Positions 1-64,000 of a stretch of 64,000 nucleotides of DNA are shown piece by piece. The position numbers and the translations under genes were made by a program. The stretch is from Arcobacter ellisii (GTDB taxonomy: Bacteria; Campylobacterota; Campylobacteria; Campylobacterales; Arcobacteraceae): NCBI RefSeq assembly GCF_003544915.1, contig NZ_CP032097.1, forward strand, positions 2,294,001-2,358,000, in the 5' to 3' direction. The stretch's first letter is position 1. The number at the start of each line of letters is the position of its first letter. The notes beneath the pieces are model-generated. The model ran no database searches, was not told the origin of the DNA, and worked only from the letters and a program-made list of their open reading frames with translations.

Positions 1-756
1 AGAGAAGTTGGAAGACAAACTATTAAAGAAGTTTATAAAGATAGTGGTTCTAAATTTGGGGAAAGTGAAAGAGTTTTAAGAATTAATAATCTTGGAACTG
101 AAGATCTTAAAAAAGATTTAGAACTTGCTCGTGAAATTGAAATTGATGGTTTATTATTCTCTAAAATCCAAACAAAAGAGGATGTTTTAGAAGCAGTTAA
201 ACTAATTGAAGAGATTAATCCTAATCTAACTTTAATGATTATGATTGAAACTCCATTATCAGTTTTAAATATTCATGAGATTTGTGCAGCTAGTCCTAAA
301 GTTGAAGTTGTAGTTGTTGGTTCAAACAAACTTGCAAATAGACTTCAAATTGATATCAAAAAAGGTTCAAAAGCGATGTTTAATTACTTATCGCAAATTG
401 CACTTGCATCTAAAGCATATGGAAAAACTGTAATTGATGGACCACACTTTGATGTTCATGATGAATTTGCTTGTGAAGATTCAACAAAAGATGCATTTAA
501 TTTAGGATTTGATGGTAAATCATTAATTCATCCAATTCAAATTGAATATATCAATGATATTTTCACTCCAAAACAATCTGAAGTTGAAGATTATGAAAAT
601 ATGATTGCAAAATATGAAGAAGCTGCAAAAGAAGGGAAAGAAGTTATTTTACATAATAATAGATTAGTTGACTCTTCTAAAATTAAATGGGCAAGAAAAA
701 TGATTACATTGTATGAAACATACAAATCATTAGGTCAAAATTTATTTGGTAAATAA
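1..756 (+). CDS. CitE-like HpcH/HpaI aldolase family protein, 5' partial (Mcl2-like)
   Basis: The reading frame is open from the first base, so the start lies outside the window. The visible 251 residues are the C-terminal part of a CitE/HpcH-type TIM barrel: an MIETP motif carrying the usual metal-ligand Glu, an IDGPHFD segment, and a GFDGKSLIHPIQIE segment followed by a helical tail. From memory these fit CitE-like malyl-CoA thioesterases/lyases (Mcl2 type) better than citrate lyase itself, and no citrate lyase CitD/CitF partner is visible. Where relatives read GTNDLA this protein has GSNKLA, with Lys replacing Asp, which could alter activity. The stop overlaps the ribosome-binding region of the MaoC gene, so the two are probably co-transcribed. 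Substrate is inferred, not shown. Confidence 0.8.
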   Translation, partial: REVGRQTIKEVYKDSGSKFGESERVLRINNLGTEDLKKDLELAREIEIDGLLFSKIQTKEDVLEAVKLIEEINPNLTLMIMIETPLSVLNIHEICAASPKVEVVVVGSNKLANRLQIDIKKGSKAMFNYLSQIALASKAYGKTVIDGPHFDVHDEFACEDSTKDAFNLGFDGKSLIHPIQIEYINDIFTPKQSEVEDYENMIAKYEEAAKEGKEVILHNNRLVDSSKIKWARKMITLYETYKSLGQNLFGK

Positions 757-766
757 GGAGTTTAAT

Positions 767-1825
767 TTGTCTAAGATAAATATGGGTAATTTTTTTGAAG
801 ATTTTTCAATCGGTCAAAAAATAGTTCATCCACTTCCTAGAACAATAAGCGAAGGAGATGTATCTTTATACATCGCTTTCACTGGTTCTAGATTTGCCCT
901 ACACTCTTCTGATGTAGTTGCAATTGAGATGGGATATGATAAAAGACCAATTGATGATATTTTAATGTTCCATTTAACATTTGGAAAATCTGTACAAGAT
1001 ATCTCTTTAAATGCAATTGCAAATTTAGGATATGCAGAAATGGCTTTCCCAAATCCTGTATATGTTGGCGATACAGTAAGTATGACTTCAACTGTTATTG
1101 GATTAAAAGAGAATTCAAATGGTAAAAGTGGAGTTGTTTATGTTCACTCTGTTGGTGTAAATCAAAATGGTGCTGTTGTACTTGATTTCAAAAGATGGGT
1201 AATGGTTCATAAAAAAGACCACTCTAATTTAAGTGGTGTTAATGAAGTTCCAACTTTTGCAAAAACAACACCTATTTCACAAATTAATATTCCAACTATT
1301 AAATGTGTTGATACAGATTCAACTGGTGGAAAATATTTCTTTGAAGATTATGTTGAAGGTGAAAGATTAGACCATCCAGAGGGAATTACAGTTGATAATA
1401 GTGACCATACATTAGCTACTAAGTTATATCAAAACAATGCAAAAGTACATTTTAATGACCATATGATGAAAAGTACACCAATGGGTCAAAGATTGATGTA
1501 TGGTGGAATCATTATTTCAATGGCAAGAGCTATTTCATTTAATGGTTTACAAAATGCTCAATGGGTATGTGCTATAAATAGTGGAGCTCATGCAAACCCT
1601 ACATATGCAGGTGATACTATTTATGCTTATACTGAAATTTTAGAAAAAATTGAAGTAAATAGAGATGATATTGGATTATTAAGAGTTAGAACTATTGGTT
1701 TAAAAAATCAAACTCCTAAAGAAACTCCAACTCCAAAAAGTGAAGATGGTAAATATTTACCAAATGTTGTACTTGATTTAGATTACACTATTGTAATTCC
1801 AAAAAAAGTTACTGAAAAGAAATAA
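767..1825 (+). CDS. Double-hotdog MaoC family hydratase (mesaconyl-CoA hydratase-like)
   Basis: This 352-residue protein has two MaoC/hotdog modules in tandem; each opens with a similar motif, FFEDF at residues 9-13 and FFEDY at 191-195. Length and duplication match Mch, which interconverts mesaconyl-CoA and beta-methylmalyl-CoA, and a CitE-like gene on each side supports that role. TTG at 767 is the preferred start because GGAG lies at 757-760, seven bases upstream. An in-frame TTG at 746 would sit upstream of this ribosome-binding site, and an ATG at 782 is a weaker alternative. Other CoA-ester hydratases share the fold, so the substrate is an inference from context. Confidence 0.75.
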   Translation: MSKINMGNFFEDFSIGQKIVHPLPRTISEGDVSLYIAFTGSRFALHSSDVVAIEMGYDKRPIDDILMFHLTFGKSVQDISLNAIANLGYAEMAFPNPVYVGDTVSMTSTVIGLKENSNGKSGVVYVHSVGVNQNGAVVLDFKRWVMVHKKDHSNLSGVNEVPTFAKTTPISQINIPTIKCVDTDSTGGKYFFEDYVEGERLDHPEGITVDNSDHTLATKLYQNNAKVHFNDHMMKSTPMGQRLMYGGIIISMARAISFNGLQNAQWVCAINSGAHANPTYAGDTIYAYTEILEKIEVNRDDIGLLRVRTIGLKNQTPKETPTPKSEDGKYLPNVVLDLDYTIVIPKKVTEKK

Positions 1826-1857
1826 AACAAATTTAATTTTAACAAAAAGGAAAAAAT

Positions 1858-2841
1858 ATGACACACCCAAGCGAAGCTTTATTTGAAAATGGTAAATCTT
1901 TACCAATTATCCCAACTTGTGAACACTTTGCAGGAAGCGAAAAGCTAATCCTAAAAGGTTTTGAAATGCAAAAAAAACTTGGACCTGTTTTTGATATTAC
2001 TTGTGATTGTGAAGATGGTGCTGAAACTGGTAAAGAAGTTGAACATGCTCAAATGATCGTAAGAGTTGTTAATTCTGATGAAAATCCTTATGCAATGGCT
2101 GGAACTAGAATTCATGACCATTCACACCCAGATTGGAGACAAGATGTTGATATTTTAGTTCCAGGTGCTGGAGAAAAATTAGCATATATCACATTACCAA
2201 AATCAACTTGTTATGAAGATGCAAAAACTCAAATTGAGTACATTCAAAAAGTGGCAAAAGAAGCTGGAATTTCAAGAGAAATCCCAATTCACGTATTAAT
2301 TGAAACTCATGGTGCATTACAAGATGTAGAAAAAATTGCTACATTACCATGGTTACAAGTTTTAGATTTCGGATTAATGGATTTCGTTTCTGGATACCAA
2401 GGAGCAATTCCAGCAATTAACATGAGAAGTCCAGGTCAATTTGATCACAGATTAATTGGAGCTGCAAAAGCTAGAGTTGCACAAGCAGCTATCCAAAATA
2501 AAGTTATTCCTGCACACAACGTAACTTTAGATTTAAAAAACCCATACCAAACTTATAAAGATGCTGAAAGAGCTAGAAATGAGTTCGGATTCATGAGAAT
2601 GTGGTCTATTTACCCAACACAAGTACAAGCAATCGTTGATGCAATGAAACCAGATTTTACAGAATTAGAAGCTGCTCAACACATCTTAATCAAAGCTCAA
2701 GATGCTGAGTGGGGACCAATCCAATATGATGGTGAGTTACACGATAGAGCAACTTATAGATATTTCTGGGAATTAGTTCAAAGAGCTAAATTCTCTGGTG
2801 CTAAATTAATGGAAGAGACTGAAAAAAGATTCTTCGCTTAA
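1858..2841 (+). CDS. CitE-like CoA-ester lyase (malyl-CoA/beta-methylmalyl-CoA lyase-like)
   Basis: This full-length 327-residue HpcH/HpaI-CitE family member carries the expected Mg-binding acidic residues: the CDCEDG motif near residue 50 and the LIETHG motif near 150. Family members cleave (3S)-malyl-CoA or beta-methylmalyl-CoA into glyoxylate plus acetyl- or propionyl-CoA, or act on citramalyl-CoA. It follows the MaoC gene by 32 bases and has a clear AAAGG ribosome-binding site. A hairpin terminator ends the unit. The sequence differs clearly from the upstream CitE-like protein, so the two are paralogues rather than a recent duplication. The exact substrate cannot be fixed from sequence alone. 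Confidence 0.8.
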   Translation: MTHPSEALFENGKSLPIIPTCEHFAGSEKLILKGFEMQKKLGPVFDITCDCEDGAETGKEVEHAQMIVRVVNSDENPYAMAGTRIHDHSHPDWRQDVDILVPGAGEKLAYITLPKSTCYEDAKTQIEYIQKVAKEAGISREIPIHVLIETHGALQDVEKIATLPWLQVLDFGLMDFVSGYQGAIPAINMRSPGQFDHRLIGAAKARVAQAAIQNKVIPAHNVTLDLKNPYQTYKDAERARNEFGFMRMWSIYPTQVQAIVDAMKPDFTELEAAQHILIKAQDAEWGPIQYDGELHDRATYRYFWELVQRAKFSGAKLMEETEKRFFA

Positions 2842-2854
2842 TATTTTAAACATT

Positions 2855-2887
2855 AGCCCTTATGGGGCTTTTGTTTCTTTTTTAAAC
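2855..2887 (+). terminator. Rho-independent terminator after the CitE/MaoC operon
   Basis: AGCCC (2855-2859), loop TTATG and GGGCT (2865-2869) form a short GC stem followed by a T-rich tract running to about 2883. It separates the CoA-ester module from the fumarase gene. Confidence 0.75.
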
Positions 2888-2991
2888 AAACAATTTCTAC
2901 ATAAATTTTCAAGTATATCAAAACTAAACACTTTTTATAAATATTCACTTTTTTATTAGTTTAAAAAAGTCTATTTTCATAAGTGCATTGG

Positions 2992-3022
2992 TATAATTGT
3001 TGAATTTCTAAGCAAAAAGGAA
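2992..3022 (+). promoter_or_regulatory. Promoter -10 and ribosome-binding site of the fumarase gene
   Basis: TATAAT at 2992-2997 is preceded by TTGG and lies 29 bases before the ATG at 3027. AAAGGA at 3016-3021 is the ribosome-binding site. No convincing -35 box is visible, which is common in Campylobacterota. It implies separate transcription of the fumarase from the upstream unit. Confidence 0.6.
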
Positions 3023-3026
3023 AAAA

Positions 3027-4520
3027 ATGAGCAAAAAAATTACAGAACAAGATATTATAGACTCAGTTGCTTCAGCATGTCAATATATTTCGTTTTACCA
3101 TCCTGAAGATTTCGTAAAAGGAATGGTTGAGGCGTATGAAAAAGAACAATCTGAATCAGCTAAAAATGCAATTGGACAAATTTTAATTAACTCTAAAATG
3201 TGTGCAATGGGACACAGACCACTTTGTCAAGATACAGGAAGTGTTAATATTTTTGTAAGAGTTGGATTAAAAGCTAACTTAGATATTACAAAAAATTTAG
3301 AAGATTTATTAAATGAAGGTGTAGCTAAAGGTTATACAGACCCTGATAATACTTTAAGATATTCAGTTGTTGCTGATCCAGCAGGGAAAAGAACAAACAC
3401 AAAAAACAATACTCCAGCAGTTATCCATGTTACAGTTGATAATTCTGATGAATTAGATATCACAGTTGCAGCTAAAGGTGGAGGAAGTGAAAATAAATCT
3501 AAATTTGCTGTATTAAATCCTTCTGATTCAATTTATGACTGGGTTATGGCTAATGTAAGAGAAATGGGAGCTGGATGGTGTCCTCCAGGAATTTTAGGAA
3601 TCGGAATTGGTGGAAATCCAGAAAAAGCAATGCTTTTAGCAAAAGAGTCTTTAATGGGTCATGTTGATATTCATGAGCTACAAGCAAGAGGTCCTCAAAA
3701 TGCTTTAGAAGAATTAAGATTAAAACTTTATGAAGATATCAATAAAGTTGGAATTGGTGCACAAGGTTTAGGAGGGTTAACAACTGTTTTAGATGTTAAA
3801 ATCTTAGATTATCCTTGTCACGCAGCTTCATTACCAGTTGCTATGATTCCAAACTGTGCAGCAACAAGACACATTCACTTTAAATTAAAAGGTGATGGAC
3901 CAGCTGTATTTAAAAAACCATCTTTAGATTTATGGCCAGATATCAAACTTCCAATGGATACTATTAAAAGAGTAAACATTGCTGATTTAACAAAAGAGAA
4001 CTTATCTCAATTCAAATCAGGAGATACTTTATTATTATCAGGAAAAATTTTAACAGCAAGAGATGCTGCTCATAAAAAAATCGTTGAGTACAAAAATGCT
4101 GGAAAACCACTTCCAAATGGTGTTGACTTAAAAGATAAATTTATCTACTACGTTGGACCAGTTGATCCAGTTAGAGATGAAGTAGTAGGACCAGCAGGAC
4201 CAACAACATCTACAAGAATGGATAAATTTACTAAAGATATGATGGAAATCGGTATCATGGGTATGATTGGTAAAGCTGAAAGAAAACAACCAACAATTGA
4301 TTTAATTAAAGAGTACAAATCTATTTATTTAATTGCAACTGGTGGAGCAGCTTACTTAATTTCTCAATCAATCAAAGGTGCAAAAACTTTAGCATTTGAA
4401 GAACTAGGTATGGAAGCAATTTACGAATTTGAAGTTGAAGATATGCCAGTTACTGTTGCTGTTGATACAGAAGGAAATTCTATTCATACAACAGGTCCAG
4501 CTAAATGGAGAACAATCTAA
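3027..4520 (+). CDS. Class I (Fe-S) fumarate hydratase, single chain
   Basis: This 497-residue enzyme joins the alpha and beta parts of class I fumarases. The three probable [4Fe-4S] ligands are C67 (PLCQDTG), C185 (GWCPPG) and C277 (PNCAATRH). The C-terminal beta part carries the TARDAAH motif near 343-349 and GPAGPTTSTRMD near 389-400. It should catalyse reversible hydration of fumarate to malate in the TCA cycle. Some class I fumarases also hydrate mesaconate to citramalate, a possibility raised by the neighbouring CoA-ester genes. The gene has its own promoter and a hairpin after the stop. Fumarase activity is highly likely; mesaconase activity is speculative. Confidence 0.93.
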   Translation: MSKKITEQDIIDSVASACQYISFYHPEDFVKGMVEAYEKEQSESAKNAIGQILINSKMCAMGHRPLCQDTGSVNIFVRVGLKANLDITKNLEDLLNEGVAKGYTDPDNTLRYSVVADPAGKRTNTKNNTPAVIHVTVDNSDELDITVAAKGGGSENKSKFAVLNPSDSIYDWVMANVREMGAGWCPPGILGIGIGGNPEKAMLLAKESLMGHVDIHELQARGPQNALEELRLKLYEDINKVGIGAQGLGGLTTVLDVKILDYPCHAASLPVAMIPNCAATRHIHFKLKGDGPAVFKKPSLDLWPDIKLPMDTIKRVNIADLTKENLSQFKSGDTLLLSGKILTARDAAHKKIVEYKNAGKPLPNGVDLKDKFIYYVGPVDPVRDEVVGPAGPTTSTRMDKFTKDMMEIGIMGMIGKAERKQPTIDLIKEYKSIYLIATGGAAYLISQSIKGAKTLAFEELGMEAIYEFEVEDMPVTVAVDTEGNSIHTTGPAKWRTI

Positions 4521-4526
4521 TCTAAT

Positions 4527-4550
4527 TTACAAAGGGGCTACCCTTTGTAA
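4527..4550 (+). terminator. Hairpin after the fumarase gene
   Basis: A perfect 10-bp stem, TTACAAAGGG (4527-4536) and CCCTTTGTAA (4541-4550), closes a GCTA loop seven bases after the stop codon. The following tract (CACTTTCC) is poor in T, so it could act as an RNA-stabilising hairpin rather than an intrinsic terminator. Confidence 0.55.
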
Positions 4551-4595
4551 CACTTTCCTAAAATAATCCTTAGGCTAACAAACTATATTTCTTTT

Positions 4596-4623
4596 TTGAC
4601 TTTTTCAAGACCAACTTTATGCT
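4596..4623 (+). promoter_or_regulatory. Sigma-70-type promoter upstream of the DUF5718-like gene
   Basis: TTGACT (4596-4601) and TATGCT (4618-4623) are separated by 16 bases. The predicted start site leaves a leader of about 30 bases before the ATG at 4660. The -10 box is imperfect. Confidence 0.5.
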
Positions 4624-4659
4624 ATTGTTCCGTCCAAAGAAAATATTATAGGAAATAAT

Positions 4660-5499
4660 ATGAATTTATTAGAAGATTTAAAAGACTATTTAGGCTTTGC
4701 AGTTGCAGGAAACTTTGCAAATCACTTAGGTGAAGCTGGAGAAGCCGATGAATTTTCTGTAATAAAAACAAAAGAAAAAGATGCACCAAAAGGGATGTTC
4801 CCTTTTTATATAAAAGGACATAATAGTTTTTTAGGAACATATCCAATTTGTGATGAAATTATTTTAACTCATGGTAGAGAAAAAGATAATTTACAAGTTG
4901 AAGCTGAAGTTGCATTAATCTGCGATTTTATTTATGAAAATGATAAAGTTATTGATATAGTACCAAAATATTTTTCGGCATTTAATGACTGTTCAATTAG
5001 AATTCAAGATGGAAACAAACTTAGTACGAAAAAAAACTGGGGAACAAATACAAAAGGAATTTCTCAAGACCTTATAGAAATTGATAATTTCACAGAAAAA
5101 GGTATTTTGAGTAAATATCATATCTCTTCATTTATAAAAAGAGATGGTATTGTTTATGATTATGGAACTACAAGTGCCGTAAAATCATATAGTTATTTCT
5201 TTAATCAATTAAAAGATTGGATGATTGAAAAATTAAATACTCAAGAAGATTGTGGACCACTTGAAGAGTTAACTCAATTCTTAAAAGTTGCAGCTAAAGA
5301 TGCAAAAGGTATTTTAATAGCTGCAGGTGCAACAGCATATACGGAGTTTGGAAAACATAACTTTCTAAAAAAAGGTGATGAGATTTTTGTTTATGTTTAT
5401 AATGCTCACGCACATAGTTTTAATGATATTATGAATGATATGTGTGGAATGGATACTTATTTAGGTCAGTGTTCAAAACTTCATCAAATAGTTCAATAA
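4660..5499 (+). CDS. DUF5718-like conserved protein (FAH-like features)
   Basis: This 279-residue soluble protein has no signal peptide or membrane segment. I recognise it as resembling the DUF5718 family seen in Campylobacterota. Some segments recall fumarylacetoacetate hydrolase proteins: AVAGNFANHLGEAG near the N-terminus, an acidic VEAEVAL motif, and FSAFNDCSIR in the middle. These suggest a FAH-type fold, but I cannot confirm metal ligands or a substrate. It has its own promoter and a shared bidirectional terminator with the chemoreceptor facing it. No function should be assigned beyond possible hydrolase-fold membership. Confidence 0.7.
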   Translation: MNLLEDLKDYLGFAVAGNFANHLGEAGEADEFSVIKTKEKDAPKGMFPFYIKGHNSFLGTYPICDEIILTHGREKDNLQVEAEVALICDFIYENDKVIDIVPKYFSAFNDCSIRIQDGNKLSTKKNWGTNTKGISQDLIEIDNFTEKGILSKYHISSFIKRDGIVYDYGTTSAVKSYSYFFNQLKDWMIEKLNTQEDCGPLEELTQFLKVAAKDAKGILIAAGATAYTEFGKHNFLKKGDEIFVYVYNAHAHSFNDIMNDMCGMDTYLGQCSKLHQIVQ

Positions 5500-5521
5500 A
5501 AGATAGATTTTCTATCTTTTA
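5497..5521. terminator. Bidirectional terminator between DUF5718-like gene and chemoreceptor
   Basis: A perfect 11-bp inverted repeat, TAAAAGATAGA (5497-5507) and TCTATCTTTTA (5511-5521), has a TTT loop and includes the stop codons of both convergent genes. A/T-rich arms give T tracts on both strands. Confidence 0.75.
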
Positions 5522-8433
5522 TTAGATTTTGCTTCAATATATAAAATATCATTTAAACTATCAAATACTTTTATAGTTCCTTCTTCAATTTCACTTGCTG
5601 TTTTTCGTAAATGTTGATTCTCTGCTTTAGTTGCATTTTTAGTCATATATTCTTGAACTTTTTTATGTACATTTTCATGGTTTTGTTTTAAATTATTCCA
5701 CTCTTTAACTTTTGTAAACTCTTCATTTTTAGCTTCACAAGAACTAATCCATTTTCCTAAATTACAAGATTTACAATCAACAACTGTACAATTTTCAAAA
5801 CTATCTAAAGTTTTAAAATAACTCTTTTTAAAATTTATATGGTCATTTTTATATTTTGAAATCTCTTTCATCAAATTGATATTTTCAACCATTTCATAAT
5901 ATTTTTCATCAATTTTTGACAAAGATGTTATCTCTAACAATCTACTAGAGAGTTTTGAAACTTCACTTGATAAAATATCAATATTTGAAGCCGTCATTGC
6001 ATTTTTTTGAGTTGCACTATCTAATCTTGAAATAGTGTCATTTATTTGAATAATTCCACTCTCTTGCTCTTTACTAAATTGAGTTACACTATCTATAATC
6101 TCTTTTGTTTGAGAGATTTTTGATGTAAGATTTTCATAACCTTTTATCATATCATCAGCGATAACTTTTCCTTCGTTAGATTTTAAACTTGCACTTTCAA
6201 CTAAAGTTTTAATCTCTCTTGCGGCATCTGCACTTCTACTTGCTAAATTTCTAACTTCTGCTGCAACAACTGCAAATCCTTTTCCAGCTTCTCCAGCAGT
6301 TGCTGCTTCAACTGCTGCGTTTAAAGATAAAATATTTGTTTGGAAAGCTATTTGGTCAATTACTGTGATTGCTTCATTTATAGCTTTTACTTTTTCATTT
6401 ATCTCATCCATTGATAAAGAAGTCTTTTTAGCTGCCTTACTTCCATGTGTTGAAGCATCATTTAACTCATCAGCAATTTGTAACATTTGATTCATATTTG
6501 CATTATTATTTTTAATATTTGCAGTAATTTGTTCAAGTGCAGCTGAACTTTGTTCAAGAGAACTTGCTTGTTCTGTTGATGAAATAGCCAATTCATTTGA
6601 AGAGTTTGCTAAAACTTTTGTATTTTTTTCTAAATCATTTCCAGCATTTGTAATCATTGCAATTAATTCAGAAGAAGATTGTCCTAAAAGAACTGTTGAA
6701 GAACAAAGTGTTCCAAAATCTCCATACATTCCCCTTGTATGAACTTCATCTAATCTATATTTATAATTTCCTTGAGAATAATTATTTAACAAGATATTTA
6801 AACTATCAATTTTTAATTTAGTTCTATTTATCATTTTATTTATGATTTCAACTAAAGAAGCTAACTCTTTTGATGAAGCTTTTGTTTTTATAGAATATTC
6901 AAAGAAACCATTATTTACTTTTTCTATAATATCAGTAATTTCAATAACTACTTTTTTGTCATTTTCCATTATTTTTTCAATTTTTTCAACTTGAATATTC
7001 ATATTTTGAGTCATTAAAGCAAACTCATCTTTTCCTTCCATTTGATTTAATCTAATTTCATCTTTTTCTCTCATCGAATAAGAGAAAAATTCATCTAAAT
7101 TATCTTGGAATTTTTTTATAGAACTTGAGATTTTATTTGTCATTAAAGTAATTACAATAAATAAAATTACAATCATCGCTAATAATATTAATAAGAACAT
7201 TATCACTTGATTATCTAAAGTTGAAACATTTGATTTAATATCCATTATCATATCATCAACAATTTGAGTCTTTATTTTTTCTAAAGAATCTATTCTTTTA
7301 GAAGATACTTCTTCCCATTTAGAACCATTTGAACCATAGATATTTTTTGATAAAGTTTCTATTGCTCTTAAAGTCTTTAAATCCATCTCTTTTGTTTCAT
7401 TTAATTCATTATTATCATATGCTTTTGCCATATAATTATCTATTGTTGATTCAATTATATTTAATAATTCAATCTCTTCTTTTGAAACACCTTCTAATCT
7501 TTTATACTCTTTTACTGCTCTTGAAATTTTTGTATGACTTTTTTGAATTTTATTTAAAAGATTTTCATCTTGATTTATCACAAAGTCTTTATAAAAATGA
7601 ATTAATCCACCAAATCCTAATGCTTCTTTTATTGAAGATAATAAAACATCTTTTTCAACTTTTGATACCAACACTCCTCTAAACTTATCAACTTCTTTAA
7701 AACTCTCTGTTTGAGCTTCATTTTTTAATAACTCAAGTTCTTTTAGAGTTAGATTTTTTATTAATACTTCAATATAAGCATTTTGAGATGCCACATAAGA
7801 TATAAAATCATTATAATTGCTATTTGTAATAGAACTATGTTCAAAAATATTTTTTACAATATTTTTTTCACTATAAGATTTTTCAATTACATTTACTAAA
7901 GATACATAAGCTTGTGAAGATTTAGATAACTCTTTGCTATTTGAATAAATTAATAAATCATCAAAAAATGAGATTAAATTTAAACAATTTTTATCATAAT
8001 AACTAACTAAATCACTTATACTGATTTTTAAATCAATAACTTTTTTTCTATTTTCTGCTAAGGCTTCTAAATCTTTTTTATACAAATTTATTTTTTCTAA
8101 TAGATTTTTATCATCTTTTATCAGTTTAAAACTCTCTATAAAAGTATTTAGTAATTGTAGATTTTCATCACTATTTTTAATTTGAGTTAATAGTTCATCT
8201 TTTTTATTTTTTCCATAACTGTTCAAATACAATATTGATAGTTCTCTCTCTTTTTGAAAACTGGTTAATAAAGTAGAAATTTTAACAGTAAATTCAATAT
8301 AACTGGAAGTTCTAGCCATATTTCTCTCTTTCTCAATTTTTGTTGAGATTAGAATAGAAGATAGAATAAATATTGTAATTAAAGGTAAAAGCAATATTAA
8401 TAATATCTTATTTTTTAGTTTTAGATTATTCAT
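5512..8433 (-). CDS. Methyl-accepting chemotaxis protein, NIT-like sensor plus CZB domain
   Basis: This 973-residue chemoreceptor has a first membrane helix at about residues 9-30 and a long all-helical periplasmic region (about 35-405). That region carries a [11 protein letters not shown] motif near 60-70, typical of NIT nitrate/nitrite-sensing domains. A second membrane helix spans about 411-431. The cytoplasmic signalling domain has its conserved tip at about 690-735 ([21 protein letters not shown]). The C-terminus is a CZB zinc-binding domain with probable ligands H865, C890, H919 and H923, around the CNLGKW motif. It should feed CheA; CZB domains respond to zinc or hypochlorous acid in other bacteria. 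There is no C-terminal CheR tether peptide. The ligand is unknown. Confidence 0.93.
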
Positions 8434-8601
8434 TTTTTCTCCAAAAGATTATCTTCTTGGAAATATATTCTTTATTATTTGAATAAAAGGTTATGTGTAT
8501 AAAGCTTGTAACCAAGCTGTAATTTACGAATTATTTTTTAATTATTTTTTCTTTTTTAATTATAAACTCTATTATTTTATTATCAATAAAGTTCTTTTAA
8601 T

Positions 8602-8625
8602 TATAATTCTAAAAAATTATAAAGG
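8602..8625 (+). promoter_or_regulatory. Promoter -10 and ribosome-binding site of mscL
   Basis: TATAAT at 8602-8607 lies 26 bases ahead of the ATG at 8633, and AAAGGA (8621-8626) is well placed. The upstream 80 bases are almost pure A/T, typical of a leaderless -35 promoter here. Confidence 0.55.
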
Positions 8626-8632
8626 ATTAAAA

Positions 8633-9064
8633 ATGCTAAAAGAATTTAGAGATTTTCTTATAAAAGGAAATGTTGTAGATATGGCTGTTGGATTTATTTT
8701 TGGAGCAGCTTTTGCAACACTTATAAAATCACTTGTTACAAATATCATTATGCCTCCAATTGGATTATTACTTGGAAGAGTAGATTTTTCACAACTATTC
8801 ATCTCTTTAGATGGTATCTCATATGCAACACTTGCCGATTTAGAAAAAGTTGGAGCACCTGCAATTAAAATTGGAGTATTTTTAAATGATACAATTTCAT
8901 TTATTATTTTAGGTTTTGTGATGTTTATGTTTATAAAATCTTATAATAAATTAAAAAAAGAGGAAATAAAACCAGCACCTACAACAAAAGTTTGTAGTGA
9001 TTGTGCAATGGGAATTCCTGTTGCAGCAAAAAAATGTGGACACTGCGGTAATACAGCCGTATAA
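8633..9064 (+). CDS. mscL: Large-conductance mechanosensitive channel MscL with C-terminal zinc ribbon
   Basis: From the ATG at 8633 the protein has 143 residues. It starts MLKEFRDFLIKGNVVDMAVG, the classic MscL N-terminal helix and TM1 sequence. A periplasmic loop and TM2 (about 78-100, ISFIILGFVMFMFI) follow. The frame extends upstream to 8495 but that part lacks coding character, and AAAGGA precedes the ATG at 8633. After a KKEE linker, the C-terminus ends in a CSDC...CGHC zinc-ribbon pair, not present in E. coli MscL. Its role is osmotic-shock relief in the inner membrane. Transcription converges with the flavin reductase gene on a shared terminator. Confidence 0.93.
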   Translation: MLKEFRDFLIKGNVVDMAVGFIFGAAFATLIKSLVTNIIMPPIGLLLGRVDFSQLFISLDGISYATLADLEKVGAPAIKIGVFLNDTISFIILGFVMFMFIKSYNKLKKEEIKPAPTTKVCSDCAMGIPVAAKKCGHCGNTAV

Positions 9065-9072
9065 AAACTAGA

Positions 9073-9098
9073 AATTAAAAGGCAAAAGCCTTTTAATT
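9073..9098. terminator. Bidirectional terminator closing mscL and the long minus-strand run
   Basis: AATTAAAAGGC (9073-9083), loop AAAA and GCCTTTTAATT (9088-9098) form a perfect 11-bp stem with A/T flanks on both sides. It is the first strong terminator met by minus-strand transcription coming from 45.4 kb. Confidence 0.8.
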
Positions 9099-9660
9099 AT
9101 AAATCAACTAAAGCTTTAAATGTTACTCCACATCTTCCGATGTTTTCAAGATTTATATGATTTCTTTCATTAATTCTGTCATCTTCAATAAACTGATATT
9201 TTAACTCTAAAACAACAGGTGTTGTATCTCCTGGAATTTTATACGTATCATAATATTCACAAAATAATGCACTTTGAGAAGATGCAATCATTGGAGGGAA
9301 ACCTTCCATTACATTTTTTACTTCAATTTCAAATTTCTCAATTTCACTAACTTCTTTTCCAAGAGGTGTAGCACATTTTTGTACATATTCAACATTCTCT
9401 TTATTTGCAAAACAAATAGTTGCTCTTTTTGTTTTCAAAATATTTGCTAAACTATCTTTTGGACTTCCATCATCTTTTTTCCCAATTGCCACAATCAAAA
9501 GTGCAGGATTTGAAGAAATAGGAATAAAATATGAAAATGGCGCTGCATTTAATACACCTTCATCTTCTGTAACAATCCAAGCAATAGGTCTTGGAATTAC
9601 AGTTCCTGACATTATCTTATATCTATTTAAGTCATCAATATCTTTATAATCTAAAATCAT
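9097..9660 (-). CDS. Flavin reductase family protein (FMN-binding split barrel)
   Basis: This 187-residue soluble protein has the pattern of flavin reductase-like proteins. SGTVIPRPIAWIVT near residues 18-31 and the NAAPFSYF motif near 38-45 form the FMN-binding part of the split barrel, and a SPKDSLANI segment follows. These proteins bind FMN and often supply reduced flavin or act as small oxidoreductases. It is the last gene of the continuous minus-strand run, 10 bases after a small unknown gene, and ends inside a strong terminator. The electron acceptor is unknown. Confidence 0.85.
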   Translation of the reverse strand: MILDYKDIDDLNRYKIMSGTVIPRPIAWIVTEDEGVLNAAPFSYFIPISSNPALLIVAIGKKDDGSPKDSLANILKTKRATICFANKENVEYVQKCATPLGKEVSEIEKFEIEVKNVMEGFPPMIASSQSALFCEYYDTYKIPGDTTPVVLELKYQFIEDDRINERNHINLENIGRCGVTFKALVDL

Positions 9661-9670
9661 CTTTTCCCTT

Positions 9671-9895
9671 TTATATTTTAAATTCTTGTTCTACGTTTTT
9701 TGCTATTAATTCACCTTTTAAAGTTAAAAATGAATCACTAACAAACTCTTCACTTTTTAGTTTTTTCAATAATTTTTTACCCTCTTTTAAAGTGAATAAT
9801 CCTGTATTTTCTAATTTTAAAACCACCTCATTTAAAGACTCATTTGACTCTTTTTTTAAAATTGCTAGTAGTAAAATTTTTTCATTTATATCCAT
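9671..9895 (-). CDS. Small hypothetical protein (74 aa)
   Basis: The product is a 74-residue acidic/basic helical protein without a signal peptide. The segment GLFTLKEGKKLLKKLKSEEFV followed by LTLKGEL loosely recalls a winged-helix DNA-binding fold, but no family is recognised. It overlaps the end of the MFS gene by 10 bases and precedes the flavin reductase by 10 bases, so translation is probably coupled. Its tight placement supports it being real. Confidence 0.6.
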   Translation of the reverse strand: MDINEKILLLAILKKESNESLNEVVLKLENTGLFTLKEGKKLLKKLKSEEFVSDSFLTLKGELIAKNVEQEFKI

Positions 9896-11067
9896 TTTAA
9901 AATCCTTGTATAATAAAAAGCAAAGGCTAAAAAACCAATTCCTAAAAGTATAGTAATTATATCAGTTGAAATTAAACTTGCCATTAATCCAATAAATAAA
10001 GTTGTAACGACACAAGCAAGCATAAAAAACATATCATTGTATGAAATCACACGTCCTATATATTTTTCATCACAATTATTTTGTAATAAAGCATAAGTAA
10101 ATGACCATAAAGTCGTAGTACTTAGTCCAACAATAAATAAAGAGATTAATGAAATATAAAAATTACTTTGAGTTAAACTCCATAAAATTATCGCTAATCC
10201 TTGAAAAGCTAATAAATAGTGCAAGTTCTCTTTGGTAACATATTTTGAGATAAACATTGGTCCAAACATAAGTGCAACTGCTCTTACTGCATTTGAAAGT
10301 CCAATTGCAAGTGGAACAGAAATAATATATTTATACTCATTTTTTGCCAAAATAGTTATAAGTGCATCAAAAGATGTAAGTCCAACACTTGAGTGTAAGA
10401 ATATAAGATGAAGTATTAATTTATTGTTTTTTATATAAATAAATCCATCTTTTATTAATTGAAATATTTTATCTGTTGTTTGGCTAGCTTTTACAACAAA
10501 ATCTATTCTAATAAAAACAATTAAAGCAACTGCAAAAATTATTGCATCTATAATAAAAGCTGTTTTATGTCCAAAAGAGTTAACAACAAATCCACTAACT
10601 GCCATGCCAACAGCATATGTAAATGACCAAATAATTGAGTGTATCTCATTTGCCATTTGAAGTGGTTTCCCATTTAAAAGTTTTGCTAAAAGTGACATCT
10701 CAGTTGAAAAAAACATAGAAGCTGCACTCATTCTAATAAATATCAAAATCATCAAAAACCAAATTTGTTCTTTATTATCAATGGTTAAAAATAAAATTGT
10801 CATCAAAAGTTCAGTTGAAAGTAAAAAAATCATTAAAGGTTTGATTTTTACCCTATCTATAATTGCCCCTGAAAGTGGAGCAATTAATATCGCAGGAATA
10901 AAATGCATTGCTGTTACTACTGAAATTGCCATTTCAGTTGAACCAAAATCAACAAGCATAGTATAAATTGCTACGTTTGAAAACCAAGCACCAAAGTATG
11001 CTATAAATTGAACTAAAGATAAATCTCTTATTATCTTATGTTCACGGAATAATTTACGATAATTCAA
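9886..11067 (-). CDS. Major facilitator superfamily transporter
   Basis: This 393-residue integral membrane protein has about eleven to twelve hydrophobic segments in two halves. The first cytoplasmic loop reads APLSGAIIDRVKIK (about 59-72), matching the MFS loop 2-3 signature, and the equivalent loop in the second half is weaker. The start appears to be TTG at 11067, overlapping the end of the molybdopterin gene by 14 bases, so translation is coupled. It resembles the MFS_3/enterobactin-exporter type of permease, but the substrate cannot be named. Confidence 0.88.
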   Translation of the reverse strand: MNYRKLFREHKIIRDLSLVQFIAYFGAWFSNVAIYTMLVDFGSTEMAISVVTAMHFIPAILIAPLSGAIIDRVKIKPLMIFLLSTELLMTILFLTIDNKEQIWFLMILIFIRMSAASMFFSTEMSLLAKLLNGKPLQMANEIHSIIWSFTYAVGMAVSGFVVNSFGHKTAFIIDAIIFAVALIVFIRIDFVVKASQTTDKIFQLIKDGFIYIKNNKLILHLIFLHSSVGLTSFDALITILAKNEYKYIISVPLAIGLSNAVRAVALMFGPMFISKYVTKENLHYLLAFQGLAIILWSLTQSNFYISLISLFIVGLSTTTLWSFTYALLQNNCDEKYIGRVISYNDMFFMLACVVTTLFIGLMASLISTDIITILLGIGFLAFAFYYTRILKWI

Positions 11068-12760
11068 TTTGAACTAAAACCTCTTGATACATCGCTGAAA
11101 ATGAGTCTTCATCTTCAAGAGCAGGTGTTAAATAGTTTGCATTTTTATTTCCAGCAAAAAAGAATGCACAATTTTCTTTTATATCATCATCTATTTTTAC
11201 TTCAAATTTTGCGTTTCCATATTTTGAAGAGATATTTACAATATCGCCATCTTTAAAATTTGTTTTAGAATTTAAGTAAACAAAATCATCTTTTGAGAAT
11301 TGAGAATTTAATGAATTTTTATTTTTTGCAGTTATAAAATAAAAATTGTCTTGCGTTTTTTGTTTATAAAGTGGTTCAATATCAAGTTCATCTAAAAATT
11401 CAAATGTTTCAAACTCTTCTAATTCTGGTTTATGATTTTCAAAATAAGAGATTATCTCATCTTCATCTTTTAATTTTTCAAATCCAAATTTTTCCAATAA
11501 AAAGTTTGTTAATTCATATTCACTCAAACTCTCTTGAGTTTTCTCTTTTACAATTTGAGAAATAGATTTTAATTCATGTCCATAAGACAATCTAACATCT
11601 TTTTTACTTAAAAATGAAGTTGAGGGAATAATCAAATTTGCATATTCACAAGTTTCATTTAAAGTTGTCCCAAAATATACTACAAAACTATTTTTTAAAC
11701 CCTCTATCACTTTTTTTGTATTTGGATGTGAAACAACAGGATTTGCACCTTGAATAAATACTAAATCATAAGAGCCAAAATCAACTTTAGGAATTGAAAC
11801 TTTTTTATTGTTTCCTTTTATTTCAAAAGGTTTTTTATATCCAAAAGCCGAATTACTTAAATACCAAACTCCACCTGCTTCTTTTTTATGATAACCCATA
11901 AAAGCAGCAAAGGAGTCAATACATCTCATAATTTGTGAACCTTCAAAATATTTCTGAACTCCAAGACCAACCATAATTGCAACGTTTTTATTCTCTATTA
12001 AATCAAAAAAATCATTTACTAAAGAAAGAGGAATTCCAGTTGTTGCTTCATAAGAAACAACTGGTCTTCCCCTTGAAATATCAAAAAAATCATCTGCATT
12101 ATTTCCAAACTCTTCAATAAACTCTTTATCTTCCAAATCTTGCATATGAGCAAATCTTGTAAGTAATAAAGCCAATTCATAATCTGTTTTTGGATTTATT
12201 TGCATATGAATTTTTGATTTTTTTGCAATATCCGTGCAAACTGGGTCAATAGTTACAAAAGTTTTATCTTTAACCAAATTATACATATGAGAAGAAGTAA
12301 CACTAAAATTTCTTCCCCAAACGACTATTACATCAGCATTAAGAAGTTTTTCAAGTGGAGGATTTATTACATTTGTACGACCAGCTTCAATTCCAGCTCC
12401 GCCTCCGCCATCACATAAACTTCCACGTGTTAAAGTTGAACCATATAAAGTAAAAAAGTTTTTAGTTACACTTTGCATAACTCCAATATTTCCACTTCCT
12501 TTATAAAATAGTGTTTTTATTGGTGTTGTTTGTTTTAATTTATCTACTAAAATATTTAAAGATTCATCCAATGAAATCTCTTTACCTTCATAAATAGCTT
12601 TTTCTAAATTTTTTTCTTTTAACAAATTTGCAAAATTAACACATAATTTTCCATTTGTAGTTTTATGTTCTTTTGAGCCTTTTATATTATTTTCAATCAT
12701 TTGTCCTTGACAAGCATCGTAACAATCAAGTGGACATGCTACTTTATTATTTGAATTCAA
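11054..12760 (-). CDS. Molybdopterin-dependent oxidoreductase
   Basis: The 568-residue product opens with ACPLDCYDACQG and a later GKLC Cys, the CxxxC-x3-C...C arrangement of an N-terminal [4Fe-4S] cluster in molybdenum bis-PGD enzymes. A conserved SLCDGGGGAG motif follows near residue 122, in the active-site region. QGANPVVSHPN near 344-354 and a C-terminal beta-barrel domain are also typical of this superfamily. There is no twin-arginine signal, so it is probably cytoplasmic. The length is short compared with formate dehydrogenase or nitrate reductase. The TTG start overlaps the HlyD-like gene by 14 bases. The substrate is unknown. Confidence 0.85.
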   Translation of the reverse strand: MNSNNKVACPLDCYDACQGQMIENNIKGSKEHKTTNGKLCVNFANLLKEKNLEKAIYEGKEISLDESLNILVDKLKQTTPIKTLFYKGSGNIGVMQSVTKNFFTLYGSTLTRGSLCDGGGGAGIEAGRTNVINPPLEKLLNADVIVVWGRNFSVTSSHMYNLVKDKTFVTIDPVCTDIAKKSKIHMQINPKTDYELALLLTRFAHMQDLEDKEFIEEFGNNADDFFDISRGRPVVSYEATTGIPLSLVNDFFDLIENKNVAIMVGLGVQKYFEGSQIMRCIDSFAAFMGYHKKEAGGVWYLSNSAFGYKKPFEIKGNNKKVSIPKVDFGSYDLVFIQGANPVVSHPNTKKVIEGLKNSFVVYFGTTLNETCEYANLIIPSTSFLSKKDVRLSYGHELKSISQIVKEKTQESLSEYELTNFLLEKFGFEKLKDEDEIISYFENHKPELEEFETFEFLDELDIEPLYKQKTQDNFYFITAKNKNSLNSQFSKDDFVYLNSKTNFKDGDIVNISSKYGNAKFEVKIDDDIKENCAFFFAGNKNANYLTPALEDEDSFSAMYQEVLVQIELS

Positions 12761-13454
12761 TTTTTACCAACCTTGAAAATTGTTGAGCATTTGTTACAAT
12801 CAATTCAACTTTATATGCTGAAATATTTGTACTATCTGCTACATCATAAATTTTTGATATTTTTATATCACTTTTAATTCCATCTAAATATATCTCTTTA
12901 TTTTTTATCTCTTCAATTTGTGCAATAGGAACAAAAATTTCTAATTTACCTTTTGATAAATCTTTTGCTTCATAAAGTAAAGTTCCAGGAGTTACATAAT
13001 CTTTCTCTTTAACAGCTATGTTAAAAACATAATTTGATTTTTCAACCAATTTTTTATTTGAAATAGTATCTTTTAGATTCTCTATTTTTATTAACATATC
13101 AGCTTTTGAACTCTCTAAATTTATCACTTTTAACTTTTGTGTATCTTTTTCAAAAGCTGATTTTGAACTCACTTGATTTAATCTATCATAATTATTTTGT
13201 TCAATTTTTAACATCTCATCAATAAATTTTAATTTATTTTTTGATTGTTCCAATTCAACTCTATCAACACTTGAATCCAACTCAACAATAGTTGTATTAT
13301 TTGCTTTTAAACCTTCTATTTGGGAATTTGAAAAGATAACTTTTCCAGCAACCGCTGCTTTTACTTGATAACTCTCTATTGGTTCTAATTTTGCATAATA
13401 TTCATTTGCAAAAATCGATGTAATCATAATTACAGATAATAAAAAAATCTTCAT
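12747..13454 (-). CDS. HlyD-like periplasmic adaptor protein
   Basis: This 235-residue protein begins with a 16-residue signal peptide ending IFA. A lipoyl-like half motif (YQVKAAVAGKVIFS, about 29-42) follows, then a coiled-coil hairpin at about 70-140, and a second half with VKEKDYVTPGTLLYEA. That order matches membrane-fusion proteins of efflux pumps, though it is shorter than usual. No inner-membrane pump or outer-membrane partner gene lies beside it. It follows the BatD-like gene by 8 bases. It may stabilise or couple a transport process in the periplasm; the partner is unknown. Confidence 0.75.
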   Translation of the reverse strand: MKIFLLSVIMITSIFANEYYAKLEPIESYQVKAAVAGKVIFSNSQIEGLKANNTTIVELDSSVDRVELEQSKNKLKFIDEMLKIEQNNYDRLNQVSSKSAFEKDTQKLKVINLESSKADMLIKIENLKDTISNKKLVEKSNYVFNIAVKEKDYVTPGTLLYEAKDLSKGKLEIFVPIAQIEEIKNKEIYLDGIKSDIKISKIYDVADSTNISAYKVELIVTNAQQFSRLVKIEFK

Positions 13455-13462
13455 ATTTTTCC

Positions 13463-14911
13463 TTATAATTTTAATTCTTTTAAAATATTAATAATCTCTT
13501 TTTTTAATAGTTTAAAATCTTCTTCTTTTTCCAATCTAAAAATCAATTCATCTAATCTAGAATCAATTTTTAGATATATTGCTAGAATTTTTATTAGCTC
13601 TTTTTTACTTTTAGACTCTTTTACTCTTTTTAATAAAGGATAAATTTCATCTTTATTTTTTCTTTTTGAAGTTATAACATAAAAATATAAACTTACTATT
13701 AATAATGAAAAAACTATACCTAAAACAAAATATAATATTTTATCTTCAAGGGAACTCTTTTCAACTATTTTTACAACTTCTTTAGTTTCAACATTTTTAT
13801 CCGCTTTTTCTAAAAAACTCTCTTTTACTTCTTTTTCTTCAACTTTAATCTCATAAGTTTTAGTTGTCTTAGTTACAACTTTTTCTTCATTTTTATCAAA
13901 ATATTCAAAAGTTATACTTGGAAGAATAAAAGATTTATTAGAAACTATTGAAAATACTTTTTCATAAGTTCCTTCATATTTATCATTTGAAATATATGTT
14001 TTTATTTCAGGTTTATTTTCATAAATTGTTACATCAGATAAAGGAAGTTTAATATCTAAAATATCATCAAAATTCCCAGTTCCTGTTATTTTTAATTTAT
14101 AAGAAACTGCTTCCCCTGCTTTGATTTTTTCTTTATCAATTGTTGATTCAATCTCAAAATCACCAACAAGTTTTATATCTTGTGGTAGCTTTTTTATTTT
14201 AAGATTTAGTTCATTTGAATAAATATTTATATCTTTTGTTGTAGAAAAATATGATTTAAAACTCTCATCTATTATTTGAGCTTGAAGTAAAATGGGATTA
14301 ATAGTTAAAATTCCATCTTTTAATGGAGTTAATAAAAATTTTAATTCTATAACATTAAAGTCATTTTCTTCATATTTTTTTGTATCATCAATTTGTTTAT
14401 ACCAAAATCCATCAAAAGTTGGTTTATTTAAAGACAATCCAACTATTTTTGCATCTTTTTTATGTTTAAATAAAATTTTTAAAATAAAATTTTCACCTAC
14501 ATAAAACTCATTTTTATCTACATTAATACTCAAATCAAAAATATCAGATTTTGTTTTTGAAACTTTTTCTACAACTATATTTTTTTCTTTAGTTTTAAAC
14601 TTTTCTCCATCAATCTCAAATTCTAAAGAGGGAAATATAAAATCTTTTCTAGGGATTAAAGAATAACTTTTTTTTATAACTTTTGAAACTGTTCCATTTA
14701 TTATATTTGTAGAAATTGAACTAGAAATCTCTTGAACAACATTTCCATCTATTAATGATAAATCAGGGAATTTTACTTTTTCACCAGAAATTTCAATAGT
14801 AAAAACTAAAGGTTCACCTAAAATGACTTTTTCATTTAGATACAAATTTACATTTGCCAAAAGTGACAAAATGAAAAATTGAAATAAAAAAAATATTTTA
14901 ATTAGTTTCAT
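13463..14911 (-). CDS. BatD-like membrane-anchored periplasmic protein
   Basis: The 482-residue product has a signal peptide (about 1-19, ending SLLA). Repeated immunoglobulin-like beta domains follow (for example VNLYLNEKVILGEPLVFTIE and LSINVDKNEFYVGENFILKI), then a single membrane helix near 390-412 and a basic helical cytoplasmic tail. This is the architecture of BatD, the aerotolerance-associated protein, but no BatA/BatB von Willebrand-type partner or MoxR ATPase is nearby. It starts 2 bases after flhA ends, so it is read as part of the flagellar transcript. A flagellar or envelope role here is only inferred. Confidence 0.8.
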   Translation of the reverse strand: MKLIKIFFLFQFFILSLLANVNLYLNEKVILGEPLVFTIEISGEKVKFPDLSLIDGNVVQEISSSISTNIINGTVSKVIKKSYSLIPRKDFIFPSLEFEIDGEKFKTKEKNIVVEKVSKTKSDIFDLSINVDKNEFYVGENFILKILFKHKKDAKIVGLSLNKPTFDGFWYKQIDDTKKYEENDFNVIELKFLLTPLKDGILTINPILLQAQIIDESFKSYFSTTKDINIYSNELNLKIKKLPQDIKLVGDFEIESTIDKEKIKAGEAVSYKLKITGTGNFDDILDIKLPLSDVTIYENKPEIKTYISNDKYEGTYEKVFSIVSNKSFILPSITFEYFDKNEEKVVTKTTKTYEIKVEEKEVKESFLEKADKNVETKEVVKIVEKSSLEDKILYFVLGIVFSLLIVSLYFYVITSKRKNKDEIYPLLKRVKESKSKKELIKILAIYLKIDSRLDELIFRLEKEEDFKLLKKEIINILKELKL

Positions 14912-14913
14912 AA

Positions 14914-17025
14914 TTAAAACTCTAAAGTTCCCTCTATTGCAAAATTTGCTTTTGAATCAAGTTCTGCATGTGATAATACAGAAACTTGTAAACCAAATTT
15001 CTCATAAATTTCAGAAATTCTTTTTCTAAGAACTGGGTCAACAACCATACAAACTTTTGAAAAACCTTTTGCTTCAACAGTATCTAAAAGTTGTTTTGTT
15101 TTAGTTACAAGATTATTAATCTCAGCAATTGAAAGCATTAATTGAGAAACTCCATGATGTTCTTGAAGTTTTCCAATAAATTGTTGCTCAAGCTCTGGTT
15201 TTATTGTAATAATATGTAAAACATTATCCGTATCTTTAAACTTTTGCGTAATCAATCTATAAAGTTTAGCACGTACATGTTCAAGTAAAATTTCAGGAGC
15301 TTTTGTAAATTCTGCAATATCAGCAACTGCTTCAATTATTGTTAACATATCAACAATAGGTATTTTTTCATGTAATAAATCTTTACATACTTTTAATAAA
15401 GCACCATAAGAAGTAACTTTCATTGCTTCATCTATAACTATTGGGAAATCTTTTTTCAATCTATCAACAATATCAACAATATCTTGTCTTGTAATAATAT
15501 CTTCTGCATGTCTTTTTATAATTTCTGAAATATGTGTTGAAATAATTGTTGGTGCATCAACAACTGTAAAACCTTTCATTAAAGCTTCTTCTTTTAATTC
15601 AGGACCAATCCAAGTTGCATCAAGATTAAATACAGGCTCTTTTACTTTTAAACCTGCTAATTTTTCATTTCCTAAACCACCCATTGCAAGGAATTTATCG
15701 ACTTCTATTCTTCCTTTTGCTAATGGAATTCTTTTTAAATAGAGTTGATACTCATTTGCTCCTAAATTTGCATCATCTGAAATTCTAATTTGTGGAATAA
15801 TAAATCCTAATTCACTTGCTATTGTTTTTCTAATAGCTTTTATTTTATCTAATAATTCAGAATTTCCTTGAACCAATTGTAATAATCTAATTCCAAGTTT
15901 TAACTCTAAAACTTCTAGTTTCATTATATTTTCAATAGTTTGATTTTCATCAGGAACAGCAGCACTTTTTTTCTTCTCTTTTAAAGAAGAGACATTTTCA
16001 TCAATTTTTGATTTAACAGCTTGAGGTTTAAATAATCTAGTGATTGCATTATCTTGTTTATCTTCAATCATAGTAATTACATATCCAATAAATACCATCA
16101 TTAAACCCATTACCATTAAAATTCCTGCTGGGAATCCTGGTACAAAACCAAATAAAATCATACCAATACCAACAAGAATTAAAGATTTACTATCTTTAAT
16201 AAGTTGATTAACTGATTGACTTGCAAATTTATCTTCATCCATATTAGAACGAGTAATTATGATTGCTGTTGCTGTTGATAAAATTAAAGCTGGGATTTGT
16301 GCAACTAATCCATCACCAATAGTTAAAATTGTATAGATTTCTCCAGATTGAGCTACAGTCATATCATGTTGGAAAAGCCCTATTAAAATTCCACCAACTA
16401 GATTAACCATTGTAATAATAATACCAGCAACAGCATCACCTTTTACAAACTTTGAAGACCCATCCATTGCTCCATAAAAATTTGCCTCTGAAATAAGCAT
16501 CTTTCTTCTTTCTTGAGCCTCTTTGTCATCAATAAATCCAGCATTCAAATCAGCATCTATGGCCATTTGTTTACCAGGCATAGAATCAAGTGTAAATCTT
16601 GCTGTTACTTCAGCAACCCTTGTAGCACCTTTTGTTACAACCATAAAATTTATTAACACTAAAATAATAAATACGATTATTCCAATAACCATATTTCCAC
16701 CAACAACAAATTCACCAAAAGCTGCAATAATAGAACTTACTGCATCTGGACCATTATGCCCTTCACTTAAAATAGACCTAGTTGTTGCAATATTTAAAGA
16801 TAACCTAAACAGAGCAAGAATTAAAATAAGTGTTGGAAATGTTGTTAAATCTGATGGTTTTTGAATATATAAAGATATTAATAAAATCAATAAAGACAAA
16901 GATAAAGATATTACCAAAAAGAAATCCAAGATTCCTTTTGGTAAAGGCACAATTATAATTGCAAGTATAGAGACAAAAAGTGCAACGACAATTAAGTCTT
17001 TTGAAAATATCTTTTTTATGTTCAT
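14914..17025 (-). CDS. flhA: Flagellar export gate protein FlhA
   Basis: This 703-residue protein has about eight N-terminal membrane helices up to about residue 320. The cytoplasmic FHIPEP-loop motif RVAEVTARFTLDSMPGKQMA lies near 136-155, and the four-subdomain cytoplasmic part that binds chaperone-substrate complexes spans about 350-703. FlhA forms the nonameric ring of the type III export gate. The length matches typical FlhA. It follows flgL by 17 bases within the flagellar run; the gate partners FlhB and FliR are encoded upstream in the same run, while FliP and FliQ are not in the window. Confidence 0.97.
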   Translation of the reverse strand: MNIKKIFSKDLIVVALFVSILAIIIVPLPKGILDFFLVISLSLSLLILLISLYIQKPSDLTTFPTLILILALFRLSLNIATTRSILSEGHNGPDAVSSIIAAFGEFVVGGNMVIGIIVFIILVLINFMVVTKGATRVAEVTARFTLDSMPGKQMAIDADLNAGFIDDKEAQERRKMLISEANFYGAMDGSSKFVKGDAVAGIIITMVNLVGGILIGLFQHDMTVAQSGEIYTILTIGDGLVAQIPALILSTATAIIITRSNMDEDKFASQSVNQLIKDSKSLILVGIGMILFGFVPGFPAGILMVMGLMMVFIGYVITMIEDKQDNAITRLFKPQAVKSKIDENVSSLKEKKKSAAVPDENQTIENIMKLEVLELKLGIRLLQLVQGNSELLDKIKAIRKTIASELGFIIPQIRISDDANLGANEYQLYLKRIPLAKGRIEVDKFLAMGGLGNEKLAGLKVKEPVFNLDATWIGPELKEEALMKGFTVVDAPTIISTHISEIIKRHAEDIITRQDIVDIVDRLKKDFPIVIDEAMKVTSYGALLKVCKDLLHEKIPIVDMLTIIEAVADIAEFTKAPEILLEHVRAKLYRLITQKFKDTDNVLHIITIKPELEQQFIGKLQEHHGVSQLMLSIAEINNLVTKTKQLLDTVEAKGFSKVCMVVDPVLRKRISEIYEKFGLQVSVLSHAELDSKANFAIEGTLEF

Positions 17026-17042
17026 ATATTAATTTTTATTAG

Positions 17043-18176
17043 TTAATTCATAAAATTAACTAATGACAGTTGATTTGTTTTACTTATTGTTGAATAAAGT
17101 GCTGTATAAGTTAATTCTAATGCTTTTGCTTGAAGTGCAACTTCAGTTAAGTTAGAAGAACTTAAATCCTGTGACAATTTTTTATACTGAGTCAATTTTG
17201 AACCAATACCCTCTAAAGATGTTTCAAATATTTTATTTCGACTTCCTAATTCAGCATGGGCAATATTAACCCCATCATAAGCTTTTGTTAACTCTTCTAA
17301 ACCTTTTCCTATTAGAGTTCTAGCTTGAGTATCTGAGATAGGATTACCAGCAGAATCAACTTTGTTTAAACTATTTACTACATTATCAATTAAATCAAAA
17401 ATATTTGTTTTTGCTTCAAACTTTGTTCCAACTGCTGTAAGAACAGGTGTTGAATAAGTATTTGTTACAACATCAAAAGTTACAGCCATTGTATCAGTAG
17501 TCACATTACCATCTGGATCATACTTAGTTAAAGTATCATTAGTTGGACTGTTTAATTTCCATTCATTCCCATCTTGGTCAATAATCCTATCAGTTGCACT
17601 AAAAGTTAAAGATTGGTCTTTATAAGCTGTTGATGAAGAATACATCATCATATCAAAACCATTAACACCTCTTTCTCGATAAGAACCCTCTTCTACTGCT
17701 ACACTTCTTAATTTATTATCACCAACATAAGTTACTTTACCATTTGCATCCATTTCAAATGGTTTAATTGAAGAATCTGAACCAGTAAATACATACTCTC
17801 CTTCAACATGTGTGTTTGCTAAATCATAAAGATTTTCTTTCATCCCTGCAATATTAATAGCAATTGCTTTAAGTCCATCTTCACCTGTAGTATCTGTATT
17901 AGCTTTTATTAACTCTGCATTTATGTATTCTAAAATTTTTTTAATTTCTTTTATACTTGAATCCGCTGTGTTATTTTGTACAACTGTTCTTTCTATTTGA
18001 GTCTCTATTCCTTCATAAGTTCTAATCTTATCATCAACTGATACAATTCTTGAATATAAAATAGAATCATCACTACCATTTTCAAGTTGCTTTCCACCAT
18101 ATTGGAAGTTAAGTTTTCGCTGCAAGGTATCTAGATTATTTAATCTATACATCATTTGTTCTGTTTGATTAATCAT
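17043..18176 (-). CDS. flgL: Flagellar hook-filament junction protein FlgL
   Basis: The 377-residue protein has the flagellin-family N-terminal helix (MINQTEQMMYRLNNLDTLQR) and a matching C-terminal helix (ALELTYTALYSTISKTNQLS). Between these lies a variable domain rich in T, D and S, which is the surface domain. It is HAP3, forming the hook-filament junction with FlgK, which is not in this window. The start ATG overlaps the fliI stop as ATGA, indicating coupled translation. Confidence 0.92.
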   Translation of the reverse strand: MINQTEQMMYRLNNLDTLQRKLNFQYGGKQLENGSDDSILYSRIVSVDDKIRTYEGIETQIERTVVQNNTADSSIKEIKKILEYINAELIKANTDTTGEDGLKAIAINIAGMKENLYDLANTHVEGEYVFTGSDSSIKPFEMDANGKVTYVGDNKLRSVAVEEGSYRERGVNGFDMMMYSSSTAYKDQSLTFSATDRIIDQDGNEWKLNSPTNDTLTKYDPDGNVTTDTMAVTFDVVTNTYSTPVLTAVGTKFEAKTNIFDLIDNVVNSLNKVDSAGNPISDTQARTLIGKGLEELTKAYDGVNIAHAELGSRNKIFETSLEGIGSKLTQYKKLSQDLSSSNLTEVALQAKALELTYTALYSTISKTNQLSLVNFMN

Positions 18177-19480
18177 TGTAAAACCTTTCTAAAATTAGCA
18201 ACGGTATCATCAAAAGCGACAGTTTGTTGACTATCTTGTGTTAAGAACTCTCTAATTCTTTCTTTTTTTGCCATTGCATTGTCAAGTTCTGGGTCCATAC
18301 CTGACTTGTATGCACCAACTCTTACTAAAACTTCATTCTCTTTTATTAATGATAATACTCTTTTTAACTTTAAAAAATCATTATAATGCTCTTTAGTAAC
18401 TACCTTATCCATTACCCTTGAAGCAGATTTAAGAAGATTTATAGGTGGATAAAAACCTTGTTCAGTTAATTCTCTTGTTAAAACTATATGCCCATCCAAA
18501 ATAGACCTACTTTGGTCTGCAATTGGATCATTCATATCATCACCATCAACTAAAACCGTAAAAAATGCAGTTATTGAACCTTTTTGATTATTTCCTGCTC
18601 GTTCCATTAATTGTGGCAATAAAGAAAATACAGAAGGTGGATAACCACGACTAACTGGTGGTTCACCCGTACTTAAACCTATCTCTCTTTGTGCCATTGC
18701 AAATCTTGTAACAGAATCCATCATAAGTAAAACATCATGTCCTTTATCTCTAAAAAACTCTGCAATACTCATAGCTGTAAAAGCACCATATTTTCTCATC
18801 AAAGCTGATTCATCAGAAGTTGCAGTAATAATAACAGTATTTTCTAAATTATTATTTAGATTATAATGGATAAATTCAGGAATTTCACGTCCTCTTTCCC
18901 CAATTAAAGCTACAACTTTTATTTGAGCTTCACAACCTTTTACAATCATTCCCATTAAAGTAGATTTTCCAACTCCTGAACCTGCAAAAATACCAATTTT
19001 TTGACCTTTTCCACAAGTTAACATCGAATCAATTGCTTTTACTCCTGTTCCAAATCTTTTATCTATAATTCCTCTTTCAAGAGCTGGCATTGAAAGTTTA
19101 TTTATAGCAGCATTTTCTTCTAGATTTCTTATTTTTCCTTTATTATCAATAGGTTCACCTAAAGCATTTACAACTCTTCCTAATAAACCATAGCCACATT
19201 TAACACTAAGTCCATCTTTTTGTAAATAAACCTTATCATGTATTCTAAAACCTTCTATAAAAGAAAAAGGAACAATAGTAAAATTTGTATCATTAATCGA
19301 AGCTACCATTCCTAAAACCGTGTATAGATGTTGAACTGATTCTATTTTAACTATATCTCCAACTGCAACTTCAAGTCCAGTTGCTGTTAAAGTTGTAGTA
19401 GAGATATTTGTAATTCTTCCAAAAGCAATTGATAAATTTGTAGGATCAATTTTATTTAATATATCATCTATATTCATCAC
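18173..19480 (-). CDS. fliI: Flagellar export ATPase FliI
   Basis: The 435-residue product has the F1-ATPase-beta-like core of FliI. The Walker A segment GIFAGSGVGKST spans 163-174, GERGREIPEF spans 194-203, and the Walker B region DVLLMMDSVTRFA follows. An N-terminal beta barrel precedes the core. It energises substrate unloading at the export gate together with FliH. The start is ATG at 19480, overlapping the stop of the upstream TPR gene as ATGA; an alternative Met lies one codon later. Confidence 0.97.
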   Translation of the reverse strand: MMNIDDILNKIDPTNLSIAFGRITNISTTTLTATGLEVAVGDIVKIESVQHLYTVLGMVASINDTNFTIVPFSFIEGFRIHDKVYLQKDGLSVKCGYGLLGRVVNALGEPIDNKGKIRNLEENAAINKLSMPALERGIIDKRFGTGVKAIDSMLTCGKGQKIGIFAGSGVGKSTLMGMIVKGCEAQIKVVALIGERGREIPEFIHYNLNNNLENTVIITATSDESALMRKYGAFTAMSIAEFFRDKGHDVLLMMDSVTRFAMAQREIGLSTGEPPVSRGYPPSVFSLLPQLMERAGNNQKGSITAFFTVLVDGDDMNDPIADQSRSILDGHIVLTRELTEQGFYPPINLLKSASRVMDKVVTKEHYNDFLKLKRVLSLIKENEVLVRVGAYKSGMDPELDNAMAKKERIREFLTQDSQQTVAFDDTVANFRKVLQ

Positions 19481-21471
19481 ATCTCATCACACATTTTTTT
19501 ATAAAGACTATCTGTTGTATCTTTTACTTCTTTACACTTTAAAATATACTCATCTTTTTTATCTTTATTTCCTAAATTATCATATAAATTTAATATATCA
19601 TAATAAATTTTCACCTCATCATTAGGTTTAATTTTTCTTGTATTTTCCAATGCTTGAAGTAAATAATCAACTGATTTTTGATAATTATTATTATCTTTTT
19701 CAATTCTTGACAACTCATTTTCAACAAAAGGCGAATATATAAAAGCTTTAAAATCTTTCTGTTTATCGTAAAGTTTTTTTATTATTTCATTTGCTTCTTT
19801 TTTATCTTCATTTTTTAATAAATACAAATAATAATCGTGATAAAAATCAATAATTACGGGATTTGATTCATTTAACTTTATAAAATTTGGATATAAAGAT
19901 GCATAAATAAAAAACTTCTCCATAAAATTTGGATTATCTTTAATCTTATTTATTTGATATCTATAAATAAACTCTTTTGCTAAAACATTTTTATCATCAA
20001 CCATTTCAACTTTAGAAGAAAAATCAAATGCTTCATCAATTAAACCTAAAGAAAATGCCATTTTTTCGAGGTATAAATAGATATTTGCATCTCTTGTTTT
20101 ATTGAATGTCTCTTTTATTTGATGATAAGCTCTCTCATATGGAGCTTCAACTAAACATTCAAAAAAATTATATTTTACACTTTCATCTTCTATCAATTTT
20201 TCCAAAGTTTCATTTCTTGAAGTTTTTAAAATATCATTTAATTCTGAACATTTACCTTGAGATAAATAATCTTTAATTAAATCCATATTAACTTCATCAA
20301 ATATCTCATCAATACTGTTATATCCAAATCTTTTAACTATCTCATTTGAAACTTTTCTATATACTTTTTCTGTTTTTAAAACTTGTTCAAATTTTCTATC
20401 ATTTTTATCATTCATTAATTCTTGTAAAAGTGCTTTTTGTTGCATAGCTTCAACATCTTGGTATTTTGTTGCAACTGCACTTGGAGTTAAAAATCCTTGT
20501 CTCATTAATATTTCATCAATAAACATTTTTGAATTTTTTGCATGAATACCTTGAGGATAATCATTTATTACATCTTTATACAAATCTTTTGCTTTTTCTA
20601 AATAGTAATTTGTTTTATCATACATTAGCATATAAGTATTTGCTAATTTATATTTAAAATCTTCAATAGCATCATCTTTTGTAGTTCTTTTTAATAATTC
20701 AGTTAAAATTTCAGCTGCATGTTCTGGCATTCCAGCTTTTATCAAACGATTAACTTTTTTATTTGCAAGATAAGAATCATTTGCGTAAAACTCTATATTA
20801 TTCTTTAAAACTTGAGTAATTAATTCATTTGCTTTATCATATTTTTCATCTAAAATATATACATCAAATAACTCATCAGCAACCAATGTTGCAACCTCTT
20901 TATTGTTTGTAACAGTTAAAATTTCATAAAGATATTTTATTGCTTTTGTATAATCCTTTTGATATTTATAAACTTTTGCAAGGGAAATTTTCCCATAAGT
21001 TTTTGTTAATTCATCGTCAAAATTATCAATTATTACCTGTGCAAAATATTTTGCATCATCCATTTTATTTACTTCAAGTTTTAACTCAACTAATAACATA
21101 TAAGCTTTTGATAAATCATTTTGGTTAATATATGAAGAGTTTATTGCACTTTCAAGTTCAGTTGATGCCTCTAAAATCAATCTTTTAGACTGTTTTTTTA
21201 AAGCTAATTCTGCATACAAAATCATAATATCAGAAGTTAAAACTTTTATTTTATTTTTTTCTTTGAAATCTTTTATTTGAGAGTAAGCATCATCTATTTT
21301 ATCATCTCTAGCTAGCAATCTTGCATTTTGTAAAATATCAAAACCATCAGTTATAGATTGTTTTCTCTCTTCTGAAATTTGTGCTCCTGATGAATCAATG
21401 AAACTATAGTAAAAATCTTTTTTTGCATTTAAAACATTTACTATTAAAAAAAGTGTTAATACGAATCTCAA
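19477..21471 (-). CDS. Periplasmic TPR-repeat protein in flagellar cluster (PflA-like candidate)
   Basis: This 664-residue protein has a 16-residue signal peptide (MRFVLTLFLIVNVLNA) and otherwise consists of helical hairpin repeats typical of TPR superhelices. No membrane helix follows. It lies between flhB (3 bases away) and fliI (overlapping by 4), so it belongs to the flagellar transcript. In Campylobacter jejuni the periplasmic TPR proteins PflA and PflB scaffold the motor's medial disk and recruit stators. This protein has the right topology and size to be an equivalent, but sequence identity cannot be judged here. A general envelope scaffold is the main alternative. Confidence 0.8.
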   Translation of the reverse strand: MRFVLTLFLIVNVLNAKKDFYYSFIDSSGAQISEERKQSITDGFDILQNARLLARDDKIDDAYSQIKDFKEKNKIKVLTSDIMILYAELALKKQSKRLILEASTELESAINSSYINQNDLSKAYMLLVELKLEVNKMDDAKYFAQVIIDNFDDELTKTYGKISLAKVYKYQKDYTKAIKYLYEILTVTNNKEVATLVADELFDVYILDEKYDKANELITQVLKNNIEFYANDSYLANKKVNRLIKAGMPEHAAEILTELLKRTTKDDAIEDFKYKLANTYMLMYDKTNYYLEKAKDLYKDVINDYPQGIHAKNSKMFIDEILMRQGFLTPSAVATKYQDVEAMQQKALLQELMNDKNDRKFEQVLKTEKVYRKVSNEIVKRFGYNSIDEIFDEVNMDLIKDYLSQGKCSELNDILKTSRNETLEKLIEDESVKYNFFECLVEAPYERAYHQIKETFNKTRDANIYLYLEKMAFSLGLIDEAFDFSSKVEMVDDKNVLAKEFIYRYQINKIKDNPNFMEKFFIYASLYPNFIKLNESNPVIIDFYHDYYLYLLKNEDKKEANEIIKKLYDKQKDFKAFIYSPFVENELSRIEKDNNNYQKSVDYLLQALENTRKIKPNDEVKIYYDILNLYDNLGNKDKKDEYILKCKEVKDTTDSLYKKMCDEM

Positions 21472-21474
21472 TTT

Positions 21475-22524
21475 TTACCTTTTTCTTTTTAACTCATAAA
21501 TATAAGAGAAAATTTCTGCCATTGCTTTATAAAAACTACTTGGTATCTCTTTATCAACTTCTATTTGTTCATACAAAGACCGTGCAAGTGCTGGATTTTC
21601 TATTATTGGTATCCTATTTTCTCTTGCTATATCTTTTATTTTTAAAGCAAGAAAATCTATTCCTTTTGCAGCAACTACTGGAGCTGAATTAACTTTATTA
21701 TCATATTTTAAAGCAACTGCATAATGGGTTGGATTTGTTATTACAACATCTGCATTTGGAACATTACTCATCATTCTTTTTTGTGCCATTTGCATTTGAA
21801 TTCTTCTAATTCTACCTTTTACTTGAGGATCTCCCTCCATATTTTTGAACTCATCTTTAATCTCTTGTTTACTCATTCTTAAAGATTTCATATAGTAGTG
21901 CCTAGAAAAATAAAAATCAATTATAGCAAAAATAATAAGAATAAATAGAATTGCTAAAATAAAATATATTGACAATTGCAACATAGTATTTATAGTTGCT
22001 GTTGTTTCTTGATTCATCATCATCAAAAACTCTTTATTTGTTAATATAAAAAGTATAAACATAACAACCATAATTATTGTTAATTTTAAAGTCAATTTTA
22101 ATGCTTCAATAAGTTTTTTAAATCCAAAAATATTTTGTATCCCTTTTATTGGGTCAAGTTTTTGTAAATCAAATTTTAAAGGAACAGTTACAAAACCAAA
22201 TTGCATCCAATTTGTTGCCATTGCTAAAATAATAACTAAAATAAATAAAGGAGCTAATGCTTTTAATAAAGTAAGTGTTACAGTATAAGTTATTGTGAAA
22301 AAAATAGTACTATCTAATTCTTGACCTATAAAACCATAAGAAAACATCATAAGTTTTTTTATTTCAATTAATGAAAAAGATGAAAAAAACAGTAAATACA
22401 ATGATCCGAAAAACAGAATCGTTGCACCTGTTACTTCCATAGATTTATTTACATTACCTTCATTCTTGGCATCTTCAAGTTTTTTGGATGTGGGTTCTTC
22501 GGTTTTTTCTTCTTCATCAGCCAT
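21475..22524 (-). CDS. flhB: Flagellar export gate protein FlhB
   Basis: This 349-residue FlhB has four membrane helices (about 30-60, 75-105, 140-162, 178-205). The cytoplasmic tail contains the self-cleavage motif NPTH at residues 264-267, within VVITNPTHYAVAL. FlhB switches export specificity from rod/hook to filament substrates after NPTH cleavage and interaction with FliK, encoded two genes upstream. The acidic N-terminus (MADEEEKTEEPT) is family-typical. It lies 15 bases after fliR. Confidence 0.97.
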   Translation of the reverse strand: MADEEEKTEEPTSKKLEDAKNEGNVNKSMEVTGATILFFGSLYLLFFSSFSLIEIKKLMMFSYGFIGQELDSTIFFTITYTVTLTLLKALAPLFILVIILAMATNWMQFGFVTVPLKFDLQKLDPIKGIQNIFGFKKLIEALKLTLKLTIIMVVMFILFILTNKEFLMMMNQETTATINTMLQLSIYFILAILFILIIFAIIDFYFSRHYYMKSLRMSKQEIKDEFKNMEGDPQVKGRIRRIQMQMAQKRMMSNVPNADVVITNPTHYAVALKYDNKVNSAPVVAAKGIDFLALKIKDIARENRIPIIENPALARSLYEQIEVDKEIPSSFYKAMAEIFSYIYELKRKR

Positions 22525-22539
22525 ATAATATTCCTTAAA

Positions 22540-23289
22540 TTACTGTAACTTATCTATAAAGTATTGAGTAAATGCTTCTGCAAAGATTTCCATTCCAAGA
22601 ATTAAAAATATAAAAATAAATGCAAATTTTAATTGAAATGTTATAACAAATGGAGAAAAAGATGGCATAGACCTTGTTCCATATCCATAATAAACATCCA
22701 TTATTAGTCCAATAAAAAATAGCGGTAATGCAAATGCAAATGCAAATGCAAACATTCTTTTTATTTCATCAATTGCTAATTGTATTCCATTATAAGAAAA
22801 GATATCAAAACTTCCTAAATGTATCATAGTAAAACTTTTCACTAAAATTACTAAAGTCATTTCGTACATTCCTGTTTGAAAAAAAAGCATTAATGCAATC
22901 CAAAAAAGTAGCTTTGCTATCAAACCTTCTTGAGACCCTGTTGTTGGGTCAAACATTGCAGCCATTGATAAAGCAGTTGAATATTCCACAAATTCACCAA
23001 CAATTTTAACTGCTGAAAATATTATATTTATAAACATGGAAGCAACTAAACCTAAAGTCATTTCAGAAATTAAACTTATTATAAAATTTTCTTGTGTGAC
23101 ATTTGTTGCTACATCTATTAAAGGGAAAATAAATATGCTTATATAAAAAGCAAATGCAATTCTAATAGTTGGACTAATCGCAGCATGACCAAAAACTGGC
23201 ATAAAAGCAACAAAAGTAAGAATTCTTGCAAATAAAAGAAGGAATTGATATAAAATATCTTCATTTAATAATGATAAAAATGCTTCCAT
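22540..23289 (-). CDS. fliR: Flagellar export gate protein FliR
   Basis: The 249-residue, highly hydrophobic protein has about six membrane segments, as expected for FliR. GHAAISPTIRIAFAFYIS near residues 34-51 and the central EFVEYSTALSMAAMFDPTTG (about 117-136) match conserved FliR regions. FliR forms the export gate core with FliP and FliQ. Its ATG overlaps the fliK stop by one base (TAATG). Confidence 0.95.
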   Translation of the reverse strand: MEAFLSLLNEDILYQFLLLFARILTFVAFMPVFGHAAISPTIRIAFAFYISIFIFPLIDVATNVTQENFIISLISEMTLGLVASMFINIIFSAVKIVGEFVEYSTALSMAAMFDPTTGSQEGLIAKLLFWIALMLFFQTGMYEMTLVILVKSFTMIHLGSFDIFSYNGIQLAIDEIKRMFAFAFAFALPLFFIGLIMDVYYGYGTRSMPSFSPFVITFQLKFAFIFIFLILGMEIFAEAFTQYFIDKLQ

Positions 23290-25310
23290 TACATATAATC
23301 TATATTTTCTTCTCTATTTTTATTCTCTTCTTTTAATTGTAATACAGATTGTGTATCCATTTGTCTTTCAAATCTTCTACCTTGATTTTGATTAGATTGA
23401 CTATTTGAAGATTGGTTGTCATTTTGGTTTGAAGAACTAAAATCAAGATTAAATTTTGTATTCTCATCAAATGTTTTATTTAATGAATTTCTTAAAACAT
23501 TTTGATTATCTATTAAAGCATCTAATGTTGTAGGATTTGAAATATTCATACTAATTGATAAACCATTATTTTTATCATTTTTCATTAATATTGCAATATT
23601 TCCTAAATCTACAGGATTTAAGTTAATTCTAAAAACTGTAACAGGTGGCTTATAATTTTCATACATCTGTCTTGCTATATCTGACATCATTGTTGCCATT
23701 TGTTGTTTAGCACCTATGATTTTTGACTGTATATTATATGATAAAGGAGAATTAACATTAATTAAAGTATCATCAGAAACATTTAAAGTATTTTCAAGTA
23801 ATGCTGCACTTGCATCTACTGATTTAGTAATAAGATTTCTAATATCTTCACTTCTTATATTTTTTTCATTTAGTAAACTATCTAAAATATTTTTTTTATC
23901 TAAAGTATTAACATCTTGTTTTTTAACTGCAAGATTTTCTATTTCAACATTTTGTTCAACATCTAAATTTTCTAAACCTAAATCTAAAATATTTGCACTC
24001 TTTTCAATATCTTTTACAGATGTACCATCTTTTAATAAACTTATTGCTTCACCTTTATTAAATAAAACTTGATTATTTAATAAATTTTTTTGTTCGCTTA
24101 AATAGATATTTGAAATAACCTCTTTGTTATTTATCTCATTTTTTAATAACTCAGTTCCTGTTTCATCTAAAACTTTAATGTTTGCTTTTTCCATATTTTT
24201 TTGAATTAATATGTCCATCAAACTTTTTTTCTCTTCAGGTTTATTAAGTGGATTTATTATATCTTTTGATACTACTTGATTTGTACTATTTTCATTTTCT
24301 AAAACGTTATCAATAGCTGTAATATTCTCATTTATATCAATTGTCTCAACTTCATTTCCAACTAATGGTAAACTATTTTCAACTAAAGTATCAATATTTT
24401 TAGTATCAATCCCATTTAAAGATTCTTTTTTTTCTACTTTATTATCATCAATTTTTATTTCTAATGTCTCAGTTAATATAGTATCAATAACTTTTCCATC
24501 TTGTATTTTGTTTTCTAAATTATTTATTTCTATCTTATTATCAGATACTTTTATTTCTTTATCTATGTTTTGACTATTTTCTAATTCATTTTCTTTAGTT
24601 AAAACTTTATCTAAAACTATTTCTATATCTTTTTTTATATCAATTTCTGACTCAGGAGTTACTAAATTATCTTTTAAAATAACTTCTAAATCTTTTTTAA
24701 TTTCACCATTTGATTCTAAATTTGTAGTATCATTTTCTAAAATAGGAAGTGAAGGATTTTTTATCTCTGTTTTAGGATTTTCAAGATTATCTGTTTTTGT
24801 TGTAGTATCATTTTTATTTTCTAGATTTTCTGGAACTTCTTGATTTTCACTATCTATTATTTCAAGAGGAATTTCAACTGTAGAATCAGATTGAATTTTA
24901 ATATCTTTATTTTTTACTTCATCATTATTTTCTAAATTTAAAGTTTCTTCTGTAGAACTTTTTGCTAAAGCATCTTCTATAACTATTTTAGCTCCATCTT
25001 CGATTACTTCATTTTTAGCTTCAATAATCAATCTATCTAATAATGATGTATTTGAAGTTGTTTTTAATTCAATATCTGCTTCTTTTGTATCAACTTTTAG
25101 TTCTGATTGTGTTACTGATTTTTTTTCTTTATTCAATTCAAGTTTATTTGGTTCAACTTTTTCTTGAAGAGTCTCTTCTTTACTAAAACTCTCTTTTAAT
25201 AAAGAATCAAATAATGATGGTTGTTCTTTTACACTCTCTTTTTCTGATGTTGATGAAACTTCAGGAGTTGTAGTTTTAGTTTTTATTAAAATATCTGTAA
25301 CATTTGCCAT
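23289..25310 (-). CDS. fliK: Flagellar hook-length control protein FliK
   Basis: The 673-residue protein has a long, low-complexity N-terminal part rich in E, K, N, S and D (about 1-520), expected of the flexible ruler. It then has a compact C-terminal domain at about 540-630 including VFRINLNPVDLGNIAILMKN. That matches the FliK Flg_hook domain which touches FlhB. A Q/N/S-rich tail follows. At 673 residues it is longer than E. coli FliK (405), which would fit a longer hook if ruler length scales. It sits between flgC and fliR. Confidence 0.88.
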   Translation of the reverse strand: MANVTDILIKTKTTTPEVSSTSEKESVKEQPSLFDSLLKESFSKEETLQEKVEPNKLELNKEKKSVTQSELKVDTKEADIELKTTSNTSLLDRLIIEAKNEVIEDGAKIVIEDALAKSSTEETLNLENNDEVKNKDIKIQSDSTVEIPLEIIDSENQEVPENLENKNDTTTKTDNLENPKTEIKNPSLPILENDTTNLESNGEIKKDLEVILKDNLVTPESEIDIKKDIEIVLDKVLTKENELENSQNIDKEIKVSDNKIEINNLENKIQDGKVIDTILTETLEIKIDDNKVEKKESLNGIDTKNIDTLVENSLPLVGNEVETIDINENITAIDNVLENENSTNQVVSKDIINPLNKPEEKKSLMDILIQKNMEKANIKVLDETGTELLKNEINNKEVISNIYLSEQKNLLNNQVLFNKGEAISLLKDGTSVKDIEKSANILDLGLENLDVEQNVEIENLAVKKQDVNTLDKKNILDSLLNEKNIRSEDIRNLITKSVDASAALLENTLNVSDDTLINVNSPLSYNIQSKIIGAKQQMATMMSDIARQMYENYKPPVTVFRINLNPVDLGNIAILMKNDKNNGLSISMNISNPTTLDALIDNQNVLRNSLNKTFDENTKFNLDFSSSNQNDNQSSNSQSNQNQGRRFERQMDTQSVLQLKEENKNREENIDYM

Positions 25311-25316
25311 TATTTT

Positions 25317-25781
25317 TTACGCATTTAATATATCTAAAGTTTTAGAATCTATATTTTTGTGAGTATTAAATGAAGAAACATTTGCTTCATAAGATCTCAT
25401 TGCCTCTATCAAATCTACCATTTCTATAACAGGATTTATATCTGGATAAGCTACATAACCTTGTTCATTAGCATCAGGATGACTTGGTTCATATTTCATT
25501 ACAGGATTTGCATCAGATTGTATTATTGATTTAACACCAACTCCCCTTAAAGAAATATCTGAATTTACATTATTTGTTGTTTCTACATCATTTGAGTTTG
25601 TTTTTTTATTTGAGTTTGCAACTAAAATATCTTCAAAAACAACTTGTTGCTTTTTATATGGTCCACCCTCTGCAGTATGAGTTGTTTTTGCATTTGCAAT
25701 ATTTGCACTTACAACATTGATTCTTGTTCTTTGTGCACTCATTCCAGATGATGCTACGTTATAACCATCAAAAAAACCCAT
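25317..25781 (-). CDS. flgC: Flagellar rod protein FlgC
   Basis: The 154-residue protein carries the rod-family N-terminal motif (SSGMSAQRTRINVVSANIANA) and the C-terminal helix EMVDLIEAMRSYEANVSSFN. FlgC is a proximal rod subunit. It is paired with fliE, 12 bases upstream, but its usual partner flgB is about 17 kb away, next to fliF. Confidence 0.95.
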   Translation of the reverse strand: MGFFDGYNVASSGMSAQRTRINVVSANIANAKTTHTAEGGPYKKQQVVFEDILVANSNKKTNSNDVETTNNVNSDISLRGVGVKSIIQSDANPVMKYEPSHPDANEQGYVAYPDINPVIEMVDLIEAMRSYEANVSSFNTHKNIDSKTLDILNA

Positions 25782-25793
25782 AACTTCTCCTTA

Positions 25794-26090
25794 TTAAATT
25801 TGCATTCTCATAATTTCTTTATAAGCACTTAAACCTTTATTCTTAACTTCTAATGCTAATTTCATAGATAATTCAGCTTCTTCAATTCTTTGAACAGCTT
25901 CTTGTAAATTTGTTACTTTACCTGTTGCTATTCCTTCCATTGCATCATAACCTTTAATTTGTTGGTCATTTACTTCAGAAATTGCATCATTTAGCATATT
26001 TTGGAATGACTTATCATCACTATTATCTACATTACTACTACTATTTATTCCTAACACATTTAAAGAATTAGCAATCGATGATATATTCAA
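25794..26090 (-). CDS. fliE: Flagellar hook-basal body protein FliE
   Basis: This 98-residue helical protein ends with EAELSMKLALEVKNKGLSAYKEIMRMQI, condensed here as the C-terminal FliE signature (SMKLALEVKNK...YKEIMRMQI). FliE links the MS ring/export gate to the rod. It is spaced 12 bases from flgC and 10 bases after a small membrane protein gene. Confidence 0.93.
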   Translation of the reverse strand: MNISSIANSLNVLGINSSSNVDNSDDKSFQNMLNDAISEVNDQQIKGYDAMEGIATGKVTNLQEAVQRIEEAELSMKLALEVKNKGLSAYKEIMRMQI

Positions 26091-26100
26091 AATCTACTCC

Positions 26101-26436
26101 TTATTTCGCTTTTTTCAAATTTTTTTCATTTGTATCTATAATATCTTTTACAGACAATTCATCTAACATAACTTGTATTTTTTCTTTATTATATTTAAAA
26201 TCAAATTCATTTCTTTTGTTATCAAGACTAAATAAACTTATAATTAAAGAGAGCATCATATTACTTATGCCTTTTAAGACTATCGTTACTAAAATTATAC
26301 CTAATAACATCTCAGTTGGAGTAAATAACTCTGCATTAATTGTAAAAAATATTAAAGTAGCAAAAAAACCTGTAGCAATATAAAGTCTAAAGATGCCACT
26401 ATTTATTACTGTTTGTGAGAATCGTTCTATTATCAT
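26101..26436 (-). CDS. Small membrane protein of unknown function
   Basis: The 111-residue product has two hydrophobic segments at about 14-33 (IFRLYIATGFFATLIFFTI) and 41-70, followed by a charged C-terminal tail likely in the cytoplasm. Its position between flhG and fliE, in an operon of motor genes, makes a motor or export role possible. It has no FliO, FliL or FliQ motif that I can recognise. Gaps of 63 bases before it and 10 bases after it are normal for the run. A 12-base palindrome, GCTAAATTTAGC, lies upstream at 26473-26484. Confidence 0.65.
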   Translation of the reverse strand: MIIERFSQTVINSGIFRLYIATGFFATLIFFTINAELFTPTEMLLGIILVTIVLKGISNMMLSLIISLFSLDNKRNEFDFKYNKEKIQVMLDELSVKDIIDTNEKNLKKAK

Positions 26437-26499
26437 ATAATATCTTTAACAATAAAAATAAAAATAATTGAAGCTAAATTTAGCACTTAGAACAAACCT

Positions 26500-27318
26500 T
26501 TAATGGATATTTAGTAATATTTTATCAATAATAATCTGCAACTGCTTAGTTATTTCATCTGTTGAAAACTCATTAACAAACAATTTTCTCAAGCGTCCTG
26601 TCGTTGAAATATTTGCAGAAGTTGAAACGTTTCCTATATATTCTACCATAAAATCTTCTCTTAAACTATTTTTTTTTCCTAAATTTACTAAAGAATTAGC
26701 AATTGTTTCTCCGATTTGATGAGTTCTTGTATGGTTAAAACACAACATTAATTTATTTTTATCCAAAGATAACATTTTCATTAAAGAATAAACATCTGTT
26801 AAAGCACTAGGATCTGTTGTTGTAATTGCTAAGATATTATCAGAAACTGCTAAAAATTCTCTAACATAATCATTTAATCCAGCACCTGTATCAACCAATA
26901 ATATATCATATCTATTTAGTGCAATCAAATCTTTTACTATTCTTGAAAATAAAAAACTATTTTTATTAGAAGTGTATTGATAACCACTTTTCCCAGCAAT
27001 TAATGATACATTTTCATAAACTGTTTTTGTAATTACTTCATCTAATGTTTTAATTCCATTTATATATTCAAAAAGTGTATTTTGAGGTTTTAAATCAAAC
27101 AGTACTTGCATATTTGCTAGACCTATATCTGCATCTAACACGGCAACATTAAATCCTCTACGAGCAAGTAAAAAAGCCATATTTGCTGTAATAGTTGACT
27201 TACCAACTCCACCTTTTCCTGAAGTAATTGTTAGAAGTTTTGTTTTAGAGTAGTTTTTTTTTACTCCGCTTGTAAGTTTTACTAATTTACTAGCTTGAGA
27301 AGAAATAGTATCAAACAC
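26500..27318 (-). CDS. flhG: MinD/ParA-type ATPase FlhG (YlxH)
   Basis: The 272-residue protein has a deviant Walker A motif, GKGGVGKST, at residues 34-42, and DADIGLANMQ near 69-78. Both are typical of MinD-like ATPases. The adjacency to flhF (2 bases apart) identifies it as FlhG, which controls flagellar number and placement. It lacks an obvious N-terminal DQAxxLR FlhF-activation motif, and its N-terminus SSQASKLVKL is only reminiscent of that element. A C-terminal amphipathic helix is plausible (TKQLQIIIDKILLNIH). Confidence 0.93.
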   Translation of the reverse strand: MFDTISSQASKLVKLTSGVKKNYSKTKLLTITSGKGGVGKSTITANMAFLLARRGFNVAVLDADIGLANMQVLFDLKPQNTLFEYINGIKTLDEVITKTVYENVSLIAGKSGYQYTSNKNSFLFSRIVKDLIALNRYDILLVDTGAGLNDYVREFLAVSDNILAITTTDPSALTDVYSLMKMLSLDKNKLMLCFNHTRTHQIGETIANSLVNLGKKNSLREDFMVEYIGNVSTSANISTTGRLRKLFVNEFSTDEITKQLQIIIDKILLNIH

Positions 27319-27320
27319 TA

Positions 27321-28472
27321 TTATCTCCTAACACATTGATTATTCATAAAACAATCAATTAAAAAAGAAGAGTCTGAAACAATTAAATCATCAGGAACAT
27401 TTTGGCCTATTGAAAAATATGTTATAGATTTTTTTGTTTTATGTGCAAAAGATATTAAATTCCCAAAACTTTTTGTCTCATCTAATTTCGTGAATGTTAA
27501 ATAATCTATTGATAATCGTGAATAATTTTTATAAATCTCAAGTAAATCACTATGTTTAACATTTGCAGGAAGAACTAATATTTTTTCTATTGGCAACTCT
27601 TCTACTCTTTTTTGATACTCATTTATTAATTCAATTTTATCAATATCATATTGACTTGAACCTGCTGTATCTATAAAAATATAATTACAATCTTTTAATC
27701 TTAAAAGTGCTTCTGATAAACCTTCGGGTTTTTTTACTATTTCTAAAGGTAATCTCATAATATTTGTATATGCTTGCAACTGCTCAATTGCTCCAACTCT
27801 AAAAGAGTCTAAAGTTACAATCCCTACTTTATAATTTTGTCCCAATTTATAAGCATATCTCGCAGCAAGTTTTGAAATAGTTGTAGTTTTTCCAACACCT
27901 GTTGGTCCTACCATCATTATGATTTTTCTTTGATGTTTTCTTAATGGAACTTCATGTTTTATTGGAATTACTCTTCGTAAAATCAATTTAAAAAAATCAT
28001 TTACCTTTTTTGGATTTGACTTTAAAGCTATTGGAAGTTGCTTTATTGTTTTTTTCATAATTGTATAAGTCATCTCTTGATCAAACTCATTTTGCTCAAA
28101 AATATTATACATTGAAGCAAATTCAGGAGGAATAGTTAAATCATAAAGTTGACTTTTTGGATTCCAAATTGATTTTTGAACTTGTTCTAAAACACTTTGC
28201 ATTTTTAAAATTTCTTCTTTGAAATCATATACTTGTGTTTTAATTGGTTGAGAATTTTCAGATGCTTTACTAATTGCTGATTTTGTATAGATTAAATTCT
28301 TTTTTTTATCTTCATCTTCAATAGCAACAACAACTTCATACATATCTTTTGAAGTACCTTTTGCATTTGCTATTTTTTTTGTTGAAATTACAATTGCATC
28401 TTCTCCGCACTCTTCTTGAGCTAATCTTAATGCAATAGTAGGTGTTTCTCCTAAAAAAGAGAGCATATTCAT
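27321..28472 (-). CDS. flhF: SRP-type GTPase FlhF
   Basis: This 383-residue protein has a divergent N-terminal domain (about 1-110), then NG GTPase domains. G1 is GPTGVGKTT at 189-197, the DTAGSSQYD motif is G3, and TKLDETKSFG near 325 is G4. FlhF is related to Ffh and marks the pole where flagella are built, so the organism is probably polarly flagellated. The order flhF then flhG is typical of polar flagellates. Its ATG overlaps the FlgA-like gene by four bases. Confidence 0.95.
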   Translation of the reverse strand: MNMLSFLGETPTIALRLAQEECGEDAIVISTKKIANAKGTSKDMYEVVVAIEDEDKKKNLIYTKSAISKASENSQPIKTQVYDFKEEILKMQSVLEQVQKSIWNPKSQLYDLTIPPEFASMYNIFEQNEFDQEMTYTIMKKTIKQLPIALKSNPKKVNDFFKLILRRVIPIKHEVPLRKHQRKIIMMVGPTGVGKTTTISKLAARYAYKLGQNYKVGIVTLDSFRVGAIEQLQAYTNIMRLPLEIVKKPEGLSEALLRLKDCNYIFIDTAGSSQYDIDKIELINEYQKRVEELPIEKILVLPANVKHSDLLEIYKNYSRLSIDYLTFTKLDETKSFGNLISFAHKTKKSITYFSIGQNVPDDLIVSDSSFLIDCFMNNQCVRR

Positions 28473-28864
28473 TTTAATCTTCCATCTTTATAAATTTGTT
28501 CAATTGTTCCATCAATATTTTTTATACGAATAAATTCATTATTTTCGTAAATAATTTTGCCTCTTTTTTCTATTTTAACTCCACCAAAATTAAATATTAC
28601 AGTTTCATTTTCATATTTTTTAACATCTTTTGTACAAATTATTGTATTTTGATTTATATAGTGTGTCGTAACATACTCTGCATTTTGTAACTCTGACAAT
28701 TTTAATGGTACACAATATTTATTTATTTCTGATACGTTTTGTAATTTAACTTTACTACTATCTAATTTCTCTTCATAATTAATGGCTTCTTTTGAAACCA
28801 ATACACTTATTGCAAATAAATTAGCACTTAATAAAAAAGATAGAAAACTAAGCTTTAATATCAA
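28469..28864 (-). CDS. Short FlgA-like SAF-domain protein (possible P-ring chaperone)
   Basis: The preferred start is TTG at 28864, nine bases after a GGAGG ribosome-binding site (28873-28877). The ATG at 28879 lies upstream of that site. The 131-residue product starts with a signal peptide (LKLSFLSFLLSANLFA). The C-terminal part, for example VIFNFGGVKIEKRGKI followed by IRIKNIDGTIEQ, resembles the end of FlgA, the periplasmic P-ring assembly chaperone. It is about half the length of E. coli FlgA and lacks the N-terminal domain. Its location in the flagellar run supports the assignment, at moderate confidence. Confidence 0.6.
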   Translation of the reverse strand: MILKLSFLSFLLSANLFAISVLVSKEAINYEEKLDSSKVKLQNVSEINKYCVPLKLSELQNAEYVTTHYINQNTIICTKDVKKYENETVIFNFGGVKIEKRGKIIYENNEFIRIKNIDGTIEQIYKDGRLK

Positions 28865-29225
28865 AAATTCGTCCTCCATTAGCAGCAGTAATTTCTGAAA
28901 CCAACTCTTTATACATTTGTTGAACAGGCAAAACTATTGAAGCTAATTTTTTATTTAATTCATAAAGTTCTTTTAATTGAATCTCAAGAAAATCAACATT
29001 AGCTCTATAAATATTTACATCAACACCCTCTTGAATCTTTTTCACTAATTCTTGGTTTAGTTGAACTTTTAAATTTGTAATTTCCTCAATTAATATATGT
29101 TTTCTATCATTTCTTTTTAAAAGTTCTTCATGTTTAGCTGCTTTTATATCAATTATATCTTGATTTATAGACTCTTTTAATTCATTTACTAATGAAGTCA
29201 TTTTTTCTACTATATTTTCAACCAT
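28848..29225 (-). CDS. FlgN-like export chaperone candidate
   Basis: This 125-residue, entirely helical, coiled-coil protein has no signal peptide. FlgN chaperones have similar size and helical content, and the C-terminal segment (AANGGRIFDIKA) plus the location next to a rod-binding FlgJ-like gene are typical of FlgN in flagellar operons. FlgN would bind FlgK and FlgL. Sequence similarity within this family is low, so the call rests mainly on context. It overlaps the FlgA-like gene by about 17 bases. Confidence 0.55.
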   Translation of the reverse strand: MVENIVEKMTSLVNELKESINQDIIDIKAAKHEELLKRNDRKHILIEEITNLKVQLNQELVKKIQEGVDVNIYRANVDFLEIQLKELYELNKKLASIVLPVQQMYKELVSEITAANGGRIFDIKA

Positions 29226-29236
29226 TTAAGAGCCTT

Positions 29237-29536
29237 TTATTTATTATTTTTACTTAAAAAATCAAATAACATATCACTTATTCCCAAAGTTCCACTTGAA
29301 CTATCAGCAATAGATTGTACATACATACTTTTAATAATATCTGACCCTGCTGCTTCACCTGCTATATTTGTAGAACGTAATGAAACATCTAATATCTGAT
29401 TTAAAAAAAATGATTCAAAATCATTACTCACTTTTCTTAACGTTTCTTCATCTTTAATATCTTCTGACTTAATGTTATCAAACTTTTTTGTTTGTAAAAC
29501 ATCACTATTAATTAGATTATTGCTATTTATTTCCAT
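29237..29536 (-). CDS. flgJ: FlgJ-type rod-binding protein (no muramidase domain)
   Basis: This 99-residue protein corresponds to the N-terminal rod-capping part of FlgJ: DFESFFLNQILDVSLRSTN and the later SMYVQSIADSSSGTLGISDML match the rod-binding domain. There is no C-terminal peptidoglycan hydrolase domain, as is common in Campylobacterota, so a separate enzyme must open the cell wall. The start overlaps the motB stop by one base. Confidence 0.85.
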   Translation of the reverse strand: MEINSNNLINSDVLQTKKFDNIKSEDIKDEETLRKVSNDFESFFLNQILDVSLRSTNIAGEAAGSDIIKSMYVQSIADSSSGTLGISDMLFDFLSKNNK

Positions 29537-30315
29537 TATTCCAACCTATCAAAGAAATTTTCTTCATTTAATATATCTTGTTGATTATCTTGAGAAAAGA
29601 ATCGCATTTCAACTCTTCTATTATCAGCTGCAACATCACTTTTTGGATGATACGAACCATAGGCCGAAACTTTTAGAGTTGCTGGATCAATTTTATTTTT
29701 AATTAATTCTTTTACAACAGAAATTGATCTTAATGCTGAAATATCCCAAGCATCTCTTGGTATTTTATCACTTATAACTCTATTTGTATCAGTATGTCCA
29801 ATAATTTCTATATTAAATGTTTGGGGCATCGTTCTAATAACCCTTGCAATTTTTGAAATAAAAATTTTTGCACTCTGATTTGTTAGTTCATATTGCCCAT
29901 CTTCAAACATAATTGTAGAAGGAATATCCAGAGTAAACTCATTTTTCCCTTTTTCTATACTAATTTCTTGAGACTCAATATTTTGATTTGAATTCAATTC
30001 CTCAACCATTTGAGAAACTTCTTGAACACTATTTTCAAAAGAACTCTCACTTGATTCACTACTCTCTTGTGAATCTGAACTACTACTATCTTTTGTTGAA
30101 TAAGCATCACTTTGTGTTTCAACATCTGTTGAAGCATCAATAAATCCCATTGCCTTTTTCATAATATCAAAATACTCTTCAACTTTCTTTTTATCCATAA
30201 CAGCCATTGAAAGTAAAAGAATAAAAAATGTTAGTAACAAAGACATTAGATCCCCAAATTGAACTAACCAACCAGGTAAACATTTTGGGCATTCAGGACA
30301 TTTATTTTTAGCCAT
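29536..30315 (-). CDS. motB: Flagellar stator protein MotB, PomB-like
   Basis: The 259-residue protein has a short Cys-rich cytoplasmic N-terminus (KCPECPKC), then one membrane helix (about 19-40) with the ion-carrying Asp at D22 in FGDLMSLLLTFFILLLSM. A Ser/Glu-rich linker (about 60-105) follows. The OmpA-like peptidoglycan-binding domain (about 150-250) includes IGHTDTN, AYGS and NRRVEMRF. The membrane helix reads more like sodium-type PomB (ADLMSLLMCFFVLLLSF) than proton-type E. coli MotB. It pairs with motA immediately upstream. Confidence 0.93.
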   Translation of the reverse strand: MAKNKCPECPKCLPGWLVQFGDLMSLLLTFFILLLSMAVMDKKKVEEYFDIMKKAMGFIDASTDVETQSDAYSTKDSSSSDSQESSESSESSFENSVQEVSQMVEELNSNQNIESQEISIEKGKNEFTLDIPSTIMFEDGQYELTNQSAKIFISKIARVIRTMPQTFNIEIIGHTDTNRVISDKIPRDAWDISALRSISVVKELIKNKIDPATLKVSAYGSYHPKSDVAADNRRVEMRFFSQDNQQDILNEENFFDRLE

Positions 30316-30324
30316 AATAATACT

Positions 30325-31080
30325 TTATTCTACAACTTCAGTTAATATTGCATTTAATTGCATTTTAATATTACCAATTGACTCTTCAGCAGCAATCATT
30401 GCTGCACCATGAATAATAACTTCACATGCAGTTACTTCTACATTATGTTTTTGAGAAAGTTTACTTTCCATAATTCCTGCAAATAATGTACCTAATAAAG
30501 CTCCATACATTGTTGTAAGTAAGGCAACGGCCATTGCAGGTCCTACAGAAGCTGGGTCAGATAAATTCGCAAGCATTGCAACAAGTCCAACAAGTGTTCC
30601 AATCATTCCCATAGCACCTGCTGTTCCACCAATATTACCAAATATTCCTATCATAACAGAATGTCTTTTTTCCATATGTTCTAATTTTAATTCCATCAAT
30701 GGTTGTAAAACATCTGGTTTTGTTCCATCTACTAATAACTGGAATGCTTCTTTAAAAAATGGATTAGTTTCTTGTAATACTTTTTGTTCTATTTGCATAA
30801 CACCATGCTTTTTTATCTCTGTTGCATAAAATACTATTTTTTCAACTAATTCAGGTAAAGGTTCAACTTTTACTTCATTCATTGCAACTTTCATTGCAGG
30901 TACAATTCTTTTTAAATCTTTACCTTCAAATTGTCCTGCTGTTACAGCAATAGTTCCACCGAAAACAATTACAACAGATGGAATATCTATATATGGACCA
31001 AAACCAACTCCACCTAAAACAATTGCAAGTGCAATTAAAGCCCAACCTGCTCCTAAACCTCCAACTGTACTTTTATCCAT
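30325..31080 (-). CDS. motA: Flagellar stator protein MotA, PomA-like
   Basis: This 251-residue protein has four membrane helices, two near the N-terminus and two at about 147-210. The segments AMGMIGTLVGLVAML and GPAMAVALLTTMYGALL match PomA closely, and the overall length resembles PomA (about 254) rather than E. coli MotA (295). Four MotA subunits or more surround two MotB subunits to form the ion-driven stator. It lies between fliY and motB, 9 bases from motB. Sodium coupling is inferred only. Confidence 0.93.
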   Translation of the reverse strand: MDKSTVGGLGAGWALIALAIVLGGVGFGPYIDIPSVVIVFGGTIAVTAGQFEGKDLKRIVPAMKVAMNEVKVEPLPELVEKIVFYATEIKKHGVMQIEQKVLQETNPFFKEAFQLLVDGTKPDVLQPLMELKLEHMEKRHSVMIGIFGNIGGTAGAMGMIGTLVGLVAMLANLSDPASVGPAMAVALLTTMYGALLGTLFAGIMESKLSQKHNVEVTACEVIIHGAAMIAAEESIGNIKMQLNAILTEVVE

Positions 31081-31083
31081 AAA

Positions 31084-31959
31084 TTACAATCCTATTTGAT
31101 TTAATCTTAATTCTTCATTTCCAATTTTTTTAATTTTTAAGCCAAATTTTCCCTCAACAATTACAGCTTCACCTTCACCTATTTTTACACCATTTACTAA
31201 AATTTCTAAAGGCTCATTTACCATTTGTTCTAACTCTATAATCTCTCCAACATCCCATCTTAGGATATCTTTTAATAAAACAACTTTTGTTCCTAATCTA
31301 ACGCTTAATTTTAATTTTACATTATATAAAAGTTCAAGATTTTTTGGAACTTGCACAGATGAAGATACAGAAGAACTACTATGAACAGGATTTGAAGGTA
31401 AAACTTGAGGTGCTTTTGTTTCTGTATCAGTTGAACTAACTACACCAGTAATTGAAGAAAAAAACGGCAATATAAATTCATCAAAAGCGATTATAATTGG
31501 TAATTTTTCATTTTCTAATGAAATTATAAATTCAAAAGCATTATTTTTAGAAGTTAAAATTGATCCCTCAACAATTGATGCATTTTTCACTTCTGATTTC
31601 AAAGCTCCTATATCAGGAAGTCCTTGTGCATTTACAGAAGTACAAAAACTTCCACAAATATTAGAAATTATTTCATTAACTGCATCTGTTATTTCATCAT
31701 CAATATGCTCTTTTAAATCTCCCATACCACCTAGCATCAAATACTCAAATTTTGTTGCTGTTAAAGTAGGTATATAAAATAATACAGAAGAAGATATTCC
31801 TTTTAAATCAAATTTTACATTACACTCAACTAATTGTGTAGAGTCAAAGTTCTCACTTACAAGTTTTGAAACAGAATCTACTTGAGAGTTTTTTGATAAT
31901 AACTGCTCTAATGTATTTGAAAGTTCATCTTTAAAGATGTTTGATAAATCTGATGCCAA
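31084..31959 (-). CDS. fliY: Flagellar switch protein FliY (CheC-like plus FliN-like)
   Basis: The 291-residue protein has an N-terminal CheC-like region (about 30-165) and an S/V/P-rich linker (about 175-205). A FliN/SpoA-type C-terminal domain (about 205-285) includes LSVRLGTKVVLLKDILRWDVGEIIEL. This order is FliY, a switch component with CheY-P phosphatase potential. The only visible CheC-type motif is DAVNEIISN (92-100), in which Glu is followed by Ser rather than Asn at the expected spacing, so phosphatase activity is uncertain. A separate short FliN is encoded at 39.1 kb. Confidence 0.88.
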   Translation of the reverse strand: MASDLSNIFKDELSNTLEQLLSKNSQVDSVSKLVSENFDSTQLVECNVKFDLKGISSSVLFYIPTLTATKFEYLMLGGMGDLKEHIDDEITDAVNEIISNICGSFCTSVNAQGLPDIGALKSEVKNASIVEGSILTSKNNAFEFIISLENEKLPIIIAFDEFILPFFSSITGVVSSTDTETKAPQVLPSNPVHSSSSVSSSVQVPKNLELLYNVKLKLSVRLGTKVVLLKDILRWDVGEIIELEQMVNEPLEILVNGVKIGEGEAVIVEGKFGLKIKKIGNEELRLNQIGL

Positions 31960-31968
31960 TTAATTACC

Positions 31969-32283
31969 TTATTCTTTACTATTTTGTTCTAATTCTTGTA
32001 GGATAAATGCTTTTACTTTCATCATATCCTCAGTTGGATATTTATATTCAGCATCTCCTCTTGTTACTTTTACAAAAAAATCTCTTGAATTTTTGTTATA
32101 ACCAAATCTTATATTATCAAGAATTACTTCGTTTTTTTCACTTGAATCTTGATTTCCTACAGATTTCTTATATTCATCATCCTGAATTACTTTATTTTTA
32201 TCATTAACTTCACTAACTTTTTTAACTTTTTCACTGTTATTTAATTTTGCATTGTCAATTTCAGCAACTCTTCCAATTTCCAT
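31969..32283 (-). CDS. FlaG-like protein
   Basis: The 104-residue protein has a polar N-terminal half and a compact C-terminal half (LDNIRFGYNKNSRDFFVKVTR, then YKYPTEDMMKVKAF). That second half resembles the FlaG family, in which a strand and a helix follow a strand-turn segment near the end. FlaG affects filament length in other bacteria; no flagellin gene is in the window. A candidate internal promoter lies directly upstream. Identification is tentative. Confidence 0.55.
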   Translation of the reverse strand: MEIGRVAEIDNAKLNNSEKVKKVSEVNDKNKVIQDDEYKKSVGNQDSSEKNEVILDNIRFGYNKNSRDFFVKVTRGDAEYKYPTEDMMKVKAFILQELEQNSKE

Positions 32284-32315
32284 GATGTTCTCCTAAAAAA
32301 TAACAAATATAGATT

Positions 32316-32321
32316 ATTATA
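32316..32321 (-). promoter_or_regulatory. Candidate internal extended -10 promoter before flaG-like/fliY/motAB
   Basis: On the minus strand TGCTATAAT ends at 32316, an extended -10 box. It lies 32 bases ahead of the ATG at 32283 in a 77-base gap, one of the widest in the flagellar run. It could give extra transcription of the stator and switch genes. No -35 is apparent. Confidence 0.5.
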
Positions 32322-32360
32322 GCAGAAAAAAATTAAATTATTTAAGATTTCTTGGTTAAA

Positions 32361-34358
32361 CTATAGAGATTCTAGGTACTCATCAAAACCAACAAGTTTA
32401 AAATCTATTAAAGAATCTAAATAAGGTTGAGTTAAAAATTGTTTTGCACTTGGAATTTTTAATTCTTGAATTAACTGAATTGCAGTTAAAAAATCTGCAT
32501 CAGGATCATTTAAAATTGCTTTTATTAATGAAATTTGAATTGAAGCATCATTGTATCTTCCTGCTTCTAAAAGAGCAGCAACAATTAAATACATTGTATA
32601 TTTATCTTCTAATTTATATTCACTTTGTAAATACTCTAATGTTTTTATTGTTTCATCAGGTAAACCAAAATGTAAATCTCTCAATGCTTTTGTTCTAAGA
32701 TAAGAAGGTGTATTTTTACCAGTTATTCTTAAATCGGCTTTTGAAAAAATTCCTAATGCTTTTAAAATATCGATATAATATCTTGTGATTATTAATGGAC
32801 CTTCCAAGAAATTGTTATTTAAAGTTAATGGTATAGAGTCTTGTAATCTTGAGTGATAAGTATAATCACTCTCTTTTTCTCTTCTTTGAACTAATCTAAT
32901 TAAAAATGTTAAAGGATCCTTTATATATTCATCCAATAAAGGCTGGTTTAATAAAGGTTGATTTTCATTCATAGCTTTTAAAAACTCTAATGATTTGTAA
33001 AAAATTGTATTTTCATAATTTAATGGTTGATCAGCAAAAGTAAACTGTGGATTTAGAAATAGTTTATATATCTCTTTTCCAAAATAGTTGTATAAACCAT
33101 TACTTGTCTTAATAGTCGTTTCAATATATTCTTTATCTTTTATTTTTACATTTATTCTATTTGCAGAAATTAAAAACATTGTAGAATAGAGTTTATTTCC
33201 AGGATTTAGTTTATAAGCTTTTTCAAAATATTTAAAAGCATTATGAAAATCATTTATTTGAGCACATGAAAGCGCTAAATTATAATAAATATATGATTTA
33301 GTATCTTTTGTTAACATCTTTTTTAACTCAGATACTCTAATAATAGGATCTTCTTTAACTATTTTTAAAAATTTTGAATTATAATCAACCATCTCTTCTA
33401 AATTTAAAATACTCTCTTTTTGACTATATATAAAACCTTTTACAGTATCATAAATAATTTCTTGAGAATCTGAGAAAATAAAAGGTGCGAAATAAAAAAC
33501 AAAATCTATCTTTCTATTTTCATCAAATTTTAGAACAGAATCTAAATATTGTTTAGAAGTGAATTTATTTTGATTAAAATAAATTTCTAAAGGTAATTCA
33601 ATATTTGCTTTAAAAGTACTTCTTCTCTCATTTATTAAATCTAATGTCTCTTTTAATTTATCTAATTTATTTAATTTCAAATCCGTAAAACTTAAAATCC
33701 ATAAAATTTTATCTAATGTATTAGGATTAACATTTTGTTCTTTTGCTTTTCCTAATAAAAGTGAAGCCTTTTCATAATCTTTTAATTTTATGTAAATAAG
33801 TGCCTTTTTTAAATCCATTGTATAATCCATTGAATTTAAAACTTCTAGTGCATTTTCATATTCTTTTAAAATTATATAAGTATCAGCTAACATTCTTTTA
33901 GTATGTTCAGAAAGATTTTTGTATTTTTTAGAAACTTTAACAATAGTATCAAGATATTTATTATCTTTTGAAATTTGGTATAAATAATAACAAGCTGACA
34001 TATAAGAAAAAGTATCAGCTTTAACATTATTCTCATTTTCATATATTTTATTTAGATATACAATAGCATTATCAATTGAGCCTAATTTATAATAGGCAAT
34101 ACCCATATTTAAAAAAGAGGGTATTTGAAGGATTTTAGATGTTTTTTTGAATAATTCTATAGCCTCTTCATACTCATTTTTACTTAAATGTAAAACTGCC
34201 TTATTAAAATCAACTTGTAATGCTAAATTTTCTTGTGATTTTTCTAATTTTTCAAATTGAAAAATTATTTCAGGTTGAGATTCAATCAAATCATCTGCAT
34301 ATAAAATAGAATTAAAAAAGTATAAACCTAGAAAAATTTTGTATATAAATTTTATCAA
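32361..34358 (-). CDS. Second periplasmic TPR-repeat protein in flagellar cluster (PflB/PflA-like candidate)
   Basis: This 665-residue protein starts with a signal peptide (about 1-21, FLGLYFFNSILYA), followed by TPR hairpins; a clear pair is at about residues 45-130 and another near 355-400 (YIYYNLALSCAQINDFHNAF). Topology resembles Campylobacter PflA/PflB, periplasmic TPR proteins required for stator placement, and it lies just upstream of fliY-motA-motB in the run. It is nearly the same size as the TPR protein at 19.5 kb, yet clearly different in sequence. Function is inferred from context. Confidence 0.78.
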   Translation of the reverse strand: MIKFIYKIFLGLYFFNSILYADDLIESQPEIIFQFEKLEKSQENLALQVDFNKAVLHLSKNEYEEAIELFKKTSKILQIPSFLNMGIAYYKLGSIDNAIVYLNKIYENENNVKADTFSYMSACYYLYQISKDNKYLDTIVKVSKKYKNLSEHTKRMLADTYIILKEYENALEVLNSMDYTMDLKKALIYIKLKDYEKASLLLGKAKEQNVNPNTLDKILWILSFTDLKLNKLDKLKETLDLINERRSTFKANIELPLEIYFNQNKFTSKQYLDSVLKFDENRKIDFVFYFAPFIFSDSQEIIYDTVKGFIYSQKESILNLEEMVDYNSKFLKIVKEDPIIRVSELKKMLTKDTKSYIYYNLALSCAQINDFHNAFKYFEKAYKLNPGNKLYSTMFLISANRINVKIKDKEYIETTIKTSNGLYNYFGKEIYKLFLNPQFTFADQPLNYENTIFYKSLEFLKAMNENQPLLNQPLLDEYIKDPLTFLIRLVQRREKESDYTYHSRLQDSIPLTLNNNFLEGPLIITRYYIDILKALGIFSKADLRITGKNTPSYLRTKALRDLHFGLPDETIKTLEYLQSEYKLEDKYTMYLIVAALLEAGRYNDASIQISLIKAILNDPDADFLTAIQLIQELKIPSAKQFLTQPYLDSLIDFKLVGFDEYLESL

Positions 34359-34367
34359 AATATCTGC

Positions 34368-34697
34368 CTATACCATAGCATTAACTTGAGCATATAATTC
34401 TTCATTTCTTTTTTCTAAATCATCAACTCTATTTTTTAGATTCATATTTTCTAATCTTAATTCTTGTAAGTCATCCCTTGCAACTTGAAGATTACCTTGA
34501 TTATTTTTTAATGTATTTGCACTTATTTTAACTTGTTTTTCATATCTTTCAATTAAACTTTCTAATTTGGCCATATCTTCTTCTATGATATTTTTTTCTT
34601 CATTTAATTTTCTATATAATGATTTATATACATTAGCACTAGAGAAAAAATATAACAATAATACGCCAAGTACTGCAATTAATAAAAAATTTTCCAA
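34368..34697 (-). CDS. Membrane-anchored coiled-coil protein of unknown function
   Basis: The 109-residue product has one N-terminal membrane helix (about 4-20, FLLIAVLGVLLLYFFSS) and a long coiled coil to the end. Bitopic coiled-coil proteins of this type often act as scaffolds or spacers. It lies between flgE (preceded by a strong hairpin) and the second TPR gene, 9 bases before the latter. I recognise no family. The context suggests a motor or hook-related scaffold, with low certainty. Confidence 0.65.
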   Translation of the reverse strand: MENFLLIAVLGVLLLYFFSSANVYKSLYRKLNEEKNIIEEDMAKLESLIERYEKQVKISANTLKNNQGNLQVARDDLQELRLENMNLKNRVDDLEKRNEELYAQVNAMV

Positions 34698-34717
34698 AAT
34701 TATCCTACCAAAATATA

Positions 34718-34744
34718 AAATAGAGTAAAAATTTTACTCTATTT
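34718..34744 (-). terminator. Hairpin (partial terminator or stabiliser) after flgE
   Basis: A 27-base near-perfect palindrome with 13-bp arms, AAATAGAGTAAAA (34718-34730) and TTTTACTCTATTT (34732-34744), lies between the flgE stop and the next gene. On the minus strand it is followed by T-rich sequence (TATATTTT). It may attenuate transcription or protect the 3' end of the hook transcript. Confidence 0.6.
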
Positions 34745-34750
34745 ATAAAA

Positions 34751-36844
34751 TTATCTTTTTAAGTTTATTAAAGTATTTAATAAATCATCTGAAGTCGTTA
34801 TTGACTTAGCATTTGCTTCAAAAGCTCTTTGGAATACCATAAGATTAACTAAACTTTCACTTAAATCTGCTGTACTTAATTCTAATGTTTTACCCATTAC
34901 TTGTGCTGTTTTATTATTATTTAGATTATAAACAGGATCACCTGACTCATTAGTTTTAGCTAATAAGTTATTTCCTACTGGGTTTAAACCTCTATTATTA
35001 TTAAATACTGCAATTGCAATTTGTCCAATTGCAAAATCTGCCCCATCTTGTTTCATTGTAATTAAACCTGTACTATCAACAGAAAATTCTCCAAATGCTG
35101 AATCAGAAATTCCTAGTGTATCAAGTCTTAATTGTAAACTTCCTTTTGATGAAGTTTGATCAACTTTATTTACAATTTCTATAAACTCAGCTCCTGCACC
35201 TTTTCTTCCTGAATAATTTGCATTTACATCAATTGGTGTTAAGTTACCAACAATCCCTGCAGCTGTACCAGTGTTATCGTCTGAAACTTTCAATGAACCT
35301 GTAAATTCAACATCATAATTAGAATCTAAAGTTTGTATTACTAAATTACCATTTACATTTCTTGCTTCCACATATTTTGATAAATCTGGATTAGCATTTA
35401 TCTGAGCTACAAAATCATCAATTGAATCTGCATTATCAATTACCATATCAACTACTTGAGGTGGGTTGGCACCATTATTTGGAACAGGAATATTTTGTCC
35501 TAATTCTTTATCAAAGATACTAATAGCATAAGTAAAGTCTCTTTGTGTTCCATCTAATATTTGAGTAGGTGTATAAACATCTTGTTGTTTACCTGTAATT
35601 AATTTAGATAAAGCATCTCTTGAAGTCTCTAGTGCAGCAATTCCAGAACCTTTTTCAGCAGTTGTAGTTGTTTGATAATTTCCCTGAACAGTTACACCAC
35701 TTGCAACTTCTCCAACTTCAGATATTTTAAACTCTTTTCCAGGTATTAATGATTTTATTTGAATAATACCTTTTAACATATCAATATTATTTGTTGAAGA
35801 TGTATAAGTTTCTGTAGTGTTAAATACATCTGCTCCTCCTGAATCTATTGCCATTGTTGCAACAAGTCCAGGTATTTGAGAAATTTGATCTGCTAAAGCT
35901 TTATATGTAGCTATTTTTCCAGCATCTTTATCATACATAGCCATTTGAGCATCAGTTAATACACCACTTGGATCTCCATATACTGCTTGTTCAGCTGGGG
36001 TTAGTGAAGCATATAAATCATCTCTAAATGATTGACTTGATGAAGTTACTAAAAAATTTTGTGAATATTTATTTCCATCAATATACACATAAATTTGATG
36101 TCCATCACTTCCTATTATAGAATCAGCACCAGATTTAAAATTAATTTGTGATATTTGAGAAATAGATGTAGCAGATAAAGCATCTGGTTCATCTTTTATT
36201 TTTTGTAACCAACCTGTATAATCTTTTATAGCTTCTTCTATATCTGATACTTTAGCTGATTTTGTTTTTCCTCCATCTCCACTAAATACACTTGTAGAAT
36301 CTGATTTTGCTGTTAAACTATAATCTGTTGATTTTGCTGTTATAGTTTCTACATATGTACCATGTCTAATTATTTTAGAACTCAAAAGCTTTGTATAATC
36401 AGAAGTAAATACACTTGTATTTGGATTTGTACTTGTTACATCATTTTGGCTATCAATTGGACTCATCATCCAACCTTGAACTTCATTCCCACCAGCATTT
36501 TGAAGGGTACCATTATCTCCCATTCTAAAATTTCCTGCTCTTGTATAAAAAGTTTCAGCTGTTCCAATTGTATTTTTATTTATTACAGTAAAAAATCCAT
36601 CTCCATCTAAAGCCATATCATAATTTACACCAGTTAATTTTGTACCACCCTGAGTATATAACTTTTCAGAATCAAGTACTAATGACCCTTTTCCTATTCT
36701 GTCTTGATACATTTGATCGGCAAACGAAATTCTTGATGCTTTATATCCAATTGTATTTACGTTTGCAATATTATTAGACTCATTATCTAATGCTTTTTGT
36801 TGTGCTGATAATCCTGAGATTCCTGTCCAAAGTGCACCTATCAT
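34751..36844 (-). CDS. flgE: Flagellar hook protein FlgE
   Basis: The 697-residue hook protein starts MIGALWTGISGLSAQQKALD and has the rod/hook family motif SNNIANVNTIGYK. The C-terminal helix reads SLVNLMVFQRAFEANAKSIT. The central 500 residues form the large outer domains. It is bigger than E. coli FlgE (402) but similar in size to Campylobacter hook proteins. Its ribosome-binding site AAAGGA is preceded by two hairpins. It is the larger of two FlgE-type genes here and the likely main hook subunit. Confidence 0.95.
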   Translation of the reverse strand: MIGALWTGISGLSAQQKALDNESNNIANVNTIGYKASRISFADQMYQDRIGKGSLVLDSEKLYTQGGTKLTGVNYDMALDGDGFFTVINKNTIGTAETFYTRAGNFRMGDNGTLQNAGGNEVQGWMMSPIDSQNDVTSTNPNTSVFTSDYTKLLSSKIIRHGTYVETITAKSTDYSLTAKSDSTSVFSGDGGKTKSAKVSDIEEAIKDYTGWLQKIKDEPDALSATSISQISQINFKSGADSIIGSDGHQIYVYIDGNKYSQNFLVTSSSQSFRDDLYASLTPAEQAVYGDPSGVLTDAQMAMYDKDAGKIATYKALADQISQIPGLVATMAIDSGGADVFNTTETYTSSTNNIDMLKGIIQIKSLIPGKEFKISEVGEVASGVTVQGNYQTTTTAEKGSGIAALETSRDALSKLITGKQQDVYTPTQILDGTQRDFTYAISIFDKELGQNIPVPNNGANPPQVVDMVIDNADSIDDFVAQINANPDLSKYVEARNVNGNLVIQTLDSNYDVEFTGSLKVSDDNTGTAAGIVGNLTPIDVNANYSGRKGAGAEFIEIVNKVDQTSSKGSLQLRLDTLGISDSAFGEFSVDSTGLITMKQDGADFAIGQIAIAVFNNNRGLNPVGNNLLAKTNESGDPVYNLNNNKTAQVMGKTLELSTADLSESLVNLMVFQRAFEANAKSITTSDDLLNTLINLKR

Positions 36845-36869
36845 GATATATCCTTTATATTAAGGTTTA

Positions 36870-36914
36870 ATGAACTTTTATGTTCATATATTAATACTTA
36901 ATAAAGTACTAATA
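36870..36914 (-). promoter_or_regulatory. Two hairpins in the leader of flgE
   Basis: Hairpin A is TATTAATACTT (36889-36899) against AAGTACTAATA (36904-36914) with loop AATA and one wobble or mismatch. Hairpin B is ATGAAC (36870-36875) against GTTCAT (36882-36887). They lie between the two FlgE-type genes; possible roles are transcript processing or control of hook translation. Confidence 0.5.
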
Positions 36915-36922
36915 TAAAAACA

Positions 36923-38392
36923 CTATCTTTTCATTTCAATAGCAGCTTTTATAAATTCATCTGAAGTTGTAATTGATTTTGAGTTTGCTTCAAATGCTTT
37001 TTGATATATTAATAATGTACTTAGTGTATTTCCAAAATTAATATTTGCATTTTCTAAAGAATTTGAAACCATGGTATTCATTTTATCTGCATTATAAGCA
37101 GCTCCTGACTCTCTTGTGGCTCTAAAATAATTTCCACCTTCAGCATCTAAACCTTGTACATTTTTAAAGTTTGCTGTTGATATTTTTCCTACTAAAAAAT
37201 CGTTATCACCATTTGATACATAAACAAACCCATCATTTGAAATAGAAACTTCTCCCTTAGCATCGGGAACTAATCCTAAAGCATTTAATCTTAAGTTTAT
37301 TTCACTTGTACCAATTACTGCATTATTGCCATAAGCTAATACATTAGTTATTTCTAAAAATTTCCCATCTGCATTTTCAATAGCATTTTTTAATGCATCC
37401 CTTGATGTTTGAACCATAGCTAAACCTGACCCTAAAGTTGCATTTTGCAACTTAGATACAGGTGCAAAATCACTATTTACATTTGCATCAATAAGAGTAA
37501 ACTCTTTTCCTGCGACTAATCCTTCAATAGTTAATATACCTGTATTTGTATCAACACTAGACTTAAATCCTTGACTATTAGAAATTCTATCTGCTAAATT
37601 TTTTAAAGTAGTTTCAACATCTGTATCAAAATTTTCTCTAATAATACTATTATTGATTTTCACTGAAATATAATCATTTTCATCATTTAATTGTGACAAT
37701 AATGAAGAAAAATTCACTTGAGAAACTTGACTTAAAGAAGGAACAGAAGCAGCATCTGGATTTGATTGAAAAAGTTTTAATTTTTCAGTATAATCACTTT
37801 TTAATAACTCAACATCATTTATTTTTGAACTTGCTGTTTTATAATTATTTCCTTTTTGAGTATTCAAATCATTTACTGCTGATGAATAAAAATCTGTTGC
37901 TCTTGCATTTACATTATAAACAGTTGTATCATTACTAATATCCAAAGAAGTGATTTGTCTTGAAAATTCATTTGAAAAACTACTATCATTTGCATTTGAT
38001 GATACTATAGTTCTATTTTGTGGAGTTAATCCTAATACTTTCAAATTATTTTGTGATTCAAGTATTCCATCTTCTGCTTGTTGAAAATTACCTGCTCTTG
38101 TGTAAAATGTCTCTCCTGTTTTTCTATCATTAAGAACAAAAAAACCATCACCTTCTATTGCAACATCTAAATTTACATTTGTTGGTTTTATATAACCTTG
38201 TGTAAATTGTTTGTCTATACTTTGAGTACCTACACCTTTTCCATATCTTGATTTATACATTAAATCTTCAAAAGTAATATCATCAAGTTTATGTCCAACA
38301 GTATTTGAATTAGAAGCATTATTTGATTCAACAGAAATTGCTTTATCAAAGGTATATATACCTGTCATTCCGTTCCATAATGCTCCAATCAT
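36923..38392 (-). CDS. FlgE-like hook/basal-body protein (paralogue)
   Basis: The 489-residue protein has the same N-terminal frame (MIGALWNGMTGIYTFDKAIS) and C-terminal helix (TLLIYQKAFEANSKSITTSD) as FlgE, but lacks about 200 residues of the outer domains. Its rod motif has drifted to SNNASNSNTVGHK, where FlgE has SNNIANVNTIGYK. C. jejuni also has two FlgE genes, so a paralogue is not unique. It could form a hook-cap-proximal segment or be a minor hook subunit. It is flanked by flgD and flgE. Confidence 0.88.
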   Translation of the reverse strand: MIGALWNGMTGIYTFDKAISVESNNASNSNTVGHKLDDITFEDLMYKSRYGKGVGTQSIDKQFTQGYIKPTNVNLDVAIEGDGFFVLNDRKTGETFYTRAGNFQQAEDGILESQNNLKVLGLTPQNRTIVSSNANDSSFSNEFSRQITSLDISNDTTVYNVNARATDFYSSAVNDLNTQKGNNYKTASSKINDVELLKSDYTEKLKLFQSNPDAASVPSLSQVSQVNFSSLLSQLNDENDYISVKINNSIIRENFDTDVETTLKNLADRISNSQGFKSSVDTNTGILTIEGLVAGKEFTLIDANVNSDFAPVSKLQNATLGSGLAMVQTSRDALKNAIENADGKFLEITNVLAYGNNAVIGTSEINLRLNALGLVPDAKGEVSISNDGFVYVSNGDNDFLVGKISTANFKNVQGLDAEGGNYFRATRESGAAYNADKMNTMVSNSLENANINFGNTLSTLLIYQKAFEANSKSITTSDEFIKAAIEMKR

Positions 38393-38401
38393 TTTATTTC
38401 C

Positions 38402-39082
38402 TTAAAATATTTTTGTTATTGATGAAAATGGTAAAGTTGTTAATTTATCAGAATAAACAGGTACTGAAACTCCAGCTAAAGTATATTTATGATCAGCAAC
38501 TATTTCATTATTTTCATCAAGTAATGTTAATTTACCATCACTTACTAAAGGCGATCCTGGAGCAGTTAAAACTATTTTTTTACCTGTCTTATTTCCATCT
38601 TCATCAAGTATTTCACCATTTACATTATAATTAACTATTTGATTTTTAGTTGCATCTGTAGGATCTTCTAATATAACTCTATCCTCAAGATATAATATTT
38701 GTTGTGCTTTTACTTGAATTTCGCCATCAACATTTTCTATAGATCTAACAGTATAAGCTTTTGTTATACCATCTTCTCCAACATTTCCATCTTCTATATT
38801 TTTCCCAATAACACCTGTAGCATTTGATAATGCTGTTTGAGAATAAGCAGTTTGCATTGCTTGCATAGCTTTAATCATCTCTTGATTTGTATTGATTGTT
38901 GACATTTGCATCTGTGTAGATAACATTTGTGCAGAATCCATAGGTTTTGTTGGGTCTTGTAATTTAAGTTCTTGAATCATTAATTTTAAAAAATCATTAC
39001 TTGTTAACTGATCATTACTAATAGAAGTTGTATATGAATTACCATCTACTCCAACATTTGAGTTTACTGAAATTTCTGCCAT
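38402..39082 (-). CDS. flgD: Hook assembly cap protein FlgD
   Basis: This 226-residue protein has the FlgD N-terminal motif SNDFLKLMIQELKLQDPTKPMDSAQML (given here by its core, FLKLMIQELKLQDPTKPMD, about residues 31-49). A beta-rich C-terminal part follows. FlgD caps the growing hook. It is 9 bases from fliN and from the FlgE-like gene. Confidence 0.93.
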   Translation of the reverse strand: MAEISVNSNVGVDGNSYTTSISNDQLTSNDFLKLMIQELKLQDPTKPMDSAQMLSTQMQMSTINTNQEMIKAMQAMQTAYSQTALSNATGVIGKNIEDGNVGEDGITKAYTVRSIENVDGEIQVKAQQILYLEDRVILEDPTDATKNQIVNYNVNGEILDEDGNKTGKKIVLTAPGSPLVSDGKLTLLDENNEIVADHKYTLAGVSVPVYSDKLTTLPFSSITKIF

Positions 39083-39091
39083 TTTATTCTC

Positions 39092-39379
39092 CTAAATCAT
39101 ATGTTCTTCAAAGAAGTACCTAACTACATTATCAGAATCCATTGAATCTTGAACTCTTACAGCCAACTTATCATCTATTACGATAATATCTCCCGTACCA
39201 ATAATTCTTGAGTTAACATAAATTTCACCACCTGAACCTGCTGGTTTATGTAAAGAAATTATATCTCCATCTCCCAATCTTAGAAATTCGGAAATACTAA
39301 TATTTGTATTACCTAACATTACATCAACAACTATTTCGGTATCTACTAATAAATCATATTCTCTTTCACTAATTTCCAT
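39092..39379 (-). CDS. fliN: Flagellar switch protein FliN
   Basis: The 95-residue protein is a bare SpoA domain. VDVMLGNTNISISEFLRLGDGDIISL is the key stretch, and VNSRIIGTGDIIVIDDKLAVRV the second half. FliN tetramers form the base of the C ring. It is one of two FliN-type domains in the window; the other is the C-terminus of FliY. No obvious Shine-Dalgarno precedes the ATG. A candidate -10 lies in the 75-base gap upstream. Confidence 0.92.
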   Translation of the reverse strand: MEISEREYDLLVDTEIVVDVMLGNTNISISEFLRLGDGDIISLHKPAGSGGEIYVNSRIIGTGDIIVIDDKLAVRVQDSMDSDNVVRYFFEEHMI

Positions 39380-39408
39380 ATTAATACTTTGTCAAATTAT
39401 TTTACTAA

Positions 39409-39414
39409 ATTATA
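39409..39414 (-). promoter_or_regulatory. Candidate internal -10 before fliN
   Basis: TATAAT on the minus strand (39414 to 39409) lies about 30 bases upstream of the fliN ATG in a 75-base gap, with TTGAAC further upstream at poor spacing. Weak candidate because the whole gap is A/T-rich. Confidence 0.35.
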
Positions 39415-39454
39415 TCATAAAGTTCAAATATTTATACCTTATAATATCTTTTAG

Positions 39455-40114
39455 CTATATAACTAAATCTAGTGATTCCAACATTGAAGCAACTTTTGCT
39501 TCTATATTTCCATCAAAATTACCTAAATCACTAGCAATTACAACACCACCTGCTACAACATTTGGATCTTGATGCAACTCAATAAAAGCTTCTAAATTCA
39601 GTTGTGATTTTAAAATGGCATAATCTTTAGGATTTAAGTGGATTTGTACTTTTGATGCTGTTTTTATTTTTTCAAGTAAATGTGAAATTGTCTGTTTTGC
39701 AATTTTTGCAGAATTTTCTCCAACTTCAATATTAATTATTTTTTGTGCAATTGCAATTGAGGTTTTTAATAATTTTGTTTCCATTTGAAAAGTAGCTTGT
39801 TCAAAAAAAGCTGCATAATGTTTCAAATCTTTTATTGCCTGAACTACTTGGGCATCTACATCTTTCCCTTTTATTCCGTCATTTTCTATATTTGTTACTT
39901 TTTCTGAAATCTCATTTAACTTTAAAGATAAATTTCTTACTTCAATTAATAATGGATCAACTTTACCATTTATCTCTCTATCATCTAAAATTGCTTTTGA
40001 ATTAACTACATTATTTGTTTCTACTTGATTATTAATAAAATTTCCTAGTTCATATTTTTGAACTTCTTCATTTTTACCTATAATTTTTGCGCTTGAATAT
40101 ACATTATCTGCCAT
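39455..40114 (-). CDS. fliH: Flagellar export ATPase regulator FliH
   Basis: This 219-residue protein has a polar N-terminal half with coiled-coil potential (about 60-95) and a C-terminal FliH/V-ATPase E-like domain (about 115-215). IAIAQKIINIEVGENSAKI and VQIHLNPKDYAILK are characteristic segments. FliH binds FliI and links it to the switch and FlhA. Its ATG overlaps the fliG stop by one base. Confidence 0.9.
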   Translation of the reverse strand: MADNVYSSAKIIGKNEEVQKYELGNFINNQVETNNVVNSKAILDDREINGKVDPLLIEVRNLSLKLNEISEKVTNIENDGIKGKDVDAQVVQAIKDLKHYAAFFEQATFQMETKLLKTSIAIAQKIINIEVGENSAKIAKQTISHLLEKIKTASKVQIHLNPKDYAILKSQLNLEAFIELHQDPNVVAGGVVIASDLGNFDGNIEAKVASMLESLDLVI

Positions 40115-41121
40115 TAGTTATTCTCTCTATCAATTAAACCATCTTCAATAAGTTTTTGTGCAACATCAAGCATTTTTCTTTGTGCTGCTTCGATATCTTT
40201 AATTTTAACTTTAGTTGACATTTCAAACTCTTCTTTAAATCTATCTCTTGCTCTTTGAGACATAGAATTTGTCACTTTTTCCATATCCTCTTCTGTTGCA
40301 TTTTTCATCGCAATTACGACATCATTTGTTTCAACATTTTGTAGAATTTTCATAATATGTTCTGTTTCTAAATTTAATAAATCTTCAAATACAAACATAT
40401 TCTCTTTTATTTTTGTTGCTAATGATGTATCAATACCATTGATATTTTTCAAAATATCCTGTGCTTTTGGTCCTAATTTATTCAACATATCAGCAACAAC
40501 TTTTACACCACCAACATCAACAATAGATGATAATAAAGATTCTAGTTTCTTTTCAAGAACTAATGATATTGTTCTTACAACATCAGGTGAAACATCTTTT
40601 ATTGTTGCTATTTGAATTGTTACTTTTACTCTTATTTCTTCATCTAATTGCATTAATACTTCTGCTGATTTTGATGGGTCCATATGAGATAAAATAACAG
40701 CGATTGTGTGTGGTGATTCATCTTTAATGAAATCACTTAACTGTTTTGGATTAATACCATCTAAATAAGAAAATGCTTGAGAAGCTAATTTCATTTTTGA
40801 AAGTTTTGCTAAAACTTCATCAGCTTCTGCTTTTCCAAGAGATTTATATAAAATATCTCTTGCAAAATCATATCCACCTGAACTAATAAAACCTTTTGTT
40901 CTCACATATAAATGAAATTCTTCTAGTATAGCTAATGATACTTCTTTATTTATAGATGAAATCTGGGTAATTGCAGTAGAAATATTTTCCACCATATCTT
41001 TTTCTAAATGTTGAAAAATTTTAACAGTAGAATCTTCTCCAATTAAAACGAAAAATCTAGCTACTTTTTCTAACATTGACATTCCTTTTAGAATGTCATG
41101 TTCTTTTATACTCTCTGCCAT
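40114..41121 (-). CDS. fliG: Flagellar motor switch protein FliG
   Basis: The 335-residue protein has the three ARM-like FliG domains. SPHTIAVILSHMDPSKSAEVLM (abbreviated by its core HTIAVILSHMDPSKSAEVL) marks the middle domain, and FVFEDLLNLETEHIMKIL starts the C-terminal torque domain. MSQRARDRFKEEFE contains charged residues that face the stator. It sits on the FliF C-terminus and is encoded 10 bases after it. Confidence 0.97.
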   Translation of the reverse strand: MAESIKEHDILKGMSMLEKVARFFVLIGEDSTVKIFQHLEKDMVENISTAITQISSINKEVSLAILEEFHLYVRTKGFISSGGYDFARDILYKSLGKAEADEVLAKLSKMKLASQAFSYLDGINPKQLSDFIKDESPHTIAVILSHMDPSKSAEVLMQLDEEIRVKVTIQIATIKDVSPDVVRTISLVLEKKLESLLSSIVDVGGVKVVADMLNKLGPKAQDILKNINGIDTSLATKIKENMFVFEDLLNLETEHIMKILQNVETNDVVIAMKNATEEDMEKVTNSMSQRARDRFKEEFEMSTKVKIKDIEAAQRKMLDVAQKLIEDGLIDRENN

Positions 41122-41131
41122 TTATTAGCCT

Positions 41132-42850
41132 TTATTTAAAATTACTATTACCTTCATTTAATAATAATTCAATCATTCTTGCAATTTCAGCTGGATTATT
41201 ATTTATATCTTTGTCTAATTCTTCAATAAATACTTCATATTTTGCTGCAGATTCTTCATCTAAACCTTCAATATTATTTAGTATTTGACTTTTAACTTTT
41301 GATTTAAGTCTTCCTTGTGCTGTACTTGAATCAAATTCATTTTCATAATCAGTTAACATATCACTAACTAGATTTTCATCATTACCATCAACTTTTTGTC
41401 TTGTACCATCACCTAATATAACAATTTCATTAGATGCAATGAATTTCTTATAAAACACAAAAAGCAATATTGCTGCAATAATATATTGAATATATTCACT
41501 AAAATCTTTTAGAAGAGATCTTACCATTGTAACTGTATCAACAGAATCCTCTGAAATTACAACTGCATTTCCATTTGCATCAACAGTTTGAGCTATCTGA
41601 TCTAAAGGTTTAACACCAATAAATTTGAAATCTTTAACTGTAACCTTATCTCCCCTTGCTTTATCATACCCAATTGTATCTTGTACTATTGATTCTAAAG
41701 AACTTATAAACTCATCTTTATTGGGAACATCTTTTAAAACAGAAGAGTCAAAAGTTACAGCTGCTGTTATTCTTTTTATATTCATATAGTTATTATCTTT
41801 TTGACTAATAACTTTCTTTGAAATTTCATAATTTGTAACAGTATTTGTACCTTCACTATTTGAAGCTATATTTGAATTTCCTGTTCCAGTTGTTGGTGTT
41901 TGAATATTATTATCAACACCAGCAACACCACCATTATTTGATGGCATTCCTTGAGAATTTGATGTATTTTCAATAACTTGTTGAGAACGAATACTTCCTT
42001 CTGGATTATAAATCTCTTCTTCTATATCTTTTTTTATAAAATCCAATGACATTGTAACTTTTGCTACAACTCTACCAACACCAACAAATGGTTCTAAAAG
42101 TGCTACAACTTTTTTAGAATACTCTTCTTCTAAATCTGATTTATATTTGTTTTGAGTAGTAGATTTTTGATTATTAAGATCATCAGCTGACATCTCTAAT
42201 AAACTTCCATCTTGGTCAATTAGTTGGATATTCTCTTCTTTTAAATTAGGAACTGCAGAAGCTATAAAATTCTTAATTCCATCAATTTGTTTTTGTGTTA
42301 AAAATACACCTGGTTTTAAAGATATCATTGCAGAAGCAGTTGTATCAGCTTTTTTCTCAGTAAAAATCGTATCTTTTGGAATTGCAACTTTTACACTTGC
42401 TCTTAAAACTCCTGTTAATGATTCTAAAGAACGTGAAAGTTCACCTTCTAATGCTCTTAAATACTTAACATTATTTTCAAAATTTGTTGTACCTAATGAA
42501 GATTTTTCAAAAATTTCCCAACCAACATGTTTACTTGTTGCAGCTTCACTTGTTACTAATTTGATTTTTGCGATATTAATAAACTCTTTTGATGTTTTTA
42601 AAGTAAGATTATTTCCAGAACCAATAACAGCAAACTGAATACCTGAAGCTTCTAATTCATCGCTTGCTAACATCACTTGTGATTTAGTTAAATTTGAAGC
42701 TATAGTGTAGTTTAATTTTTTATCTTCTGCTTTAATACTTGAATAAATTAATAAACCAACTAATAATATAAATAGTAAAGAAAATCCTCCTATTATAACA
42801 GCTCTTTGTGCTGTGTTTAAATTATTTATAAACTTTAAAAGTTGATCCAT
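41132..42850 (-). CDS. fliF: Flagellar MS-ring protein FliF
   Basis: The 572-residue protein has two membrane helices (about 16-38 and 440-462), a large periplasmic region with ring-building motifs, and a cytoplasmic C-terminal tail (about 510-572) that binds FliG. RVVAKVTMSLDFIKKDIEEE is a typical RBM3 stretch. The region at about 300-345 (N/S/G/T-rich) is the variable periplasmic beta-collar insertion. It follows flgB by 16 bases. Confidence 0.97.
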   Translation of the reverse strand: MDQLLKFINNLNTAQRAVIIGGFSLLFILLVGLLIYSSIKAEDKKLNYTIASNLTKSQVMLASDELEASGIQFAVIGSGNNLTLKTSKEFINIAKIKLVTSEAATSKHVGWEIFEKSSLGTTNFENNVKYLRALEGELSRSLESLTGVLRASVKVAIPKDTIFTEKKADTTASAMISLKPGVFLTQKQIDGIKNFIASAVPNLKEENIQLIDQDGSLLEMSADDLNNQKSTTQNKYKSDLEEEYSKKVVALLEPFVGVGRVVAKVTMSLDFIKKDIEEEIYNPEGSIRSQQVIENTSNSQGMPSNNGGVAGVDNNIQTPTTGTGNSNIASNSEGTNTVTNYEISKKVISQKDNNYMNIKRITAAVTFDSSVLKDVPNKDEFISSLESIVQDTIGYDKARGDKVTVKDFKFIGVKPLDQIAQTVDANGNAVVISEDSVDTVTMVRSLLKDFSEYIQYIIAAILLFVFYKKFIASNEIVILGDGTRQKVDGNDENLVSDMLTDYENEFDSSTAQGRLKSKVKSQILNNIEGLDEESAAKYEVFIEELDKDINNNPAEIARMIELLLNEGNSNFK

Positions 42851-42866
42851 AAAATAGTTATCCTAA

Positions 42867-43274
42867 TTAATTTTTTGACGAAGATTCAATTACTGATCTA
42901 AATAGTTTAGAATCTCTTTTTATAGATGATTGTATTGCATCGAAAATAATTTTATTTTTTGATTGTTCACCCATTTGACTATCTAAATTTACATTATTTC
43001 CATCATTTTGTTCTTCTAAACCTTGCACTTGAACTAATTTTGGATTTGAGAAATTTGATAAAGAATTTATACTTGAAATATGTTTTGAATCAGTTTGTTT
43101 TAATTGTAAAGTATTATTAAAACTTGAATTTTTCAATTCATCTTCAAAAACTAAGTCTTGAGTTTTATAATTTGGTGTATTTATATTTGCAATATTACTC
43201 GAAATAACTTTTTGTCTTTCGCCTCTAAAATTCAACTGTTGAAAAAGTGTACTAGATACGCTACTTGCTTCCAT
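42867..43274 (-). CDS. flgB: Flagellar rod protein FlgB
   Basis: The 135-residue protein has the rod motif RQKVISSNIANINTPNYKTQDLVFE (core NIANINTPNYKTQDLVFE) near residues 20-45 and a C-terminal rod helix. FlgB is the most proximal rod subunit. It overlaps flgF by one base and lies beside fliF, away from flgC and fliE. Confidence 0.95.
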   Translation of the reverse strand: MEASSVSSTLFQQLNFRGERQKVISSNIANINTPNYKTQDLVFEDELKNSSFNNTLQLKQTDSKHISSINSLSNFSNPKLVQVQGLEEQNDGNNVNLDSQMGEQSKNKIIFDAIQSSIKRDSKLFRSVIESSSKN

Positions 43275-43993
43275 TATTTAGTATTACTCCCAATTTTTTC
43301 AATTAAACCTGCATTTAATTCATCAATAGATTTTATTGCTTTTTGTGATTGGTCAAATCTTCTATGTGCATCAATTAATTCTACCATTGCAGTAACTGAA
43401 TTTACATTAGATTTTTCAACAGCACCTTGAACTATCATGTTATCATTATTCTCAAATATTTCCATCTCATTTTGATTTTTTACACTATAAGTATTATCAC
43501 CAATTTTTTCAAGATTTGTATAAGGAATTTTTACTACACCGACTTGTGCTTCAAAACCATTTTCAATAACAATTGGCTCATTATCTGCATTTAATACATT
43601 ATTTCCATTTGAATCCACTAAAAAGTTATCTAAATTTTTAAAAGCTCCATCCCTTGTATATACAATATCTCCATTTTGATTTTGAACTTTAAAAAAAGTA
43701 TCCGGTGCATTCATTGCAAAATCCAAATTATTTCCAGTCATTACAATTGGACCAGCTTCAGGATTAATATATTTTGAATCAATTTTTGGAATATTATTTG
43801 TGACAATATTATTTACAGTTGGTGCTTTATTTTCAGACTGCATTCTTTCTAAATAATAATTAAATGTAGTTTCAGTTGTACCTTCTTGTTTAAATCCAAA
43901 AGTATTAACATTTGCTAAATTATTACTTATTTGATCTAATCGATTAATTTGATTAACCATTGATGCGGCAAGAGGATAAACACCTTGATTCAT
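43274..43993 (-). CDS. flgF: Flagellar basal-body rod protein FlgF
   Basis: The 239-residue protein has the rod N-terminal motif LDQISNNLANVNTFGFKQEG and the C-terminal VNSVTAMVELIDAHRRFDQSQ. The moderate size and lack of a hook-type outer domain indicate FlgF; FlgG is encoded separately on the other strand. FlgF forms part of the distal-proximal rod transition. Confidence 0.88.
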   Translation of the reverse strand: MNQGVYPLAASMVNQINRLDQISNNLANVNTFGFKQEGTTETTFNYYLERMQSENKAPTVNNIVTNNIPKIDSKYINPEAGPIVMTGNNLDFAMNAPDTFFKVQNQNGDIVYTRDGAFKNLDNFLVDSNGNNVLNADNEPIVIENGFEAQVGVVKIPYTNLEKIGDNTYSVKNQNEMEIFENNDNMIVQGAVEKSNVNSVTAMVELIDAHRRFDQSQKAIKSIDELNAGLIEKIGSNTK

Positions 43994-44008
43994 TACTACT
44001 CCCTTAAA

Positions 44009-44971
44009 TTATTTGTTATTTGAAAATTCTGCTATTAATTTATCTAAATCATCACCAATTAAATCATCAGAATCATCACCAGGAATATGTTTTGCTACTG
44101 CTATTTCTTTAGAATTCCCATCATCTTCAAATAAATTATTTAGATATAAAGAAAGTTTTCTAATAACAGCCATAACTCTTTCTATCTTTTGTCTATTGAT
44201 ATCATTAAATTGCATTAATTCCATTGCTTGAAAAATTTGATTATCTTCTTCATTTAACAAATTATTTATGCTTTTTAATGTCTCTTTCGTATTTTTTGCA
44301 CTATTCAAATATCCATCAAAAACTTTAATGTTAGGGAATTTAGTAGACAATGAATTTAATAAATTTACTTGAGAATTAATAAAGTTATCATAATCTTTAA
44401 AAACTTTTCTTATCTCATTATTATTGTCTAAAGTAAAACTTAAAACATCAAATATCTGAGAAACTTTTTCCTCTGAATCATTTGCTACTTGAGTTAACTG
44501 ATTAACAACTTTTGTATCTTTTTCAGCAGGTAGTGGAAATACACCTTCATTTATTTTATTTGAAGTCCAATCTTTTACTATATCGTCTTCACTTCGACTT
44601 ATATTTTTTTCATTGCTTTCTGTTTTTATCTCTTCAATTTTTACTTCAGGAGTTTTTTCAGCAACTTCTTCAACTATTGGTTCTGATGAAGATTCAATAT
44701 CTTTAAGTAAATCTTCTATTTCACTATTTTTTATAAATGCATCATTTTCAGAATTATTCTTAATTTCATTAATAGATACAACAGTATCATCTATTATATC
44801 TTCTGACTTATCATCAATCTCATCTTTTATATCTTCAGTTTGAGACAATAATTCTTCTATTTCTTTTGTATTTACTTTTACTGGTTGAGATACTTCTTCT
44901 GCTTCACTTTCATCATCAGCAATATCCAAACCATTCATTAAAGCTTCAATCTCTTCTTGACTCATACTCAT
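44009..44971 (-). CDS. cheZ: CheZ-like CheY-P phosphatase with FliM-like N-terminal peptide
   Basis: This 320-residue protein has a helical core (about 155-285) with ELMQFNDINRQKIERVM at 251-267. D257 and Q261 match the D-x3-Q active-site pair of E. coli CheZ (D143/Q147). The C-terminus (302-316, DDLIGDDLDKLIAEF) resembles the CheY-binding tail of CheZ. The first residues, MSQEEIEALMNG, look like the CheY-binding N-terminus of FliM, and two similar peptides occur at 35-43 (TKEIEELLS) and 82-90 (NSEIEDLLK), in a long acidic linker. It adjoins cheY. It should remove phosphate from CheY-P at the switch. FliM itself is ruled out because no SpoA domain is present. Confidence 0.82.
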   Translation of the reverse strand: MSMSQEEIEALMNGLDIADDESEAEEVSQPVKVNTKEIEELLSQTEDIKDEIDDKSEDIIDDTVVSINEIKNNSENDAFIKNSEIEDLLKDIESSSEPIVEEVAEKTPEVKIEEIKTESNEKNISRSEDDIVKDWTSNKINEGVFPLPAEKDTKVVNQLTQVANDSEEKVSQIFDVLSFTLDNNNEIRKVFKDYDNFINSQVNLLNSLSTKFPNIKVFDGYLNSAKNTKETLKSINNLLNEEDNQIFQAMELMQFNDINRQKIERVMAVIRKLSLYLNNLFEDDGNSKEIAVAKHIPGDDSDDLIGDDLDKLIAEFSNNK

Positions 44972-44985
44972 GATAAGACCTTATA

Positions 44986-45357
44986 TTATTTTTTTAATAC
45001 CCCATCAAGTTTTTCTTTCAAAACTTCTGCATTAAACGGTTTAACTATATAATTATTAACTCCTGCTTTTAATGCAGTAATAACTTCACCTTTTCCACCT
45101 TCTGTTGTAATCATAATAATTGGAGTTTTCTGATGAGTTCCTTCTGACCTAACTTTTTTAACAAGTTCTAAACCATTCATGTTTGGCATATTCCAATCAG
45201 TTAAGATAACATCATAATGAGCTTCACTAAGAAGTTTCCAAGCTTTAACCCCATCTTCAGCTTCATCAAAATTTTCTTTCGAAAAGCCTAATTGCATAAC
45301 AACATTTCCAATAATTCTTCTCATTGTTGAGCTATCATCAACTATTAGAATTTTCAT
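44986..45357 (-). CDS. cheY: Chemotaxis response regulator CheY
   Basis: This 123-residue single-domain receiver has all CheY residues: D7/D8 (acidic pocket), D54 (phosphorylation site in LTDWNMPNMNG), T84 and K106 (IVKPFNA). It is a stand-alone CheY with no output domain. It is the first gene of the minus-strand run and directly precedes the CheZ-like gene by 14 bases. The leader includes a strong TATAAT, so cheY and the flagellar run share this promoter. Confidence 0.96.
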   Translation of the reverse strand: MKILIVDDSSTMRRIIGNVVMQLGFSKENFDEAEDGVKAWKLLSEAHYDVILTDWNMPNMNGLELVKKVRSEGTHQKTPIIMITTEGGKGEVITALKAGVNNYIVKPFNAEVLKEKLDGVLKK

Positions 45358-45401
45358 TAACTATCCCTTGTAATTTAATTAAATATTTTCAGTAAATATG
45401 C

Positions 45402-45407
45402 ATTATA
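45402..45407 (-). promoter_or_regulatory. Promoter -10 for cheY and the flagellar run
   Basis: On the minus strand ATATATAATGC contains TATAAT (45407 to 45402), 45 bases upstream of the cheY ATG. AAGGGATAG near 45362-45370 is the ribosome-binding site. Neither a GG-N10-GC (sigma-54) nor a clear sigma-28 motif is seen. It is the main promoter candidate for 38 co-directional genes. Confidence 0.55.
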
Positions 45408-45486
45408 TATTATTTGTTTTAAATTTATACTTAATATTTATAAAAAATAATTTAAGTAATTTATCAAATTTTAATTATTCTTAAAA

Positions 45487-45515
45487 TATAATTAATAATA
45501 TGTAAAAATAAAGGA
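45487..45515 (+). promoter_or_regulatory. Promoter -10 and ribosome-binding site of flgG
   Basis: TATAAT at 45487-45492 and AAGGA at 45511-45515 precede the flgG ATG at 45522, leaving a leader of about 24 bases. It faces the cheY promoter across an A/T-rich divergent region of 164 bases. Confidence 0.55.
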
Positions 45516-45521
45516 TTTTCT

Positions 45522-46310
45522 ATGATTAGAGGACTTTACACTGCTGCAACTGGGATGAATTCTATGCAACATCAAATTGATGTTACTTCAAATAATATCG
45601 CAAACGTTAATACAACTGCTTTTAAACAAGATAGAGCCGAATTTCAAGATTTAATGTATGAAACATTAAATTATACAGCTGGAAGAACAACTCAAACAAC
45701 ACTAAATCCTACAGGTATTGATGTTGGATTAGGGGTAAGAATCTCAAATATCCAAAAAAACTTCACAGAAGGTGATTTAAAAACAACATCAAATACTTTT
45801 GACTTAGCAATAGAAGGAAAAGGATTCTTTCAAATTACACTACCTAGTGGTGAAACTGCTTATACAAGAAATGGTAATTTTAAATTAAATGCTGATGGTT
45901 CAATTGTAAACGGAAATGGTTATTTATTATCTCCTGAAATAACTGTTCCTGATAATGTAACTGATGTAACTATAGGTAAAGATGGAACTGTAACAGCAAC
46001 AGATGCTCAAACTGGTGATACAGTTGACTTGGGAGAAATTACCCTTGCTGATTTTATAAATCCAGCTGGATTAATTCCTCTTGGTGAATCTTTATATATG
46101 CAAAGTGATGCTTCAGGAGATGTTTTAGAAGGAAATCCAGGAGAGGAACAATTTGGAAGTGTTCAACAAGGGATGATAGAACTTTCTAATGTAAAATTAG
46201 TTAATGAAATGGTTGATTTAATTACAGCTCAAAGGGCATATGAAGCAAATTCAAAAGCAATTACAACTGCTGATAGTATGCTTGACACGGTGAATAGATT
46301 AAAAAATTAA
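45522..46310 (+). CDS. flgG: Flagellar distal rod protein FlgG
   Basis: The 262-residue protein begins MIRGLYTAATGMNSMQHQID and has SNNIANVNTTAFKQDRAEFQ near residues 22-41. The central DLAIEGKGFFQI and C-terminal VKLVNEMVDLITAQRAYEAN are FlgG signatures, and 262 residues is the family length. FlgG builds the distal rod. It starts a short plus-strand operon that leaves from the same region as the minus-strand flagellar run. Confidence 0.97.
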   Translation: MIRGLYTAATGMNSMQHQIDVTSNNIANVNTTAFKQDRAEFQDLMYETLNYTAGRTTQTTLNPTGIDVGLGVRISNIQKNFTEGDLKTTSNTFDLAIEGKGFFQITLPSGETAYTRNGNFKLNADGSIVNGNGYLLSPEITVPDNVTDVTIGKDGTVTATDAQTGDTVDLGEITLADFINPAGLIPLGESLYMQSDASGDVLEGNPGEEQFGSVQQGMIELSNVKLVNEMVDLITAQRAYEANSKAITTADSMLDTVNRLKN

Positions 46311-46333
46311 TTTAACTAGTTGATTTTACTAAA

Positions 46334-46717
46334 ATGAATTTAGACGAATTAAAACAAATCAGAAAAAGAAATTTTTTAGCTCATAAAAAGAAAAAAAAAG
46401 AGTATTATCTAAAAAGTAAATTAACCAAAAAAGAGTTTGATTATGAAGCTGAACTAAATAATGAAAACTTTTTTTCTAAAATAAAAGCTATTGCACATGA
46501 ACAAAAAATGTATATTGATAATAGAAAAGAAGCAATAGTAACAAAAATAAATGATTATAGAAATACTAAAAAAGAGTATTATGAGCAAAATAAAGAGAAA
46601 AGATTAGAATATAACAAAGAGTACAGAGAAAAGAAAAAAGAAGAGCTTAAGGCTTATAGAAAAGAGTATTATAAAAAGCTAAAAGAGAAACAACTTAATA
46701 AACTTGAAGAAGAGTAA
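46334..46717 (+). CDS. Lysine-rich protein of unknown function downstream of flgG
   Basis: The 127-residue product is extremely rich in Lys, Glu and Tyr, helical throughout, with a repeated KEY-type pattern in the second half (KKEYYEQNKEK, EYNKEYREKKKEE, YRKEYYKKLKEK). There is no signal peptide or membrane helix. It follows flgG by 23 bases, but no clear Shine-Dalgarno precedes the ATG. It ends 2 bases before the next gene, supporting co-translation. The basic charge would suit nucleic acid or membrane-surface binding. No family recognised. Confidence 0.55.
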   Translation: MNLDELKQIRKRNFLAHKKKKKEYYLKSKLTKKEFDYEAELNNENFFSKIKAIAHEQKMYIDNRKEAIVTKINDYRNTKKEYYEQNKEKRLEYNKEYREKKKEELKAYRKEYYKKLKEKQLNKLEEE

Positions 46718-46719
46718 AA

Positions 46720-47718
46720 ATGGCAGAAGATACAAAAGCAATAGATAGTGAAGGTTCAATAATAGTAGAAAATGGATCTTTAAAAAAAGATGATTCTGGA
46801 CAAATAAATATTCCTTTACAAGAAGATGATCGTTCAGATATTAAAGAAATTCAAGAAGAGTTTGTAAAAAAACCAAAAAAAAGTCCTTTACAAAAAATTT
46901 TAATTGGAGTTGTTTTTTTACTTCTTTTATTTATTATTGTAGGAGCTATTCTTTACTTTTTAGGCTTTTTTAAACCTGAAGAAAAAGAAGTTATTCAAGA
47001 AATACCTCAAGAAAAAATAGTGCAAGAAACACCAAAAGAAGAATATAAATTTGATATAAAAGATATTAATTCAAAAAAACTAAATGAAGAATTATCTTTT
47101 TTAACAAATAAAAATCTTAACCAAGAAAAGAATGAAGAAGCTGAAAGATTAGCTAATGAAAAAAGAATTTTAGAAGAAGAAAAAAGAAAAGAAGAAGAAG
47201 CATTAAAAGCTCATGAAGATACCTTAGAAAAAGAAAGAATTGCATTAGAAGAAAAAAAGAGTGCTTTAGAAAGAGAAAAAGCAGAACTTGAAGCACTAAG
47301 AGAAGAAGCTTTAAAAATCAAAGAAGAACTACTTAACAAACAAACTCAAAATGAGAACAGTGTTGAACCAGAACAAGTTTCAAATGATAATGTTGAAGTA
47401 AAACAAAATGATACAGATGAGATGATTTCAAATTCTAAAAAGAATGTAAATTTATCTGAAGATGGTTTTTTAAAATTTATAAATGTTGCCAAAATCAAAG
47501 GTCCTTTATATAAAAAATATTTAGATAAAGTTACTGCAATAAATCCTAATATACTTTTATGTAGAGATGATAAAAATAGAATAGAGATATATTATGGTCC
47601 ATTTAAAGATGAAAATGAAAGAAGAGAACTTCTTGATAAGTTATTATCAAATAAATTTGACCAAGCCTATGAACTTGAATTCACAAAAGATGAATTCAAT
47701 AGAAGATGTAATTATTAA
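46720..47718 (+). CDS. Membrane-anchored coiled-coil protein with SPOR-like C-terminus
   Basis: This 332-residue protein has an acidic cytoplasmic N-terminus (about 1-55), a single membrane helix (about 59-82, ILIGVVFLLLLFIIVGAILYF), and a Glu/Lys-rich coiled coil (about 137-207). The C-terminal globular part (about 248-332) contains IEIYYGPFKDENERRELLDKL, a pattern reminiscent of SPOR peptidoglycan-binding domains. It thus looks like a bitopic protein reaching into the periplasm. The link to flgG suggests a motor- or rod-associated envelope role. It ends 2 bases from the convergent rimM with no terminator between. Confidence 0.65.
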   Translation: MAEDTKAIDSEGSIIVENGSLKKDDSGQINIPLQEDDRSDIKEIQEEFVKKPKKSPLQKILIGVVFLLLLFIIVGAILYFLGFFKPEEKEVIQEIPQEKIVQETPKEEYKFDIKDINSKKLNEELSFLTNKNLNQEKNEEAERLANEKRILEEEKRKEEEALKAHEDTLEKERIALEEKKSALEREKAELEALREEALKIKEELLNKQTQNENSVEPEQVSNDNVEVKQNDTDEMISNSKKNVNLSEDGFLKFINVAKIKGPLYKKYLDKVTAINPNILLCRDDKNRIEIYYGPFKDENERRELLDKLLSNKFDQAYELEFTKDEFNRRCNY

Positions 47719-47720
47719 TT

Positions 47721-48254
47721 TTAAGAGTTTTCTAAAATATCAAAAGAGTTAATTACATTAATTCTTTTGTTTTCAATATCAATATTTAAAACAAATTTAT
47801 CGAAAATATGAGGTATTAAAAAGACTTTTGGATAACCTTTATTCACAAGTTCAATATAAGTTGTGATTTCTAAATAATCATTTAGTGGATATCTTTGTAT
47901 CTCTTTTACTTTACCTAATTTTAAATCATTTTCAAAAACTTCACATGAGATTAAATCAAACCAAAAAAATTCATTTTTACCTAGTTTACAATTCTCTTTT
48001 GTTTGTTCAATTGTTGAATATAATTCTTGATTTGTAAGTTTTTTTGCAGTGTCAACATCTTCATAATTTTCAAATTTTACAAGTTCCCTTGAAGAGTTAT
48101 ACTCTAAAACTTTTAGTTGAAGATTTCGATTTGTAGTAAAAACAGCGCCCTTTTTAAATTGCTCTGGAAAATCAGAGTCTATAAAAAGTCTTAAATGACC
48201 TTGCAGACCTACTGCTTTTCCAAGTTTTGCAACATATACATTACTATTATTCAT
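47721..48254 (-). CDS. rimM: 16S rRNA processing protein RimM
   Basis: The 177-residue protein has the N-terminal RimM motif VAKLGKAVGLQGHLRLFIDSD and a C-terminal PRC-barrel part (FWFDLISCEVFENDLKLGKV). RimM aids 30S maturation, notably of the S19-binding head. It lies 4 bases after the KH-domain gene, in the order rpsP-KH-rimM. The usual next genes, trmD and rplS, are not found downstream. Confidence 0.93.
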   Translation of the reverse strand: MNNSNVYVAKLGKAVGLQGHLRLFIDSDFPEQFKKGAVFTTNRNLQLKVLEYNSSRELVKFENYEDVDTAKKLTNQELYSTIEQTKENCKLGKNEFFWFDLISCEVFENDLKLGKVKEIQRYPLNDYLEITTYIELVNKGYPKVFLIPHIFDKFVLNIDIENKRINVINSFDILENS

Positions 48255-48258
48255 AGAT

Positions 48259-48498
48259 TTATTTTACTACAACTTGTATTTTATACGAAACACCATCTTT
48301 TGCCTTGCAACCATTTGCCATAGTTTTTAAAGCATTAATCATATTCCCATTTTTACCAATAAGTTTTCCAATATCAACACTGTTTACACTTATTGTTATC
48401 TCAGCAAAATTATCATCAATTAACTCTTTAGTTACAGTAACATCTTCTGGTACTCCAACAATTAGTTTTGCATAATTTTCTATGAATTTAGTAATCAT
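48259..48498 (-). CDS. khpA: KH-domain RNA-binding protein (KhpA-like)
   Basis: The 79-residue protein has one KH domain with the GKNG loop (IGKLIGKNGNMINALKTM, about residues 42-59). It begins MITKFIENYAKLIVGVPEDV, typical of KhpA/YlqC proteins found between rpsP and rimM. It binds RNA, possibly ribosome- or small-RNA-related. It sits 18 bases after rpsP. Confidence 0.9.
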   Translation of the reverse strand: MITKFIENYAKLIVGVPEDVTVTKELIDDNFAEITISVNSVDIGKLIGKNGNMINALKTMANGCKAKDGVSYKIQVVVK

Positions 48499-48516
48499 TT
48501 TATTTTTCTAATCTAA

Positions 48517-48744
48517 TTATTTTGAAGCTAATTTTTTAACTTTTTCAGATGGTTTAGCACCAACACTTAACCAATAGTTATATCTTTCTTCATCAATTTT
48601 TAAAACTTTTGGCTCAACTACTGGGTTGAAATAACCAATTGATTCAATCCATCCTGAATCTCTTCTTTTTCTTGAATCTGTTACAACGATTCTGTAAAAT
48701 GGTTTTTTATTTCTTCCCATTCTTGTTAATCTAATTACTGTCAT
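48517..48744 (-). CDS. rpsP: 30S ribosomal protein S16
   Basis: This 75-residue protein starts [20 protein letters not shown] and contains [21 protein letters not shown], both diagnostic for S16. It is the first gene after ffh in the conserved rpsP-khpA-rimM operon. An elaborate hairpin lies in the gap between ffh and rpsP. Confidence 0.98.
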
Positions 48745-48766
48745 GTTTTCTTTCCTTTTTTGAATT

Positions 48767-48817
48767 ATAGTATTGAATTCTAAACTCTTTTTAAATGAGT
48801 TTACAGCTCAATACTAT
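48767..48817 (-). promoter_or_regulatory. Two-part hairpin between ffh and rpsP
   Basis: The outer arms ATAGTATTGA (48767-48776) and TCAATACTAT (48808-48817) pair perfectly. The inner arms AAACTC (48782-48787) and GAGTTT (48797-48802) also pair, with a symmetric 5-base internal loop and a 9-base end loop. No T-tract follows on either side, so it is not a classical terminator. It could be an rpsP leader element or a processing site. Confidence 0.6.
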
Positions 48818-48827
48818 TTATATTTAT

Positions 48828-50180
48828 TTATCTTGGAATTTTTGGCATTCCACCAGGTCCCATTTGAGACAACATATTTTGTAAACCTTTCATCCCACCT
48901 TTAGTAGAAAGTTGTTTAGCCATTTTTGAAGCATTTTTAAATTGCTTCAAAATTTTATTTATTTGGACTTCAGATAAACCAGAACCTTTTGCAATTCTTT
49001 TCTTTCTACTTGCATTCATAAGTTCAGGGTCTTCTCTCTCTTTTAATGTCATAGAGCTAATTAGAGCTTTAATTCTTTTTATTTCAGCTGAGTTTTCAAA
49101 ATCCATATCTTTTAAAGGTCCAGCCATTTGTGAAAGACCTGGAATCATTCCAATAATAGATTTCATAGAACCTAATTTACTCATCATTGAAAGTTGTTCT
49201 AAAAAGTCATTGAAATTAAATTGACCTTTTTTAATTTTTTTACTTACTTCTTTTGCTTTTTTCTCATCTATAATTGCAGAAGTTTTTTCAGCAAGTCCTT
49301 CAATATCTCCAAGTCCTAAAAGTCTTGAAACAATTCTATCAGGAATAAAAACTTCAAGGTCTGGCATTTTTTCACCAATACCAATAAATCTTAATGGAAC
49401 TTCAACTTGGTGAGCAATTGATAAAGCAACTCCACCTTTTGTATCACCATCATATTTTGATAAAATAACTCCATCTATTCCAATTTTTTCTTTAAAAGTT
49501 GTTGCTGTTTTTGTAGCATCATGTCCAGTTAAAGAATCTGCAACATAAAAGATTTCATTTGGTTTAACTGCATCTTTTATATTTTTTAATTGAAGCATTA
49601 GCTCTTCATCAATTGCAAGTCGCCCAGCAGTATCAACTAAAAGCACATCATAGTGTTCTTTTGTAGCTTTTTCTTTTGCTGCTAATGCAATTTTAATTGG
49701 ATCTTTTTCTACATCATCAAAATATATATCAACATCAATTTGAGCTGCTATTTGTTTTAATTGCTCAACAGCAGCAAGTCTTTGTAAATCACAAGCAGCT
49801 ACTAAAACTTTTTTCTTTCTTGTTTTTAAATAGTTTGCTAATTTACCTGTTGTTGTAGTTTTACCTGAACCTTGAAGTCCTGTCATTAAAACTACTGTTG
49901 GTGGAGTTGAAGAAAAAACAAAACCTTGATTTCCAGATGTTGTTAAAAGGGTAGTTAATTCACTTTTTAAAGCTCTTAAAAAAGAGTCTTGTCCAATTCC
50001 TGCATTTTTTGTTTGTAATTCAATTGCATTTATAAGTTCTTTTGTAGTTTTATGATGAACATCAGCTTTTAATAAAGCTTTTTTTAATTCTGTTGTAGCT
50101 TTTGTTAAAGCCGCAACATCATCTTGATGTCTTATTTTATTTACTGCATTTCTTATTGAGCCTGTTATTGAATCAAACAA
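48828..50180 (-). CDS. ffh: Signal recognition particle protein Ffh
   Basis: Starting from TTG at 50180, with GGAG eight to ten bases upstream, the protein has 450 residues. An ATG at 50195 is in frame but precedes the ribosome-binding site. It has the N domain, the G domain with GLQGSGKTTTTGKLA (P loop) and DTAGRLA, and the Met-rich M domain near the end (MSKLGSMKSIIGMIPGLSQM). It targets membrane proteins co-translationally via 4.5S RNA. Confidence 0.97.
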   Translation of the reverse strand: MFDSITGSIRNAVNKIRHQDDVAALTKATTELKKALLKADVHHKTTKELINAIELQTKNAGIGQDSFLRALKSELTTLLTTSGNQGFVFSSTPPTVVLMTGLQGSGKTTTTGKLANYLKTRKKKVLVAACDLQRLAAVEQLKQIAAQIDVDIYFDDVEKDPIKIALAAKEKATKEHYDVLLVDTAGRLAIDEELMLQLKNIKDAVKPNEIFYVADSLTGHDATKTATTFKEKIGIDGVILSKYDGDTKGGVALSIAHQVEVPLRFIGIGEKMPDLEVFIPDRIVSRLLGLGDIEGLAEKTSAIIDEKKAKEVSKKIKKGQFNFNDFLEQLSMMSKLGSMKSIIGMIPGLSQMAGPLKDMDFENSAEIKRIKALISSMTLKEREDPELMNASRKKRIAKGSGLSEVQINKILKQFKNASKMAKQLSTKGGMKGLQNMLSQMGPGGMPKIPR

Positions 50181-50281
50181 AATATATCTCCACATTTATA
50201 TTTAAAGTTTGGGATTTTACAAAGTTTTTACTTTAACTTAGTTTAAATTACTTAGCTATTTAAGTTTTTTTTTAGTTTTTT

Positions 50282-50308
50282 GTTTTTACAAAATCCCATA
50301 AAATGGGA
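50282..50308 (-). terminator. Terminator after the rluA-type gene
   Basis: TCCCAT (50294-50299) and ATGGGA (50303-50308) form a stem with loop AAA. On the minus strand it is followed by a T-rich tract (TTTTGT). It separates the waaA block from ffh. Confidence 0.6.
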
Positions 50309-50334
50309 ATTTATAATTTCGAAAAGCTTAATTT

Positions 50335-51090
50335 TTAATTAAAATCATACACTCTGAACTCTTTTGGTTCATTTGCTTCAAATGTATAGTCAAATATTTT
50401 TGTAACTTTTGAATGTAGTAAAACTCTATTTACATTAGAACTTACTCTTCCGTAAATAGCATCTCCAATAATTGGTAATCCAACAGAATTAAGATGAACT
50501 CTAATTTGATGTGTTCTTCCTGATTCAATTACAATTTTAATTTTAGATTTATTTCCTTCAACTAAAAGTGGATAAACTGTACTCTTTGCAGGTTTTCCTC
50601 TTTTTGCATCTATTTTAGATTTAGCCATTCCTCTATCTTTTGTTGTCAGAATTGGTTTATCTATTTCAATTTCATCAACAACTTTTCCTTCAACAATAGC
50701 TACATACTCTTTATAAACTCTATTTGCTTGGAACTCTTTGATAGCTTTTTTTTGAAACTCTTCATTTTTTGCAAACATCATTACACCACTTGTCTCTTTA
50801 TCAAGTCTGTTTAATAATATTGCTCCTTCATATTTTTTAGCAACATCATCAGCTGTTAAAAATGCTGGTTTATCTACAACTAAAATATCTTTATCTTCAA
50901 AAATTACTTTGATTTTATTTATCTCTTTTATTGTAAATTTTGTATCACTTCTAATTTCTCCACGAGCAATTAAAACTTTTTTATCTCCAACTTTTACAAC
51001 ACCTCTATCTATCAACTCTTTTGCTTTAGAATTTGATATTTTTTCTTGCTGAGCTAATAATTTGTACGCTTTATCATATGTTACAGCCAT
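50335..51090 (-). CDS. RluA-family pseudouridine synthase
   Basis: The 251-residue protein has an N-terminal S4 RNA-binding domain (about 10-55) and a catalytic domain with the active-site Asp in LLNRLDKETSG near residues 92-102. The GRTHQIRVHLNSVGLPIIGD motif (190-209) is also characteristic. It isomerises specific uridines in rRNA or tRNA; the exact site (RluC, RluD or similar) cannot be told. It overlaps the waaA stop by 10 bases. Confidence 0.92.
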   Translation of the reverse strand: MAVTYDKAYKLLAQQEKISNSKAKELIDRGVVKVGDKKVLIARGEIRSDTKFTIKEINKIKVIFEDKDILVVDKPAFLTADDVAKKYEGAILLNRLDKETSGVMMFAKNEEFQKKAIKEFQANRVYKEYVAIVEGKVVDEIEIDKPILTTKDRGMAKSKIDAKRGKPAKSTVYPLLVEGNKSKIKIVIESGRTHQIRVHLNSVGLPIIGDAIYGRVSSNVNRVLLHSKVTKIFDYTFEANEPKEFRVYDFN

Positions 51091-52229
51091 TTATCTATCT
51101 CCTTTATTATAGGTTCAATCGAACCTGCTTTTGTTAAAACTGGTTTTTCTAACACACCAATTTTTCCTAAATAATCACCAATTTCATCTTTTTCTATTAA
51201 ATAATAGTTTTTAATACACTCAAAAAGAGATTTTTGATTAAATATATTTTTTCCACTAATCAACTTACAACCAAAAAATGCAGGTTCAATTGGATTATGC
51301 CCACCTATTTTTTCAAATGCTCCACCTAAAATCACTACATCAGAGATTGCATAAATATCATTTAAAATTCCCATTTTATCAACTAATATTATATCAGATT
51401 CAAAATCCTCTTTTTGGCTATATTTATGATAAGAAAAATTTTTTTCTTTTGTAAATTCCCTTAATAATAAATCAACTTTTAAAAAACGTTCAGGATGTCT
51501 GGGAACAATTACCAATTTCCCAAACTCTTTTTTATATGAATTTATAATCAACTCTTCTTCATTTTCATGAGTACTTGCAGCTGTTATTAAAATCCCACTT
51601 GGCTTTTTTAAATCTATCTTTTTTTGTGGTAATTGTGCTAATTTAATATTTCCAATTACTTCAATATTTTTTGCACCTAACTCTTCTAATCTAACTTTAT
51701 CAATTTCACTTTGTGCAAAAACTTTATCAATATTTTCAAATATTTTTTTATAAAAAAAACTAAATTTTTTATATGAATTATATGATTTATCTGAGATTCT
51801 TGCATTTATTAAAAAAGTTTTTGCACCTTTATTTTTTGCAATTAAAAAAAGCATATACCAAAGTTCAGCTTCCATAACTACTAAAACTTTTTGTCTATTT
51901 ATCCAAAAAGGTAAAAAAATTTCAAAGGGAAGATATTTTACATTTTGATTTATTGATTTAGCTTCTTCAAATCCTGTATTTGTAATTACAGAAATATTAG
52001 CTTGTTCTTTATAATTTTCAATTAAAGGTTTGATAGCTTTAGTTTCACCCATTGAACAAGAGTGAAACCAAATACCATTTTCTTTAAATCTTGAATTATT
52101 TTTTAAAAAAAACTTTGCTGGAATTGCTTTTTTATATTTAGAACTTTGTGACTTAAATATTAAATAAGGAATTGCAAGTATATAAATAACACTTAAAACT
52201 AAGTAATAAAATATACTAAAAAGGCTCAA
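51081..52229 (-). CDS. waaA: 3-deoxy-D-manno-octulosonic acid (Kdo) transferase WaaA
   Basis: The 382-residue protein has an N-terminal membrane segment (about 2-23), then the GT30 domain: IWFHSCSMGETKAIKPLI includes the catalytic Glu, and GGAFEKIGGHNPIEPAFFG is the nucleotide-sugar binding motif (about 324-342). WaaA adds Kdo to lipid A, the first LPS core step. The start is TTG at 52229, preceded by AGAGG. It follows the zinc-ribbon gene by one base. Confidence 0.95.
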   Translation of the reverse strand: MSLFSIFYYLVLSVIYILAIPYLIFKSQSSKYKKAIPAKFFLKNNSRFKENGIWFHSCSMGETKAIKPLIENYKEQANISVITNTGFEEAKSINQNVKYLPFEIFLPFWINRQKVLVVMEAELWYMLFLIAKNKGAKTFLINARISDKSYNSYKKFSFFYKKIFENIDKVFAQSEIDKVRLEELGAKNIEVIGNIKLAQLPQKKIDLKKPSGILITAASTHENEEELIINSYKKEFGKLVIVPRHPERFLKVDLLLREFTKEKNFSYHKYSQKEDFESDIILVDKMGILNDIYAISDVVILGGAFEKIGGHNPIEPAFFGCKLISGKNIFNQKSLFECIKNYYLIEKDEIGDYLGKIGVLEKPVLTKAGSIEPIIKEIDKWL

Positions 52230-52230
52230 A

Positions 52231-52950
52231 TTAAGCCTCTAGTTCTTCAGCTTCTTTATAAAGAATTCTTCCACAGTGTGGACAATTTATAATCTCTTCT
52301 GCTTTAATTACTTCTGCATAAGTTTTATCATTTATTTTCATAAAACAACCATAACAAGCTTGTTTTTTTACAGGAACAACAGCTGAATCTTTAGCCCATC
52401 TTTTAATTTTTTCATAGAAAGTTAAAATTTTATTATCAAATTTCTCTAATAATTCACTTCTTTCTTGATATACAACATTTCTTTCTTTATTGATTTCTTC
52501 AATTGTATTATCAACTGCAACTTGAATCTCTTTTATATCTTCTTCTTCAGCTGCTAATTTCTCTTGTAACTCTTTTAAAGTTGCTTCTTTGTTTTTTGCA
52601 AGATTATCTAATCTATCAATCTCTTCATTTGCAAATGCAATTTGTTCTTTTGCTATCTCTTCTTCTAATTGTAGAGCTTTTAACTCTTTTTCATTATGAA
52701 CATCTTTATTTTTTTTAGCAATATTTTCTAACTTAGTTTTTAATTCTGCTAAATGAATGTTGTTTTTTGTTCTTTTTGATTTTACATCATCAACTTCTAA
52801 ATAAATTGAGTTAATTGATGCTTTGATTGTTGCTGCCGTTTCAACAAATGTTGCTAACTTAGCTTTTTCATTTTCAATTTTTGGCTCAAACATACTAATT
52901 GCTGTATCAAATTTTGATAATTTGATTAAATCCTGTAAATACTTATTCAA
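52231..52950 (-). CDS. Coiled-coil zinc-ribbon protein (FlgZ/HP0958-like)
   Basis: The 239-residue protein has a long coiled coil (about 1-185) and a C-terminal C4 zinc ribbon with CYGC and CPHC. This is the architecture of Helicobacter HP0958, called FlgZ, which links RpoN stability and flagellin mRNA. No rpoN is visible here, so its role may differ. It starts with TTG at 52950, preceded by AGAAGGAG, and overlaps the NIF3 gene. Confidence 0.85.
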   Translation of the reverse strand: MNKYLQDLIKLSKFDTAISMFEPKIENEKAKLATFVETAATIKASINSIYLEVDDVKSKRTKNNIHLAELKTKLENIAKKNKDVHNEKELKALQLEEEIAKEQIAFANEEIDRLDNLAKNKEATLKELQEKLAAEEEDIKEIQVAVDNTIEEINKERNVVYQERSELLEKFDNKILTFYEKIKRWAKDSAVVPVKKQACYGCFMKINDKTYAEVIKAEEIINCPHCGRILYKEAEELEA

Positions 52951-53698
52951 CCGTTTCTCCTTCTATAAAAAACTCAAATGGATTTTTTGAAGCTGTTATT
53001 ATAGCTTTTAATTTATTTTTTTTCAAATATTCTTCTAAAAGTCCCTCTAACAAGGTACTAAAATATCTTTCACTTTCATAGTGTCTTATGTCAATAAGTG
53101 ATAATCCTCTAGCTTTTGCTTCCATAGCATCATGATATTTTATATCACCTGTTAAAAAACAATCTGCTTGAACTTGGTCTATTAAAGACATACCAGAACC
53201 TGTAACTATTGCAATTGTTTTTATAAAATCACTACATTTTACAGCTTTTATTGTTTTTAAACCCAATTTTTTTGATATGTATTTTACTAACTCATCAAAA
53301 TTCATATTTACATCACAAGATGAAATAAACTCTAATGAATTTTTTATCTTAAAGCCTAAAATCTCTTCAACTACATATCTGTTTAAATGTGTTTTATCAA
53401 TATTTGTATGCATTGAAATCAATGCTATATCTTTTTTTATTAACTCTTTTAAAATTTTTGTACTATATGTATCAAAATTTACTCTTTTAATTCCAGAAAA
53501 AATTAAAGGATGATGAGTAATAACTAAAGATTTTTCTTTTATATTAGCTACTAACTCTTCATCTAAATCTATACTAATATAAATATTCTCAATTTCATCA
53601 TTTTTTGAACCTACAAGTAAACCTGAGTTATCCCATTTTTCTTGTAGCTCAAAAGGAGAAATTTCATTTAAAACATCATAAATTTCTTGAAGTTTCAA
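52943..53698 (-). CDS. NIF3/YbgI family protein
   Basis: The 251-residue protein has NIF3 motifs: WDNSGLLVGS near 21-30, ITHHPLIFSG near 60-69 (metal-binding His pair), MHTNIDK near 98-104, and C-terminal TGDIKYHDAMEA. These form a dinuclear metal site. Family members are annotated as GTP cyclohydrolase I type 2 homologues, but the real reaction is not settled. It follows glyQ by two bases. Confidence 0.9.
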   Translation of the reverse strand: MKLQEIYDVLNEISPFELQEKWDNSGLLVGSKNDEIENIYISIDLDEELVANIKEKSLVITHHPLIFSGIKRVNFDTYSTKILKELIKKDIALISMHTNIDKTHLNRYVVEEILGFKIKNSLEFISSCDVNMNFDELVKYISKKLGLKTIKAVKCSDFIKTIAIVTGSGMSLIDQVQADCFLTGDIKYHDAMEAKARGLSLIDIRHYESERYFSTLLEGLLEEYLKKNKLKAIITASKNPFEFFIEGETVE

Positions 53699-53700
53699 AC

Positions 53701-54582
53701 TTATCTTCCTATTCTTTTTAATCTTTCAGGTTCTTGTTCTTTATATAAAACAGCACAACCTTGAGCTAATTCTCTAACCTTCAGAATATAATTTTGTCTT
53801 TCAGTTACAGAAATCGCTTTTCTTGCATCAAGTGTATTAAAAGCATGACTTGCAATCATACATTGGTCATAGGCAGGAAGAGGAAGACCTGCTTCTAAAC
53901 AAGATTTACATTCAGCAAAAGCATCATCAAAATGTCTAAATAACATTTGAGTATTCGCTACTTCAAAATTATATTTTGAGAACTCATACTCTCCCTCTTT
54001 ATGAACATCAGCATAAGTTGTTTTACCAAATTGATTTTCATTCCAAACTATATCAAATACAGAATCAACACCTTGTAAATACATGGCAAGTCTTTCTGTT
54101 CCATAAGTAATTTCAACAGCAACAGGGTCACAAGCTAAACCTCCAACTTGTTGGAAATATGTAAATTGTGTAACCTCCATTCCATCAAGCCATACTTCCC
54201 AACCAAGTCCCCAAGCTCCAAGTGTTGGTGATTCCCAGTTATCTTCAACAAATCTAATATCATGTCTTGAAACATCTAAACCTAAAAATTCCAAAGATTG
54301 TAGATATAAATCTTGAATATTATCTGGACTTGGTTTTATTAAAACTTGAAATTGATAATAAGCACCTAATCTATTTGGATTTTCTCCATATCTTCCATCA
54401 GTTGGTCTTCTACTTGGTGCTACATATGCTGTACTCCAAGGAGTTGAATCTAAACTTCTTAAAAGTGTAGCTGGATGAAATGTTCCAGCTCCAGCAGGAA
54501 TATCATAAGGCTGAACAATATTACAACCTTGATTTGCCCAAAATTCTTGTAATTTTAATAGCATTTGTGAAAATGTAATCAT
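53701..54582 (-). CDS. glyQ: Glycine-tRNA ligase alpha subunit
   Basis: The 293-residue protein starts [20 protein letters not shown] and contains [18 protein letters not shown] and [18 protein letters not shown], hallmark bacterial GlyQ sequences. It charges tRNA-Gly together with GlyS, which is not in the window. It follows the glutaredoxin-like gene directly. Confidence 0.98.
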
Positions 54583-54813
54583 CTATTTAATTCCTAACTC
54601 TTTATTTATTTTATTTTTGTCAAAACCACAAATCCATCTATTTCCTATTAAAATTACGGGAGCACCAGAACAATGTTTTTGACAATCTTGTAATGCTTGT
54701 TTATTTTTAGATAAATCTATAAGGTTATATTTTAGTTTTTTGCTTTTGAAATAAAATTTTGCTTCCTCACACCATTTACAATTTGGTAAAGTAAATAGTG
54801 CAATTGGCTTCAT
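54583..54813 (-). CDS. Glutaredoxin-like protein
   Basis: The 76-residue protein has the redox motif CKWC at residues 12-15 (FTLPNCKWCEEAKFYF) and a later GAPVILIGNRWICGFDKN with the cis-Pro and C-terminal glutaredoxin features. It probably reduces disulphides or acts in thiol exchange. The gene overlaps purE by one base. It is smaller than most glutaredoxins (about 85) but complete. Confidence 0.85.
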   Translation of the reverse strand: MKPIALFTLPNCKWCEEAKFYFKSKKLKYNLIDLSKNKQALQDCQKHCSGAPVILIGNRWICGFDKNKINKELGIK

Positions 54814-55307
54814 TATAAAATTACTTCAACGTCTTTAGAATCACTTTCAACTTTTTTAGCTTGAACGATTCTATCTTCTTTTAATTTTGTTGATAACTCT
54901 TTATCTGTAATAGCTAAAATTTGCATAGCTAAATACGCAGCATTAACAGCTCCACTTCTTCCAAGTGCTACTGTTCCAACAGGCATTCCAGCAGGCATTT
55001 GAACAGTTGAAAGCATAGCATCCATACCATCCATTGCTCCACCTTTCATAGGTACACCAATTACAGGTTTTGTTGTACTTGCAGCAACTGCACCAGCTAA
55101 GTGAGCAGCCATTCCAGCAGCAGCAATAAATGCAACAGCACCTTTTTCTTCTGCTTCTTTGATATAAATTTTAGTTCTTTCTGGACTTCTGTGTGCTGAA
55201 GATACAACTAGCTCATACTTTACATTAAATTTTTCAAATGTATCAGCACAATGTTTCATAATTTCATAATCTGATTTACTACCCATTAATATTGATATAA
55301 AATTCAT
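54813..55307 (-). CDS. purE: N5-carboxyaminoimidazole ribonucleotide mutase PurE
   Basis: The 164-residue protein has MGSKSDYEIMKHC, SSAHRSPERT and AAGMAAHLAGAVAAST with PVGTVALG, all class I PurE signatures. It converts N5-CAIR to CAIR in purine synthesis. Its position beside the glutaredoxin-like gene and glyQ matches Campylobacter gene order. Confidence 0.97.
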   Translation of the reverse strand: MNFISILMGSKSDYEIMKHCADTFEKFNVKYELVVSSAHRSPERTKIYIKEAEEKGAVAFIAAAGMAAHLAGAVAASTTKPVIGVPMKGGAMDGMDAMLSTVQMPAGMPVGTVALGRSGAVNAAYLAMQILAITDKELSTKLKEDRIVQAKKVESDSKDVEVIL

Positions 55308-55346
55308 AGTTTTTCCCTTTTTATTTTTTAAAAGTTCAAGATTATA

Positions 55347-56606
55347 TCAAAAATTATCTAATAGTTTTATAATCTTATCTACTTTTACTTTTCGCCAAGA
55401 TTCTGATTTATAAATTGTTAGTTTTTCATTTTCGTAAATAAATTTTGATAAATTTTTTGTTTTATCTTTTACAAATATTGGTTTTATATATTTATAATAT
55501 TTTATCTTTTTTTCAAAATTTTTATCAGTAAAAAAAACAACTGTTGGTATCATAAAAGCATCACTTATATGATAAGTTGAAGTATCAGTTGTAATTATTT
55601 TATCCATATTTGAAACAATATAAATAAAATCACTTATTGTTTTTGACTCTTTTGATAAATCAATATAATTATCCTCTTTTATCTTTGAATCAATTTGTAA
55701 AGTAGTAATTATGAGATAATCATCAGCTTTTGCCAATAATTCTTTTAATAAATCAATTGCAATTGCCTGAGGAATTGATTTATTTATATTTGCTGAGTAT
55801 GGATGAAAAAGTAGCAATTTCCCTTTTCTTTTTGCTTCATCAATTTTTTGAATTAATGTATCTTGGGGTTTATAATTAATTAAATCTAATTCATTATATT
55901 TTTCAGTTTCATCAATTTTTTTATAATTTATTCCGAATTTATATAACCAAGCATCAACACTATTTAATTCATCTAATAGTTTATTCATATTCATACTATT
56001 ATCTATAAAATAGTCATATTCGCAAAGTTTTTTTGATGTTATACTTAAAGGGAAAATATTATTAATATATTTTTGAGTTTTATAAATTTCTTTATCTCTT
56101 GTATAATAACTATTATTTGAAGCATTGATATATATGTCAAATTTTATATTTTTATAAACTTCTTTTAATTTTTTATATAAAATTCTTAAAGCAGTACAAG
56201 ATGAAATTATTTCACTAATTGTTGAACCAACTCCACCAATTAATGCTACATTTATTTCATCTTTTTGAATATTTTTTAATTGTTTAAAAATATCAGTTTC
56301 AACAAAATCAAAAAAATCTATATTATTTTGTTCTTCTCTTTTTTTTGCTTCATCAATATTTATAATTCCTAATTCAATAGGAAAATTAGGGATATTTCTT
56401 ATGTTTTTTTCATTTAGCTGTTTTGCAAAATATTTAGTTTTGTCAACTCTTGAAAAGATCTCTTTTATATCAACAAAATCATCATAAGTAGTAATATAAA
56501 CTGTCTCATTTTCAAGTTCTGATGGAGTTTTTAGTTTATTATAATAAACCATTGTTCCATCAGTTGTTTTTATATTAATATTCTGAGTAACCCTAAAAAA
56601 AATCAT
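55347..56606 (-). CDS. Glycosyltransferase family 9-like protein
   Basis: This 419-residue protein has an N-terminal region without clear family match. The C-terminal half resembles GT9 heptosyltransferases: LLLFHPYSANINKSIP near 266-281, then a SNMDKIITTDTSTYHISDAF stretch near 339-358 and PTVVFFTD. No membrane helix or signal peptide is visible. It may act on LPS core or a protein glycan. It is placed between purE and the U32 gene, where C. jejuni has no equivalent as I recall, suggesting insertion. Confidence 0.65.
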   Translation of the reverse strand: MIFFRVTQNINIKTTDGTMVYYNKLKTPSELENETVYITTYDDFVDIKEIFSRVDKTKYFAKQLNEKNIRNIPNFPIELGIINIDEAKKREEQNNIDFFDFVETDIFKQLKNIQKDEINVALIGGVGSTISEIISSCTALRILYKKLKEVYKNIKFDIYINASNNSYYTRDKEIYKTQKYINNIFPLSITSKKLCEYDYFIDNSMNMNKLLDELNSVDAWLYKFGINYKKIDETEKYNELDLINYKPQDTLIQKIDEAKRKGKLLLFHPYSANINKSIPQAIAIDLLKELLAKADDYLIITTLQIDSKIKEDNYIDLSKESKTISDFIYIVSNMDKIITTDTSTYHISDAFMIPTVVFFTDKNFEKKIKYYKYIKPIFVKDKTKNLSKFIYENEKLTIYKSESWRKVKVDKIIKLLDNF

Positions 56607-56619
56607 TTCTTTTAAAAGC

Positions 56620-57909
56620 TTATTCTACAATATTATCTTCAACGTTCTCAATTCTAAACATTGTTAAATAAGGAAGTTTACCAGGTAATTTGATTTTATT
56701 TACATTACCACTATGAACCGATTCTAACTCTTTATTTGTTTCAGTTAAAATCTTTTTGAAATTAATATAATACATCCCATCTTTTTTGAAAATTTTACCA
56801 ATTTCATTTTCACATTCAACTAACTCTTCACCCATTGGAGTAAAGATTTCAATATCTTCATTTGGATAAACTTTGTATTTACATAAAAAGTGTTCTTCAT
56901 CTTCTGTCACTAATCCAGTTACTTCATAAGAACCTTTACTTAAAGCATAATCATGATTTTGAGAATCTGTTTTCTCAAAAGGTCTATGAATTAAATAAGC
57001 ATCAGTAAAACCTCTATTTTTTGTTGTATATAACTCTTTTTGATATTTTTCTGGTTCAAATTTACCTTCATAATAATCATCAATTGCTTCTCTATAAGCT
57101 TTTGCAGTTACTGCTGCATAATAAGGAGATTTTGTTCTTCCTTCAATTTTTAAACTATCAACAGCTCCACTATCTAAAATCTCTTTTATATGAGAAGCTA
57201 AATTCATATCTTTTGAGTTAAAAATATAAGTTCCAACACCTGGTTCTTCTTCTAATCTAAATAACGTATTATGGTCTTCATTTGCAGCATATAAAGTATA
57301 TTGGAATCTACAATCATTTGCACAGCTTCCTCTATTTGGAACTCTTCCCATTTGAACAGCACTTACTAAACATCTTCCACTATAAGCAAAACACATAGAA
57401 CCATGAACAAAAATCTCTATTTCCATATCAGGTAAATGTTTTTTAATTTCAATAACATCTTTTAATGAAATTTCTCTTGCAACAACAATTCTTTTAACTC
57501 CCATATCCCAATAAACTTGAGCATCAAGATAGTTTAAAACATTTGCTTGTGTTGATAAATGAATATCAATTTCAGGAGCAATTTCACGACAAAGTCTTAC
57601 AACACCTGGCGCTGCAACGATAAATCCATCAGGCTTTAATGCTGCCATTGTAGCAATATGTTTTTTCAATAAATCTATTTGAGAATTAAATGGAAATCCA
57701 TTTATTGTTGCATAAACTTTTTTCCCTCTAGCGTGAGCATAATCAATTCCCTCTTTAAAAGTTTCAAACGTAAACTCTTTTCCAGCTCTAATTCTTAAGC
57801 TAAAGTGACTAACTCCTGCATAAACGGCATCAGCGCCATATTTAATAGCAATTTTTAATTTTTCTAAATTTCCAGCAGGTGAAAGTAACTCTACTTTTTG
57901 ATTATTCAT
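56620..57909 (-). CDS. U32 family peptidase-like tRNA hydroxylation protein
   Basis: The 429-residue protein has the U32 core with GADAVYAG near 25-32 and a four-Cys set at C173, C180, C196 and C200 (SMCFAYSGRCLVS, NRGSCANDCR). This Cys set is known in TrhP/YegQ-type proteins, which carry out prephenate-dependent hydroxylation of tRNA U34, rather than peptide cleavage. C. jejuni has a homologue beside purE. A promoter lies upstream. Confidence 0.88.
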   Translation of the reverse strand: MNNQKVELLSPAGNLEKLKIAIKYGADAVYAGVSHFSLRIRAGKEFTFETFKEGIDYAHARGKKVYATINGFPFNSQIDLLKKHIATMAALKPDGFIVAAPGVVRLCREIAPEIDIHLSTQANVLNYLDAQVYWDMGVKRIVVAREISLKDVIEIKKHLPDMEIEIFVHGSMCFAYSGRCLVSAVQMGRVPNRGSCANDCRFQYTLYAANEDHNTLFRLEEEPGVGTYIFNSKDMNLASHIKEILDSGAVDSLKIEGRTKSPYYAAVTAKAYREAIDDYYEGKFEPEKYQKELYTTKNRGFTDAYLIHRPFEKTDSQNHDYALSKGSYEVTGLVTEDEEHFLCKYKVYPNEDIEIFTPMGEELVECENEIGKIFKKDGMYYINFKKILTETNKELESVHSGNVNKIKLPGKLPYLTMFRIENVEDNIVE

Positions 57910-57956
57910 AAAATTCCTTTTAATATTCTAATAATATTTTCTTTTTAAAATATAAT

Positions 57957-57962
57957 ATTATA
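57957..57962 (-). promoter_or_regulatory. Promoter -10 of the U32 gene block
   Basis: On the minus strand GGTATAATATT contains TATAAT (57962 to 57957), with a leader of about 40 bases to the U32 ATG. AAAGGAA upstream of the ATG is the ribosome-binding site. It could drive the whole block to rimM. Confidence 0.5.
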
Positions 57963-58030
57963 CCTATTTTTAAATAAATATAAATATAAGACTTAATTTA
58001 TCTGATTTGTTTTGATTTTTCTAAGAAGGA

Positions 58031-58048
58031 GAAAGCTTAAAAGCTTTC
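58031..58048 (-). terminator. Hairpin over the chemoreceptor stop codon
   Basis: GAAAGCTT (58031-58038) and AAGCTTTC (58041-58048) pair perfectly around a two-base spacer containing part of the stop codon. The tract beyond (TCTCCTTCTT) is only partly T-rich, so it may be a weak terminator or 3' stabiliser. Confidence 0.45.
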
Positions 58049-60910
58049 CCACTCATCATCATTCGTTGATGAAGTAATATGTGTAGTTTTTTTTGTTTCT
58101 AATACTGCTTTAGGTTTTGAATTTTCAACTTTAATTTGAGTCTCTTTTTTTTCAAGTTTTTCAACCTTGTTTTCTACAAAATTATCTTTTTTTATTTGGT
58201 CAAGTGATCTAAATACTTCAAATGTAGCTTTATCTAATTTTTGTGATAATTCATTTAAAACTGATTGATCAGAATTAATTTTACAATCTTCATTTATATA
58301 ATTTTGAACACTATTATGAACTAAATCATGATTTGTTTTTAGTACATTCCAATTTTCAGTTTTTGTAAAAGATTTTCCACTATTTTCCTGTTCTAACATC
58401 CATTTACCTAAATCACACTCTGTTGATTTAGTTACACTCCATGCAACTTTTGAACTTCCAACTTTATCAAAATTTGTTAATTTGAATTTTATATGGTCAT
58501 TTTTTAATTTTGAAATTTTAAATACTAAATCAATATCTTCAATCTCTTTTTTACTCATCTCTTTAAATTTTGCTCTATCTGCAATTTTTAATAAGTTTTC
58601 AGATAAATTTGCAACTTCAGAAGCTAAACCACTAATAATTGTTGCTGAGTTTGCATTTACTTGTGTTGCTTGGTCCAAAGTATTTATAGTATCATTAATT
58701 TGAACTATTCCTTTTTCTTCCTCTTTACTTCCTTGAGATACATCTTCAATTAAACTAATTGTTTCATTAATTTTTGTATTTAATGTTGAATATCCACCTA
58801 TCATTTCATTTGCAATAGATTTACCTTCATTTGCTTTTGCAGTTGCAATTTGAACAATATTTTTAATCTCTTTTGCAGCTTCAGCACTTCTACTTGCAAG
58901 ATTTCTAACCTCTTGTGCAACAACAGCAAATCCTTTTCCAGCTTCACCAGCAGTTGCTGCTTCAACAGCTGCATTTAAAGATAAAATATTTGTTTGGAAA
59001 GCAATTTGATCAATTACTGTAATTGCATCGTTAATTGATTTTACTTGTTCATCAATATCATCCATAGCTTTATTTGTTTTAGAAGCTAAAACTTCACCCT
59101 CTTTTGAAGAAAGTTGTAATTCAGCTGCTAAATTTGACATTTGATGTACTTTTTGTACACTTGATTTTACAATTGAAGTAATCTCTTCAACTGCTGCTGC
59201 TGTTTCTTCTAATGATGCAGCTTGTTCATTTGCTGATGCTGAAAGTTTATTTGCAGCATTTGATAAAACACTTGTATCTTCATTTAATTTTCTACCACTT
59301 GTTACAATCATAGATAAGAATTCAGAAACAGTAACCCCAATTAATTGAGTACTTGCAGCTAATGAAGATATTATTCCATTAACTTTTGTTGTATCAATTT
59401 TTGAATCACCAATTGAGAAATTTGAATTTCCATACTCAATTAAAATATTATTTAATCCAACTAAATTTTGATTTGTTCTTTCAATCATTGAATTAATTGA
59501 ATCTCTTAATTTTTGAATTTGAGGATTTGAAGATGTTTTTTCTATTTTGTAAACATAAAAACCATTAATTACTTTTTCAATAACTTCATCAACATTTTCT
59601 ATTACTTTTGCATCTTCTTCATATCCAGCTTTTAATTTTCCAATGTAACCATTAAAGCTATCTACTAATTCTCCTATTTCATCATTTGATTTTTTTTCTA
59701 TATGATCAGCATTTGTATTTCCTTCTGAAATATTTACAACTGCTTCATTTAGATTTTCTAAAGGTTTAATTATTGTTTGTTTTATAAAATAATTATAAAT
59801 TAAATATACAATAATGATTGAAATAATTGAAAAAATAGTCATACTAATAATGATATTATTAATTTGCTCGTTTGTATTTTTTTCCATTAAAGCAACTTCA
59901 TTTTCTATATCATCAACATATGCACCAGTACCAATTATCCAATCCCAAGGTTCAAATTTTTGAACATAAGAGAATTTTTCTTTTGGATCATTTTTCTTTC
60001 CTGGTTTATCCCACCAATATTTTACTAAACCACCAGCTTTATTCTCATTTGAAACTTTTGCCATTTCAACAAAAAGTTTTTTACCTTTTGCATCAACATT
60101 TGAAGACAAATCTTTGCCATCTAAATGTTTACTAACAGGATGCATTATCATTTTTGGAGAAGAATCATTAATCCAGAAATAATCATTATTTGCATATCTC
60201 ATTTCAGAAAGTGTTTTTAACGCTTCTTCTTGCATTTTTGTTGTTACATCATCAACATATTCACCTGTTCCAATTACCCAATTATACGGTTTGAAAAGTT
60301 TTACAAATGAAACTTTTGGTTGAGGAGAATTAAAACCTGGTTTTGGCCAAACATAATCAACAAAACCTTCTGAATTTTTCTTTGCAACTTCTGCAAATTC
60401 AAAAAATATTCTTTTACCAGCTTCATCTTTGTAATCAACCATATTTTTACCATTTAAAGCAGGTTTAATTGGATGTGTAACTATAACTGCATCAGTATCA
60501 TTAACCCAAAAATATCCAGTTTTTCCATATCTTGTGGCATCAATAATATTTTTTAATCTATATTTTAATGCCTCTTCGGATAATGAACCTTTTAATTTTT
60601 CATACTCAGATTCTAAAATTGAAAAAAGAAAATTTGTTTGTGTTTTTAAATCTTCTTGAACTTCAACTTTAATTTTATCAATTGCAGTTCTTCCATAATA
60701 AGCTTCAACTGTTTTGATTGCTAGTGATACATAATTTTTTAATTCAGCTTCTTTTTTTAAATAAGCTTCTTCTTTAAACTTTTCAATATTATCTTTTGAA
60801 AACTTTTTGATAGAATATATCGAATCAACAGTAATAGCTACAGAAATTACTATTATTGTAATTAAAGAAAGAATTAAAATCTTACCTTTTATAGACATGT
60901 TAGAAAACAT
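58037..60910 (-). CDS. Methyl-accepting chemotaxis protein with two Cache modules, CZB domain and EWESF tail
   Basis: The 957-residue chemoreceptor has TM1 (about 9-30) and a periplasmic region with two similar single-Cache (sCache_2) modules: YFWVND at 133-138 and YFWIND at 244-249, each followed by a W(V/I)IGTGEYVDD or GAYVDD segment. TM2 (about 352-375), a HAMP domain (about 376-430) and the signalling domain (tip near 640-690) follow. A CZB domain has H806, C832, H861 and H865. The last residues, DDEWESF, match the NWETF-type peptide that recruits CheR and CheB. Ligands of Cache_2 domains are often organic acids, but the ligand is not known. Confidence 0.95.
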
Positions 60911-60939
60911 TCAACTCTCCATAATTTTTGTTAGAGAGT

Positions 60940-60969
60940 ATAATATCTATTGTAGTGTTAATTTGTCAA
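60940..60969 (-). promoter_or_regulatory. Sigma-70-type promoter of the Cache chemoreceptor gene
   Basis: On the minus strand TTGACA (60969 to 60964) and TATTAT (60945 to 60940) are separated by 18 bases. The predicted leader is about 20-30 bases, with GGAGAG before the ATG. It lies directly after recN. Confidence 0.6.
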
Positions 60970-60976
60970 GTAATTA

Positions 60977-62506
60977 TTAATTTAATAAGTTTTTTGCAAA
61001 TTCAATGGCTTCAGAAGTTACATTCTCACCACTTATCATCCTTGCAATCTCATTAACTCTTTCTTGGTCATTTAATAATTTTACTGTAGATATACCACTA
61101 TTTTTATCTACTAAAAAATGTTGGTTGGCACTTGAAGTTAATTGTGGTTGGTGTGAAATTGCAAATATTTGGTAAGAGTTACTTAATTTTGTAAGTACCT
61201 TTGATATTGCATCACTCTCTTTTCCACTTAAATTTGCATCAATCTCATCTAAAAATAAAATTCCATTATCAACAATATCAAATTCACTCATAGATGTTAA
61301 AAGTGCTAATCTTAACCTATTATATTCACCAGAACTAATAGTTTCTAAAGCTACACCATTTAGTTCAAATAAAACTTCATCTATTCCTGTGAAATCCAAA
61401 TTTTTTTCTTTTATAATTATTTTTGCATTACTTAAATATAAAAATTTTAAATACTCATTTATTTTCTCTTCTAAAATCAAAACTGTCTCTTTTCTATATT
61501 TTGATATTTCTAAAGAGTATTTATCTATTTTATTATTTAATTCTTCATATTTTTTTTCTAACTTTTCTTTTTGAAAAAAGATATTTTCATAAGATTCTAA
61601 CTCAATTTTTTTCTCTTCTTTATATTTTAAACACTCTTCAATTGAACCAAATCTTTTTTGTAAAGATGATAGTTTTTCAATTCTATCTAAAACTTTTTCG
61701 ATATTTGTATCTTCTAATTCATGTAAAGAATCACTAAACTTTTCAAAAATATTATTTAGTTCATTCATTGCTTCATCAAAAAAGTTTGAATCAACTTCCA
61801 TTAGTTCTAAAGCATTTATTACACTATGATTAAATTCAAATATTGGTGATGCTTTTTTTATTGCAACTTCAACTTTCTCTTTTTTTGCTAATTTCTTTTT
61901 TAAAGAATTTAACTCTTCATATTCATCAATACTTGGATTTATTTGTTCAATTTTATCAATTTCAAATTTTGCAAACTCTTTTAAATCTTCAAGTTTTTTT
62001 TCATCTTCTTTTATTTTTTCTAACTCTTTTTTTGTTTTGATTAGCTCTTTATATAAACTATCAAAACTATCTTTTAGTTCTTTAAATTCAACTTTATTTT
62101 TTGATGTCAATTTATCTAAAAAATCAATCAATTTTGGACTATCAAATTCAGAAGTATCTTTCAAATTTAAGTGTTTAATTAGTTTTGTAGAAAAATCAAA
62201 AAGATTCTTTTTTGATATAGTTTGATTATTTAAAAAATATCTAACCTTATCTTTTTTAATACTTTTTATAATAATTTCATCTTGTATAGAAATATCAAAA
62301 GCTTCATCACAAATATTTGTATCACTTAAAATAACTTCACCAATATTTGCTTTTACTTCACTCAGGGCAAATAATGACAAAATTGCTTGCATTAAAATAG
62401 ATTTTCCAGCACCACTTGGTCCTGTAAAAATATTTAATCCTTTATCAAACTCTAAATCAATTTCATCAAATGACAAACAATCTTTTAAATAAACTCTTGT
62501 AATCAA
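60977..62506 (-). CDS. recN: DNA repair ATPase RecN
   Basis: The 509-residue SMC-like protein has Walker A GPSGAGKS at about 29-36, a long central coiled coil (about 140-340), the signature SSGEYNRLRLAL near 387-398, and Walker B ILFLDEIDANLSGKE near 415-429. RecN acts in double-strand break repair. It is shorter than E. coli RecN (553) mainly in the coiled coil. It lies 3 bases downstream of nadK. Confidence 0.93.
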   Translation of the reverse strand: MITRVYLKDCLSFDEIDLEFDKGLNIFTGPSGAGKSILMQAILSLFALSEVKANIGEVILSDTNICDEAFDISIQDEIIIKSIKKDKVRYFLNNQTISKKNLFDFSTKLIKHLNLKDTSEFDSPKLIDFLDKLTSKNKVEFKELKDSFDSLYKELIKTKKELEKIKEDEKKLEDLKEFAKFEIDKIEQINPSIDEYEELNSLKKKLAKKEKVEVAIKKASPIFEFNHSVINALELMEVDSNFFDEAMNELNNIFEKFSDSLHELEDTNIEKVLDRIEKLSSLQKRFGSIEECLKYKEEKKIELESYENIFFQKEKLEKKYEELNNKIDKYSLEISKYRKETVLILEEKINEYLKFLYLSNAKIIIKEKNLDFTGIDEVLFELNGVALETISSGEYNRLRLALLTSMSEFDIVDNGILFLDEIDANLSGKESDAISKVLTKLSNSYQIFAISHQPQLTSSANQHFLVDKNSGISTVKLLNDQERVNEIARMISGENVTSEAIEFAKNLLN

Positions 62507-62509
62507 TTT

Positions 62510-63376
62510 TTAGTTTCCCCATCTTAATTTTTCATTTAAAACTTCAAAATAATTTCTTTGAATTCTATGTAACATTTTTGCTTTTTTATTTGCAATTTTT
62601 ATTTTTATTGATTGATTTTGTTCAATTTCATAAATATCTTGACCATCCACAATCACAACAGCACCTTGATTATCCATAATTTTAAACTCTATTTCAAAAT
62701 CTGCTGGCATCACAAGTGGTCTTTGTGTTAATGAATGAGGAGCAACTGGTGTAACTATAAAAGCCTCTGTTAGAGGATAAACAATTGGACCACCAACGGA
62801 TAAATTATAAGCTGTTGAACCAGTTGGTGTAGAAATAATTACCCCATCACCATAATATGTATTAAAAGATTTTCCATCTATTTTTCCTTTTATTTTTATC
62901 ATAGAAGAGATAGATTTTCTTGAAATTACAATATCATTAAAAGCAACAAATTTGTTTAAATTTACACTTCCTTCAACCATCATTCTATTATCAATTTTAT
63001 ATATATTATTTTTTAAATCTTCAATAAATTTAGGTAATTGTTCCATTGAAATATCTGTTAAAAAACCTAATGTTCCAAGATTTATTCCAAGAACTGGTTT
63101 ATCATATTTAAAAGATTTTCTAACTACTGAAAGTAAAGTTCCATCTCCACCAACTGATATTAAAAAATCTACTTTTTTACACAACTCTTCTAGGGATAAA
63201 CCTTCTAAACCTATCATATTTGCTGAGTTATTTTCAAGTAATATTTCTATATTTGAGTATTCAAATAACTTTTTAATTTCATCAAAAGTCTTCTTTAATT
63301 CTGGACTTGAAGGTCTTAAAATAACCCCTGCTGTTTTAATAGTTGGTAAAAGTTCAACATTTTTTTCAATTCTCAA
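62510..63376 (-). CDS. nadK: NAD kinase
   Basis: The 288-residue protein has the GGDGTLL motif (near 94-100) and NLGTLGFLTD near 119-128, hallmarks of NAD kinase, and a later SVGGPIVYP segment. It phosphorylates NAD to NADP using ATP or polyphosphate. The start is TTG at 63376. NadK and RecN are adjacent in many bacteria, and the two form an operon here. Confidence 0.95.
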   Translation of the reverse strand: MRIEKNVELLPTIKTAGVILRPSSPELKKTFDEIKKLFEYSNIEILLENNSANMIGLEGLSLEELCKKVDFLISVGGDGTLLSVVRKSFKYDKPVLGINLGTLGFLTDISMEQLPKFIEDLKNNIYKIDNRMMVEGSVNLNKFVAFNDIVISRKSISSMIKIKGKIDGKSFNTYYGDGVIISTPTGSTAYNLSVGGPIVYPLTEAFIVTPVAPHSLTQRPLVMPADFEIEFKIMDNQGAVVIVDGQDIYEIEQNQSIKIKIANKKAKMLHRIQRNYFEVLNEKLRWGN

Positions 63377-63461
63377 GTTTTATCCATTTTTTAAATTCAT
63401 TTAAAATATTTGATTTATTCTATCCAATTAAATATAAAATAACTTAAATAAATTTAATTCA

Positions 63462-63498
63462 AAAAAAAAGGGATATGCTAATGCACATCCCTTTTTTA
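63462..63498 (-). terminator. Strong Rho-independent terminator after fusA
   Basis: GGGATATGC (63470-63478), loop TAAT and GCACATCCC (63483-63491) form a 9-bp stem with one G-T wobble on the minus strand. Nine A residues at 63461-63469 become a T tract on the minus strand. Arms extend with A/T pairs. Confidence 0.85.
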
Positions 63499-63516
63499 TT
63501 TTAAGAAAAGTTAAAA

Positions 63517-64000
63517 TTAACCATTTCTCTTTTTAATAATTTCTTCAGAAACATTTTTTGGAACTTCTGAATAGTTATCAAAAATCATTGAGTATGTAGC
63601 TCTACCTTGAGACATAGATCTTAAGTCTGTAGAGTATCCGAACATTTCAGATAATGGAATCATTGCAGTAACTAATTTGATACCTGCTCTGTCGTCCATA
63701 GATTGAACTTGTCCTCTTCTTTTATTACAATCCCCAATAACATCTCCCATATAATCTTCAGGAGTTTCAATTTCAACTTTCATAATTGGCTCTAAAATAA
63801 CAGCTTGAGCAGCTGCACTTCTACAAGCTTGTTTGAATCCCATAGAAGCAGCTAATTTAAACGCCATTTCAGATGAGTCAACGTCGTGGTAAGAACCGTC
63901 ATAAACAGTAACTTCAATATCAACCATTGGATATCCAGCTAAAATACCACCTTGCATTGCTTCAAAACAACCTTTTTCAACAGCAGGAATATACTCTTTT
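63517..64000 (-). CDS. fusA: Elongation factor G, 3' part (5' outside window)
   Basis: The frame is open to the window edge, so only the C-terminal 161 residues are visible. [40 protein letters not shown]-like and [18 protein letters not shown] are EF-G domain IV/V signatures (the second is written ...[20 protein letters not shown] in this protein). EF-G drives ribosomal translocation. The gene ends 18 bases before a strong terminator. Confidence 0.97.

Follow-up and report, generated by a model that had tools for sequence, protein, structure and literature searches.

An Arcobacteraceae CheZ whose N-terminal arm of conserved FliM-like peptides is a probable multivalent docking arm for CheY-P

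Why would a CheZ-type phosphatase carry several copies of a peptide that resembles the one with which the motor protein FliM holds CheY-P? The question is raised by a 320-aa open reading frame with an ATG start (cheZ; 44009..44971, minus strand) in the 64-kb window, the whole stretch of 64,000 nucleotides analysed here, which lies in a complete Arcobacteraceae genome of 2.8 Mb. Directly upstream, across a 14-base gap and also on the minus strand, lies a cheY gene (44986..45357; Pfam Response_reg, 1.2e-29), whose product is the presumed partner of the CheZ; downstream of cheZ follow flagellar hook/basal-body genes and then fliF, fliG and fliH-like genes (the latter three named from their sequences). 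This is the cheYZ pair kept within Arcobacter's largest flagellar locus. The CheY of the cheYZ locus has been named CheYz and was concluded to be the CheY that meets FliM (PMC9321776). The closest solved relative of the neighbouring cheY product was H. pylori CheY1 (E = 1.2e-45), with a near-identical alpha4-beta5-alpha5 stretch.

The first-pass annotation had called the protein CheZ-like, and the NCBIfam model NF041271 (Phos_CheZ) bore this out, matching residues 75–317 with an E value of 3.7e-37, under the 350-bit equivalog cut-off of the model. Scores likewise fell below this cut-off in all 104 Arcobacteraceae genomes searched and in 370 of 397 phylum genomes; with the cut-off passed so rarely, real Campylobacterota CheZ would go unnamed. 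Those listed among the 27/397 phylum genomes that did pass represent a single genus of one family. The score against the Pfam CheZ family (PF04344) was 8.8 bits (gathering cut-off, 30.7), a weak value that leaves the protein unidentified on Pfam evidence alone but is expected because Campylobacterota CheZ are remote orthologues, a description used by Lertsethtakarn and Ottemann (2010) in the title of their paper, which PMC11237671 cites. A phmmer search of the CheZ against the PDB gave no match. CheZ was present in 97/104 Arcobacteraceae genomes and in 327/397 sampled phylum genomes, and the seven Arcobacteraceae genomes without CheZ were also without FliM.

An AlphaFold2 model built from a 91-sequence alignment predicted a long helical hairpin of the CheZ kind at residues 151–282 (44126..44521, minus strand), with helices at 151–211 and 216–282 and pLDDT mostly above 90. 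The D-x3-Q pair had been correctly assigned to D257/Q261: it sits on the second long helix, is invariant in 91/91 aligned relatives (Helicobacter-type included), and is equivalent to the active-site pair D189/Q193 of H. pylori CheZ (PMC11237671). A Foldseek search against the PDB returned 1kmi_Z at E = 1.1 (rank 12, amid many coiled coils), and 1kmi was absent among the 50 rows listed by VIA-align against the PDB; both searches are uninformative, because coiled coils of many unrelated proteins match a hairpin of two helices. We assign the product, from its sequence, as a remote, Campylobacterota-type CheZ, the predicted CheY-P phosphatase of the flagellar operon.

The core is preceded by an N-terminal arm of 118 residues (Arcobacteraceae median, 119), in which D and E make up 34%, in line with the acidic linker described in the first-pass annotation. 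The three EIExL(L/M) peptides that it had reported lie exactly where they had been placed: peptide M1, the FliM-like MSQEEIEALMNG, at residues 3–14 (44930..44965), M2, TKEIEELLS, at residues 35–43 (44843..44869), and M3, NSEIEDLLK, at residues 82–90 (44702..44728), all on the minus strand. The CheZ-type CheY-binding tail claimed for the end of the protein is also there, as judged by sequence, in the form DDLDKLIAEF (residues 307–316; 44024..44053, minus strand), and is kept in 132/132 relatives (86/86 Arcobacteraceae and 46/46 other Campylobacterota).

M1 has the form of the FliM/FliY-type peptide in its EI(D/E)xLL-type core, the S-Q-acidic-acidic residues before it, its N-terminal position and its predicted helix; M2 and M3 share the core motif and the predicted helix, but are internal and without SQ. 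Among the 42 open reading frames of at least 200 aa in the window, the strict motif ([ED]I[ED]xL[LMI]) occurred in this CheZ alone, three times. A genome-wide DNA search for Q[DE][DE][IL][DE]xxL-type sequences found 12 sites, with the N-terminal SQ(D/E)EI(D/E)AL form confined to FliM and this CheZ; beyond these, N-terminal sites were limited to two unrelated ORFs (HQEDIEYFL, IQEELEDLI). A position weight matrix built from FliM peptides and CheZ tails ranked M1 fourth in the window proteome and gave M2 and M3 moderate scores, below several unrelated proteins; we dropped this matrix as a detector for M2 and M3 because it was too narrow. A 20-residue peptide query against the PDB gave no match. 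A small ORF elsewhere in the genome (L222; G000:C1:869 kb) starts with the motif-like N-terminus MTIQEELEDLIKNEVLVEIEDYIDELFE, about 6 kb from a short CheZ gene.

M1 was found in all 86 complete CheZ sequences from Arcobacteraceae, and all 46 from other Campylobacterota (Helicobacter included) began with it in the form MTQEEL[DN].L. For these counts the start codon was picked with a preference for the motif, and sequences missed by the extraction regular expression were likewise seen to carry it. The N-terminus of FliM, MAEFLSQDEIDALLDIAE, was invariant in the same genomes and reads SQDEIDALL versus SQEEIEALM in M1, conservative changes only; its docking part, MAEFLSQDEIDALL, was invariant in the 31 Arcobacteraceae genomes read. 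Being common to all Campylobacterota CheZ read, M1 is an ancestral feature of the CheZ of this phylum and no peculiarity of the present protein. Internal copies were distributed differently: 84/86 Arcobacteraceae arms had at least one, most of them two to four, and one genus (L017) had none, whereas the spacers of the other Campylobacterota (n = 46) gave a single broad match in total, in 1/46, and no strict match. On these counts, what is specific to the family Arcobacteraceae is an arm that is long and carries internal copies.

The arms of one genus (L023, L030, L107 and L096) consist of almost identical SIDDILAGIDGIVDD-type units in tandem, which suggests that docking-like units were duplicated.

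The peptides of FliM and of CheZ tails are known to dock on one and the same face of CheY. FliM and FliY bind CheY-P through the motif EIDALL (PMC9126983, PMC6946799). The tail of a short CheZ paralogue (L212) ends in SQDELDALIKSMNS, reading SQDELDALI; this FliM-like ending indicates that CheZ tails and FliM peptides may almost coincide in sequence. As sequences, CheZ tails and M1–M3 form one class. Since the FliM/FliY site is known and the tails and M1–M3 belong together in this way, we read the arm as three further putative CheY-P docking sites, and consider it probable that this arm gives Arcobacteraceae CheZ multivalent docking of CheY-P, with the tail and about three further FliM-like peptides on each chain.

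Short CheZ-like proteins occur family-wide in two sorts, one of 152–171 aa with an N-terminal MTQ(E/D)ELDA(L/M)M and one of about 116–134 aa without it. Besides its long CheZ, the genome studied here holds a second, short CheZ-like protein of 117 aa (L169:1366-1719, plus strand, close to G000:C1:875 kb), whose relatives are L201-L214. It has the motif D-L-H-R-Q and the docking-type tail SADELELLIKQMQA, and it adjoins truD-like and chemoreceptor genes.

Under the docking proposal, the catalytic core would be flanked by the C-terminal CheY-docking tail and a disordered N-terminal arm of roughly 130 residues, which would add three docking peptides of the class of FliM's CheY-P-holding EI(D/E)xLL peptide. 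Each peptide would become a short helix upon binding the alpha4-beta5-alpha5 face of CheY-P, and each chain would offer about four docking sites where E. coli CheZ has one. A CheZ dimer could then keep several CheY-P molecules close to its two active sites, CheY-P could bridge CheZ dimers into clusters, and the arm peptides could compete with FliM for CheY-P; the effective affinity would be expected to rise and CheY-P to stay close to the active site. We infer CheY-P binding by the arm peptides, clustering and FliM competition from the peptides' likeness to known docking sites. The tethered tail helix of E. coli CheZ has been described as the main site of affinity for CheY-P, and bridging of CheZ dimers by CheY-P has been proposed (PMC1447658). 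In H. pylori CheZ, deletion of residues 1–39, which include peptide 1, left phosphatase function and the biofilm phenotype unaffected, whereas removal of the C-terminal region did affect them (PMC11237671). Because these 39 residues are dispensable, M1 is presumably not needed for catalysis, and the arm should rather tune affinity, clustering, FliM competition or localisation. The suggestion of the first-pass annotation that the arm gathers CheY-P specifically at the motor was not supported.

The dispensability of the H. pylori N-terminus for phosphatase function (PMC11237671) is also the best argument for another partner: the peptides, M1 above all, might dock a different receiver-type protein, such as ChePep or another CheY paralogue, and serve localisation or cross-talk, not the capture of CheYz-P. 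In H. pylori, CheZ and ChePep each require the other for their localisation (PMC5447363), and Arcobacter has five CheY homologues (PMC9321776). However, the peptides agree with that of FliM, which is known to partner the motor CheY. The neighbouring CheYz is reported to conserve the FliM-binding residues, most of which the other Arcobacter CheYs lack (PMC9321776). We regard a different partner as unlikely, at about one chance in several.

The predicted shape of the arm bears on a further reading, in which the peptides, as amphipathic helices, would work inside CheZ itself: lying on the core or pairing with other arms, they would cause auto-inhibition or oligomerisation without contacting CheY. 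AlphaFold2 placed helices at residues 5–12, 35–54, 82–94 and 307–317, coinciding with M1, M2, M3 and the tail, with low-confidence linker between them. We also folded a divergent relative (L011, 384 aa) whose arm carries five copies, taking the motif sites from its sequence before the fold was collected: sites 7, 41, 65, 90, 160 and 374 corresponded to helices 5–13, 39–54, 66–78, 91–100, 160–169 and 372–383. Weaker helices without the motif were predicted at the arm-core boundary (128–141 in this CheZ, 195–206 in L011). That these helices form without a partner is what an internal role would predict, and the regular hydrophobic spacing agrees with it. A broad form of the motif occurred 163 times in Arcobacteraceae arms (17 expected from shuffles), a count in favour of docking, but reversed arms still yielded 82 broad matches, so part of the broad signal reflects general amphipathic spacing. 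Yet the signature is specific (acidic-I-acidic-x-L-L after S, N or D) and is shared with FliM and with the tail of CheZ, and the low pTM values of the two models (0.43 and 0.37) lend a packed arm no support; a purely internal role thus seems improbable.

Relatives do conserve the EIExLL peptides, the point on which the first-pass annotation had made its reading depend. In the arms of 65 non-redundant Arcobacteraceae orthologues, the strict motif was observed 66 times, versus 0.7 ± 0.9 in composition shuffles. Across 35 close relatives, conservation was 0.96 for M1, 0.87 for M2, 0.62 for M3 and 0.46 for the rest of the arm; M3 is clearly below M1 and M2, although conservation in its region peaks at 0.73 (residues 85–93). 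The pN/pS ratios in close relatives were 0.09 for M1, 0.19 for M2, 0.42 for M3, 0.11 for the tail and 0.34 for the core; the remainder of the arm gave 1.06. By these measures the peptides are conserved islands in an otherwise unconstrained linker, where purifying selection has preserved little besides them. A linker one-third D/E makes acidic residues near I and L common, but the shuffles and the pN/pS ratios led us to reject a chance origin of the peptides as scarcely credible.

We therefore retain the docking arm as the favoured reading, although the lower conservation of M3, the moderate matrix scores of M2 and M3, the genus that has no internal copy, the matches in reversed arms and the H. 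pylori deletion weigh against it. An extended version is possible but tentative: Arcobacteraceae CheZ might be a multivalent CheY-P scavenger that clusters with CheY-P, shuts off the motor signal in a switch-like, self-reinforcing manner and competes directly with FliM, the array being derived, inside a single family, from one N-terminal peptide of the ancestor. The function of the N-terminal region of H. pylori CheZ has recently been described as unknown (PMC11237671), and the docking proposal gives this region of Campylobacterota CheZ a testable function. Nature also provides a series, from one N-terminal peptide to one to five arm copies, in which one can examine the effect of docking valency on how fast and how sharply CheY-P is removed and on the competition with the motor.

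How much of this is new? Three elements are already known: CheZ as a family, the docking motif and, in FliY, the combination of a phosphatase with a FliM-like peptide. The first-pass annotation had taken the whole arrangement to be undescribed for CheZ; this no longer holds for the N-terminal peptide, which is in every Campylobacterota CheZ examined, but stands for the internal copies, which are specific to Arcobacteraceae. The literature searched, short of the primary papers on H. pylori CheZ (CheZHP), yielded no CheZ with docking peptides arrayed on an arm, and within that literature the arrangement is apparently new.

Among known systems, the FliM N-terminus is like M1 in its peptide, but belongs to a motor protein, not a CheZ-type phosphatase, and has one peptide. 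CheZHP and other Campylobacterota CheZ share NF041271, the D-x3-Q pair, the tail and an N-terminal MTQEELDALM peptide; they differ in a spacer with a median of only 53 residues and without internal copies. FliY is not known to carry more than one docking peptide. E. coli CheZ, to our knowledge, has no N-terminal FliM-like peptide or arm. It is alike in its catalytic D/Q and its CheY-docking C-terminal helix on a flexible tether, and probably alike in its helical hairpin core (1KMI; PMC1447658). FliY of Bacillus and Thermotoga, a CheY-P phosphatase with an N-terminal EIDALL docking peptide (PMC9126983), resembles the Arcobacteraceae CheZ in this combination, and differs in having an unrelated CheC-type fold within the motor C-ring (PMC9126983, PMC6946799).
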